The translations under genes were made by a program, and so were the position numbers. Of a stretch of 64,000 bases of DNA, positions 1 through 64,000 are shown in pieces. The DNA is from Ancylostoma caninum (Eukaryota > Nematoda > Chromadorea > Rhabditida > Ancylostomatidae): contig JBAJFG010000336.1 in the NCBI GenBank assembly GCA_037903475.1, forward strand, positions 434,001-498,000, in the 5' to 3' direction. The notes under the pieces are model-generated. The model did not search any database. It saw only the letters and a list, made by a program, of their open reading frames with translations, and was not told the DNA's origin. Position 1 is the first letter of the stretch; each line of letters opens with the position of its first letter.

Positions 1-2578
1 TATGTGAAGCCATTAGTAGGTTTACGAGGTGTCAGTTTGATGGAGAACGACTATGGGTCTCATTCATCTTCGTTAACATTAGGTGTTTAGTGTCGAGAAG
101 TGGCTGAAAGAACTGGGATGGCCGTACTTTTCGAAAAGAATTGTCGCTTTTGGAGAAAAATTGCTAAAATTTGCCTCTAAATGGCGTTTCATTAGGGGAT
201 GAAAAATTCTCTTCGAGAATTTTGGCACTCTACAGTCCATCTGTCATGATATTTTCATGATATGTTTGGAAACACCTTGGAAATTGATAGCTAGTGTCAC
301 ATTAAATGACACAGGCCTTGACCAGTAGAAAGTGCCTGTGGGTGCTTCGCCACCTCAAACGAGGGGATTGCCGTATAACCTTCTCATTCTGAAGTGCCGA
401 GACATCGCCTCCAGAAATGTAGCTGCTCTAAGGTCACATCGCCATCCGACTAGCCTTCTTTTCTTTTGTTTGTGCATCGTTTCTCATTAATTACAAAATT
501 ACATAGAGTACAGAAAAATGCTTTGAAACATTGATAAACTCAAGGTCTAAAGTGTTTTCCTAATTCTTTGTTTTCATCGGAGATACACTTTATTCTTTTT
601 TCCAATTTTCATAGGAATAAGGAATTCATTAATTTCGAATCATTTCCGCGATCCAACCAACTATGATACTATGAGCTCTCAATAAAACGCTCAAGTGCGT
701 TCAATGTGAAACTACGCACAATAACTGTATTGCTGACGCTTTTTGTGTTATTTCTTGGCAGTTTTATTACAGCATGGGCCGAAATTGTCTTGGTTCTTGA
801 CAATACGCACTCGAATTGGTGGCAGCTCGCTGCATTTTGCTTGTAAGCATAGGCAAGGAATGTTTTGGGAGACGAAAAACGTGAAATTTTGAGATTAGAG
901 CCGAAAAGTTTGTGGACATGTAGGTATCCTAAAGCTGATAATAACCGCGCACAAATCGGCAATTTTTATTCTGTTTCGAAGGAATTATTTGAATTCTTTT
1001 ACTCTAACAAAGTCGCAGAAAAGTGAGATCTAGGTCTTAGTAACGAAGAAAAATACGTGATAGAGTAGGTGGCGGCCAAAGCTTCCCCGTTCGCTAGGAG
1101 GCTTAAAACTTACTCTGAATCGCTATGTGCATAAGTGAGCTTCTACTGCAAGTGCTGCGATTTTGTGCTTTTCCGAAAAAGGTAGATCCTTTGATAAAAT
1201 TCCAAAAAGTATGTACGAACACTAAGGTGTTTTAGCACATTCATTTACACGCAGGGATTTGTGCTGTTTATAAACCCACTCATCTCCTTGCTTGAATCTC
1301 CTTTTGTACAGAGAACAAAATTGGGCCGGCGCCCATTGCCAGTTGGCTGCAGACCGCACAGTGTGTACATATGTATCTATTACATGGTAAACCATGCATA
1401 AAACTGCAAAAGAGAAAACAGCGAGGTAAAACATGATCATGTGAAGCCAGTAACAACAACCTGAATACGAAATAACATCACGACTTCAAATACGAGTTCA
1501 GCACTCTCTCAAATGATGTGAGTTTAGAAGGAATGGGCTGTTTTTTGCTGAGTCTTTCGTGATCTGTACCTGCTCTATAAGCAAAAAACCGTCTTCTTAC
1601 ATTTTTCCTTGGCCTCGAAGTTACCAGTTCATTGGCTTTTCCTCTAGTATTGGATGCCCTAATTTCGGACATACAACTGGGAATGAGAATAATCGATCCG
1701 TGCAGAACCTTGTACACTAGGATAAGTCGTGTTTACGTCTCCTGTAACTCAGGGAATTCCTCACCTCACTGCGAGGTATAGCATATCATAGAGGAAGCCA
1801 AGTACACTAATCATTAGTTTACGCATAAAGTTATTCTGAACCTTTTCTAACTCTAAAATACTCTTGCGGTTAGAGGGATTGAACACTACAGTACCATACT
1901 CAAGAATAGGACGTATATAGTTTTGTAGACTTAGAGTAAAACTGAAGGATTTCTGGTAGAGAGCCCTCTAAAGAAACTGTATAGTACCCTATTTGCCTTT
2001 AATTTAATTTAATCAGATGTAAAGTATCCAAATGTAGCATTGAATTGTCTTTAGTTTTTTTTTTGATTTTCCTGGTTCAATCATCCCTGGTTTGGTTATA
2101 TGCTTTCAAACCTGCTTGCATGACAGAAAATGCTAAAATGCTTCGCCATTTTTAATGCTCGAGTCAGAAACTGAGGTTTCGAGAAAGGCTGAATCTCTTT
2201 TGGTTCCTCTCTATGCTTTACGTGAAGTATAGCACCTAGCAACACTGACTGCTAGAACAGCAAAAAAAAAATTAAACAATCTGGCAAGCAGATAATAATT
2301 GTGTTTGGTTGCGGGAAAATTCTCAAGAGCGTATGGATAGTCTTGTTGAGCTGATTAGTCTTGCCTATATCTTCGTCGGAACTATAATATTAGCCATCTT
2401 GCGCGTCATTATTGTTAGATGAAAAATCATATGTGGCAGGTGTTACGATTTTTTTCTGTGAATGGTTCTTGAACAACTATGTTAATAGTAGTTGTTGAAA
2501 GAACCGTGGAAAGAGTTATTTGTGCAGTTACGTCAGTTTCAATCGTTTTTTTTTATTTTTGAATCTTGGAAATTTCAG
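1..2578. other. Upstream flank or intron of the Ras-like gene; no gene seen
   Basis: I see no coding exon here. The P-loop exon of the downstream Ras-like GTPase should lie 5' of 2579, but no Gly-x4-Gly-Lys-Ser coding stretch was found on the + strand, so that exon is probably left of the window. The stretch is AT-rich with short open frames only. Confidence 0.5.
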
Positions 2579-5000
2579 AAACAATTCCTGGATTACTATG
2601 ATCCAACGATTGAGGACCAATATATTCAACACTGTGAAGTGGACGGAAATTGGGTAATTATGGACGGTAAGATTTTAGTGGTGTTTGCTTGAGCACGTAT
2701 TTATTGGCTTAATTATTCTTTTTCCTACTTGCTTGACTACTTATGTATCTATTACTTTCTACTAGTTTATTTATTTGAACGTTGTCAAAGGCTGAAGTTG
2801 TACAAGTACTCAGGTCATATTTCTTTTATGAAGTCTTAAATGTGCGGTATATGTAAGCAGCTCATCATGCAGTTCTTTCATTATAGTGCTTGATACTGCC
2901 GGACAAGAAGAATTCTCTGCGATGCGAGAGCAATACATGCGAAATGGTCGAGGATTCCTGCTGGTGTTCTCAGTAACAGAGCGAAAAAGCCTTGATGAAG
3001 CCGTGAAATTGTACCGACAGGTGCTGCGCGTCAAGGACAGGACCGAGTATCCTGTACTGCTGGTCGCTAACAAGGTAATCAATAAACAAATCATAAATTA
3101 CTAAAAAATAAAGAAACAATTGGAAAATGGCTCAACTTCCGTTTCGAACTTTACCGTTATACGGAAGCTGAGCTGAAAGCGTAGGACTTCCCCCAGTACT
3201 TATCACTAAGAGAGCGGAAGTCCTAAGCTTCAAACTAAAATATGAATCGAAAAACTCACCAACTCGACTGCATCCTTGTCCTTTCCGTCTGCCGGGTGGG
3301 GGACTAGGAATATAGGCTAGGAATAGAAGGAATAGAAATACTCTCAAACTTGGGTAATTAAACCATTAAGCTGGTTGAGTAGGTACAGCCAAGTTTCAGG
3401 TTACAAATTAAACGATGAACGGTTGATTAAGCTTTCGAAGCAGTTATAAAAGGTCGACACCCGCACGACCTCTCCTCTCTCACCCGTAAAAAATCCTACC
3501 TTCCATCTCTTCAGCAGACACATTCATACCGCTTTTGGTGTACAAATTTGCACTAAAAATTTGGGAAACCGAAGTTTGGCGTGAAGTTGGAAGAGAAATT
3601 CGGGTATTATTGGGTTGGGCAATAAGTTCGTGCGGTTTTTTTTTCAACTCGAATTCTTACAAGGATTCGATCTAAGTCCGATAGCTTGTCATAGGTTATC
3701 TTGTAGCTCTAGACTTGCTCTTTACAAATATCATAACCAATGTCCCCATTTCCCGCTACTTCTCATTTTCTGTCGCATGAAATGTGACCCTCCAGTTCGA
3801 CAAGAGCGTACATCTCCGAGGCCTCCAGCAGTTCCGTAGAATAGTGGAACAAATGCAGCTCAAGCTGTTGGAGATGTGAACAGCGTCTAAGTGGAAGCCA
3901 TAGCTGTAGATGGGACAGCGCAGAAGTGGATGTCTGCTCTATACTTTTTACCGAATAAAAGTCGAATAATTTCGTTACTTCAATTAATAATTCAGGAAAC
4001 AATTTAAACATCCAGGAATTCGAGAATGAGGAAGCTCTGAACTTCTTCTCTTCCATACAGTACTTTATTGGCCTCCAATGTTGAAACAATTGAATTTTCC
4101 ATTTATTCGAAGTATTCGATATTCGAAAGCAAAAATATTTGATTTCAAATAAATAGAGAAATCAAGTGTTCCACCACTGGAGACCAATTCAGTGCTGTAT
4201 GAGGGAGAAGAAGAGCTTTAGGGCTTTCTCGTTCTCGAATGTCTGGACATTTAAATTGTTTCCTGAACTGGTAATTGAAGGAACAGAATTATTCGATTTT
4301 TATTCGGTCCAATGTATAGTCTGCTCCAGAGAGGGCGATTTTGGGCTGGAGGATGCACCATGTTCTGTACGCACAGTTCCTAGAGTTATGAAACGATTTT
4401 TCGCAAACACTTGTTCTAGATGTGAAGAAGAAGTACTGCGAATATTAATTTTCAAAAAAAAAACCTAGGTTCAACTGGCTGGTCCACTTCATGAGAGTAC
4501 ACTGAATGCTCAGAAAAACCGCACGAACTTATTGCCCAACCTAATACTTTTGAGAAATCCTTGTGAAGTGACCTCCAATTAGTTCGATAATCTTTTTTTT
4601 TGGGACATTACAGATCGATCTCACTAATCAACGTGTTGTGACAGAAGCTGAAGGACGGAGTGTTGCTGCAAACTTGAAACTACCGTATATCGAAACTTCG
4701 GCTAAGGTACTGGTCATCTTTAGGCCTTTAGGCCCGTCATAACCACGATCACATCTGGTTACAGGACCCTCCCGTCAATGTAGACGCCGCTTTTCACGAG
4801 CTAGTGCGAATCGTGAAGAGTTTCCCCTCGGATGAAGATGAGGAAGAGGTCTGTTCCCTGTCCAAATTCAACAATTGAGTGTTTTAGTTCTTCTTAATTT
4901 TTTTAAAATTTATATTGGTTTCCAGAACAGCAATGGTGTCTCGCCAAATCGAACAAAAGCAAAGAAGAAGAAGGTTAAGCAGAAGTGTGTTATAATGTGA
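2579..5000 (+). CDS. ras-2: M-Ras/R-Ras type small GTPase, 5' part missing
   Basis: Five exons join in frame: 2579-2666, 2887-3074, 4614-4706, 4765-4848 and 4926-5000, giving 175 residues to the stop. This is a membrane-anchored signalling GTPase that cycles between GTP and GDP. Visible Ras motifs are the effector loop DYYDPTIED, the G3 box DTAGQEEF, the NKID box split by the third intron, and ETSAK. The ETSAKDPPVNVD run and the lysine-rich tail resemble M-Ras more than K-Ras or Rap. The protein ends in a polybasic stretch and the CAAX box CVIM, whose final Met suggests farnesylation. The P-loop exon is not in the window. Orthology to C. elegans ras-2 is inferred from family knowledge; an R-Ras (ras-1) relative is the alternative. 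All splice sites are GT/AG with matching phases. Confidence 0.9.
3610..4544. mobile_element. Mariner-derived element with TA target duplication, in a Ras-gene intron
   Basis: The ends are inverted repeats of about 30 bp. The left end starts TTGGGTTGGGCAATAAG and the right end reads the same in reverse complement with one change. TA flanks both sides (3608-3609, 4545-4546). Inside, roughly 3960-4089 and 4166-4300 are diverged inverted copies of one segment, and 4320-4400 keeps a GDFGLED-like stretch typical of mariner transposase. No intact transposase remains. Confidence 0.85.
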
Positions 5001-8000
5001 TACATTAGCCTTATTCTCATACCTGGAGAACCCGTTCTCTCACTCGTTTCCCTTGTTTTTGATGTCCTCCTCTGGCACTAGGCAATGTTTACGTAATTTT
5101 TCAAATTATTTATGCTCCCCTGGTTTCGGATAGCTTCTTATCTTTCTCAGTGGTCAAGGTTTTGAAACTAAAGCGTTTAATGCTGAGTCAGGACCGTGGA
5201 CTATCGTTCACTTCTTGCTGAACTCAAAATTTTTTCCAGAAAAACTTCTCGCGCTGATCCTGAGTGGGCATATTTTGCAAGTTCGAAGTGGACAAGTACC
5301 CTGGCCGAAATTTGGTCTATGTTGTGCGGAGAACTCGTACACTTTCAACGAATGTGCTGGCCACAACCTCCAAGGGATATCCGGGAATTTATCATGATAT
5401 TCCACTTATCATGATTATTTCTCAACATTTTGCAATGTGCACGGGCTTGGTCGGTTGAAATGTATGCGGAAAACTCGTCCATTTCCAGCAACTCGTCCAT
5501 CAGTTCCATTTCTGGAAATCTCGGACTTCATTTCCGGCAATTTTTCCGTAGTGATCTGTAATTTTGGGAAATTCCTGTTTGTTTGCTTCATATCTACTGT
5601 CCCCCCCCCCCAAATGGGAGGTCCAATCGATCACTTATTGGATTCCGTTTGAGGCAGTCACCCCGCCCACTGTGGCAAAGACCACGCCCCCTTTGGAGCG
5701 GAGAATGGATTCGCACGGGTAAGTACACTCCGACTATTGAAATTCGTGAGCAGGGCATTTCTGTACGAGTTTTCATGAGTAAGAGTTATTATGAGGGGTG
5801 CAGCAGCGAGCGTGCAAAACCGTGCCAAAAAAAGGGCGTGGCATAGCTCTGTGACTGGTCAGTCCTTACGATAAGCCAATCACAGAGCTCAGTCACGCCA
5901 GCCGTTTTTGGTACAACGCTCCATACCTTGCTCAGTTTTTCGCGTGTAACTCGTATGAAATAAGCGAGAACATATGATCTTAGTGATTCCTCCTTTACAA
6001 TTTAGCCTTATAAAGGGTGAAACTTTCCGCTAGCAGAAATTTAATTGGATTCCAGACCTTGACTACATTTCATCTTCTCTTACATTCATTTCTTTTCCTT
6101 TTTTTTCCTACCCTGATGCACTGTTAAGAAGTTTGGTGTTGTTTTTTCTTCCGTATTTTCCATTTGTTTACGTTTCCTTCACATCTGTTTACTCTTCTTC
6201 ACAGAGATTTCCTTGTACTATTTATTGGAAGCATTTCTCTCTGTGTATGTGTGCGTGCTGTGTAGATACGCCTTTTATGTGTCCCATTGAGCGTTGTGAT
6301 ACACTGTGAATTTCCACGGACGGTGCTAATTACACTACTTTTGCCATTTCGCCGAGTTCAGCGCATTTTCCACCCGTACTGTGTATCTGTATGGCCACTT
6401 GCCTCTCAATACGGCCAAAGTGACCTCTTTTGCCCAGTATTGTAATCAGTTAAAATCTCATCACTTCATTATGTGCCTAACATTCTCTCCCGTGCGATTC
6501 CTCATACATATTTTGACTGGATTGTTTTATTATTCTTTATAGCGTTGAAGAAATCTAATTTATTTCATTGCACTTTTTATTGCAAGTTGAACGATTCGAT
6601 TGCTTTCATAAATTCTTGTAAACTTTTTTTTTTGAGTGGGAAACAGAAAAGTATTAAAGAGATTGTGGAGGACCGCCTGCCATGGTTATAAGGCCCGAGA
6701 TTTGGTGCGAATACGCCAAAATTAGATTGCTTATCACAACGAATCAACACCCCTTAATTGTACAATTGAAACATCCCTTAGAACTTCAAGACTGGAAGTT
6801 TGTACGCCTAACAGGTCCCAGTTCTCTACCCAAGAACTGAAAAGAGAACCAGAAATGACCCTAACAGACATTTTTGCCTATTTTTGCACAGGAAGTTATG
6901 TCTGCTTCCTCATAAATCCTATGGTATTTTCAGCATGCATTCGCGCAGATCTCTTGTTATAATATTCATTTAATGACAAAAATGGATTTTACTCCCATAA
7001 AATTGTTTAATCCTCGGAGCAAATCATCTGAGGAGAAGGCACAACCGCGCCATAGCCAGTGCCTACTTCGATTTCTTCACATCTGTTCTTTCCGGTGATA
7101 GGAGAATTTAAAATATATGGAGGTAGATTCAGTTCACAGGTGAGTGAAAAATACCATGATGGAAACAGAATTGCGGGTTTTGATCTACGGGCTCACATGC
7201 GGGGGGAGCACCAACTTGTTATTAGTAGCGGCTCAACTCTAACGCCAGGTGGTCCGCTGAAATCGCGGCTTACGGCTACGAATGTGAGCATGATGCTGGT
7301 CTACTTCCTTACGCTTGTATCTGATCCTATCTTTTTGTTAACTTGATATCTTGTAGCATGATGAGGTGTTTGAGGGGGTAGCTTACATACGACTTTGACT
7401 TTCCAGGCTCTGACGAAGGCGACAACGCCGAAACGATAGCCGAAATAAAGTTAGGTAACAATCTTGGCCGACTGCCCAAGCTAATCCTATTGACGAATGT
7501 TGGGAGGTTTTGAGATTTTGTGTACTAATACTCGAGAGATGTAGTTTTTTTTTGGAAATGCTTACTCTAGGTAAGTAGGACACCACCTGCGCTACAGGTA
7601 ATCCCGAAGCGGCCCATATCTGTACATAGCACCGGTGGCACACTGTGATGCATGTCGTGAATGCACTGATCTGAAAATAAATACGAACTCACACACTCGT
7701 GGTTTCTGCAAACCCTCTGACAATATAAATTTTTTATTATTCAAGTGAATATACGTCGTTTTAAAATCAGCATATAGAAGTGATTCCGAGTCCTCGATAA
7801 TTATCAGACAAAGAATAGCAGTATCGGCGACAAATCGCACCTCGTCTTCGATAATCAATTAGTAGTGGACATGAGAACATGCGTTTGTCCACTGATGGTC
7901 AATCATTTTTGCACATCTGAAAACGAAGCCGCGCCGCACTACGTAAGCGAAGCGACAGAATAGGTGCGCGCTGTACTTGTTGCTTATTGCAGGGATTGCC

Positions 8001-8247
8001 GCTTTTATATACAAAAATGTAAATGTATGTAAGAAAGCCTAAAGCCTACGCATAAAAAAATTGAGCTGTTCAAGAAACTACAAACATTCCGCCAACGCAC
8101 GGCAACAGAACTTCCATCTGGTCTGCCGCGCCGCGCAGGTGTTGCGGAACAGCTTCGCTTTCAGGTGTGCATTAATTATCACAATCATTGGCCATCATTA
8201 TACATGTGCCACATATCTGCTGCATACACAGCTGTACCCGGAAATCA
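5001..8247. other. Intergenic, no gene recognised; one small palindromic element
   Basis: About 3.2 kb between the Ras-like gene and gene A. A short inverted repeat sits at about 5824-5915; its arms carry AGCTCTGTGA and TCACAGAGCT beside a GCGTGGC/GTCACGCC pair, which looks like a small MITE. A C-run lies at 5601-5610. Parts of 7730-7860 and 7918-8110 recur at 12130-12240 and 13142-13310, marking the left flank of the tandem duplication that made genes A and B. Confidence 0.6.
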
Positions 8248-11200
8248 CTACGGATGTCTACATTCGTCGTATTGGTAGGACGCGGCACCACTGCATACGC
8301 AGTACCAATACTGCCGGGACCCGGACATTCCCATGTATTGTTGTGCTGAAATTGGAGAAAGGGATCAGAGGCTCCGTCCATCATCGCTAGTGCTGCGATT
8401 AAATCAATAAGGCCTAAGGCCAAAAAATTAATCAATTAAAAATCAAATCAATTAAGATCTTGGCCAATCGCCTACCTTCACATGCGTATGCTGCCCTCTG
8501 GTAGTACAAGGGCTGATAGTAAGAGGAATATGACGGTCGGTAGTAAGAAGAGTAATATGGCTGATAATATGGCTGTCGGAATCCGATTAGACCTAGAAGG
8601 ATCTAGCGGCGAAAGTACAGATATTCTATTATGTTAGGTTGGCGAGGAAGTAATGTCTGAGATTTTCATCTTTTTGTTTTTATTGTAACTTTATTTCACA
8701 ACATACTCAATCAGCAATATAATCATCTTTGTTAGCTATGACAATGCTCCGCCTATCGAGCAAGATACTGATTCCCCCTTCCCAGAAATGCGGGGTGTGA
8801 GAGTCAAAGAACTCAGCAACCGCCGTCTTGCCATCATCGAATCTAGCAAAGGATTTCTTGGAAAGGAAAGCCTCAAGAGAACGGAACAAATAGTAATCAG
8901 ATGGGGATAGGTCAGAGTAGGGTGGGTGAGGTATGGTGTCCCAGCCCAGCAGGACTAGTTTGGACTGCGCCTGGATGGCAATGCGAGGTCGAGCGCTGTC
9001 ATGGAGGAGATGCACTAAAGCCGTTCTGTGCCGCTTATTTTGGAGGACATGAGCTAGTTCGTGGAACTGATTGATGTATATGGTAGCGGTGACCGTCCTT
9101 CCTTGTGAGGGCAGCTCGCAGTACAACATTCCTTTGCGATACTAGAAGCAGCAAAGGTGGGATCGCGTAGAGAAATCAAGTCTCATCTCCTCTAACCAGA
9201 TCTTCCAGGAATTCCTTGTGGCGTGGGCCGAGCGTGAGAGACTGACAGATGATCAGGCAGCTCATCATGGCACGCTCGGTCAATTGATGAGGGACCATCT
9301 TGCTAAAAGTTCCAGGTAGCCAAGCTCATGGAGGTGGTTTTCTACAGTCTATTCAAGCTTGTCCGCCAGTTTGTGTAAACCCACTCCTTGATAGCCGTGA
9401 CCAGAGATGAGTTATCGAGTGACTGTGGTCGACCAAAATGAGGTTGATCTTTGAGGTCCTTTTCTCCCTTCAAGGAATGAAAGAATCAACGGCGTACTTT
9501 GCGTTCGTTGGCGAGGGTCTTCTTGAATACAGCGTCAATGTGAATCCTTCCCGATTTGAGGCATAATTGAAGCGGTGGTCCTGTCACTTATGTTATAAAC
9601 CATTGATATGATAGCTTCGAGAATCTTCTCCAACATTATGTAAGCCAGACCCCGTCTCCGTTGCTCTTTGAAACGAAAGTAGGCTTTGAAAATTTTCGTA
9701 CATTACTTCCTTGCCAACCTAATATGAAACTTCCAGCAAACTGATCAAACGTTAGCCCGCAGCACAATACAATTAATCGACTCACCTCCGAGAATAGATA
9801 GAAGCCCACCGCCTCTTCCATATCCATATCCGCCACCATACCCACTGCTTGATCCTAGAGTTTTTGATGGATTTTCACGAAACATATAATATCTAGAGAT
9901 GACAAGAAAGTTCAGTGTGCCCTACTTACCAAAGATGTGGGAATCAGATCCAGAGCTGAAATGAAGACGATTGATGTTCTCGAATTGCAATAGAAAGTAG
10001 TAAAATTTCTAAGAAATTATTGTCTGCAGTTACGAGATGGAGCAAGTAATATATTTGGTAATATCTTAAACTGTGAAAAGTAAATTTCCGGAAAAGGTTG
10101 GGAGGGAGTGGCGGGCGGAAAAAAGATGGAGCACCTCCTACCTAACACTTACTATTGCCATTCATTGGTCGAAATTACACTGTACTATTTCTTTCTGCTT
10201 TTCGCAAAGCGAAACAGGGCTAGCTTCACAAGGTGACTCTGAACCAACAGGTGCGCGGCACCATCGAGGGTTTGTCTATGATATGCCGGCTTACCCATGA
10301 TCATGATCGTGGTGGTGGTAATGATCACCGTGATCATGTCCACCGTGATCATGTCCATCGTGACCATGTCCATGTCCACCGTGACCTAAATGTACTGTAT
10401 TTGACAGATAGTTTTAATTGGTGACTGTGCAGTATGTACCTACTTACATACATAAGATCTGTCACTGAAAAGCTAAAAGCTGCCTCACCTCCTCCGCCTC
10501 TTCCGCCTCCACGTCCACCTCTTGCTGCAACAAATCCTGAAAAAGAATTCGATGATCCTCGGTAAGAAGTAAGTAATAAAAAGTTCATTGTGATTCTTAT
10601 GATTATGTTTCTCGAATACTTCATATCACAAGGAAAAGAGAAAAAATTAACGATTCATGAGATATTTTTAGCAAAGGGACGTTACAAAATAGAGAGCTAG
10701 CTCATTAAATCCTTGTACTAGAAATTGTGTCACTCTAGCACAGACAAAAAGGATTTTTTGACATTTTCGCAAGGAAGGTTGTCTAGAAGAGAGCTAACGT
10801 TGAGTTGCATCCGTCAAAAGTGGCAAATCTGTGGGAGATCGATAGCTTATCTCGTGAACTGTAGCTCTCCCAACATCGAGATTCCCACATGTCAGATCAA
10901 AATCCTGGAGTTTGAGCCGGAGTAAGGTTTAAACGGTGAGTCTACAGCAACACCACTCATCGGGTGTGGAGTGCCAAGGAAGGAGTTTTTGTAAGGATAC
11001 AGATATTCGTTGAGTGTCACTAGATCCTTTGCAATAGCATGTTCTTAGATGCAACCTCATCAAAAAATGGGAATCGTCGTTTGAACTTGCGCATTTTGGC
11101 CCCTATACGAGTGAAAACGAGAATGTTTGCCTCAACATGTCCTAAGGAACTCAATTCAAGCTCGTGTTTTAATTTAGCCATGCTTTTCCGTTCGTCTTGA

Positions 11201-11695
11201 TATGTTACACGATGCGGCATCGATCGATATATCGATTAGATGTAGGGTACTGGCAATCAAAAGGTCTAACCAAAAATGCGTAGAGAACTAGAAAGGCCTA
11301 GCCGAGACGAATTGAATCCTGGAAAAGAATCACCTTCGATTGGATCATTTCTGAAGGAGTTATGGCAAAGCGATGGCGAATGACAGTGACCTTGCAGAGC
11401 GAGCGTTGGTTTTTGATCAACACTATTGTAATGGTAAACACACACATGATTTTTGAAATGGCGCTTTTGGGAATTTTTGGAAACAATGTATACTTTTATT
11501 TGTTTTCCTGATGGTGTACGGAGCAGATCAATCGCATTTGATAAAACAAAAAAAATATATTTCTCAGAGAACCCTGGTTGATGAGTTACTATCTGCAGTT
11601 GGAAGGGCACAATTAGTCAACAAAAAGCAAAAAAAAAAACTCGGACCTTGTAGGATGACCATTGTCATGAAGACGACCACGTGCGACGAAAGCAT
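8248..11695 (-). CDS. Gene A: secreted Gly/His/Tyr-rich protein, 165 aa
   Basis: Seven exons on the minus strand join with perfect phase: 11647-11695, 10489-10536, 10295-10385, 9930-9955, 9786-9854, 8476-8592 and 8248-8345. The family is not recognised. Residues 1-20 look like a signal peptide (start MLSSHVVVF). Each later exon adds one module: a Gly/Arg-rich linker, a run of His with Gly and Asp, a short Ser/His link, a Tyr-Gly block ending GGGLLSILGG, a Gln-Pro-Tyr block, and a tail with four Cys ending DECRHP. The His block suggests metal binding and the Gly/Tyr blocks suggest a structural or adhesive role; both are inference. The exon-1 donor is the weak GTCCGA, shared with gene B. A mariner sits in the intron before exon 6. 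The exon-for-exon paralog at 13.4-16.8 kb supports the model. Confidence 0.85.
8634..9722 (-). mobile_element. Mariner-like element 1, in an intron of gene A
   Basis: The ends are inverted: TTAGGTTGGCGAGGAAGTAAT at the left, and its near-perfect complement ending CCTAA at the right. TATG follows on the right and precedes on the left, so the exact target duplication is unclear (TA expected). The length is about 1.09 kb, as expected for a mariner carrying a transposase on the minus strand. Confidence 0.85.
8707..9620 (-). pseudogene. Decayed mariner transposase (element 1)
   Basis: An open frame of 140 codons at 8707-9129 carries the C-terminal catalytic part. HDSARPR holds the second catalytic Asp, and the third lies in the PPYSDLSPSDYYLF block 34-35 residues on. 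Upstream, 9130-9620 still resembles transposase sequence but is broken by stops and frame changes, so no full-length enzyme can be made from this copy. Confidence 0.75.
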
Positions 11696-13448
11696 TTGAT
11701 TGTGTAGTGACCAACGAGAGTGTTTTCGCGGAGGAATTTACACTATAACTAGATGAACCCAGATACAGAACGCGCCCATCAACAACGCGTCGTTGGGTAA
11801 GTGACAGTGACATCATTTTGATCACGCTATCTGTTCTAGACAGCCAACAGCTCTCATAGATCCTGCTTATTCTCTAAACTTTCTCGAAGAAGTACGGCAG
11901 GATTAAATTAGTTCTAACGGCTTCGTCGTTGTCGATCCTCGTATATAACGAAACTGCACTGATGCTCACTGCATAACATACTCATAGCCCCCGCGCTACC
12001 GTGATTCGGAAGCAACTGCATCTGCAGGACCAGTGGCACTTTGTCATATACGTCTTATTTGCGCTAATATGAGGACGAGCGCGACTTCATACACCCGTCG
12101 TTTCTGCGAATTCATAACAGTGAAAATTTTTATTATTCAAGTGAATATACGTCGTTTCAAAATTGGCACATAGCAGTGATCCCGAGTCATTATTAATTAT
12201 CAGAAAAAGGTTGCATTTCATGGAACAATTTGTACCTCGTCTTCAGTTGTTTTCTTTACATGACATGGTATTGCACAGAAATGATCAATCAATAGTGAAA
12301 ATGGGAAAAGCACTTGTACAGGGATGGTCATTCGTTATTGCTCAGACAAATTGTCGGAAGGACCGCAGCAGAAAGAGATCGCGCTCGTGTGGTTAAGAAG
12401 CGAGAGACGCAGAGATAAAAATTTTCGGAAGGACCGCAGCAGAATGTTTTCTGCTGCGGTCCTTCCGAATCTCGCTGGAGTGGTTCGGAAAGACCGCAGC
12501 AGAATAGATTTGTGTGGGGAAAGATTCGGAAGGACCGCAGCAGGAAACCGGAAGAACCGCAGCAGAATGTTTTCTGCTGCGGTCCTTCCGGTTTTCTGCT
12601 GCGGTTCTTCCGAGTGCAGAAGGACCGCAGCAGAAAACCGGAAAGACCGCAGCAGAAAGGAGGAGAGAGAGTGAGCGTTATTATACCCTTCTCATGTACG
12701 GAGCTCAGTTCTGTTGCGACCAACAAAAATCAAGTGGTTCCGAACTTCAGATGGGAAATTGGCTTCATAGGTATATTGGACCGTAGAAAAAGTGACCCTC
12801 AGCGAGGTTGTCATTTTTGCGTGTGGTTACTGCCGCGTGGTCGTCCCACGGGAGTGGACTAGTTGTCAATGCAGTTCTGCGGGATTGGCGCGCACATCCC
12901 CGTATCCAGTCGGGAAGACCGCTGTAGCTATTCGGAAGTACCGCAGCAGCTATTCGGGAGGACCGCAGCAGCTATTCGGAAGGACCGCAGCAGCTATTCG
13001 GAAGGGCCGCAGCAGCTGTTCGGAAGGACCGCAGCAGCTATTCGGAAGAAATGCAGCAGGAAACCAGAAGGACCGCAGGTCACCTGTCGGTTCTTCCGGT
13101 TTTTTGCTGCGGTCCTTCCGAAAAATTGTCTGAGTGCACGTCTGAAAACGAAGCCGCGCCACAGTACCTAAGCGGTGCAGAAGACCACGTAGGTGTTATC
13201 GTTGTCGAGTATTACCGGAATTACCGCTTTCATACACAACAGGGTAAGTGTATAAAAAAATGCCCATACGTGCAGAGATTGAGCTGTGGAATCTACAAGC
13301 AATTCCGGCAACACCTGACCATCAGAGCACCAAACTGGTCTGCCGCGCCGCTTAGCTGCTGCGGGCGGCCTCGCCTTCAGGTGTGCAATAACGATTGACT
13401 ATCATTGCAAATGCGCTATCTGTATGTACAGCTCGCATATTGGGATCA
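11696..13448. other. Spacer between genes A and B
   Basis: This holds the upstream region of gene A and the duplicated 3' flank of gene B. Blocks at 12130-12240 and 13142-13310 repeat the left flank of gene A. The roughly 870 bp between them has no counterpart at gene A and is filled by the 22 bp repeat element annotated separately. No gene seen. Confidence 0.6.
12354..13121. repeat. Dispersed element built from CGGAAGGACCGCAGCAG repeats
   Basis: The unit CGGAAGGACCGCAGCAG occurs many times in both orientations. From 12354 to 12660 the copies alternate as direct and inverted pairs, with hairpins at 12425-12468 and 12549-12612. From 12911 to about 13060 the copies form a clean 22 bp tandem array (unit plus CTATT). 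A non-repeat core of about 240 bp lies between. A diverged inverted copy of the whole, core included, lies at 49085-49540. Long open frames through the array are by-products of the repeat and not genes. Confidence 0.8.
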
Positions 13449-16400
13449 CTAAGGATGTCTACATTCGTCATATTGGTAGGACACAACGCCGCTGCACACG
13501 CAGTACCAGTACTGCCTGGATCCAGACATTCCCATGTATTGCTGCCCTGAAATTAGAGAAAGGGATTAGAGACGCCTTCCCTAATCGGTAATGCAGCGAT
13601 CAAATCAAATCGATAATTCTGCTACTTAGGCTAAAAATTAGTCGATTAACCCAATTTAATCCAATTAAGGTCTTGGGAAATTGCCTACTGGCACAGGTGT
13701 ATGCTGCCCTCTGGTAGTACGACGGCTGATAATAAGAGGAATACGAGGGCTGGTAGTAAGATGAGTACGACGGTTGATAGTATGAAGAGTATGACGGTTG
13801 GTAATATGGCTGTCGGAATCCGATTAGGCCTGAAATTATCAACGCTAAAATTGTAGTATTCCATGAGATCTACAGCAAGATGGTGAATCGTAAGTCTGCG
13901 ACAGAGCACTGAATCGACGCACCTCCAAGAATAGATAGAAGTCCACCGCCTCCTCCATATCCATAGCCGCCACCGTATCCACTCCCCAATGAGCTTGATC
14001 CTGAAGTTCCTTAAAATAATTTCATAGGTAATACAACCTAGAAATGATGAGAGAATTCGGAGCGCACCACCTACCAATAGATGAACCAAAGATGTGGGAA
14101 TTAGATCCAAAGCTGAAATTATTAATATTCTTGATTTGTATTAGGTTGTCGCGAAAGTTTCCCGCCACTATTCGATCTTTTTCCAATTTCATTTTTTTAT
14201 TCATTACAGCTGATATTTAATGTACGTATGAACCATTATTATCTACAACATATTGCCATTCAACTGGTCACTTGGATTCCGCTTGCATAGAAATTCTAAG
14301 ATTTTGATTCGAAAAACTCGCCGAGCCACTTTTTGAGTTGTTCCAAATCGTCGAACTTTCTGTCTCTTAGGTGATTGGATAACGACAAGAAAAGATGGTA
14401 GTCTGTGAGCGCTGGGTCTAATGAATACGGTAGGTGGGCCAGAGTATGCCATCCTAAGCTCTGCAGTTTTTGCTGGGTCTCTCTCGCAATGTGTGGACGA
14501 GCGTTGCCATGTAAGAAGTGAACTTTGTCTTGTTTCCCACGAAGAGCCGCAGCGACGCAATCCAGTTGCATACAGTAGATTTCAGTGGAGACAGTAGAGT
14601 TTGTTGGTAACAGTTCCCAGTGAATGATTCCTTTGCAGTTCCACCAAACACTGAGCATTACCTTCTGAGAGTGTAGTTCTGTTTGTGGCGTCAGGATTCC
14701 AGGTTCGTCGCGTCCGAGCCACTGGCGCTTTCTCGTGTGGTTTGCGTAGAGGACCCACTTCTCATCACCGGTAACCAATAGTCCAGCCAGGTGATAGTCC
14801 TTCGAAAAGTCAAAAAGTTCATCCATGCATCTCTGCGCACCTGGAGCTGGCGACTACTCAGATCGTGAGGTATCCATGCGCCGTACTTCCACGTCTTTCC
14901 GGCGCTGCGCAGGTGAAGGGCCACTGTATTGTAATGACACCGGAGTTTATCTGCCAGTTCACGGGTATCGCGGCAAGGATCCTCTTCAATTAACTCTAGG
15001 AGTCGCTCCTGATCGACTTCAACTGGTCGACCGGATCGTGGTTTATCCGTCAACTCAAAATCGCCATTTTTGAACTTCCGAAACCAAACTTTGGCCGTGT
15101 TGTAGGAGACAGTTGAGGGACCATTGCATCACATTTGTTTTTGTGGCATCTCTTGCACTGCTGTTTTTTTCTGAATTTGTAAAGCAGGAGTCGAATCTGC
15201 TTCGAGTCTAGGACGATTACTTCGGCCATAATCCCAACCGAAAGCCAAGAGAAGAAAAATGTAAGTAGTCCATTGACCAACCTTTGTATATGTTTCGGAT
15301 AGGAAGATCCAAACAATCCTGAGGAAACATGTAAGGTTTCGAAGTGAGTGGCGGGAAACTTTTGCGACAACCTAATATTAAACACACTTCGATTTCAAAC
15401 AAAATATTTTCCGTGAACCAAGAAAGCAACAAAACACAGTAACTGCGACATAAGAAACTTCTCGAGGACAGACTCGGAAAGAGTGACTGGAAGGAAAGCG
15501 TGGAAGGAATTCAGTATCTTAAAGTTACTTTTATAACTTTTATACTATTGGGATAGACATTTGTGCATCTTCAATGCCTCCAACTACATATAATACGAGC
15601 ATTTGTCGACGTCGTCCGGTGGTGCTTCCCCCCCCCCCTTCTATCTTTGGTAACTTCTTACTCCTGAGACAGGTACGGTTTCCACGCAAAATACAGTAAG
15701 CGCCGATGACGGTGCGTTTTTTCGCGGACTCGAGAGGCACGCTACGCGACCGCGCCGCTTGTGCTGGAACCTTCGCCACCACAACAAAATATTGGGTTTT
15801 CTTGATAGTTAGTTACTTTTCTACGTAGTTAACATCAATTATGATGAGGAACTACCAAGACAATCCGATTGGCCGCCAGCGATTCCACAGCAGGCAGTAT
15901 GGCTGCGCCGCGTGGTTTTCGTGTCTGTGAAAAATGCACTACCATCGACGCTCAGTGTATATGAACAGGCGATGGGACAGCCACAATCGACAACTATAGT
16001 CCATAACCTCTCCATTCTTTAATGTAGTCCTCAAAGCGGCTATTTCAGTTTCACACTACTCATCGTATACAAAACCCTTAAACATTTTTCCATGCTCTCA
16101 AGGTATGCTGACGAACCTATGAGAATGATGATGGTGGTGGTGATGATGCCCTCCATGGTGGTGATGATGTCCACCATGACCATGTCCACCATGGCTATGT
16201 CCACCGTGACTGTGTCCACCTAGATATATTGCATTATTCGTTACCCGTGGAATGTATACCTGCTTGTCAGCGCAAGATCTAAGTAGCAAGCTAAGCTATG
16301 ATTGAGCAGAAAAGTGCCTCACCACCACCACCTCCTCCTCCACGTCTTGCCGTTACGAATCCTGAAAAATAGTCCATTGCTTGTTTATAGAGAGTATGCC

Positions 16401-16802
16401 ATAATTTTCACTGGAACGTCCCAGGGAACGTCCCAGTGTCCACTTCATGAAAGTGAAGGGATCAACGTGTGATGCAGAATTTCAAAGCTATAAGGTGTAC
16501 ATATAAGGTGCTATTGGTTGCAATGCAGATCCCCCAGCAAGATCCTCATTGTCACATGTTCGACTAAATGTGTGTTGGGGTCTAAGAAAGGCTTCCGACC
16601 CGTCTCTGTTACGTCATTGAACTGCTGTTAAATATTCTCCAATATAAATGCTACCAGATTCACTCTTGCTTTAAAATTCTGTTGGTTTAGCCTCTCGAAC
16701 AATAAAAATGGGCAAAATGATACCCTCCATGAACAACAAAACAAAACTCGGACCTTGCAAGATAACCAGTACCAGAAAGACGAACACATGTAAGCGGAGC
16801 AT
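13449..16802 (-). CDS. Gene B: secreted Gly/His/Tyr-rich protein, 184 aa, paralog of gene A
   Basis: Seven minus-strand exons: 16754-16802, 16323-16361, 16117-16219, 14075-14112, 13923-14009, 13689-13829 and 13449-13546. Every intron phase equals that of gene A. Exons 1 and 7 have identical lengths in both genes (49 and 98 nt) while the low-complexity exons differ. The start MLRLHVFVFLVLVILQG is a strong signal peptide. The His block is longer and purer than in gene A, with runs of up to six His. The Tyr block has four QPSY repeats spaced by SSYY. The tail again has four Cys and ends DECRHP. Function is unknown; metal binding and an extracellular structural or defence role are possibilities only. 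A mariner interrupts the intron between exons 3 and 4. Confidence 0.87.
14141..15375 (-). mobile_element. Mariner-like element 2 (1235 bp), in an intron of gene B
   Basis: The inverted ends begin TTAGGTTGTCGCGAAAGTTT on the left, with the complement at the right, and TA flanks both sides (14139-14140, 15376-15377). The length and the minus-strand transposase are typical of a nearly complete mariner. The ends differ from those of element 1 and of the Ras-intron element, so at least three mariner groups have inserted in this window. Confidence 0.92.
14296..15230 (-). pseudogene. Mariner transposase with frameshifts and a lost catalytic Asp
   Basis: The transposase is readable in pieces: an N-terminal helix-turn-helix start at about 15230 (MAEVIVLDSKQIRLLLYKF), a middle part at 14830-15110 with NGDFELTDKPRSGRP, and a C-terminal part at 14296-14826. 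At least two frame changes separate them. The C-terminal part keeps TGDEKW (first Asp) and the final YSLDPALTDYHLF, but the usual HDNARPH reads HGNARPH, so the second catalytic Asp is Gly. This copy is dead as an enzyme source. Confidence 0.85.
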
Positions 16803-18025
16803 TTGATTGTGTGGCGACAGATCAACGAGACTGTTTTCGTACGCGGAAGAATTTACACTATAACTAGATGAACCCGGATAGTGAACGCGCACATTGATGA
16901 CGCGTCGTTGGGTGAATGACAATGACATCATTCCGATCACGCTATCTCTTCCAGACAAACAGTGGTTCTCAGAGATTCTGCTAAACCCTCTACTTATTCG
17001 GAGAAGTAGGCCAGAAATAGACTACGCCAAGATCTGTTTTTATCTACCCTTAAGCTTTGTGAGATACTGATTTCTTAGACAAATAACAAGACAAGCAGTG
17101 CTTGCAATTGCTGCAACTTTTCAATCCAAAAAACCGCCAGAAAATTCGGGAAAGGTGTGTTCGGTTTTTCTTATGAGAAAACTGCGGTGAATTTGGATTT
17201 CTACCTCAAATCGTTGAAAAAAAAACTGGATGGCTCAATTTTCTGTATTCCTCTGAAAAAAGAGGTCTTCGTTAGAAATAATCTGGATATATAAAAATGA
17301 AAGATTGTTAGTGTGTTTGTGTGTTTCGAATAGAAATCGCGGAGGATGAACCGATCGGGACCAAATTTTTGTAGGTTCTTCGGGAGCCGGCGGAGGTTAT
17401 AGGGTACTTCGCACCTAGGATTATCGATTGATTTATCGATTGTATCGATTTTTCACAATTTTTGCGCGGAGGTCGGTGAGGACATGTCTGCTGGAGTTCT
17501 TTGATACGCTGATTACGAATATGACAACCACTTCGCACGAAATATTGATTTAGTGATTTTGTTGATTTTTGGCTCTTCTGCCCAATGAAGCGGTGAGGAA
17601 ATGTCTCCTGAGGTTTCTCAATACGCTGAGTACGAATACAACAACCATTTTGCACGAAATATTGATTTATTGGTTTTATCGAATTTTTTCCAGGATGTTT
17701 GTGGATAATCTCCATACCTTTTTCTCCTTCCACGTTTTGGTAAACGCAGGCAAGTCAGAAATTAGTCTTTGTTACTGTTTAAGTAAAACAGTGAGCAAGT
17801 CTAAATATTGTGTGCATATTGATTAGGATAATGTAATGTTCCAGTGAGATCGAATAATCTCACGAAGCAGTTACAGATAAGACACGTGCTGCACGACCGA
17901 TCCAGAAACATAGGTAGTGGTACTCACGAACTTTTTCGGAAATGGCAGTGATCGAGAAAGGTCAAGTTCTCTGAGCACGATGTGACGATGAGTGTGTACC
18001 CATTTTTCTCTGGAGAACCACCGTA
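16803..18025. other. Spacer upstream of gene B; no gene recognised
   Basis: About 16803-16960 is the duplicated proximal upstream region shared with 11696-11830, so it may hold promoter elements common to genes A and B. Between about 17470 and 17690 a diverged direct repeat of about 120 bp occurs twice, each with a GCACGAAATATTGATTTA-like end; the 141-codon open frame across it on the minus strand is probably a by-product. Confidence 0.5.
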
Positions 18026-18512
18026 CTTAAAGGCAGCAGGAGCTGAAATCCTCGATTCCGAGCTGAGCTGTGGGTGATGAAGTACAGACTCAGCACATCA
18101 TAAATGTGAAACGAACACAGAAAATGATGGCTAACCTGCAGAGAAAACGGAACATTCGTCGCGAACACGCCTGGCCGTGTTCGCGCGCGGACGAGTTTTC
18201 TCCGGCGCAAAAGACATTGCGGTGCGTGGTTTGGCGCGAAGAGAAAACGAAATGCATTCAATTCACAGGGTTTCATGGCGAGACAAGGCCAGAACCACAC
18301 GCCGCAATGGCTTTCGCGCCGGGGAAAACTCGTCCGCGCACGAACACGGCCAGGCGTGTTCGCGACGAATGTTCCATTTTCTCTGCAGGTAAGCCATCAT
18401 TGTCTGTGTTCGTTTCACATTTATGATGTGCCGAGTCTGTACTTCACCACCCAGCTCAGCTCAGAGTCGAGAATTTCAGCTCGAGAATTTCAGCTCCTGC
18501 TGCCTTTAAAAG
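18026..18512. repeat. Foldback element with ~205-220 bp arms and a 65 bp loop
   Basis: Arm 18026-18229 is the near-exact reverse complement of 18295-18512. Shared landmarks are the TTAAAGGCAGCAGGAGCTGA end, a CATCATAAATGTGAAACG block, and a CGAACACG-C-TGGCCGTGTTCG inner palindrome repeated in both arms. The right arm has a small extra duplication near 18465-18495. No gene is visible, and the function is unknown. Confidence 0.85.
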
Positions 18513-18811
18513 AAAACTGCTGGTTGCAAGTAATGATCATGAAGCCTGTCAGTTGTCCTGCTCGGATGGTAAATATGTATGTAAATAGTTGAGGTGTTCA
18601 AGATAATAATGAAATGAGACTCTGTTATCTTCACGCCCTTCAAAAGAACTCTTTTCACGCCTTCTTCCGTTCATAATGTGTTGAGTACTGATAAGGTGTA
18701 ATTACGTGTCATTGCACTTCTTCAAATGCTACATCTTTATTTCCTGTTCGTGCGAATAACGAGACTACGGTAATGGGCACGACTGTTTCCGTCTTGGTCT
18801 CTTCGCTGTAC

Positions 18812-19794
18812 CTAACCGCGGATGATGCGGCGATTTGGGCGTGCAACCGAATTCGAATGCTTTCTTCTGTGAGATTGACCACCTGATCGTCCGAAGCGAC
18901 CACTACGCGGTGGGCACGGACAGTACTGTGCATCTCCTCCGGGAGCACCAGGCATACCTGCGCCGCCGGGCATTCCATCCGGACCAGGTGATCCCATCTT
19001 TCCTGACTGTCCGGGGGGTCCGGGGGGTCCAGGAATCGGGGCACCGCCCGTGCCCGGCGCTCCAGCTTGTCCGGGAGGTCCCATTGGTCCAGGTGGTCCT
19101 GCCATTCCTGGTAGTCCAATGCTGCGCTGTCCAGGAGCTCCTGGGTTACCGGGTGGCCCAGCATTTCCTGGATTTCCTGGTGCACCTGCATCTCCAGGTG
19201 GTCCAGGTGGTCCAGGAGGTCCTTGGCCGCCGCCAGTTGCAGCCTGTCCCGGTGGTCCCATTGGTCCAGCAGGTCCATTAGGTCCATCGTTTCCGGGTGG
19301 TCCAGGAGGTCCCATTGGGCAAGGAATGCAACCAGCAGGCCCAGCGACTCCACCAACTTTAATGCCATCATGACCGCGTCTGCCCGGTTGACCTGGTTTG
19401 CCATCTTGTCCAGGAAGTCCAGGCTCTCCTGGAGGACCGGGTGGTCCTGGAGGGCAGTTCAAGGGCGCCGGTCCGCAGTTGCAATGAGGTGGGTATTGGA
19501 ACTGACGACGTTGGCGTGAGACTCCAAAAATTGCTGCTCTTCTATCTCGCACTTGCTCGTACGACGGTCTCATCTCGTGCCAAGCCGAGTTGGCTAGGTC
19601 CTGAAAAGATCGATCTCAATGGTGTGCACACATAGAGAAGTGCAGATTCTTACCCTGAAGTCCGAGAGCTCCTCAATAGCATCGTAGTAGAAGTTGTTGA
19701 TGTCATTGAAGAGGTAAAGGAGAGTCAGAATGGAGAATACCGTGCCGGCAGCGGTCAAACCGGCAATGCCGGTAGCGATATTCGTTGTGCTCAT
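18812..19794 (-). CDS. Cuticle collagen, 309 aa
   Basis: Two coding exons, 19654-19794 and 18812-19600, join in phase 0. The product is a secreted collagen of the nematode cuticle that trimerises through Gly-X-Y repeats. The N-terminal 47 residues hold a hydrophobic segment ([16 protein letters not shown]) acting as signal anchor. RQRR at about residue 71 is a likely subtilisin cleavage site. Then come a CNC...C cluster, a short Gly-X-Y block, an interruption with CIPC, a long Gly-X-Y block rich in Pro, and a YCPCPP cluster before a basic tail. This is the usual order and length for the col family. The first ATG after a probable splice acceptor (TTATTTAG) was chosen. Which col gene it matches cannot be told from sequence alone. 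Confidence 0.95.
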
Positions 19795-19839
19795 TCCGAT
19801 GGCTAAATAAGTCAATTATAACCAGAAGCAGCATACACC

Positions 19840-20880
19840 ACCAAGATTACCTAGGGTAAACACCTTCGAGATTTACCCGTCGTTAACACAGGCGTTGGGC
19901 AATGTCAGTGATGAATCCAGGCTCAGCTACTCCTCCGGGGGCTACATGCATGATTGAGATTACCAGGGTAAACGTGTTGACATCTCCTAGACTTACCCAT
20001 CGCTACCACAGGCGTCGATATGTTTACCCAGAATGATCTCATTGATGCATCCAAGCCTAGCTACTGTTCTGGAGGCCACACACACATCACTAAGATTACC
20101 CCAGGTGAATGCGTCAACGCTTCCCAGATTGAACGATCGTTAACACTGCCGTGAGCACCTACCCTGGGTAATCTCAATGATGCATCCGAGCCTAGGTACT
20201 ATTCTGGGGGCTACACCCATCAGATTGAGAGTGAGATTAGCCAGGGTAACGTGTTTACACCTCCTAGACTTGCCCATCATCAACACAGGCGTCAACAGGC
20301 CTACCCTGGGTAATCTCAGTGATGGCATTCAGGTTCAGGAACTTACTCCTTCGAAGGTCACATGCACCATTAGGATTAAACAGGGAAAACGTACCAGCAA
20401 CTACCAGATTTACCCGTCGTTAACACGAGCATCAACACGTTTACCTCGGGTAATCGTAGTGATGCATTCAGGCTGAGATTCTTCCCCAGGGACCACACGC
20501 ATAACTAAAATTACCCTGGGTAAATTGGCGATGTACTCTAAATTTACCCTTTGTTAATTCGGGCTTCAAAACGTTTACCCCGGGTTGTCTCAATGGTGCG
20601 TTCAAACCTGAGTACTGTTCTAGAGGCCACACTCATCACTAAGACAACCCAGGATAAGCGTGTCAACAGCAGATCTACCCATCACTAACACTGACATCAA
20701 TTCGTTTACCTTGAGTAATCTAAACGATGCACTCATTCAAAGGTACTTAATCCTGCAAAGGCCACATTCATCACTAAGTTTACCCACAGTAAACGTGTTA
20801 ACTCCCAGATTTACCATCGTTAACAAGGGCATCAACATTTTTACCTTGGATAACCTCAACTATGCATCCAGGCACTGAAC
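19840..20880. repeat. Minisatellite, ~136 bp unit, about 7.5 diverged copies
   Basis: Landmarks such as GATTACC-AGGGTAAACGTG recur at about 19843, 19956, 20093, 20230, 20372, 20507, 20641 and 20774, giving spacings of about 113-142 bp. Each unit also carries TTACCC-TCGTTAACAC, a CTGGGTAATCTCA-TGATGCATCC block and a variable GGGGGCTACA-like tract. The array lies between the collagen start codon and its TATA box, probably inside a 5'UTR intron. Confidence 0.85.
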
Positions 20881-20980
20881 ATTCCGTTAGTCTAATTCTA
20901 GAAATTATCAAGAGCTTAGTACTTTTTCTGACTTCAAAGGTTTACTCTTAAAGATGAAATTCTGAGTATGTAGCAGTAAA

Positions 20981-21042
20981 CTTACCGAATGAACACACCT
21001 CGGTGAATGTGCACTCTCTACGGTTGAGGGTCGACTTTTATA
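20981..21042 (-). promoter_or_regulatory. Probable collagen promoter, 5'UTR exon and donor
   Basis: On the minus strand TATAAAA lies at 21036-21042. About 30 bp downstream a short leader would start near 21010 and end at a good donor (exon end 20986, GTAAG at 20981-20985). The matching acceptor is the TTATTTAG just before the collagen ATG, so a 1.2 kb 5'UTR intron containing the minisatellite is inferred. Highly expressed cuticle genes often have TATA boxes. Confidence 0.6.
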
Positions 21043-21520
21043 CGGGTGTGAATCGCTACTCATTTTACAACTACGCTACTACAATTTAGTTTCCCCGAAA
21101 TTTTTGCCAATGTTTCTTTAGCACCGACAGTTCCACAGCGCTTTTACGCCTCCGTCAATCTTCACTGAGCATTTATAGACTGCTGTGAAACAGGAGGGCG
21201 TCGCATGGACTGATGAACTGTCTCCGTCTTCTACAACTATGAACGCGGAACCGTTTCTTTACCTATGGGTGTAAGCTGAGTAAGCTAGCTAACTTTCAGC
21301 GAATAGGTATCGCATCAAAAACCTACGAGGAGAGTGGAAATCCTATCAGCGGAGGATAGTTCTTACGTTGTCATGCGTTCTACTAAAACACTGTAGTCAC
21401 GGAGAAGTTTGTCGTAGATAATTGTTGCTAGATTGTAGAATTTTTGCCGCTATCTAAGCCGCAGAGAACTGTCCACTTTTCCACTGATCATGAGATAAGC
21501 CGGACTACATAGTGTTGAGC

Positions 21521-21792
21521 TACAGTGGACGTCAGCGGCGTTGGCCCATCCGCGGCCTCGAGGAGGACGCCGCGCAACCGCACCGCGCGTGCGGGGACCG
21601 GTGTCATCTGCCGCCGGATTGTTATTTCTAAGCTTTTTTCTTCCCGATTTGGTCAAGAATCATTGGAATCGGGTAGAAAAGCTGCTAGAAATAGCATAGC
21701 AGCAGAAAACATCGATTACGGCACGCGCGGCGCGGTTGCGCGACGTCCTTCTCGAGGCCGCAGTTGAGCCAACGCCACTGACGTCCACTGTA
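21521..21792. mobile_element. GC-rich palindromic MITE
   Basis: An inverted repeat of about 75 bp per arm: the left arm starts ACAGTGGACGTCAGCGGCGT at 21521, and the right arm ends ACGCCACTGACGTCCACTGT at 21792. The arms are over 60% GC, unlike the AT-rich surroundings. The middle holds a TTTCTAAGC/GCTAGAAA pair. No coding content. Confidence 0.75.
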
Positions 21793-21929
21793 GTTGTTTG
21801 AGTTGTCTCGAGCGCAATAGGATTATCGAACAATTATCTGTCGCAAGCGCAACCCACTGATAGGACAGTACGTACAAAACTGCTGTTTCTCTTTTCTTTT
21901 CCAAGAACGTATAACCTGTTAGCTCAAAG

Positions 21930-22400
21930 CGGGCCGATGGAGTGGCTTTGTCTGCATTTGCGACCGCACTGTTTCCATCGATGAGTGGACGTCGCAGGAC
22001 GTCTCTGTAGGGAGATCTTGCTAAGTGGCAGTAAGGAAATATCAAAATGGAAGGAATCACACCAAATACATTTACAATGATCGAGGCCGGCAGAATGTGC
22101 TATGTAATGAACACGCAACTCTGGTCGCCTGCGTGTCCACATATTTCCCATCCGCGGCCTTGAGAAATACGCAGCGCGACCGCGCCGCGCACACCGGAAT
22201 CGTTGTCGTCTGCTGCAGGAATGCTATTTCTAGTCCATTTCTTCCCGACTCGGCCAAAAATCCTCAAAACCCGGTAGTAAAGGTGCTAGATATGGCATAA
22301 CAGCAGCAGAAAACATCGTTTACGACGCGCGCGCGCGTTTGCGTGTCGCGTACTTCTCGAGACCGCAGATGGGCCACCGCCATTGACGTCCACTATAACC
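21930..22400. mobile_element. Second, diverged GC-rich palindromic MITE plus fragments
   Basis: From about 22130 to 22395 the sequence repeats the design of the element at 21521: CCATCCGCGGCCT near the left end, a shared AGCAGCAGAAAACATCG centre, and GACGTCCACT at the right. Just upstream, 21930-21990 resembles one arm of the inverted element at 45570-45789 (GGGCCGATG-AGTG-CTTTGTCTGCA). No gene seen. Confidence 0.65.
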
Positions 22401-23815
22401 GTCCTCGCTCTCGCCCTATTCTCTTGCTCCCTCTTCTAACCTGTCTAAACAGATGGTCAGACTCGTGCTCGAGGGCCTTACTGCTGGAGCTTCCGAATTT
22501 TGTTCAGTGGAGGTTAAAATAAGCGCTTTTAGGGTGTTTACAAGAAAAATTTTAATCAAAACGGAAGAGCGACATCAACAAATTCGAAAAATTCTCCAGG
22601 AGATTTTGAAGTAGGGAATCCTGTATGGAAATGTATTCAATATGGAACATGTTATTGAATATGTAGTGTTCTTTCTCTATAAGTTTTTTTATGTGACATT
22701 TTTTGATGTGCAGGAAAAACCTGTAACTATCCGAAAAATTATACACTGCCGAGTCTCTACTCGGCCTTTCTCCGTATTCCTGACATCCTCAGCGAATCTC
22801 GCCTGATCCTCAAAAAATCTCATTACTAACTTCGATTTTTCCTCAAAATAACCTAACCAATGTAACAACTCTGCTACTGCAACAGTAGTTTTAACAAAAA
22901 GCACCAACAGTCTTGCAACGTTAGAATCCTGCAATTCACCTGGAACCACTATCTGGTCATGCGTAACTCCGTGAATTCGAGTGTAAAGCAATCGTAAAAC
23001 CACAATTCTTTTTGAGCGCAAAACAAGTTGTGAAATTCTGTGCGTAAATTTTGGTGGAACCTAGTATTGTTTCTTTTGTCTTGTGATAGGAGTCGAGCAA
23101 AAACGAGGAATAGTGGAACATTTTCTTATATCCACGCAATATGAATTACTTAGTGAAGCACCAACGGAAGTTCCGATTCCCGAGATTTTGCGCGTACTGG
23201 AACCAAAGGAATTATCCGGACACATCTACGAAAACTGCAGCAACAGTAGTATATTTCTGGAACACGGAACAAGTTTAAAGTCGCAGATCCAGGAACTGGC
23301 GGGTTATGAGGTTGGGTCGTTTCATGGGTTGTGAGGGAACAGAATGTTGCGTGGATTAGTCGTTCGTCTTTGCAATTTCTCAATTCTCTCTCAATTTCTC
23401 ACACCCTCTCACTTTACTCTCTGCATTCTCTTAGATTTCCACACTCTCTATGTAAACTCGCTGCCCCCTCTGTCCCAATTTTCGCCACACAGTAACTATC
23501 GCTTTCCATCAATGGGTAAGTGTCAGCTGATGCGCTCTAAACCACATTTACTGACCTCGCCCGATTCCTGGAGAAAAGTTTTCTTTTTCCTGGGAAGCAA
23601 ACCTGTGTAGTATTCCTCTTCTGTGATTCATCTGTCGGCTTGCTGTGCCACAAAAAAGAGTTGGAGGACAAAGTTGTAGGTCAATTACACACGTTAAACT
23701 TAACTTTTGTATGCTGCATAGCCCACATTGGTTTTTTATGCATTCAATCTTTTTTATGCATTCAATCCACCTTCTAATAAAGTTATGGTTTAGAGTGGAA
23801 GTCAGACCGTCACAA
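22401..23815. other. Upstream region of the helicase gene
   Basis: No coding exon could be assigned. An 83-codon + strand open frame at 23083-23334 has no recognised family and no supporting splice context. A pyrimidine-rich tract (repeated CTCTC/TTTCTC) at 23370-23450 may belong to the promoter or leader of the helicase gene. Confidence 0.4.
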
Positions 23816-26800
23816 ATGAAGTCGAGGAAGCGGTCCAATTCAACGAAGCTCGACGCAAAACGCGCTTTGGAAAAAGAAGCGAGGATATTAGTCCCATGGT
23901 CATTGGATCTCGACGATGATGCTTCCGCCTCAGATATCGAGCAAGGGACCCGAACATTGAATATTTCTGCTCCTTCAAAGTCACTGGACAATGAAGACGA
24001 GGCCAATTCCGAAGGTACTGATAAAGAGATGAAATCAGAGGATTCTGACGTTGACGACGAGGAAGTGACAGCGAATGCTGATAAGGAGTCGTGAGTTTTG
24101 GGTTTCTTTCTGGTTTTTCATTGAAGTATAGTAATGGCACAGCTTTTTACTTGGTCTTCGTCTTTTTATTTAGTTTTCTTGACTCCGAAGAAGAGGAGAA
24201 TATGGAGGTTGCTGATGTTCCTAGTAGCTCGAAAGACGACGACTACCAAAAAGAATTCAAAGTCCTTGGGCAGACGGAGTTCCAACCGCTGAAGAAGATC
24301 AAGTACGTCACTCTTTCTTAAATACTAAACTTCCATGAGATTTTCTTTTTGGAGTACTCCGCTGTTTTGGGTGCTTGTGTAGTCTAGCGGTCCCACTAAC
24401 TGCTTCAGACTTCAAATTGACCGTTTTGCATGATGCTATCGTGTTTTCTGACTGGTAGGAACACCATGTTGCAATACTTCATTCTTGGGCACTGTTCCAC
24501 TTGTTCTGCCCCAAAATCTCAAGATCAAAAAATCCTCCGCAACTTCAAAAAATCCTCCGCAACTTCGTCTAGGGGGTTGTTTGGCATGTTGATCACGAAT
24601 ATCACACTCATTTTGTGCCGTAACCCCATTTGGGTCGGGTTATGGTAGTGTTAGGGTAACTACGGCATCTCACAGATTCATCTGAATTCTGGTCCAGGAG
24701 AGTTATCTGATATGCTGATCACAAATATCATACTCGTTTAGTGCCGCAACCCCACTTGGGTAAGGTTACAGTAGGGTTAGGGTAAGTGCTGTTTATAGAA
24801 AAACCTCGAATTGCTTCCAACTTGCAAAATCAGTGTGATATTTGTAATCAGCATGTCAGATAACCCCCACAGACAAAAATTCAGGTGATTTCGTGAAGAA
24901 CCTTACTTACCCTAACCGTACCATAAGCCTACCAAAATAGAGTTAGAGCAGAAAATGAGTGTGATATTCGTGATCAGCATGTCAAATACCCCCCCCCCCC
25001 TAGGCGAAATTTCCAGAAAATTTTTGATTTTGAGATTTTGGGGCAGAACAAGTGGAATAGTGCCCGCTCTTGTTTTTTTTGCGGTTGAACTACTGATCAA
25101 TCTCGAAATTCTTGTATATTATCACAAATTTGGCATGTTATTTAAACGCAAAAGTCAAAATCTATTGTGAGACGTACCTGGGGAACTACTTTAAAGAACT
25201 TTGACATCAAAGTTCTCGGGTAAGTTTTCTAAGTAGCTAAGGTCTGACGCTGTATATTAAGAAGATGAAGTCGATGGAGTCTTGCAAGACAGTTGCACTA
25301 TTGATGTTTAAAAATTTTCGATGGCCTTAATGTGCGAGTATACGGATGAATCTGCTTCTCTTTTGAATTTACAGTTATTAGTCATAGGTGCGATAGTCCG
25401 AGCCAAGGCTCAGACCCCTTTCACTTTGGGAGAGGGCCAATAGACCCCCTTCACCAAACCAGTTACAGAAAACAAGGAAGTGAAGAAATCAAAAGTTTAG
25501 TGAAGTGAAACTGAACAAATTCAATGATAGAGGATCGATTCTATTGCTGTCCATGTGAATAAAGGAGTCAGGAATCGAAATGACGTTAGTGTTGGATGGA
25601 GCGAATTTCCATGTGAAGGATAAAGAATTAGATATGAGTGAAGGGTAACTAATTGAAGCTTAAACCTAGTAGAGTTTATGTGTTAGAAGTGGGAAGCGAT
25701 AGATAGCATGTTTGCGGAGAAATTTTTGAACACATAAGGGTATGAAAAACATAGCATGTATGTTTCTAAGATCATTATGGAAAAGTTTGTGAACTAACCG
25801 GAAAGAGGATAGTCCTCCACAATTTGCAAAGATTTCCTCTTCATTTTCGTGTATGAGTTGTGATAGTTAGTGTAAGATGAGCAGGCAAAAAAGTGGTACC
25901 AACAGGACGGTCGAAAACTCCACAAATTAGGTGTTTTTCGAAGGATTTCTTCTTGTGTTTCCGAGAAAGTGGTAAGTATTGTACATGTATACATACTAGA
26001 AAGAATGCGCTTTCTGCCCATATACAAATGTATGGGGGAAACCCTTTTCTGTTTGAAAAAAAGGGTAGGTGAGCCGAAACAACGGGGCATTCTCGTGCCC
26101 GTTGTTGGACAAATGACGAGATAGTGCGATGAGGGAAGAGAGGCGCGCGCATGGGGTGAGAAAGGCTTCAAAAACATTCTCACCCCCTTCACAGAAAAAG
26201 AAACGCAACCACATGAAACGAAATGTGGTTTATCAGTTAGGGGATTGGAGGGGGAGAACATAGGTACCCTTCACTCCTAGGTTTCATTTCCGAATAAAGC
26301 TGTAATGAGCAAAAATGACTTAAAAGCAGGTGTAATTTCAGTGTCAAATTTTTGTATGTAGGAGAGAAGAAATGTTGTGCACTTGTGTATGTATGAGTGG
26401 ACCATATCATGAAGGTGTGCTGAGGACTATCTTCATTCATGTAATCAATGGCTGTTTCCTCATTTGAAAGCAGTATCCTAGAGCATCCGCAGCACGATAG
26501 CGATGACTCATCGCTACGGTTTCATGAAACTGTTGAACGGTGTGTTTGCAGAAATATATTGCAAGATTTGCTCAGTTTCCACGGCATTTGAAGACATGTT
26601 GGGTATTACATCAATGGATAGGGCATTGACACTTACCAATACCACAACTCTTACTAAAAGGAAGCAGAAAGGCCCCACCCGGACGACACCCTTTACTTTT
26701 TGTCCGGTAACCCCCTTCACTTTGGCAGGGGCGTTCTCACCCTTATCGCACCTATGGTTATTAGTGGAATCGCTGAAGTTCACAAGCCTATTTTTTACCT

Positions 26801-29717
26801 CTATGAAGATGGCAAAGCCTGCTATAGCGACTTTTTTCAGCGTTACTACATCTTGGGTGTCAAACGCGACATTGTTTCCTGCCGAGATTGTCAAGGAGAA
26901 TCTCGCGGAGTTCTCTTATATAAACGGCTTACCTGAACCCATAGCAAACTTAGTTAAAGAGAAGATCGAGTCCTGGTTTCCAGTACAGGTAAGGTGAACT
27001 GTAACTGATTTTACCTAGTTCTAGTCTCCTACACATTCTACCTAAGTACGCTTTCTCTTATTTGCATTTCCAGAAAGCTGTCCTTCCTTGTCTTCTCAAA
27101 GATATCGTAGTTATCCCTGTTATACGACCTCGTGATATTGCAATTTCAGCTCCAACAGGTACGATCTCCTTACTTTTATCTTGCTCGAGTTAATCTTCAA
27201 AATTCCCTTGATTCTCTACCTCTGGATTGAAACAGCATTCTTCCAGGATCTGGTAAAACACTGTGCTATGTACTACCAATTTTGGCTCAGATTGGAACTC
27301 ACCCACGTGGCCAGTTACGAGCACTTGTCGTAGTACCTGTTCAAACACTTGTCAAGCAAATAGAGCAGGTTCTTCCCTTCAAATTTTCCTTTTTTCATTT
27401 CTTGATTTTTTGCTTCTCTTAATGAGGTTTCTGTTAACTATCTTCTCGTTTCAAGGAGTTCAAATCATTCAACGCTTGTGGTGCGGTTATTTCCGCTCTC
27501 TCTGGAGCGACGGACTTTCGAAAAGAGCAGCAAAATTTGGCTCCTGAAGGTGTCTGTATATCTGACGTCATCATTTCAACTCCTGGTAGACTTATGGACC
27601 ACTTAACTAACCCTTCAAGTGGTATAAAACTCGATTCGCTCAGGTGAGGTTTTCTTTCAGCTGTTTGCTTCGTAGCTCTTCGAGAAGGTTCTTAGTAGTG
27701 GTATTTAGGTTCTTAGTAGTGGATGAAGCCGATAGAATGGGCACGATGGTGAGGCAAGAATGGCTGGCAGTTGTGGAGCGACGCAGTGGAGGTGCTCAAT
27801 TTTCTCTTAAAAGTTCGTCCCTTTCACGCCTTCGCGCTAGTCGGGAGATTTCAGGTCTCATGAGAGCTACGTGCTTAGCGGACATACTTGCAACACGTTG
27901 GGCTCCACGGAAAATCCTACTGTCGGCTACCTTGTCTAGAGACGTTGAAGAACTGCATATGTGGAATCTTCACCAGCCTCGTTTATTCCGTGCAGATGAA
28001 TCGAAGAGCAAAGAGGTAGGAGTCTAACCATTACAAGTTGTAGTGTCTTAATACATCTTCTATGTAGACAAATTTCGACTTCATATTCATCTGTGGAATG
28101 AAATCGTGGCTGAAACGTGGATGAGCGACCCAGCTACCCCTTCAATAGTTTCTCTTTTTTTTTCCTTAATGGACCGCGAAAATCTTCCTCCCTCAAATGT
28201 CATCTGAAGTCCGACTCCTTTTTTTGTGCTAAGAATTAGTGGGGTTGATCACATCACAGAAGATGATTAGATCATTGCTTCACATTAGGTTGTTTTGAAG
28301 TTTCTAGTTATCAACCGAAGTAACCAACACCACCAATTTGTAGCATATACGTGTTTGTCCTTACCTTGCCAGCTAAATATCTCCAAGGTTCCTATCTTGC
28401 ATTAGTTTTTCCAGGTTGGCGTGGATCTTCACGCTTTAGACCACGTCTCTGGTGCTTTATCACTTCCTTCAAGCATACGACACACTGTTCTGGCTGTTGA
28501 GCAGAAGTTCCATCCTCTGATGTTGTATTTAAAGATTATGGAGAATGATTGGAAGAGGGTGTTGGTGTTCACTAATGAAAAGTGAGTGTTTTTTCGTTAA
28601 ATTTGTTTGGTTTGCCAGATCTTTTTTCTTTTTCTATCTTACTTTATAATTGTTGATATTCTGTTCGTTGTTCCCACGGTGTTCTCACAATCTTGGGTTT
28701 AACTATGCGTCTTGTTTCATCTGCCTATTCTATATCATTACAGAGAATCTTCTTTGCGACTTTCTATACTTATCTCTCGTCTCGCCAAGTCAAGGTTCAC
28801 TGTAGAACAGCTTACTGGTGATTTGTTCGGAAATCGAAGAGCGAAAGTGTTGAAAAGGTTTAAGAATGGAACAGTGAGTTTTTCGTACTTCTTTCTCCAT
28901 TTTTAATCATATAATAATTTATTTTATCAAGCATTTCAATTTTTTCCATTGTTTTGCATCCCTATGATGAGATACTGTGCACCATAACCCACTGTGTTTC
29001 TCTGTATTGACACTTGTTCTCTGCAAGTGCTATCAAATTTCTTCTATTTATTCTTGATGTTTAGACCCGAGTGCTGATCTGTTCGGATGTGCTGTCTCGA
29101 GGCGTTGACGTGGAAGCTGTTGATTGTGTTGTGAACTATGACCTTCCCAAAAATGATCGACTGTTTGTTCATCGTGCTGGACGCACAGGTCGAGCGGGGA
29201 AGTCTGGACATGTTTTGAGTCTGGCGGACGGAGAGGCGGTATGTTCATTTTCTTACCGATAATTTGTCTGATATTACGGCTGTTCACCTTTGTTTAGTTA
29301 TTTTTGAGACTTTGTTTTTAGCGGAAGATATTTGTGAAGAATGTGTTGAAAAAGAATGGATTATGGGTGAACGCAGAGGAGGTCGTAGTTGAGAAGCAGA
29401 CGCTTGAACCTCACCTCCACCGCTATGAAAAGGCGCTTGCTCACCTGAAGAGGACAGTCGAGGAGAAAAAAGCGGCTAATTCCTCAAGTGAGTTGTCAAC
29501 CTTCTAGGGATACGGCAGCAGGTTACCATATTTGCCTGTTTTGTTTTCATTATTCATGAATATTTCAACTCACAATTGCTCGACTTTTCCAGACAAAAAA
29601 GGAAAAATAAGCGGATTTGCGTATCGAAAGAAGGCAAGGTACCAGATGATCAAAGAAAAGTTGAAATCCAGAGGTCAGAAGCCATGGAAGAAAGAAAAGA
29701 AAGATTCTGGTATTTGA
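23816..29717 (+). CDS. DDX51: DDX51/Dbp6-type DEAD-box RNA helicase, 671 aa
   Basis: Twelve exons join in frame (2016 nt): 23816-24090, 24174-24302, 26841-26988, 27074-27158, 27247-27368, 27456-27643, 27709-28015, 28415-28581, 28744-28873, 29065-29238, 29322-29487 and 29593-29717. The enzyme class unwinds RNA with ATP; DDX51/Dbp6 acts in nucleolar 60S subunit assembly. An acidic Ser/Asp/Glu N-terminal part precedes the core. Motifs seen: WFPVQ (Q-motif region), APTGSGKT (I), STPGR (Ib), DEAD (II), SAT (III), [10 protein letters not shown] (V) and [10 protein letters not shown] (VI). The Lys-rich tail suits a nucleolar protein. The length matches the animal family (about 670 aa). Assignment to DDX51 rests on the Q-motif context, the split-core layout and length. 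Intron 2 is 2.5 kb because two transposable elements sit in it. Confidence 0.93.
24488..25064. mobile_element. Inverted-repeat element, helicase intron 2
   Basis: The ends are complementary: GGCACTGTTCCACTTGTTCTG on the left and its complement at the right, followed inward by CCCCAAAATCTCAAGA. Internal blocks repeat GTGATATTCGTGATCAGCATG and TAACCCTACC-like tracts. The same family is at 32633-33185. No coding content. Confidence 0.8.
25383..26756. mobile_element. MULE-like non-autonomous element, copy 1
   Basis: Ends are CATAGGTGCGATA and TATCGCACCTATG, exact inverted repeats, flanked by the 9 bp direct repeat GTTATTAGT (25374-25382 and 26757-26765). A 9 bp duplication fits Mutator-like elements. 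The 1374 bp body contains only short frames. A close relative occupies 60439-61809. It lies wholly within helicase intron 2. Confidence 0.85.
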
Positions 29718-29989
29718 GGTACAGTTGAGCATATTTTAAATTCATATATTGTGCCTTCGTAGTCTTGTTTACGTTACATTGTTGTTATGGTTGTATTTTC
29801 TTGTTATTGTTGTTGTTATATTCGAATTTTTTTTATCACGAATGCATATGAAATGAAAATTTATCTATCGCAGTTCTACATTTTCAAGGCGACCTGTGCG
29901 CATTTGATACTTCTTGTACATTTGGTACTTTCTCTCCTGCTTTGTTTATTCCTTCACCCATTTTTGAACAACTGTTGAAGGTGCTGCAC

Positions 29990-31631
29990 ATGAGTGGATT
30001 GTTGACAGAAATTGTTTCTGACTCGTTAGCGTTGAATGCCTCGCAAGAGTGGGAAGATGTGTTTCTCTACACTCCATTCTTGAGTAAGTTTTACTGTATT
30101 TTGTTGCTGGGTCGGTTGGATTCTGATATAAATGTAGATTATTACATACGTTTGAATGATTTTTCTCCTCGTCTAGGTTTTTTAGCCGCTGGTTGAGTCA
30201 GGGAAACTTCTGGCTTGCTAGAAGTTTAACTCCATTATTCACTTTTCCAAGTTCATGTAATCATACCCAGCATAAAACATATCGGGTTTAAATCCATCCT
30301 TAAAATGCGACCGAATTTTAGATGACCAGGCTCTTTCGTATGAGTATGCGGAATGTCTGGCGGCGCAGGCATTTCTTCGAATGGCCCATTTAAGCTACTT
30401 CGTGAAGCAGCGACCTAATGCAGAGTTCATTTCCCCAACTGGTGGGTTTTAGTAGTGGTGTAAGTTTCGGCTTTTTGTCACACTATGAAAACCTGAGGTG
30501 ATTCTCGATTTTGCAGGTAAAGTTCCTTTGCTGAAAGTTCGGCGTACCCTGATCCCTGAGTTCAGCGGCATTGTAGACTTTGTAGCCAAGAAAGTGGGTT
30601 CTCCAGGAATTTTCTCTGTAAATTCGTATTCTTCATGCATTCTTTAGGGAGTGAAACTGTGTGCACATCTCAGCGATGCACAAGTAGCTGAAATGCGTGC
30701 GCACATGTCTGTCATGGATGTTCTACTGCGGAATGTTGAGGTATTTTTTTAGTTTTTACGCGGTGCCTTGAATGTGGTAGATACAGCTTTGTTTCAGATG
30801 TACGTCATGTGGAAACACAATGAAACCTACACACAGTTGACACGATATCGCTACGGGTCTGTCTATAAGTGGCCTTTGAACTGGATTCTGCCAGCTATGA
30901 AGCGGAGGGAAATTCTTATAAAACTTCACGACAGCGGATGGGCAGACAGGGTTAGTATTATTTTTTGTTTTTAAGTATATGGTGGAAAAGGTGTGATTCA
31001 GGAGAGTTAGCCAAAAAAGATTTCAGCTTTTGGAAAGATGTGATTTTATTCTGTGCTAATTTTTTGTTGTCAAACTGTGAAGAGTCCTCGGAACGCTCGC
31101 TTTTTCTACAAATTTTAAAGATTTCTAGAAGTTCCTTACTTTATGACCACATATCCGTGTATTTTATTGTGTATTTTTCGAAGAGTCTAGGTTTGACTTC
31201 TTCAATTATACTGTTTTAGAGTACGGAAGAATTTTTTGTTGTCAAACTGTGAAGAGTCCTCGGAACGCTCGCTTTTTCTACAAATTTCAAAGATTTCTAG
31301 AAGTTCCTTACTTTATGACCACATATCCGTGTATTTTATTGTGTATTTTTCGAAGAGTCTAGGTTTGACTTCTTCAATTATACTGTTTTAGAGTACGGAA
31401 GAAGTGTTGGAGCAGTATGAGAAAGCTTTGAGAGCGCTGTCATCACAACTGGGCTCAAAACCGTACCTATTCGGGAATCAGCCAACGGAAGCCGACGCAT
31501 TGCTGTTCGGACATCTGTTCACGATAATCACAATGTCACTGCCTTGCTTGGATTTGAAGAATGCGATACTCAACTACACTAATCTGCAGGATTTTGTTAC
31601 CCGAGTTGAAACCGAGTACTTCAAGATTTGA
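29990..31631 (+). CDS. mtx-2: Metaxin-2, 258 aa
   Basis: Six exons in frame: 29990-30083, 30322-30441, 30517-30593, 30648-30740, 30798-30950 and 31392-31631. Metaxin-2 is an outer mitochondrial membrane protein of the SAM complex, which inserts beta-barrel proteins; it also links mitochondria to transport adaptors. Family signatures visible are AAQAFLRMAHL, AEFISPTGKVPLL, RYGSVYKWPLNWIL and the GST-like C-terminal run QPTEADALLFGHL. The length agrees with animal MTX2 (about 263 aa). It starts 272 bp after the helicase stop on the same strand, which suggests one operon. The acceptor of the last exon lies in the second copy of a 172 bp tandem duplication; the first copy's acceptor would lead to an early stop. 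Confidence 0.95.
31060..31403 (+). repeat. Tandem 172 bp duplication including a 3' splice site
   Basis: Two nearly identical units, about 31060-31231 and 31232-31403, differ at one base that I can see (TTTTAAAG against TTTCAAAG). Each ends with TATACTGTTTTAG followed by AGTACGGAAGAA. Only the second acceptor leads into the open last exon of metaxin-2. Confidence 0.95.
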
Positions 31632-33307
31632 TTGCCAGTGATTTTGTTAAGAGTAGTCATGTTAGGGTAGGTTCTAGTTGTCTTGACACTCAGTCATTCT
31701 TATGATTATTTGAAATATCTTGAAAGTCCCGAAAATTATAAAAAAATATGACTGTATTTTTTCCTACCGACACGTGGCTGACGCTGCGCTTGAAAGCTTG
31801 TATTAGAAGCACAACTCTCTGCAATGCTCCAAATAAAAACATTATCCTTTTCCATGCTGTGTTCTTTTCCTCCTTCCTGTATTTTAGCATTGGTACAGGT
31901 ATTTCCGTGCAGAGTATCAAATAATTGAATAATTCAGTTCAAACGCTGTTACTATTACAGTTTATAACTCAAAGTCAGCACCTGTCAAAATCCTCGACGA
32001 TGAGTTAAAGTGCCAGTAGTGAAAACCACGGTCAGCGTGTAGCAAATGTTAAACGAACACAAACAACCATGACTTACCTTTGAAGAAACTCTAATCGCAG
32101 TCACAACTCCTCCGCCTTACAATAAAATTATATGTGCCCATGTGGTGAAGACGCGCCATCTTACAATGATCCGGTCACTGACACTAACACGCGCGATTTC
32201 TTCGTGGCGGGACCCACGAGTTTAAATGAAAGCGCCATTAGACGCACAGAATGCAGCACCATGACTTTGTATGTTTCTCGTGTGTTTCGCGCTATTTCGA
32301 CATTGGATATGGATTCTATGTACGAAGGTCCCTCTCCTCTCAGAAATTCGGAAAATCTCAAGCAAGACGACTTGAACCGGTGCTGCTCTTAAGTGTGAAG
32401 AAACGAGCGAAGTGTGTTTTTGCATGACAATGGAATTTCGGCGCTAAACGGTAAACATCGAAGCCCTACCATTATACACGTTGACTGACCCATGTTTTCA
32501 TGCACTTTTCGCTCTGATTTCTTACCAACACCGTTCCCGAGATGGGACAGGATGTACGTCGATCATATCTACCGTTAGATAACCTGTTATTTATCGTGCT
32601 TTCGCGATCCGTGCAGACTGTGCAGAATTTTTGGCACTATTCCACTTGTTCTGCCCCAAAATCTCAAGACCAAAAATTTCCCTAAAACTTCGTCTAGGGG
32701 GGTTTTTTGACATGCTGATCACGAATATCACATTGGTTTTGCACGGTAACCCCATTTGGGTAGGGTTATGGTAGGTATACTTACCCTCACCCCACCGTAA
32801 CCCTACCCAAATAGGGTCACGGTGCAAAATGAGCATTATATTCGTGCTCAGCATGTCAAAAAACCCTCGTGGACAAAAATCCAGGTGTTTTTGTGAGATA
32901 CCATACTTACCCTTACCCTACCGTAACCCTACCCAAATGGGGTTACCGTGCAAAATCAATGTGATATTCGTGATCAGCATGTCAAAAAACCCTCGTGGAC
33001 AAAAATCCAGGTGTTTTTGTGAGATACCATACTTACCCTTACCCTACCGTAACCCTACCCAAATGGGGTTACCGTGCAAAATCAATGTGATATTCGTGAT
33101 CAGCATGTCAAATAACCCCCCTAGGCGAAGTTTTCGGGAAATTTTTGGTTTTGAGATTTTGGGGCAGAACAAGTGGAATAGTGCCGAATTTTTGACTGCG
33201 GCAACAAGGGATATGTGCATTTACGACATTAGTAATATGACGACGGTATTCAGAGCACTGTTCTAGTAATGTCGATATTCCTGATTTTCTACTGCTTGTA
33301 CATATAA
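31632..33307. other. Intergenic; contains one inverted-repeat element, no gene recognised
   Basis: The 86-codon open frame at 32132-32392 (+) ends in two Cys but has no recognised family. The 32633-33185 element fills much of the rest. Confidence 0.5.
32633..33185. mobile_element. Inverted-repeat element with internal 126 bp tandem repeat
   Basis: Arms of about 145 bp begin GGCACTATTCCACTTGTTCTG and mirror at the right end. The centre holds two copies of a 126 bp unit (starting near 32851 and 32977) with CCCTCGTGGACAAAAATCC and TACCCTTACCCTACCGTAAC. It is the same family as 24488-25064. Confidence 0.85.
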
Positions 33308-35544
<2,237 letters not shown>

Positions 35545-35785
35545 CATTGTAATCTGTATGTATATATTATGTTCTACAGCAATTATTTGGTGCAATCGAA
35601 GTTTTATGACGAGTTTCTATTTCCGAGTTTTCTACCGCATAAACTAGTCGTTATCATTGCACTATTTGAAGAACTAGGCTTCATTGCCTTGATACTTGTG
35701 TAATCTCCATGCCTCTTTACTATTGCTTAGTGGGTAGGTTAACACTGTTAGTGATTGTGCTTCTTTTCAGCAGCTGGCCACTGAA
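35545..35785 (+). promoter_or_regulatory. Intercistronic region with a likely trans-splice acceptor
   Basis: This 241 bp gap between the kinase stop and the MRPL30 ATG ends with a pyrimidine-rich acceptor TGCTTCTTTTCAG. Gaps of this size with such an acceptor are typical of nematode operons, where the downstream gene receives a spliced leader. Confidence 0.5.
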
Positions 35786-37106
35786 TGGCGAAAGTTATAA
35801 GGAGTAAGTCGAGATTTAGAAAGCTTATCTCTTTTGTCTTCATCTTTCTGCTAGGTTTGACACCTCTTTCTTAGATCGATGGGTTTACCGACCACATGGT
35901 AGGTGGCATCGTTATCTTCCACGAAGAGTAGATGGTGTCAAGGAGTTCAATTATGAAGCTGGAGGGTCTTTGGTGGATTTCAGGGAGGAGATGATGAGTC
36001 AGGTTTGTCTTGCGATCTTCTTTTGTAAGTTTATAGTTAGAATGTGGGTGGCTTAAGTCTAAACTTTGGTTAGCTATTTTCAATACGTCATATATGCATG
36101 GAACAAATTGTATTTCTATTTTTTAGGGTCATGAAGAGCCAAAAACTCCACCGTCAAAACTGTGGATGGCGTGGTTGTATCGAGATTTGAGTGGCGAACC
36201 TCACTGGACCAAGAAACATGTTGAGAAGTTGTTTGGGTCAGGATTTAAGGTTAGGGACCCTTATTAAGACTTTTCCATGCTCGTAAGAAATAGGTGAGCC
36301 AAATTGTTCCGAAATATCGAACATTTTTAAGCATTTGGCCTAAATTGTTCGTCATTTTCAAGAGGAGGCTAACCTAATATGACAAAAATTTATTGGTTCA
36401 CTACACAAACTGGGTGAAGTATTTTAAGTTTTTTTTTTGTAATTTACATTTTGTAGGTTGGCCGTATGGAAGTATTTCCGAACACTGCAGCAGTTAACGA
36501 AGAGTTATGGCACGTGAAACACCTTATCGAGTTAAAACCAATAACATTTCCGAATGGTGAACCAACATCAGACGACATCTACGGAGTTAAGGTCGAGATT
36601 TCTTCATGGTTCCTTTATTTGGCAGATTTGTGGTGATTTTCGTCGTACTGAGAATAGCTGTGCGATCGAAATGTAAATTCTTGATGTTACAGCTTCATCC
36701 GGACGGACGTTGTGAAGTTGCCAAAGATGCAGCGCCGCTGACAGAGGAGGAGCTGCGGTTATATGATCCAAATAAGCAGGTACACTCAGTTTTGTTTGCG
36801 ATCTCATTGTTATTTATAGTCACTTGGATAACACTGGGGGGGGGGATTAGAGAGAAAGATTCTGTATAACGTGGAAAGACTGGGTCATTTATGCTAGTTT
36901 GACGGACTTTTCTTTCTCGAGTTTATTTTTCCAGTGATAGAATATAAAATTTCGTGCAAAATTTTTATTTCTACCATGCAGTAACAGGTTATTTTCAGTG
37001 GAGCCCCAAGGAACTCGAAAGACAGCTGGCCAGTAAGTACTTCGGATGTAAAGATGTATTTGAAACTAATGTGTATACCAATTCAAATATTAGCATAGTA
37101 AAGTGA
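35786..37106 (+). CDS. mrpl-30: Mitochondrial ribosomal protein uL30m (MRPL30), ~199 aa
   Basis: Six exons in frame: 35786-35804, 35875-36002, 36127-36249, 36457-36591, 36693-36779 and 36999-37106. It is a protein of the large mitochondrial ribosomal subunit. The L30 fold region is visible in KLWMAWLYRDLSGEPHW, then VEKLFG and a NEELWHVKHLIELKP run, which match MRPL30 in order and spacing. The basic N-terminal part (HGRWHRYLPRR) suits mitochondrial import. The ATG follows a strong acceptor TCTTTTCAG at 35764-35772, a good trans-splice site. The 3' end is uncertain: a strong donor (GTAAGT at 37032) lies inside the last exon, and either reading soon meets a stop. Confidence 0.82.
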
Positions 37107-37950
37107 GAATATTTCGTAGTCTTTATTTAGATTACCTTAGATAAGATGGTTGCATATAGGTTGTTTCGTTGTTGAGAGCGATTCCACACTGTTTCTTTTG
37201 TAGTCACATTGTTATGAAGTTTAACTCATCTCGTAAATGAGGTAAGGTAAATGTCTGTTTTCTTGATCCTCTTGTTCTCTTGGAATATTTGACAGCCTTC
37301 AATGAGTTCAGATGTAATTTTTTAGAACGCCGGATCAATTCATTTCCGAGCAAATAACTACTCACAATTAAGGAAACTATTCTTATCAGCATTAATTCTT
37401 GCGTAATTCGGAACAGGGTGCTTATGCAGCAAATATTGTTATGGTAACAGTAATTTCATTTTTTTTTTTGGTCTGGTGCACTTGGCTGATGGTAGGAGTA
37501 CAAGTGGAATCGCTCAGAGTTAGCGCTCATTTCTCAAAATCCCATTCCGCCGTAAGTTCTGTCCCTTGCAGTAGATTGGTGGTAGTTCGCAACAGTAGGT
37601 AGGACGGAAAGGATCGTCACTCACTTGTGGAGACACTCCAGTAAAGATCATAGCCTCAGCTCGTTGATGGTGCCATTGAGTTAAACGACGCTCCCGCTCA
37701 CGCCGGCTCGGTCTCTCACACATGAAAATCCGAACATCCGGAAAACAGCACCCATTCTCGTGGAATTCTTGCAACATTTGACACAGTATTTATGTTCAGG
37801 GTCAAGCGTCCGATGGGAATTTCCCATGAGGGGGTCGTATGCGAGGGTGCTGGGAAGGGTGGGGGGTCGTATTGGAGAGGTGGGGGTGAGCTTGGTCGTT
37901 GAATTAAATTCATGAGTGTTTTATGAACTTATGACAAATGACGGTCCGCC
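37107..37950. other. Intergenic, no gene recognised
   Basis: A stretch at about 37715-37795 (CTCACACATGAAAAT and ACAGCAC blocks) recurs at 57605-57690, so part of this region is a dispersed repeat. Nothing coding was identified. Confidence 0.5.
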
Positions 37951-39150
37951 CTTGCTAGCAAGTACGATCACGCCATTACGTGTTAAAACACGACTGGTTG
38001 GCAGCGCATGAGAAAAATCGGCTTCAGCGCACCCACAGGATCGATTCCCGGCACCTCCAATAGATTTTTGCACGAGTCAGAATCACTTCAGAATCAAGTG
38101 TGGAGTGAAGAGGGTGGAAATGTTAAAAAAATGAAGTGTAGTAGCGAGATTGATCGATTGCACATGCGAAAATTCGCCTGCAAGGCTCGTCAGAACGTGG
38201 AAAAGTAGTGTGACTTAGACCTCGTGCTGGAGTTCTTTGACTCGAAATTAGCAAATGCTTTTCAATCTACGATTAAAGGACAACCAGCTCTATCTTTTGC
38301 TAGAGTTTCATTTTTCTAGAGCTTCATATGTTTTTGGGAGCTCGATGGGAAATTTTTCAAATTTTCGGGTCCTCGAGGGGAAATTTCCCATCTAACTCGC
38401 TCAAGCAGGAGCAAGCTTTGGGGCGCGATAATGGGGATGAAGAATAAATGCTTGGAGCTCTATCATGCAAAGGTGGTGAACTTTCGGTAGAGGACAAACT
38501 CTCTTCATGGGAGTTGAAGAAGTGAAAACCTCGCAATTTGCAAATGATGGGAATAGAGTAAATCTGTTTGGGAAATCACTGAAAAGCAATTTGCAGATAT
38601 CCCGAAAACTTTTCTACTATGAGTTTTAGGTAAGGAAATTTCCCATCCGCGTACGAAGACTGGCTCCACAAAGTCCGCTCGTTTTCTCGCAATTTAGATG
38701 GGAAATCGATGGGAAATTCGTCAAATTTCCTATCGATTTCCCATCGACCTCCCGAAAAAATATGGAGATCTAGAAAATTGAAACTCTGAGAAAAGAGTGA
38801 GCTAATCGGCTTCTATTGACACGTTGAAAAGCATCTGTTGATTTTAAGTCAGAGAACTTCACTACGATGTCTAAGTAACCCTAGTTTTCCACAAACTGGC
38901 GGGCCATGCAGGCGAATTCTCGCATGTGTAATCGATCGATTTCGCTTCCCTCACTTCATTTTCAAATCTTTCCATCCTCTCTACTCCACACTAAATTGTG
39001 AGGCGGTTCCGACCCGTGCAAATATTTTTTGAGCCGCCGGGAATCGAATCCGTGGGCTCGCAAATGCCGGCACTGAAACAGATTTCTCGCATGCGCTGCC
39101 AATCACCCCTGCTTTGACACGTTATGACGTGATCGTTCTTGCTAGCTGCC
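37951..39150. repeat. Foldback element with tRNA-like (SINE-like) arms
   Basis: Arm 37951-38269 is the inverted, diverged copy of 38824-39150 (about 320 bp each). Both arms carry a TTGGCAGCGCATG-like A box and a GGATTCGATTCCCGGC-like B box, as in a tRNA-derived SINE. The spacer is rich in GATGGGAAAT/ATTTCCCATC palindromes. A related partial copy lies at about 55690-55930. Confidence 0.7.
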
Positions 39151-39374
39151 TGTTCCGATCGGATAAGAAACGATGCATATCGAATTCAAGGTTGTTTCAG
39201 TTCTAATTTTGGAAAATGCGTTTCTTTATGTTGTTTATGTTTATCTTTCATATTTACATTGGAGAAAAATGAGCATCAATCTTTCCAGTTGCTATTCATT
39301 ACAACAAGGACAGGCAGCTGTGAAAATTCTATGTAAAAGTTTGGAATAAGAGGTCCGAGTGATTCGATCGATAT

Positions 39375-42300
39375 TTACATCTTGTTGATGTATTCTTGGA
39401 ACATAAAAATCAGGTCCTTCGTGGCCTTCTCCAGCTGATCGACTTTAGAAGTGGTATCATCTCTGAAAACCAGTTGTTGACCCAATGAATCGCTGCTGGA
39501 CAAGGAACACTGTGTAACCTACCGCTCAGCAGAGGTTTGCCATTCCAGGGCGAGAAGTTGCTGGAAAAGCTGCGAAACTGTCGCCCTCAAGTGTTGCCAG
39601 TCGTTGGGCATGTTCAGGTAGATCCATGCTGTGCAGTTCTCTACTAGGAGCAAGACCTGAACAACACTAGGAGATGCAGTACTAGGAAGGGACGGGAAAT
39701 TTGAGAAGGGCCCTACCGTCTTTCTCAAATCGTTCGTTCTGTATTGTTGTGATTTTAGTTGGAAGGATTTTGCCACACTTTTGTTAAACTCCTCTTTCTT
39801 TTGTGCGCTGAATCTCTGGATCCTCGCCTCCGCGCACAGCTTAAATCATAACATATTTATCTCAGAAACCAAAACTAAACAAAAAAAAAACCTGAACATT
39901 TGGTAGACATATTTCAGAAATATGAGCACATATTAGGCGCAACTCTAGTAACAAAATTAGTAGGTTTCCTTCCTTCCCCTTACTGATGAGTGCAGGAGGA
40001 AACCTACTTCTATGTTTAGTTTTCGTATAAGGTTCATGCACGAAACGAAAACTGAACAGACATTAATAATACGAGATCTCCACTTAACTTTAGGATTTAT
40101 TCGATTTTGGAGTTAGTGAACATAATTATACTTTAGTTACCATCGCGAAATCCTTTCTAATGAGTCGTTTTCCTGGGACCGCTCTTGTAATTCGCTCTCT
40201 CTAGAAAGGGTTTTTTAATGAGAAAAGACCAATGTTTATCCATGTAATAATGGAGAGTCCAGGTAGCTTTAACCTACACATTCATCGCAATATTCAATAT
40301 AACTGCCCAGAGCGATAATGTGTTTTCGCATTCTAGATGTAAGAGGAATATCGTAACCATGCCAGTGACGATATGCACCATCTTCATAGTAATGCCAGCT
40401 GCAGCGTGGACACCGCAAAGGGGTCTTAAAGCCGTTTTCTACCTAAAATAGCGATTGCAAACTTAAAATCGGATCAATTGAATGGAGTGAACTCTAAAAT
40501 ACTTTTAAACGAACATGGAAAACAGAATCACAGTCACAACATAGTCCTAGCTTCTCCTCTCCCGTCTCCAAATAATACTTATCGAAGATATCTGGAAACA
40601 AAGAGGAATTTGAGAGAAGGAACACGTCGTTATACAATAGCTGAAATAATTTTTACGAAAAGGGCACACTAGTAATAATTTAGTGAGAATGCCTTCACAG
40701 CTCCTAAGACCTCTCCCTGAAGGTACCGTCCCAACTCAGAGTAGTTTTTCTTTAGAGTCTTTCATCAGAGGAATCTCCAGGAGCTTCAGATGACAGTGAT
40801 ATACACGATTCCACGTAAAACTGTAAAACAGCCCGTTTGAAGTGCCATTTCTTGAGGAGCCTGAGGGTGGGACCAAGGCTGGAGGACCAGTTTTCTGGAT
40901 ATGCACTCCCTGGAGCAGACATTCTGAACAAATTCGTACTCCTTGTGACCGACTTCTGACAGGATAGAGTGTGTACTCCATGTGTGTCCAAGGATCTGCA
41001 TTGTGTCGAAACCCCGTAGTCATGCTTTGGCTCCGCCCACATCACGTATATCCTTGTGAACACGGGCTTCTGGAGATTTATTTTTGAGTAAATATCGCTA
41101 GGACGATTCTTAAGTGTTCTGAGATCTCTCCACAATAAAAAAAAGTCATGCCAGCAAAAGGCCAAATTTTGAAAGTCATATGTCGGTCGTATGAGGTACA
41201 AACATACACTGAGTATCCCATCGATCGCTCCAGCGTTTGAACTGCTCACAGCTCATTGGCCAATGAGGCTCACAATTGCAGAGGTAGCACCATGAACATC
41301 GACAGACAGCACATGTGCAGCAATTAAAATCTGAACACATCTGCTTGTTCGTGGTTCATTAGTAGCTAATAAAATAATATTTTGAAGAAAAAAGTGTAGT
41401 AGACAGAAATTGGTGTTACCGCTTTTTTCAGTCAAAGCAAGAGGTGCCAGGCAGTGGGGACATCGTACGAACACCATATAAGGAAAATCTAAGCACTTGA
41501 AGAAGGCGAAGGATTTCTAAACAATAAGCAGTATATGGAGATTTTGGTCAGATTTCTATTCCCAACTTGGAATTTAATTTCAATGATTTCCTAGCCTGCA
41601 TTCAGTTCATTTTGAGCCGTAATTTCAAGTGAATTTAATGGTAACTTCAAATGCAAGTATTGGTGTAAGTACAACTCTCAAATCTGTGTATTTCCGCAGA
41701 GCATATAGTAGTGATCCAGCAGGAAATGCCAACCCATATAGGGCAGGCATTATTTCAAACATATGGGAAATGTCTCACCTCAAGTAAGAAGGATACAACA
41801 GGCATTGGAAGAATTGCATACAGAAGCTCAAATGGTGATGTTCCAGCAGAAGCGACGATCTGCAAATGAATAAATGATCGGAGCAGTACAGGAACTGCTA
41901 ATACAATGCTGTAAGGAAACACTTCTCACTGGTATTTCCAGGGGGAATTGATTTTTGCGAAGTTGGGCAGTAACGAAAGAGGCTACGCATTCCCTGCACA
42001 TCATACCATCGTAAGAGCGAAACAAGTCCGTCTTGTTTGTCATGCGGCAAGAGCAGCATTTTGTGGAATTCTCCTTAAGAGAACATAACCTGAGAATTTC
42101 GAAACAAAGCATTATCCAGTATTCGTGATAGTCCTCACCACTTCTCTATAATCCTCAAGTTGAGAGCCGTCCTGGGTGTAGAACTGCTTCAAGAAGTCAA
42201 TTTGATCTTGTTCACTGCATTTGACAGTCTAAAATAATGATAGCTAGGATGAGTAAAGCAGGAAGTTCAAGAGGAGCGCGTATATTTGATAAAAAAAGGT

Positions 42301-44740
42301 GGATAAGCACCAGAAAGAACATACAATGGGAGCAATCATTCTGCTGTTAACTTCAGCTGTGAATCCTTCGCTGTAAACGGCGCAGCGACTCTCCTTCCCA
42401 TATCCTTCATGTTGTCTGAAAGAAACTTTATAGCGTTAGCGTATCAGCCATGCAGAACCCTAATATCTTCTGTTACTTCATTGAGAATGGTGAATTATTG
42501 GAAACAAGGATGATTTGTGGAAATCTGGCGATTTTCCTTTCCTGCATCCTGCCTCCATTTTGCCAGAGTTAAGTTGAAATCACCGACAACAATATGATAA
42601 ATTTCGAGTAGAATCCAAGCATCTAAAGGGGTCTAGAACTAGGGATCCACAGGATTTCAGTGCTGGTTGCGAATCTACTCCATTAATTTTTTTTCGTCAA
42701 CAGAATTTCCTTTCCGGGCTGAATGAAATGAAATAAATTCAATTCTTAGGTGACCCTTCCTGTTTTTCCAGAACGTTTCAGATTTTCTCCAATATATATT
42801 TTTGACCGATTCTTCTTTTTAGAGCTGTGAAGTAGTGACTCGACTCGCTGTTTTCAAAGGTTTTCTGAACAATTCCTGTGCGGCCTCGGAACCCTTCGAC
42901 CCGTTCTCTTCTAGTTTTTATTTGTATCCAGAGACGAGGATCTGCCAAAGGGTGGGGAGAGGGGGGGGGGGGGTCAAAAACTGTGAAAGAAAAACCTATC
43001 TTGGCAGGCTGTACGAGTATTTCAGCTGCAGCAGCTAACCGCTCGGTATTGCCGCGACACCACCTAACGATTTTCTTCACCCTTTCATGGCCTTTCGGGG
43101 CTTTAACATACACTGTTTTCCTGAACTCTCAGGCAAGTGCTACGTTTTGAAGAGTTTAACTGTCCTATATGAGCCTCTTTTGTTTTGAACTGCGCGTGCC
43201 GATTTTGTTAGCTTTGATGTAGTGCGAATGATTTTTTATGCAGAAATATGATTCTGAAAACGTCATTAGATGTAAAGAGATGATGGAGGTGTGGTTTGTC
43301 TCGGCCTGTTTTTTTCTGGATTCTGCTCACCTGGACTCCAAATGTGCTTGCAGTTCAAGCATCTTAGCCGCGGGCATGCAACCACAACACCCTCGATTTT
43401 TCATTCTCGATAAATTGCGAAATAGTCTTTCCAATGGGGGTGGAGAACCCTCTCTAATCTTCCCCTATCTTTTCTCTGCGAATCTCTGCCTTAATCACCG
43501 AGAATTCTATTCGAAAATGGAGAAAATTGCCGTCCCCTCGACTCCCTAAGGCCATGAGTCACCCGGCAACAGACAGACATATTTCGTAATATGTCCTAGC
43601 GCTTTATTATAGAGTAGGATAGCTAAGAGCTGTAGGATTTTCCAAATGCTTATTTGAGACGAGTGAACTCTTAGAGTCTAAAAATGCTAAAAGAATATTC
43701 CCTAGAAAATTCTGTATGAATTTATCCTGAATTCTATTCGAAATATAAGCAGTTTAAAACATGAAAAGTGGACCTGATTTGTTCTACAAATCCTAACATT
43801 TCTGGGAATCATTTCATATGAAAATTTATCGTACATTAATACTATATTTTCGTTGACTTTATACGAGAAATGGTGTTCATTGGGATTTTGAAGGCTCTCG
43901 TCACGGAAATCGTAGAGTCGCAGCAAGGAAAGTTTGTGTTGCTGGTTTTCAAGATGTGTTAATATAATCCGTTTCATTTTCTAGGAGCGATGCTCTTATA
44001 GGTTACACAGCCACTGCAAACATCTAAGGTACATATACGAAAAGCTTTCAATCGACTTTGCTCAAAAGGATTTCTCCTGGACAAGTGCGAGAACTGGCCC
44101 CTTTGCATAAGGAACACAGAAGTTGAGAATTTTTTGAATGCCCATCAGAAAATCAACATAATGAAGACCTCAGTGAACAATATGAAATATTTCTCGAGAT
44201 TGAATACTTGCTTCAAAGCATACTATCCAAATCAGTCCACTTTTTCAAGATTTACTAAGTGCTGGACATGGCAACTAAGTTGGTTTCGCGATCGTTCGTA
44301 AACTCACTCCATCTCCAGCCATTTTTAGCCTTCCTACAGAAGGTTACGATATTTTTGCCAAAAGAGAGTTGGTGCATCTTTTTTTAGTGCGAAAGATAGT
44401 CGGATGAATAGCGTAAAAAAAAGAAGAGATAGGGACAGTGTGCAGAAAGTGAAGAGTGTGATGAGAAAAACAGGCAATATATGTACATGATCACTGAACT
44501 ATCATCGCGTTTGAAACAGGTACAAGTACTCTTGCGAAAGGCAAAGAAAACTGCCATTAGTTGTCATACTGAGGAGAGGAAGGAGGCCCCAAGTCTCACA
44601 TTTTTTCTGTCTTCCAAATGAATTCCTCCAAGCATTCGTATAAACGGTCGAATCCTTTTCCTCTTCCTGTCCTGATCAGATAAAGGAGACGTGACCTCGT
44701 CGCTTCCGGGGTGTATTGCGAATCCGTACTTATGCGTATC
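39375..44740 (-). CDS. Zinc-finger (RING-between-RING-like) gene, copy 1
   Basis: Minus-strand exons with matching phases: 44600-44740, 42325-42415, 42139-42228, 41930-42073, 41779-41859, 41420-41516, 41210-41330; then 40278-40442, 40141-40200, 39717-39839, 39523-39656 and 39375-39495. One junction (41210 to 40442) does not match in phase, so an exon is missing there. Cys pairs occur in three clusters: CCSCRM...CREC, RCPHC...CCTCAVCRCSWCYLC, and RCPRC...YCDEC. The middle one resembles an IBR finger, so a ubiquitin-ligase-like protein is possible but unproven. The C-terminal part has VENCTAWIYLNMPNDW and a helical end. Exon 44600-44740 looks CARD-like. The last intron is only 27 nt. A paralog lies at 58.8-64 kb. 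The start of the protein is not resolved. Confidence 0.7.
40806..41034 (-). pseudogene. Possible retroelement fragment in intron of copy 1
   Basis: This stretch is missing from copy 2. On the minus strand it reads QCRSLDTHGVHTLSCQKS, which resembles the Cys/His segment downstream of reverse transcriptase in some non-LTR elements. The fragment is short and the assignment is weak. Confidence 0.35.
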
Positions 44741-45045
44741 CTAAACAATTATAGTTTTCTAAGCTAGGGAGACAAAAGCCCTACATGACAAAACCCAAAT
44801 AAAAGTAAACAAATTTGTGCTAGAGGGGAAAACTTCACATGCACACCTCATTTTCCTGCGACGTTTTTCCTCTTTAAAGAACATTACAAAGACGGGTTTT
44901 TCCAAAAGCCGACTTGTAACTGATACACGATTGGGACCGAACCATGTTATGTGGTGGAATTTTGGCACCGTTGCTTGGATCTGAAATTAACTACATGTTT
45001 CATTTTGGTTTTGAAGGCTTCACAAAGTTTGATGAAGCTGGGAAG

Positions 45046-46198
45046 TCATGCCTCTTGTTCAAATTCATCCCTGCTCATCTTAGGTGTAGTGATCTCGAAA
45101 ATTTCGAAGATATGAGGAGCATTTGTAGCCTCCGATATATCCACAAGACTAGCTGGCATTGTAAGAAGTTGCTGAAAAGGAAAATTGAACTGATTTTAGG
45201 GGGAACAATAGAGTAGTAAGCGCCAACCTTCTTAGTACGGGTTTCTTCAGGAATTCTAGAGTCGGTTCTACGTTTCTCAGCTGGTGGAGCTCTTTCCACT
45301 GTCGTTAAGAAATCTCCAAGGGTAGCTCTCCTTGAAAGTCGAGATATTTTTGGAAGAGAAGAATTTATAAGGATATTACTTGATTTACCGAGAATTTTCA
45401 GTTGACTCGCAATCGCTGTCCTCCTCGATAATTTCTTCGGAATCGTCGGTTTCCTCAGAGCCAGAATAGTCTTCTTTATCTATCAGAATTCCACGCCTGT
45501 TTGCTAAAAAACAATTATTATCGGAAGAAATGCTCGTGCTTCTGCAGTTTATGCACGTCACCGCGTACAGTCTCGTAGCTCAGAGAGGGCCGGTGATGTG
45601 ACTTTGTCTGCATTCACGACCTTATTATGGTGTCGACCAAGTGATCTAATTTTTACACCTTTTAGATTCCTTCCATTTTTAATTAAATCTAATTCCACAC
45701 GCATCCTGCGGCTTTCTCCCATCAATGGAACCAGTGTGGTCGTAATTGCAGACAAAGTCACTTCATCGGCCCTCTCTGAGATAACAGACTATGAATACCA
45801 CATACTCCAGACATAATAATTATAAATTAGCTAAAATATAGTGAAGAAACACTTTTTCTATCTCCTCTGTCACGTTTTGGCAAGAATTTTGCGCGCCGCA
45901 CTCACTTTGTTTTGATTTCTTCGTCGAGCAAGCGGTGGAAGTAGTTGGTGTGGTGATACTGAAGTGGAGCCTTGCCGGCTCGGGCTCCTCCTTGTCGAGA
46001 TTCCTTTTTTCCCTGAGTTGTCCATTGAAGTATTTGAGCTAAATAACGGCAGTGTTACTTGTTAAAACACGAATCGAATACAATTTCGTTTTCAAACGAA
46101 TTCGAACCGGTTTCCTTCTTCCTCCTGCCGACACAGTCACTAAGGGGTCATCGTCGATGACGTTCACACTGTTGATCGCATCAGCTCCAGAACTACCT
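45046..46198 (-). CDS. Acidic/basic low-complexity exon cluster, perhaps the 5' part of zinc-finger copy 1
   Basis: Four exons join with correct phases: 45906-46038, 45389-45503, 45228-45330 and 45046-45171, the last ending in a stop. A further 5' exon probably ends near 46120 after a start in about 46150-46320. The product is not recognised. It contains a basic stretch (GGRRKPVRIRLKTK), a Thr/Ser-rich segment, an acidic run (SEETDDSEEIIEEDSD) and a Lys/Arg-rich part, a composition common in nuclear proteins. It lies on the same strand upstream of the zinc-finger exons. Either it is a separate gene ending at 45046, or an unseen donor before the stop connects it to the exon at 44740. Confidence 0.5.
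45570..45789. mobile_element. Small MITE with ~52 bp inverted arms, in an intron
   Basis: Left arm 45570-45621 (with CAGAGAGGGCCGGTGATG and TGACTTTGTCTGCA) is complementary to right arm 45739-45789. A one-armed relative is seen at 21930-21990. No coding content. Confidence 0.75.
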
Positions 46199-49084
46199 GC
46201 AAAAACTAAAGAGCGGTCAAAATTTGTAGAATAACTTAAATTAGAACAGCTACATAAATCATGTGGTTTCTCCGCTAAATTAGGGCTCATCCTTAAACAT
46301 AATTCCATATTCTCTTTCATTTACTGCAATACTATTATCATGATCATTTGCCTCTCATCAATCTACGATCATTGTTATCCGTCTCACTGTTTGGCAACTT
46401 CCTTCTCAGGCAATCCTAGCGGGCCTTCCGCGGGTGCACTCAGGTCCGGTGGCCGGCCCGCGTGCCATATTAGTTGGCGGAGCTTGTTAGCGGGCCTCCT
46501 GCGTGCCATATTTGTTGGAGGGGCTTGTTAGCCGGCGGCCCACGTGTTGTATTTGTAGGCGATACTTGCCAGAACTTCTTCTTGTAAACAGGTTCTTGGC
46601 CCAAAAGCTTGTCGACAACTTATTTTGGCTTCTCCTTTTCTCCCGACAAGTTTCGGGGAAGAAGGTTGCAACAAATCATTTGATTGGCATGATGACATCA
46701 AATTGTCGACAATGATTTGCTTGCTAAAGGGTTGTCTGAAAGTTGCTTTGTGACAAAGTAGGGCTGACAACTTGTCGTTGGATTTTGAGATGAAATTCAT
46801 GAACTCATAACCGGGAGAAGCCAGGCTAGCAAACAAACGTTGACGTCCTGCGTCTCTTAGTTTTACGCAGTTCATGCGATAATCAATGGCGTTAACCCTC
46901 ACAGGGTGGCTTGGTCATTGTTTCATGAATCCTAGCCCTTATTAAGTATATGAGGTGACCTGTTCCTACATACGGGGGAGGGTAACCTCGAAGCGCTAAC
47001 ACATAGCACGAAGAAATAAAGAGGATATCTGGCGTGGAAGAATGAGGAGGAAGTACTTCCGGGCGCAGAAAGTGGGGGAAGATGGGAAAAAGTGGGGTCT
47101 CCGCGAATTTAATGATTTGGATGAAAACTGAAAATAACAAGAACACTAATCATAATGTCATAATGTCAAGAATAAATCTTATAAAAATGATAATGAGAAA
47201 TGAACAACTAAAATGAGCAAATAGAATTTTTCATCTATTCTATAAAGCATTCCCAGAAATTCGGCCACTTATGCCCTCGTGGGGAAGGGGCGCTCCCACT
47301 GGGTCTGCTTTAATACCAAAGACGGGTAAACGGTTGTTGGTAGTTACTAGTAGTAGCTGGTGTACTGGTAGTTCGGTGTAATACCAAATCGTATACGTTG
47401 GACCGTCACGGACTCACTACGGACCTACTCGTACCGATGGAGTATCGAGGTTATGGAGAATAACGCCATTACCAAGCTCAGAGTGAATGCGGATTTCAGG
47501 GCGGATGGCCGACTGGATAAAGCAGCGGACTCTTAGCCAGTACAGAAAGTTGAGAGGTGAGTTAGAATCCTCTCGACAGTAGATCGTAGTGAAAGCATGC
47601 TGCGCTTGGTAAAAGCTTGTTTTTTCTGATTAACGGTTTTTTTTGATAATTGCGCATTGTTTCCGTGCTTCGACGGTCTTCGCGATGCGAACACCTGGTT
47701 TTTAGCAATCTGCCCGCGCTCGCTTAGCGTGCCTCCCGCGCTCCTTTTGTAATTCGCCAGCGGGAGCGATCGGAGGCTGGCCGCAAAATGAGTGAGGGCG
47801 GGCCGCCAGAATTGCCTGAGTTGGGAACTACTGATGAAAGGGTCGTAGACCCGGGGACACCAAGGAAGTCACACAACCGGTCTAGTTCTCAGCCCCGAAA
47901 CCGGAATTGTAGAAAAAGTTCTTGAATATCTCTATTAGGATTGGATCTCTCGCATCACTCCTATGTTCTCATTCCACAACATTTTGGGATCTATTGTAAC
48001 CTATTTAACGTTTATGATAACAGTTGCATTATGAGCACTATGCACTTGCAAGTGTTGTGCAAGTGTGCAAGTGCAAGCACACCATGTTTTAGCTGCTACA
48101 ACGTTCGAAAACATTAAATATCTGTAGTTCGAGACGATTTTTTGAGCTCAGATGCACCTGGAGTCATCTGCCAAAAAACCCGTGAAAAGTGGCAACACTT
48201 GCAAAAGAGCGAGTACTCAGAATAGGGGAGGAATACGTTTCATACGATATTTTCGGAAAGTCTTCATTTTCTAGTAGTATTTCGAAAAAGCTCACCACTA
48301 GAAGGAAGATCACATCTATTTATTATAATTCTCTCAGGTGAGCCCAATTTCTGATTGTTAAGAAGAGTAACGCCGTTTATCTGGAAATACATCATCTCCA
48401 AAAGTGAATGTAAAAATAATTGAGATCTATCTGAGCTTACATTATTCCACCTTTCGTGCTTGTTCAAAGAATACGGCACATCCGGGCAAAAGCCGTCAGT
48501 TCGGTCGGCCAGCACTCTTTTCTGGTGCCTCTAGAAGAAAAAGACTTTTCTGAAGTTCATCTCCACAAAATTTATGTAGTTCACCTTGCTGAGCGTGCTA
48601 TCAGGGTCGTAGAGTGTTTTTGTCACAAAGCTATTGTTGCCTGCGACTTTCCTACGGATATTCCCTCTGCCTGGCCGTGCGCTCCTCAGCACGATTTTGT
48701 CGAAACTAAAACGATTTTGGAGATTACCTTACTACAATAATGAATAGAAGCTACTGACTTGTAATGTTCCTCGGGATCGGAAAATGACATTGTGGGTATC
48801 ACAGATATCTGAAATTTACACGACGACTTGGGAAGTTATTATATGTATCCAGAGATCGAGGTGAAGGAACGAAAAAGGAGGAAGAAAAATGTTGCACACG
48901 AAGTTAAGATCACACTGCTATAGGTTGAGAGTAGGACGGAAAAATTGATCTGGTCTAAAATTCTTGGAGCTTGTAGGTTTTCAATAACTGCCAAGAATAT
49001 AGAGCAGGATATCTCAAGTGCACCATTCGCTGAAGGTGCCAGAGATGTGAAGACGTAGGAGTGGTCCTATGGATTCGACTGATT

Positions 49085-49540
49085 GTAGTCAATCCTATGT
49101 AGATTTTGCATGCCCAGACGATTTTTCGGGAGGGCCGCAGCAGAATACCAGGAGAAACGACAGGTGACCTGCGGTCCTTCCAGTTTCCTGCTGCATTCCT
49201 TCCGAATAGCTGCTGCGGTCCTTCCGAATGGCTACGGGGATGTGCGCACCAATTTCGCAGAAATTCCTCACGCAACCAGTTCACTCTCGAGGGACCACCA
49301 CGCGGCGGTACCCTCAGAGAAAATGGCAACCTCGTTGGGGGTCAGTGGCTTTACGATCCGATACATTCATACGCCCTATTTCCTATCTGAATTCCGAGAT
49401 TCTTGTTGGTCGCTGCAAAACTGAGCTCCGTACATGAGGAAGGTATGATAACGCTCACTCTCTCTCCTGCGTTCTGCTGTGGTCCTTCCGGTTTTCCGCT
49501 GCGGTTCTTCCGAATCGTTCCCCACACAAATCTATTCGGT
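49085..49540. repeat. Inverted, diverged copy of the CGGAAGGACCGCAGCAG element
   Basis: Read in reverse complement, this segment follows 12600-13140, including the non-repeat core (CATGTACGGAGCTCAG near one end, GCGCACATCCCCGTA-like near the other) and shortened repeat arrays at both edges. It shows the element is dispersed and not a local satellite. Confidence 0.8.
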
Positions 49541-51512
49541 GGGGGGGGGGGGGGTGAGTACAGGAGGAAAAACGAGGTGGGGGGGGGTGAGTTCAGGAGG
49601 AAAAATGGGATCTTCGCCGGAGGAGAAGCCTTAAAAACTGGTCTCGGAGACTTTTTTCAGAATAAGTTGCAGCATTGTAGAATAGTAGTCTGTTCGAAAA
49701 CCCATTTAACAGAATATTGGCTGGCTGGGGGGGGGGGGAGAGTGCACTTCCACCTCTTTAAAAAGCCATTGATAGCTAGAAATGCCATGAAAGATATGAA
49801 GATGTTCATCGACACAGTGCCATAATATTCTTTTTTTCTCTGAAGATTTTCCCTACGTTTAGATTTCTTCCGTTCCGGCGCCCAATAGTTAACACATGGA
49901 TAAGTAGATGAATAAATAAATACAAATGAGTAATTTGAGCTTATGGCATGGACCTTATGCCTTGAAATTTAGTCAAAGTAAACTAATGTTATGTGTGATT
50001 GGGGAAGTCTCAATGCTAATAAACGAATGGTTGGTGTGCATGTGAAAATGCCTAGTAACAAAGAAACTTGGTTGCTAGGTCTCTGTGCTGAAAATACAGG
50101 AGCCTAGACGGGTTCGGATACACACATGCTAGTTTTTCATTCTTTTTTTGGAACTTCTAGCAGGGTCTTGGTGTACTGGCGCATAGGATAACTGGCTCCT
50201 ATCCTCACATTTATTGTAGATGTGGAGGAATCTAGTCTCTTTGATTCTGGTCCAGTAACACTTATAAGTTTTATCAGCATTTATAATGATTCTGGAGCGA
50301 TCAGACTATGAGACCGCCTCCCCCCTATTTTACATTTACTATAAACGGCACGAGGCCATAAAGGAACACACATGTAAGGCTTTCAGAGCGTACTGATGCA
50401 GATATCAGGGCACTTCGGTAATTAGCCAGCCATTAGGTCGTTTCTTTGGTTATAGGGGGCAAGAAGTAAGCCTATTGCTGGACCAGTGACAGTCATAATC
50501 TGTTTTGAAGGAGGATGAATGCGGAGAGATGCCAATGAGAAAAAGAACGCAGGGAAGTGTATGGTGTTCGGAGAGGAGTGCGAGAAAATCAAGGACTATT
50601 AGTAAACAGTCAACATCCATTGGCTTCAAAACCAAATATCATGACTTATAATAACGGGCTAAGCCTGTTTACATGTGTGTCAGTATCTAAGTATGAATGT
50701 GTGTCAAACCGTTACGAAATTCTACAGTTGATCAGTGATGGTGATTGTGAGATCATATAAAAGCTTACGAAAGGGTGTGGTATGGTTGAGTGGGGTTGGG
50801 GTGAGATCGAAGAGAAGGTTGGATATAAGGCAATATAATGATATATAATATAATATAAATGTATAATATAAGACATTGGAGCGGTGAAAAGACTGTTTCG
50901 CATGACAGGTTCACTTCCAAGTTGACCAACGTTCACAGATAACGAGGAAATAATTACGGTTGAAGGCAAACAGAAGCGAATTGATCCCTGCACCAGAGAC
51001 AGGGGTACCAGAGTAATAAAGTTTTAGGATACTCGCTTTCACAGTAGCTTGAAGTAAAAGTATCTGTAATACGAAGCCAAAAGAAGCTGTAAACGCCCTG
51101 CGGAGGCTTTATATGGTTCATTTCTTCCATTCTTCTCTAGCACATGAACCTCGAGCAATCGATGCGCAACGTTGTGCAATACTTCGTGAAAAACCACTGT
51201 GCGATGACTCACTAAGCGCTGCATAGCCGAGTCCGCATGCACTTGCACGCGTGTTGTCGTCATCTTGCTGAGTTCTTAGGGAAATGTTTGCTTAGAAACA
51301 CGAAAATTTACACAAATGTGCTAAAAATACCTCCGATTGTGAATCTTGGCTCGGCCAATATTCGCATTGGGAGACTTGAGCATATATTCAGAGAAGAGTT
51401 TGAATAGCTGTAAATATTAGGTGCATACAGAAGAAACGGTAACATCTTCGGAACTGAGCTTACTTGACTTAGCGTAAGACGTAGCGTCCCCGGTCTTCGA
51501 CGTGGCCTTTAA

Positions 51513-51980
51513 CCCACTGGCGACCGCGCGGCTCACCGTTGAGCCGCGCCCCTATTATCAAGTACTGGACCCTATTTTCGAGCTATTTTATAGTAGTATT
51601 TCCATGTAAAATGTGTACAGTACTTCCTAAAAAGGTCTAAAACAACTGTGGTTCAAGAAAGAGTTCTCCTTTATTGCGACAAATACATGAAAAGGATCAG
51701 ATTTTCGATTGCTGGACATTTTTTGTGTAGTGGATGGAAATCCACTACACAAAAAATGAAATGAAAAAGGAATCCAAAAGCGATTAGATTCTTCCTTTTT
51801 TTTGGTCCGATGATACTAGTAATCTTCTGGAACTAGATTTCAAATTATTTCTGCAAAAAGATCTGTTTTAGTCCTAATTATCTTATCGTAACGGTGTGGA
51901 ACTCCGCGGGCACCGCACTCTTGGAAGGGGCGTTGGTCCCACGCGCAAGACACGCAAAAATGGGCGCGGTCGTCAATAGG
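51513..51980. mobile_element. piggyBac-like MITE, 468 bp
   Basis: TTAA occurs at 51509-51512 and 51981-51984. The ends are CCCACTGGCGACCGCGC and, in complement, CCTATTGACGACCGCGC. A TTAA target site and these GC-rich ends fit a non-autonomous piggyBac element. Inner sequence is AT-rich and non-coding; it includes a perfect palindrome around TTTTTTGTGTAGTGGATGG at about 51718-51760. Confidence 0.8.
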
Positions 51981-53549
51981 TTAAGGGGACACATCATGTG
52001 ATGCTGTTTTGGTCTGTATGTGTTGCATGCTGCTATGTAGCAAAAATTAGTTCGAAATCTCCACCAACAGAGCTATATTCGAGGTCCGATTCATCTGGTG
52101 TGCTCGGAACGCTCACGGAAGGTAGATCACAAGAAGATGCGGGAAAATGTCCCGCGCGAAGAAGGGGGCGTGAGAAGCTCAGTCTATCTTCATTTCGTCT
52201 CACTCAGGTTGTGCGCAAAAGCCCATTCATTCGTGATCCAAAATGTGTTTAGTTACATATTGCCATTGGCGCAAACTCCTTGTATGTAGATTGGCAGTGT
52301 CGTATCTTTTCTCCTGAAGAAGAGTTTCGGATTTTGTTCTCATACCCATAAGTTGAATACTTTTTGAGATCGCATTTTCAGAGAAGAAGAAGAAGAAAGC
52401 ATCATCCCAATATTTTATTCTCATATTTCGTTCTCACGTTTTGTTCTCATCGCGTCAGATCAGGCTGTTGCATTGCTGAATTGAAGTTTGTCATGTTTGC
52501 ATAAAATTTGCATATTCGCATACTCGTGTTCGTTACTGTTTTCGTTAATAATGAAGAGTTTTATTACCCGAGTCTGAGGTTGTTGGCGCCCGGTTAAAGG
52601 CATGTTATTCTCGAATCTGTCTACGCTGCTTATTCGTTGTGTGTCATTGGATTTGGGAGAAGCCTATTTGAAATCGCGCGACCGCGTGCAGTCAGAAGAT
52701 CGAGAAGATCAGAAGAAAGAAGAATTGCGGGACCGATCAAGTGGAGGCGACCGGATTTAGTAGTAGGATTTCCTTTATAACCATTTCTCCTACTTTATTC
52801 GCTTTTTTTGTAAAGTTTTCCTACCTCCTCTTTTGTGTAAAGTGGGTCTTTACTGGGTACACCCCCCCCCCTTTGTGTTAGATTAGGGAGCTCTTAACTG
52901 AACCACCGCTAAACATACTCTTTTTCTCTGATCCCGCACACCTGGCAAGACGTGATAAGTGTCGGAACGCAGCTCCACTTCCTCGTCCTCAGCACCGGCT
53001 GATTGAATGGCCCATTTTTCCGCTTCATTGTCATACTGGCTTCCTTTCAAAGTTGTAAGCGAGTCGTCAGTACCTTCTTCATAATTCTTTCTCTCGAAAG
53101 ATGCTCGATGAGAGTTTTGAATACCGCCAACTATTTTTGTGTGTCGTATTTCTTCTGAGCCTCAATAGCCCGCTCTTCCGTCCTTTTTGCTGTTATCTCG
53201 GCTACTCTTAATGTGTTATAATGCATTGTGGACAGCTCTACTCAATATAGCGTGTATTTGGAGAGGAGATGAAATAAGTGGGTTAGTACTAATGTGTGAA
53301 TGAATGAGAACCAGTCGGAGCTTACGAGAAGATCTCTCTGTGAGGCACATGCCCTACCACTATCTGTACAGGCCAGGACCCCGATGCAGAATTGGAGGTC
53401 GGGTGATCCTATACTCATGAGTTTGATTCCCAATGGATAGTAGTTCGGTGCAGGCAACGTCTCATAGGGGTAACATGTTGATACGTGAAATATAAAGGTT
53501 GAATTTGGGATTATTGACAAGTTAATTAATATCACTGAAACATCCGGAC

Positions 53550-55326
53550 CAGGGCTGTGCGCTACTAAGGTAACAAATTAACGCATTAACGCATAACGGC
53601 CATATTTGGCTTAACGCAACGAAATAACGAATTAGCGGAAACCCCCAAAAATCCATTGGGATCTATTTCGTTAGTGGACAATGTAGTATCTGAAAGGCTT
53701 ACTCTTCTCGCTTTATACATCTTTCTCGCAATGAACATCAGATTATATGCGTAATCACGACGATAGTCAAATATGATCTGCAGTAAGGCACCTAAGCTAT
53801 GGCGGTGGTGATAGTTGTATAATTATTGAGTTAAATATACTAATGAGAACTTTCATAAAACTGCAAATATTTTAGGAAGTGGATGAATACCTTCCGCAGA
53901 AGCCATTATTCTCTATTATTTTTCCCCGGGAGTATTGGAGGAGCGATATTAAAGGCAGGGGCCACCTCGTTGTGCCTGTTGGAACTTACAACATATCCTA
54001 GACTTCTCGCCATGTCGGTCCTAGGAATGTACATCAACAGGCTCAAAAACGACGAAAGCCTCGTTTTCGAAAGGGTCGAACTGGCTACATTTTTGGAGCC
54101 CGGAGGCGGATCGCTCCAAGCAGTGCTGGCTGCGTGCCACGCCTGCAGCGCTGGACAACGAGTTTTGGCGTGTTCAATCGATAAGATCAACGGCTTCACA
54201 TGTCAACTCGGGTTGGCAAACTGTTACAGACCCGTCCTGAAAGACGGGTTTATAGACCATTCTAAGACAATTTATGTATACCATTGGAACCACCGTGTCG
54301 AATAGATACAGAATCTCCTGCTTGTTGAACCACGAAAATGAGGTGGACCCCTTCCTTTAACACCTCGAAATCCCCTCATATCAAAATGCTGGCGTATAAA
54401 TACCTTCCCCCACCGCCAGCTGAGTGCGAGAATCTCTGTCAACAGCAGGCTTCATTATGTTGGATACAACAACCAGGTTGACTGTAGAAAACTTAGTAAA
54501 ATTGCTCTTTTTGCACCATAGCATACTTATACTAGGATACTGAGGTACCCCTAAGCGCCTTGTCCTTCGAGTCTCTCACTTTCTCTTGTAAAGCCTAGGG
54601 ACTTAAAGGCTGTACCCACCATAGTTCTCGTAGATTTTGAGTGTTTAGGTCTCTGAATAATGGCTCTAACAAACCTACATAACTTGCACCGTCGTAGACA
54701 TCAGCATTATCAACGTCGAAATATAGGAGCCTAGATAGATAGCCGTCTATCCCAGGATGAGTTGTTGCATGAAGGGCGAACTATAACTGCCAACTCGGCC
54801 ACTCTTTCCTCAAGGCCCGAAACGGTGTTTTCAGACTCGCGTTTTCCGCAAAATTGATTAGTGTATTCGTGTTCACCAACGCAGGAAACCTAGAATCACA
54901 GCTAAATCTAGACGACCAAATTAAGGCGCCGCCTTTAAGGGTCCTCCTCCGTTCTTATTGTCAAAGATTTAGTGTGGAAAATGTGAAGTAAAATAACTCA
55001 ACTCCTAGCTAAAGAATCTCATCCATTTGACTTTCTTTTATTGGTTTGACGACATGTTAGTTTTTTTTCTGAAGAGAAATTATCCTTTAAATGGTTCCAT
55101 CTTGATACACCAGTGCCAGAAGAATCTACAGCTTATTTGCTTTTAATATCAGTCAGGGAACTCGACTGCTTGTTCAAGCTGATGAAACGTATCAAAATGT
55201 TCGAAAGTCCGTCTTCTAACGAACTAGTGGATTACCGAATTGATTAACGCATTAATGCGTAACGGCCATATCTGGCCTAACGTAACGGATTAACGAAATC
55301 TGATTTTTTTCTAACGAACAGCCCTG
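53550..55326. mobile_element. hAT-like element, 1777 bp
   Basis: Ends are CAGGGCTGTGCG and, at the right, ...CAGCCCTG, with an 8 bp flanking repeat ATCCGGAC/ATCCGGAT (7 of 8 match; 53542-53549, 55327-55334). Subterminal blocks with ATTAACGCATTAACGCATAACGG-like sequence (broken here by differences) occur near both ends. These are hAT features. No hAT transposase was recognised, so it looks non-autonomous. Confidence 0.85.
53883..54305 (+). CDS. Unrecognised 140-codon ORF inside the hAT element
   Basis: The longest open frame in the element. The protein has several Cys (AACHACSAG, ACSIDK, TCQLGLANC), a GGAILKAGATSLCLLELT stretch and no motif I know. No splice sites are needed. It could be a captured host fragment, part of a lost cargo gene, or chance; an overlapping 97-codon minus frame weakens the case. 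Confidence 0.3.
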   Translation: MNTFRRSHYSLLFFPGSIGGAILKAGATSLCLLELTTYPRLLAMSVLGMYINRLKNDESLVFERVELATFLEPGGGSLQAVLAACHACSAGQRVLACSIDKINGFTCQLGLANCYRPVLKDGFIDHSKTIYVYHWNHRVE

Positions 55327-55936
55327 ATCCGGATCCAAGCTCTTGTGCCAACACTGGCCCAAAGGTGTAAGAAAAATTGAGATGTGAAAGGTATTGCTTC
55401 CACACATCCGAATGGAGAATTGTGGGAAAACCTCCTCCACCCGCCCATGTATTATAGTAATTGCTTATCCATAACTCTTACATACAGTGTAAAGCATAAC
55501 GATATGAAAAAGCGACCCTCAATGCGACCCCCCTCGTCCAACCCCCACCTTTTCACGACCCCCCCCCCCCCCCCTGTTTCCTCCGTACACTGAGCAGTTT
55601 CAAGGAAGAAGACACAAAAGGAACGCATGATAAGCACAAAATTAGGACTAAAACACCCTTGAAGTCGATGTGCTTTCTTATCCGATCGCACTAGACTGCC
55701 AGCAAGAACGACGATGCCTGCAGGGCCCGCCAGTTTGTTTAAAGCTAGGGTGAATTAGACATCGTGCTGAAGTTCTCTGACTCAAAATCAGCAGGTGATT
55801 TTCGACATGACCATAGAGGACGACATCTCTATCTTTTGCCAGAGTTTTAATTTTCCAGGTCTTCATCTACTTTGGGGGGCCTCGATGGGAAAATTGACGA
55901 ATTTCCCATTGATTTTCCATCTAAATATGAATATAT
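55327..55936. other. Spacer with foldback-element fragment
   Basis: About 55690-55930 is a partial copy of the arm and spacer of the element at 37951-39150 (GGGCCCGCCAGTTTGT, GATGGGAAAATTGACG). A C-run of about 15 lies at 55560-55574. No gene seen. Confidence 0.55.
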
Positions 55937-57450
55937 GTGAGTGAATTATGGAATCTTAGCTTCAATATAGGTGCCAAATTTTCGATTTTTGTTGGTTTTA
56001 TCATGAGCAATTCCTTGACTCTAAAATACAAAAAGGGCTTTCTGCAGCTGTATGAGATTGGAACAATTGGCGCCTGCTGTCCCAAAGCAAACCAAAAATC
56101 TTCATTCTTTACACTATTATTTCATCTTACCAATTTTTTAAGTTACAACTGTGAAAATTCGCATTTTTAGTATCCTAATATTGGCGTAGCTTTCGTTCTC
56201 CACCAAGTAATTTGCAGCCATCTGGCACCTATCCCAGTCCGCTATGTTGAGAGAGCATAGTATAATATTTCTCATACTTACACTAAATGTGCAACCTATT
56301 TGTGGTGTACTGACCTGGAACTGACATGGACCGTGTACGCCAATAGTTCCAAAGGCAGTTTTGGCATTTTGCCTTTAGGACTGTGCCGTATTTGATGTGA
56401 CAATATATCCCTTCGGCACTTTGCCCCACAATCAGTTGTTGGCTATGTCAGCTACTTTTCTTGTTTATTAGCTTCTTCGCTCGCTCATGTAGGTCACGAT
56501 TGGGTGAAATGATATTTAGGACTCTACGGGTCAATGTTGCGAGAATTAATCTAGTACAATGTGTGGCTCAGTTATTGCTCTTTAATAATAAGCGTTTGTG
56601 GTCATCTTTTAACTTATTAAGAACTGTCCTAAGTCCTTAGACTCTTTGAGACATTCTCCGAGGTGAATATAAGTAATTATGAGTGGTAGTAATAGCAATA
56701 AATTATGAGTGGTAGTAATAGTAATAATGTAAGTACTATAAGTGCATGCATGGTATGGTATGCATGCACTTATAGTACTTACATTATTACTATTACTACC
56801 ACTATTATTATTATTATTATTATTATTATTATCATTATTATTATTATTACTACCATTATTACTATACTATTATCATTGCTACTATTACTAGCATGCCCAG
56901 GTTTCAAGATAAGAGAACGTGGAACTTACTATAAGTAATAATTCTGAGATTGTATGAATTTTTTTGTGCTTTTAAATTGCCTTGTCTGCAGAGATACATG
57001 AGTATTTTTGTGGTGCTTGCACTGATTTTCTATTTTCAACAATGTTACAGGGAGGGAAAAACCCCTCTTTCACTTTGAGCTAAAAATAGTAAATAAAAAA
57101 GTAAAGTGTAGGGTTTTTCAACGTAGCACACTAGGCAAGTGCCAGATGGTTGCAAATTACTTGCTGGAGAGCGAAAGCTACGCAGGCATTAGGATACTAT
57201 AAATGCGAATTTTCACAGTTGTCACTACAAAATTGGTAGATTTGCAGATTTTCACGGAGTTGTGGTAATGATGTGAAAAATGAGGATTTTTGGTTTGTTA
57301 TGAGGCAGGAGGAGCCAACTGTTCCAATCTCGCACAGCTGCAGAAAGCCCTTTTTAACTTTCAAAGTCAAGAAATTGCTCATGATAAACCAACAACAATA
57401 GAAAATTTGGCACCTGTGTTGAAGCTGAGACTGCATATGTTCTCACTCAC
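55937..57450. mobile_element. Foldback element with ~300 bp inverted arms
   Basis: Arm 55937-56228 is the diverged inverted copy of 57139-57450. Shared blocks include GCTTTCTGCAGCTGT, CCAAAAATC, CAACTGTGAAAATTCGCAT and AAGTAATTTGCA. The 910 bp spacer is non-coding and contains the hairpin at 56708-56803 and an ATT microsatellite. Confidence 0.8.
56708..56803. repeat. Perfect hairpin: 44 bp arms, 8 nt loop
   Basis: Arm 56708-56751 (AGTGGTAGTAATAGTAATAA...) is the exact reverse complement of 56760-56803; the loop is GGTATGGT. An (ATT)n microsatellite follows at 56804-56865. No gene context suggests a microRNA, but the stem is unusually perfect. Confidence 0.92.
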
Positions 57451-57796
57451 ATTTCTGTAGTACTACAGATGCGTGAAATTAGCAGTTTCGAGAAAAATCA
57501 AGAACAAATTTGGCTTCTGCAAAGGCTGCACTGCAGCACTGCAGAAGAATTCATGGTCACAGCTCAAAGATATGGCCGAAATGCTTAACGAAGCTCTGAC
57601 ACCAATTCGGTTCCTCACACATGAAAATTCGAAAATGTGGGGAACAGCACTTATTTCTGCTAATTTCTTGTAAAATTTGACACAGTGTTTATGCAGCACT
57701 CACCTTCTACCATCCAAACCCACTAAAATATTCATCTTTCGTACATATTTACATTGGAGAAACATGAGCATCAGTCTTTTCAATTGTAGTTTATTA
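57451..57796. other. 3' flank of zinc-finger copy 2
   Basis: Contains the dispersed repeat shared with 37715-37795 and the start of the duplicated block shared with 39190-39340. No gene seen. Confidence 0.5.
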
Positions 57797-58707
57797 CATG
57801 GTGCGCCATAAGTTCTTGCACACCATATTTAGTATCACAGCAGCAGCGGAATTCAACATAATGGCATGACCTCTATGGCCACACTAGGCTAACTCAATAG
57901 CAGCATAAATAACCTATGAGATCGGGAATTTATCAACATTTGCTTTTGTGGCAGCTCAAAGTCGAGTGGGAGGCGCACCTATCGTGGCACGGTTGTATTT
58001 CTTGTATGAATCCTTCCAAAGCTTAGCCTCAGCTTTATGACACGAGCTCATACTTCTGTATAATGTAGCCCTAGATTTGCCCTTCAACACCGTTAGCATG
58101 CAACAGTTGATCGGATTCAGATTAGTGCTGCATGAAAGTTAGATCTCAGCACAGGATTTCCTCCGCGCACCACTTCAGTAGAGGCGCTTGCTCCATGAGC
58201 AGATTTTGAGTCTTACTGCGACGTTACGCTTGAGCTGTGCAGTATTAATTTAGTGCAGCAAGGCCTCTTCTCACCTAAAATGCTGTTCAAATAAGACTGA
58301 GCTTGACGTTGGTGTTGTGGACCACAAAAATCTTAGAAAATTTGCTCTAACCAGGCATCTTTTTAAAAACCTGATGAAATTCTTGAAGGAAGAGAGAAAA
58401 CGGAATTCCGTTCTCACCTCAGAATTCTCCTATGATTTCTATATTTACACCATCTTTCTGATGAGAATGGAACAGCTCTGTCTTGAAAAGTGCTAAGATG
58501 ACATAGTGCCTCCGTGCCGTGATGGGTGCGTCTCCCACTCGACTTTGAGCTGTTACAAAAGCAATTGTTGAGAAATTCCCGATCTCATAAGTTGTTTAAG
58601 CTGCTATTGAGTTGGCTTAGCGTGGCCACAGAAGTCACGCCATTACATTGAATTCCATTGCTGTAGTGGTACTAAATATGGTGTGCAAGAACTTATGGCA
58701 CACCCTA
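57797..58707. mobile_element. Tc1-like MITE (911 bp) with long inverted ends
   Basis: The ends share GCCATAAGTTCTTGCACACC in opposite orientation, and the inverted arms extend to about 190 bp. TA flanks both sides. Copy 1 of the zinc-finger gene has the empty site (ATTACAAC at about 39300), so the element entered copy 2 after the duplication. No transposase found. Confidence 0.85.
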
Positions 58708-58784
58708 TACAACATGAAGACAGGCAGCTATGAAAATTCCACGCAGATGTTCAGAGTCAAAACTTTCAGTGATTCAATCGCTAT

Positions 58785-61700
58785 TTATACCCTATTGATA
58801 TGTTCTTGGAACATGGAAATAAGTTCTCTCGTTGCTTTCTCCAGCTGATCGACTCTCGAGGCGATATCATCTCTGAAAACCAGTCGTTGACCCAATGAAT
58901 CGCTGCTAGACAAGGAACTCTATGTAACCTACCGGTCAGCAGAGGTTTGCCATTCCAGGGCGAGAAGTTGATGGAAAAGCTGCGAAACTGCTGTCCTCAT
59001 GTGTTGGCAGTCGTTGGGCATATTAAGGTAGATCCATGCTGTGCAGTTCTCCACCAGGAACAAGACCTGAACAACTCTAGGAAATGCAGTACTAGGAAGG
59101 CACGGGAAAATTGAGATAGGCTCTACCGTCTTTCTTAAATGGTTCAGTCTGCATCGTTCTGATTTTAGTGGGAAGGATCTTGCCACACTCTTGTTAAACT
59201 GCTCTATCTTTTGTGTGCTGAATCTCTGGATTCTCGCCTCCGTGCAGAGCTTAAATCATAACAGATTTATTTTAAAAACCTGAACAAACCTGAACAAAAA
59301 AACCCGAACATTTAATAGGCATATTTCAGAAATATGTGCACATATTAGGCATAACTTTAGTAACAAAATTAGTAGGTTTCCTTATTTCCCGTTACTGATG
59401 AGTGAAGGAGGAGACCTACTTCCATGTTCAGTTTTCGTATAAAGTTCATGCATAAAACGAAAACTGAACAGACATTAATAATACGAGAGCTCCACTTAAC
59501 TTTAGGATTAATTCGATTTTGAAGTTACTGAACATAATCATACTTTACTTACCATCGCGAAATCCTTTCTAATGAGTCGTTTTCCTGGGACCGCTCTTGT
59601 AATTCGCAATCTCTAGAAAGAGTTTTTTTAATGAAAAAAGACCAATGTTTATCCATGTAATAATGGAAAATCCAGGTAGCTTTAACTTACACATTCATCG
59701 CAATATTCAATATCACTGGCCAGAGCGATAATGTGTTTTCGCATTCTAGATGTAAGAACAGGATCGTAACCATGCAAGTGGCGATATGTACCATCGTCAT
59801 AGTAATGCCAGATGCAGCGTGGACAGCGCAAAGGGGTCTTAAAGCCGTTTTCTACCTAAAATAGCGGTTGCAAACTTGAGATCTGATCAACTGAATGGAG
59901 TGGACTCTAAAATACTTATAGACGAACATGGAAAACAGAATCACAGTCACAACATAGTCCTAGATTCTCCTCTCCCGTCTTCAAATAATACTTATCGAAA
60001 AGATCTGGAAACAAAGAAGAATTTGAGAGAAGAAACATGTTGTTATACAATAGCTGAAATAATTTTTACGAAAAGAGCACACTAGCAATAATTTATTGAT
60101 AATGCCTACATAGCTTCTAAGACCTCTCCACACTCGTAGGTACCGTCCCAACTCAGAGTAGTTTTTTTAGAGTCTTTCATCAGAGGAATCTCCAGAAGCT
60201 TCAGATGACAGTGATATACACGAAAGATAATTTGATCCAATTGATTTTGTTAGAAGTTACACCTGAAAGACTTGCAGTACTCACAGCACTGTTGGTATTG
60301 AACGGACCCTACTTGAACATTGTAGTAAGATTACGAGTGCAACTCTAGCACCAACTGCCAGAGGAAATTGGAATTATTTGATTTTAAAACGAGTTTGACC
60401 GGTTATCATGCGAAAATTCTGCCTACAGCACTGATGTCCATAGGTGCGATAGTCCGAGCCAAGGCTCAGACCCCTTTCACTTTGGCAGGGGGCCAATAGA
60501 CCCCCTTCACCAAACCAGTTACAGAAGACAAGGAAGTGAAGAAATCAAAAGTTTAGTAAAGTGAAACTGAACAAATTCAATGATAGAGGATCGATTCTAT
60601 TTCTGTGCATGTGAATAAAGGAGTCAGGAATCGAAATGACGTTAGTGTTGAATGGAGCGCGCAATGTGACCATTGCCGCAGACAGGGAAAATGACGAGCG
60701 AATTTCTATGTGAAGGATAAAGAATTAGATATGAGTGAAGGGTATCTGATTGAAGCTTAAACCTAATAGAGTTTACATGTTAGAAGTGGGAAGCGATAGA
60801 TGGCATGTTTGCGGAGAAATTTTTGAACACATAAGGGTATGAAAAACATAGCATGTATGTTTCTAAGATCACTATGGAAAAGTTCGTGAACTAACCGAAA
60901 AGAGGATAGTCCTTCACAAATTGCAAAGATTTTCTCTTCATTTTCATATATGACGTGTGACAGTTAGTGTGAGATGAGCAGGCAAAAAAGTAGCACCAAC
61001 AGGACGGTCGAAAACTCTACAAATTAGGTGTTTTTCAAAGGATTTCGTCTTGTGTTTCCGGGAAGTGGTAAGTATTTACATGTATACATACTAGAATAGA
61101 TGCGCTTTCCGCCCATATACGAATGTATGGGGGAAACCCTTTTCTGGTTGAAAAATAGGGTGGGTGAGCCGAAACAACGGGGCATTGTCGTGCTCGTTGT
61201 TAGACAAATGGCGAGATAGTGCGATGAGGGAAGAGAGGCGCGCGCATGGGATGAGAATCGCTTCAGAAACATTCTCACCCCCCTTCACAGAAAAAGACAC
61301 GCAACCACATGAAACGAGATGTGGTTTAACAGTTAGGGGATTGGAGGAGGAGGACGTAGATACCCTTCACTCCTAAGTTTCAGTTTTAGGAATAAAGCTG
61401 TAATATACAAAAATAGCTCAAAAGCAGGTGTAATTTCAGTATCAAATTTTTGTATGTAGGAGAGAAGAGATGTTGTGCAGTTGTGTATGTATGAGTGGAC
61501 CATATCATGAAGGTGTGCTGAGGACTATCTTCATTCATGTAATCAATGGCTGTCTCCTCATTTGAAAGCAGTATCCTAGAGCATCCGCAGCACGATAGCG
61601 ATGACTCATCGCTATCGTACGGTTTCATGAAACTGTTGAGCGGTGTGGGGTATTACATCAATGGATAGGGCATTGACACTTACTTACCAATACCACAACT

Positions 61701-64000
61701 CTTACTAAAAGGAAGCAGAAAGGCCCCCTCCCCGGTCGACACCCTTCACTTTTTGCCCGGTAACCCCCTTCACTTTGGCAGGGGCGTTCTCACCCCTATG
61801 GCACCTGTGCTGATGTCAGCACTCATAGAAGGACAGGTTCCGCACGGATCCTCATCGCTTACGAAGCCCCGCTTGTTTTGAGTCAAGTCTTTGTCAAAGT
61901 CTGATTGGAAGCAAAAAACCAACGTTATTCCCACAAACTTGTTTCAACTTGTTTACAATGGGGGCTTCGTAGATTCTTGGCTAGGTCAAAAGGGACTTCG
62001 TAGTTTTTTCTGCTCGAGCTAAGCTTGTGCCAAACTCTGCCCGTAGTCATGCTTTGGCTCCGTCCACATCACGTACATCATTGTGATCAGGGGCTTCTGG
62101 AGATTTTTTTGTGTGAATATCGTTAGGACGATTCTGAAGTGTTCTGAGATCTCTCCACAATAAAAAAAGTCATGCCAACAAAAGGCCAAATTTTGAAAGT
62201 CATATGTCGATCGTATGAGGTACAAACATACACTGAGTATCCCATCGGTCGCTCCAGCGTTTGAATTGCTCACAGCTCATTGGCCAATGAGGCTCACAAT
62301 TGCAGAGGTAGCACCATGAACATCGACAGACAGCACATGTGCAGCAATTAAAATCTGAACACCTCTGGTTGTTCGTGGTTCATTAGTAGCCAATAAAATA
62401 TTATTTTGAAAAAAAAAATAATGTAGTAGACACAAATTGGTGTTACCGCTTTTTTCAGCCAAAGCAAGAGGTGCCAGGCAGTGCGGACATCGTACAAACA
62501 CCATATAAGGAAAGTCTAGGCACTTGAAGAAGGCGAAGGATTTCTAAACAGTAAGCAGTATATGGAGATTTTGGTCAGATTTCCATCCCCAACTTGGAAT
62601 TTAATTTCAATGATTTCCTACCCTGTACTCAGTTCATTTTAAGACGCCTTCTCTAGTGAATTTAGTGGTAATTTCAAACGCAAGTACTGGGATAAGTACA
62701 ACTCTCAAATCTGTGTATTTCAGTAGAGCATATAGTAGTGATCCATGATGTCGTGATGCTAGCATCCGAACAGACGCAAGCGTGGAGTGGCCAGCTGGCA
62801 CGGTTCCGCCTCAACGTTAAGAAGACCGAGTATTTGACCCCCGACGAACACGAGTCCGGCACTATCAATGTTAATGGCACGAATCTTTCGCGAGCCGCTA
62901 CGTTCAAATACCTCGGCTCAGTGGTTTCATCAGACGGCAGTCTCGCCCATGAGATCACCACACGTGTCACCGCTGCGTGGTTGAAGTGGCGCTCACAAAC
63001 TGGTGGGCTGTGCGACAAGGACATACCAGACCGGCTCAAGTCGAAGATCTACCGTACCGTGGTACGTTGTCGTCGAACGACTAAGTATATTTGTGATAGT
63101 TGAATTATTGAGTAATCAAATATGATCATGTTAATCATTATGTTAATCGATAGCTTGCGCGTATAAAGCATCTCGCGTCGCTGGAGGCTCGTAGTTGGTT
63201 CTTTCCTTCATTTGATTTGTCAACCTAAATCATTTTAATCGAGGTATTACTCTCGTTATCTTTTTTGTACATATTGATTTACATTTGTTCAACTTTTCTC
63301 GTGCTACAAAAAACTGTTATATTTGTTTTAATAATAGAAGGTTTAATTATCCAAGTTTGAGGTACTGACCAAACGATCCCGCGTGGCAGAAAAATTCGCG
63401 TGTCAGTCACTTCATACGTCCTGTCGCGCTGTATGTGCCGAGTGCTGGCCCTCCACTAAGGAAATGGAACGCCGAATCAGTATCATTAAGATGAGGACGC
63501 TGCGGTGGATGGGTGGCATTACGCAACTAGATCGCATGTGCAACCAGGACATAGGACAGCGATTTGAGGTAGTTGCGATAGCAAGCTCCGTGGGGCGCGT
63601 CTGCGATGGTTTGGTCACGTTTTTCGTGCCAATGGCGGCAAAGCCTTCAGGATTGGCTTCGACGTAGAGGTAACAGGAAAGCGGCCTAAAGGACAACCAA
63701 AGCAACGATAGCTTGACACCCTACACGCTGACCTCAAGACGACTAGGATCCATCCAGACCAAGCGCACGACAGCACTCTGGCGTCGAAGGATCAGCAAAG
63801 CGGACCCCGCTGCGAAACGAGAAAAACGCTAAGAAAAAGAGGAAGATATAGTAGTGATCCAGCAGGAAATGACAGTCCATATAGGGCAGGCATTATTTCA
63901 AAATATGGGAAATGTCTCACCTCAAGTAACAAGGATACAACAGGCATTGGAAGAATTGCATATAGAAGCTCAAATGGTGACGTTCCAGCAGAAGCGACGA
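58785..64000 (-). CDS. Zinc-finger (RING-between-RING-like) gene, copy 2, cut by window end
   Basis: The exons match copy 1 one for one: 63921-64000 (partial; one more base expected), 62447-62543, 62234-62354, 59691-59855, 59553-59612, 59127-59249, 58933-59066 and 58785-58905, the last with an intact stop. Lengths and phases equal those of copy 1, and all exons stay open although many residues differ, so this copy looks functional. The Cys clusters are conserved (RCPHC, CCTCAVCRCSWCYLC, RCPRC, YCDEC). Introns were invaded by an RTE fragment and a MULE-like element. As in copy 1, the junction 62234/59855 is out of phase, so a shared exon is still missing. The 27 nt terminal intron is conserved. 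Confidence 0.72.
60439..61809. mobile_element. MULE-like non-autonomous element, copy 2
   Basis: Close relative of 25383-26756 over its whole length. Ends are CATAGGTGCGATA and GGCACCTGTG, flanked by the 8 bp repeat CTGATGTC (60431-60438, 61810-61817). It carries a small extra block at about 60665-60700 compared with copy 1. It sits in an intron of zinc-finger copy 2. Confidence 0.82.
62745..63845 (+). mobile_element. RTE-type non-LTR retrotransposon fragment with 15 bp target duplication
   Basis: The 15 bp direct repeat ATATAGTAGTGATCC flanks it (62730-62744, 63846-63860); copy 1 of the gene has this sequence once (about 41705). The + strand reads the end of a reverse transcriptase: FKYLGSVVSSDGSL and TAAWLKWRSQTGGLCDKDI at 62745-63070, then ECWPSTKEMERRISIIKM and RWMGGITQLDRM at 63430-63560. 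A 350 bp non-matching stretch and frame breaks separate the parts. The element is 5'-truncated and inactive. Confidence 0.88.

What the first reader, a model, noticed from the sequence alone, without database searches (positions are those of the whole stretch)
8248..16802. Tandem pair of unrecognised secreted Gly/His/Tyr-rich proteins
Two seven-exon genes share all intron phases, a signal peptide, a His-rich exon, a Tyr-Gly exon, a Gln-Pro-Ser-Tyr exon and a tail with four conserved Cys ending DECRHP. Totals are exact: 498 and 555 coding nt. I know no family with this order of modules. A His block plus Tyr/Gly blocks plus a Cys tail could bind metal, form an adhesive or cuticle layer, or act as a defence peptide; none is shown.
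Basis: partly seen in the sequence, partly recalled or inferred. Interest (0 to 1): 0.75.

Follow-up and report, generated by a model that had tools for sequence, protein, structure and literature searches.

The report
Strongylid-only secreted matrix-like protein pair
Two neighbouring worm genes, probably from a hookworm, encode small secreted proteins with histidine-, glycine- and tyrosine-rich stretches and a conserved cysteine tail; they belong to a so far unnamed protein family seen only in strongylid parasitic nematodes and are most likely building material for a cross-linked body or secretion coat.

Summary
They look like real genes: A against B gives dN/dS 0.15 overall and 0.07 in core plus tail, and the same order of modules stands in a public Haemonchus contortus gene model. 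Three protein searches returned 10 different proteins, every one from a strongylid. The tail spacing C-x16-C-x-C-x10-C is invariant in 11 of 11 complete tails. Pfam gave only weak hits, the best under its cut-off, PDB gave no relative, and the listings of ten paper searches showed no description of the family. Six of six public models tested appear to read the His exon out of frame. Best reading: a secreted, mostly disordered extracellular-matrix protein, with a Tyr-rich segment for cross-linking, a Gly/His segment for metal or pH response, and a small disulphide-bonded beta tail for anchoring. The architecture is shown; the function is inferred. The defence-peptide and cement rivals stay open. 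It is a new family of a known kind of protein.

The parts
16754..16802 (-). gene B exon 1: signal-peptide-like N-terminus (MLRLHVFVFLVLVILQ)
   Evidence: hydropathy peak 3.19 over 11 residues
16323..16361 (-). gene B exon 2: GFVTARRGGGGGGG, likely cleavage region and Gly run
16117..16219 (-). gene B exon 3: His/Gly block
   Evidence: a His block at the same place in the H. contortus public protein
14075..14112 (-). gene B exon 4: short Ser/His linker
13923..14009 (-). gene B exon 5: Tyr-Gly block and LLSILGG
   Evidence: dN/dS 0.056 for residues 85-113
13689..13829 (-). gene B exon 6: FRQPYY plus SYSSYYQP repeats (24-nt tandem repeat 13716-13806) and first tail Cys
13449..13546 (-). gene B exon 7: tail QQYMGMSGSRQYWYCVCSG..SYQYDECRHP and stop
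   Evidence: Cys spacing invariant in 11 of 11 complete tails
11647..11695 (-). gene A exon 1: signal-peptide-like N-terminus
10489..10536 (-). gene A exon 2: GFVAARGGRGGGRGGG
10295..10385 (-). gene A exon 3: His/Gly/Asp block
9930..9955 (-). gene A exon 4: short Ser/His linker
9786..9854 (-). gene A exon 5: Tyr-Gly block and LLSILGG
8476..8592 (-). gene A exon 6: FRQPYY, Tyr/Pro/Ser repeats and first tail Cys
8248..8345 (-). gene A exon 7: tail with CVC..DECRHP and stop
16803..17102 (-). gene B 5' flank, 71% identical to that of gene A over 292 aligned bases (five shuffles of the B flank: 38-51%, on 101-279 aligned bases); an identical 27-mer lies at 16849 and 11734 with no third exact copy in the window
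11696..11995 (-). gene A 5' flank, the duplicate of the above

Best explanation
The two genes are tandem paralogues of a family found so far only in strongylid nematodes. It encodes small secreted structural proteins of an apical extracellular matrix (cuticle, larval sheath or a lined duct). Shown by sequence: secretory-type N-terminus, Gly/His segment, Tyr-Gly segment with a short hydrophobic patch, Tyr/Pro/Ser/Gln repeats, and an invariant four-Cys tail. Predicted: the long middle is disordered and the tail is a small three-stranded beta sheet. Inferred: the Tyr repeats are oxidised to dityrosine by the peroxidase/dual-oxidase system that nematodes use on cuticle tyrosines; the Gly/His segment binds divalent metal or switches with pH to drive assembly; the disulphide-bonded tail docks the protein into the matrix or pairs with a partner.
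For: Purifying selection strongest in core and tail (dN/dS 0.067). All Cys spacings invariant in 11 of 11 complete tails. Full module order in the independently annotated H. contortus protein P0009. Relatives in Ancylostoma, Necator, Heligmosomoides, Nippostrongylus, Trichostrongylus and Haemonchus. Composition from residue 22 on: Gly 23.3-24.3%, Tyr 13.5-14.6%, His 11.1-13.5%. AF2 models of P0009 and P0001 agree: the middle is under pLDDT 50, the tail is the best part (10-residue block means up to 86 and 88) and has three strands; in P0009 the N-terminal helix is middling (65-76). A collagen ORF on the same strand (18812-19615) ends 2.0 kb upstream of gene B (weak). From papers: C. [quoted passage not shown] dityrosine is cited for the cuticle of H. 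contortus larvae, the cited title naming the infective-larva sheath (Fetterer and Rhoads 1990 as cited in PMC9612446, passages; not read).
Against: No expression, tissue or proteomic data. No sequence or fold link to any known matrix protein. His and Tyr richness also fits cement, defence or metal-sequestering proteins. The His exon shows no codon-position signal of its own. AF2 rests on nine rows, several of them with wrong N-termini; mean pLDDT 55 and 53, pTM 0.24 and 0.28.
Confidence: 0.5

Rival explanations
1. Glycine-rich antimicrobial or metal-withholding defence peptide secreted by epidermis or gut, in the manner of nematode glycine-rich secreted peptides (GRSPs); the His block withholds zinc or copper.
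For: Meets the size and Gly-content criteria for GRSPs given in PMC10506718 (at most 200 aa, more than 17% Gly; passages; composition). Tandem duplication is common in such groups (recalled).
Against: That paper calls GRSPs linear and without other conserved motifs; here the most conserved part is a four-Cys tail. The Tyr/Pro/Ser repeats have no clear place in this model.
Confidence: 0.17
2. Adhesive or cement of the reproductive system (for example male copulatory cement), setting by metal and tyrosine chemistry like worm or mussel glues.
For: Gly/His plus Tyr/Pro/Ser repeats resemble glue and byssus proteins (recalled, not tested). Repeat number differs between A and B (alignment).
Against: No sex or tissue data. 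The resemblance is one of composition only.
Confidence: 0.15
3. A secreted product directed at the host, such as a metal- or haem-binding protein of the feeding stage.
For: All 10 homologues found come from parasitic nematodes (lifestyle recalled); His-rich segment.
Against: The searches needed shared 5-residue words, and only the 7983 and 7987 candidates sharing most words were scored, so free-living relatives could have been missed. Tyr repeats and predicted disorder fit a structural role better.
Confidence: 0.1

Closest known systems
Unnamed public strongylid proteins, e.g. H. contortus V3C99_012822, A. duodenale ANCDUO_10077 and Aduo_007869, N. americanus RB195_011968, N. brasiliensis Q1695_010904/_010906
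   Same: Same core and tail; V3C99_012822 has the whole module order, N-terminus included
   Different: Called hypothetical or unnamed, some with automatic names that do not fit. Six tested models read the His exon out of frame, P0006 shares the N-terminus of one of them, P0001 starts without the signal exon, and one Necator model (RB195_011975) loses the tail
Cysteine-cradle aECM proteins (SPIA-1, DPY-6; Pfam PF23626)
   Same: Nematode secreted proteins with a four-Cys domain at the C-terminus; two disulphides possible
   Different: Spacing C-x22-C-x7-P-x3-C-x9-C and four alpha helices (PMC11925461, passages), against C-x16-C-x-C-x10-C and predicted beta strands here
Glycine-rich secreted peptides (GRSPs) of nematodes
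   Same: Small, secretory N-terminus, over 17% Gly
   Different: GRSPs are described as linear and without other conserved motifs (PMC10506718, passages); here there is a conserved Cys tail
Epicuticlins (Asu-EPIC-1 and kin)
   Same: Secreted, disordered, tyrosine repeats; some clade V members hold Cys
   Different: Tyrosine motifs GYR and YGD in repeats of about 50 residues (PMC9612446, passages); none of these is present here

Membership tests
Strongylid Gly/His/Tyr-Cys-tail family (this family) | C-x16-C-V-C-x10-C tail with QQ[YF] and YQY | tested here: met
   11 of 12 rows (2 window, 9 public); the twelfth row, P0007, has no such tail in its model
Strongylid Gly/His/Tyr-Cys-tail family (this family) | order: secretory N-terminus, RRGG, His block, Tyr-Gly, hydrophobic patch, RQPYY, Tyr repeats, tail | tested here: met
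   A, B and H. contortus P0009; the other nine public models are incomplete or misread upstream
Cysteine-cradle domain (PF23626) | Cys spacing C-x22-C-x7-P-x3-C-x9-C | tested here: not met
   spacing 16, 1, 10 in every complete tail; motif from PMC11925461
Cysteine-cradle domain (PF23626) | globular domain of four alpha helices | tested here: not met
   AF2 gives three beta strands in the tail in two models; a prediction, no experiment
Cysteine-cradle domain (PF23626) | match to the Pfam model | tested here: inconclusive
   no match; I did not verify that this Pfam copy holds PF23626
Glycine-rich secreted peptide (GRSP) | at most 200 aa and mature Gly above 17% | tested here: met
   165 and 184 aa; 24.3% and 23.3% Gly from residue 22 on; criteria
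Glycine-rich secreted peptide (GRSP) | signal peptide | tested here: inconclusive
   hydrophobic 11-mers of mean hydropathy 2.53 (A) and 3.19 (B); no signal-peptide predictor was available
Glycine-rich secreted peptide (GRSP) | linear, no other conserved motif | tested here: not met
   invariant four-Cys tail
Glycine-rich secreted peptide (GRSP) | a known C. elegans GRSP among the top five C. elegans hits | not testable with these tools
   no C. elegans proteome at hand
Epicuticlin | GYR (PF02756) and YGD motifs | tested here: not met
   neither string occurs in A or B (read from the translations); no Pfam match to it
Epicuticlin | tandem repeats of about 50 residues | tested here: not met
   repeat unit here is 8 residues (24 nt)
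Fibronectin type I / VWC-like CxCxG modules (recalled resemblance) | Pfam or fold match | tested here: inconclusive
   no Pfam match; none among the fold matches listed, which does not exclude it

The most novel reading that the evidence does not exclude
A strongylid-specific self-setting matrix protein: metal- or pH-triggered assembly through the Gly/His block, dityrosine cross-linking through the Tyr repeats, and anchoring by a new minimal four-Cys beta domain, forming a structure peculiar to strongylids such as the retained larval sheath or copulatory cement.
Probability: 0.15. Interest if true: 0.7.

Novelty: new variant of a known kind. Interest (0 to 1): 0.42.

Why it matters
Strongylids include hookworms and the main roundworms of livestock. 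Matrix proteins confined to this group, if they sit in the sheath or adult surface, would be parasite-specific markers and a handle on how the sheath is made and shed. The corrected gene structure also suggests that low-complexity, many-exon secreted genes are being mispredicted in public strongylid annotations, so the family is largely hidden at present.

Tried and rejected

Paper searches (open-licence PMC only; I saw titles and starts of abstracts, 20 of 97 papers and 10 of 83) turned up no description of this family. I read passages of PMC11304992 (and its section 16), PMC11925461, PMC9612446 and PMC10506718, and no whole paper.

A tree of 12 short rows puts gene B with the two A. duodenale proteins (83/87) and A outside them, which suggests that the duplication is older than that species split; 4 of 9 inner branches are open and only 2 of 9 are starred. 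The row P0007 there lacks the tail.

The frame test covered six of the ten public homologues (P0002, P0003, P0004, P0005, P0008, P0010). With the frame moved by two bases 22/25, 33/36, 43/47, 55/60, 44/50 and 54/57 codons can be Gly or His; shuffles of the same peptide reached that in 20, 3, 1, 0, 2 and 0 of 1000; pieces of a transposase ORF reached at most 11, 15, 19, 23, 19 and 22. Shuffle means were also high (18.4 to 40.8), so composition carries much of the signal. P0001, P0006, P0007 and P0009 were not in that test.

Full report
Anatomy. Two genes run on the minus strand between 8248 and 16802. Rebuilding them exon by exon gives 498 nt for gene A and 555 nt for gene B, all introns GT..AG, with intron phases 1,1,2,1,1,1 in both (one search corrects a one-base slip of mine in A exon 3). 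The products are 165 and 184 residues: a hydrophobic N-terminus, an Arg/Gly stretch, a His/Gly block, a short Ser/His linker, a Tyr-Gly block with LLSILGGLIGFRQPYY, Tyr/Pro/Ser/Gln repeats, and a tail with four Cys ending DECRHP. From residue 22 on they are 23.3-24.3% Gly, 13.5-14.6% Tyr and 11.1-13.5% His.

Duplication. Exons are 67-92% identical, introns 45-75%, and the 300 bases 5' and 3' of the coding parts 71% and 70%, all over aligned bases; the 5' flank of A against five shuffles of the B flank gives 38-51%. A 27-base upstream block is identical in both and has no third exact copy in the window. tblastn of A, B and the tail found no third copy in the window (next tail match at E 0.14). 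Introns carry two different mariner-type elements, one in each gene (8634-9722 and 14141-15375; transposase domains, ends read).

Reality. Aligned codons give dN/dS 0.151 (163 codons) and 0.067 for core and tail (91 codons) at dS about 0.77. Differences fall 24, 17 and 53 at codon positions 1, 2 and 3. The His exon is the exception (dN/dS 0.45; 10, 5, 8), which fits a segment kept for its composition but does not by itself prove its frame; the H. contortus public protein, with a His block in the same place, does speak for it. No transcripts could be examined.

Relatives. Three protein searches gave 7, 9 and 10 hits (E limits 0.01, 1 and 10), 10 different proteins in all and every one from a genus of strongylids (order recalled): Ancylostoma duodenale (two), Necator americanus (two), Heligmosomoides polygyrus (one), Nippostrongylus brasiliensis (three), Trichostrongylus colubriformis (one), Haemonchus contortus (one). 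A. duodenale is 95-96% identical to gene B in the matched part, so the window is probably from Ancylostoma (inference). Neighbouring locus tags in Necator (011968, 011975) and Nippostrongylus (010904, 010906) suggest clusters there too (inference from numbering). The H. contortus protein V3C99_012822 has the complete module order from secretory N-terminus to tail. The searches need shared 5-residue words and scored only the 7983 and 7987 candidates sharing most words, so absence from Caenorhabditis is not proven.

Public models. In six of six public proteins tested (of ten found), moving the frame by two bases can turn the N-terminal stretch into almost pure Gly and His, which is what the out-of-frame reading of exon 3 looks like in the window. 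P0001 begins with residues that resemble the end of intron 1 read through into exon 2 (compare). The family is therefore present in databases but mostly misread. Shuffle controls show that composition alone yields much of this signal; the order adds to it in each case (0 to 20 of 1000 shuffles reach the observed value).

Tail. C-x16-C-V-C-x10-C is the same in all 11 complete tails; the twelfth row, a Necator model, has none. AF2 on H. contortus P0009 and on A. duodenale P0001 agree: pLDDT under 50 through the middle, and three short strands in the tail with block confidence up to 86 and 88; P0009 also has a middling N-terminal helix. These are models on nine rows with low overall scores (mean pLDDT 55 and 53). 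Foldseek and VIA found nothing meaningful. Pfam and PDB sequence searches found no relative.

Comparison with known kinds. The closest in plan are the cysteine-cradle matrix proteins of nematodes, but their Cys spacing and all-helical fold differ (PMC11925461 passages; PMC11304992 section 16). By size and glycine it would pass two filters for GRSP antimicrobial candidates (PMC10506718 passages), but those are described as linear and lacking other conserved motifs. It lacks the GYR and YGD motifs of epicuticlins (PMC9612446 passages). So it would work like a secreted matrix protein, but it is a member of none of these as far as tested.

Mechanism. I favour a structural role: Tyr repeats as cross-link sites, His/Gly as a metal- or pH-responsive assembly segment, Cys tail as an anchor (0.5). 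Tyrosine cross-linking is the known chemistry of nematode cuticle collagen (PMC11304992 passages), and dityrosine is cited for the cuticle of H. contortus larvae, the cited title naming the sheath of infective larvae (PMC9612446 passages). Shown: gene structure, selection, family, tail spacing. Predicted: disorder and tail sheet. Inferred: everything about place and function. A same-strand collagen ORF ending 2.0 kb upstream of gene B is weak support. Defence peptide, cement and host-directed product remain open.

Noticed in passing
8634-9722 and 14141-15375: Two different mariner-type elements with inverted ends inside intron 5 of gene A and intron 3 of gene B; each holds a transposase piece that matches Transposase_1, and the reading frame looks split in at least the second.
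   Followed up: partly
about 12350-13110 and 49188-49233: Copies of a 22-base unit (GGAAGGACCGCAGCAGCTATTC), dense and in both orientations between the two genes, with a second array near 49.2 kb.
   Followed up: no
18812-19615 (-): Collagen ORF on the same strand, ending 2.0 kb upstream of gene B (Pfam Collagen).
   Followed up: partly
31058-31403 and 32777-33118: Tandem duplications: 172-base unit at 99% matches and 126-base unit at 94%.
   Followed up: no
2832-3104 (+), 27611-28027 (+), 31392-31631 (+), 33504-33725 (+): Pieces of a Ras-family gene, a DEAD-box helicase (below the Pfam cut-off), a GST_C_6 gene and a protein kinase (below cut-off).
   Followed up: no
public proteins P0001-P0006, P0008, P0010: Public strongylid gene models of this family appear to start in an intron (P0001) or to read the His exon out of frame (six tested; P0006 shares the N-terminus of P0005), so database annotations hide the architecture.
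   Followed up: partly
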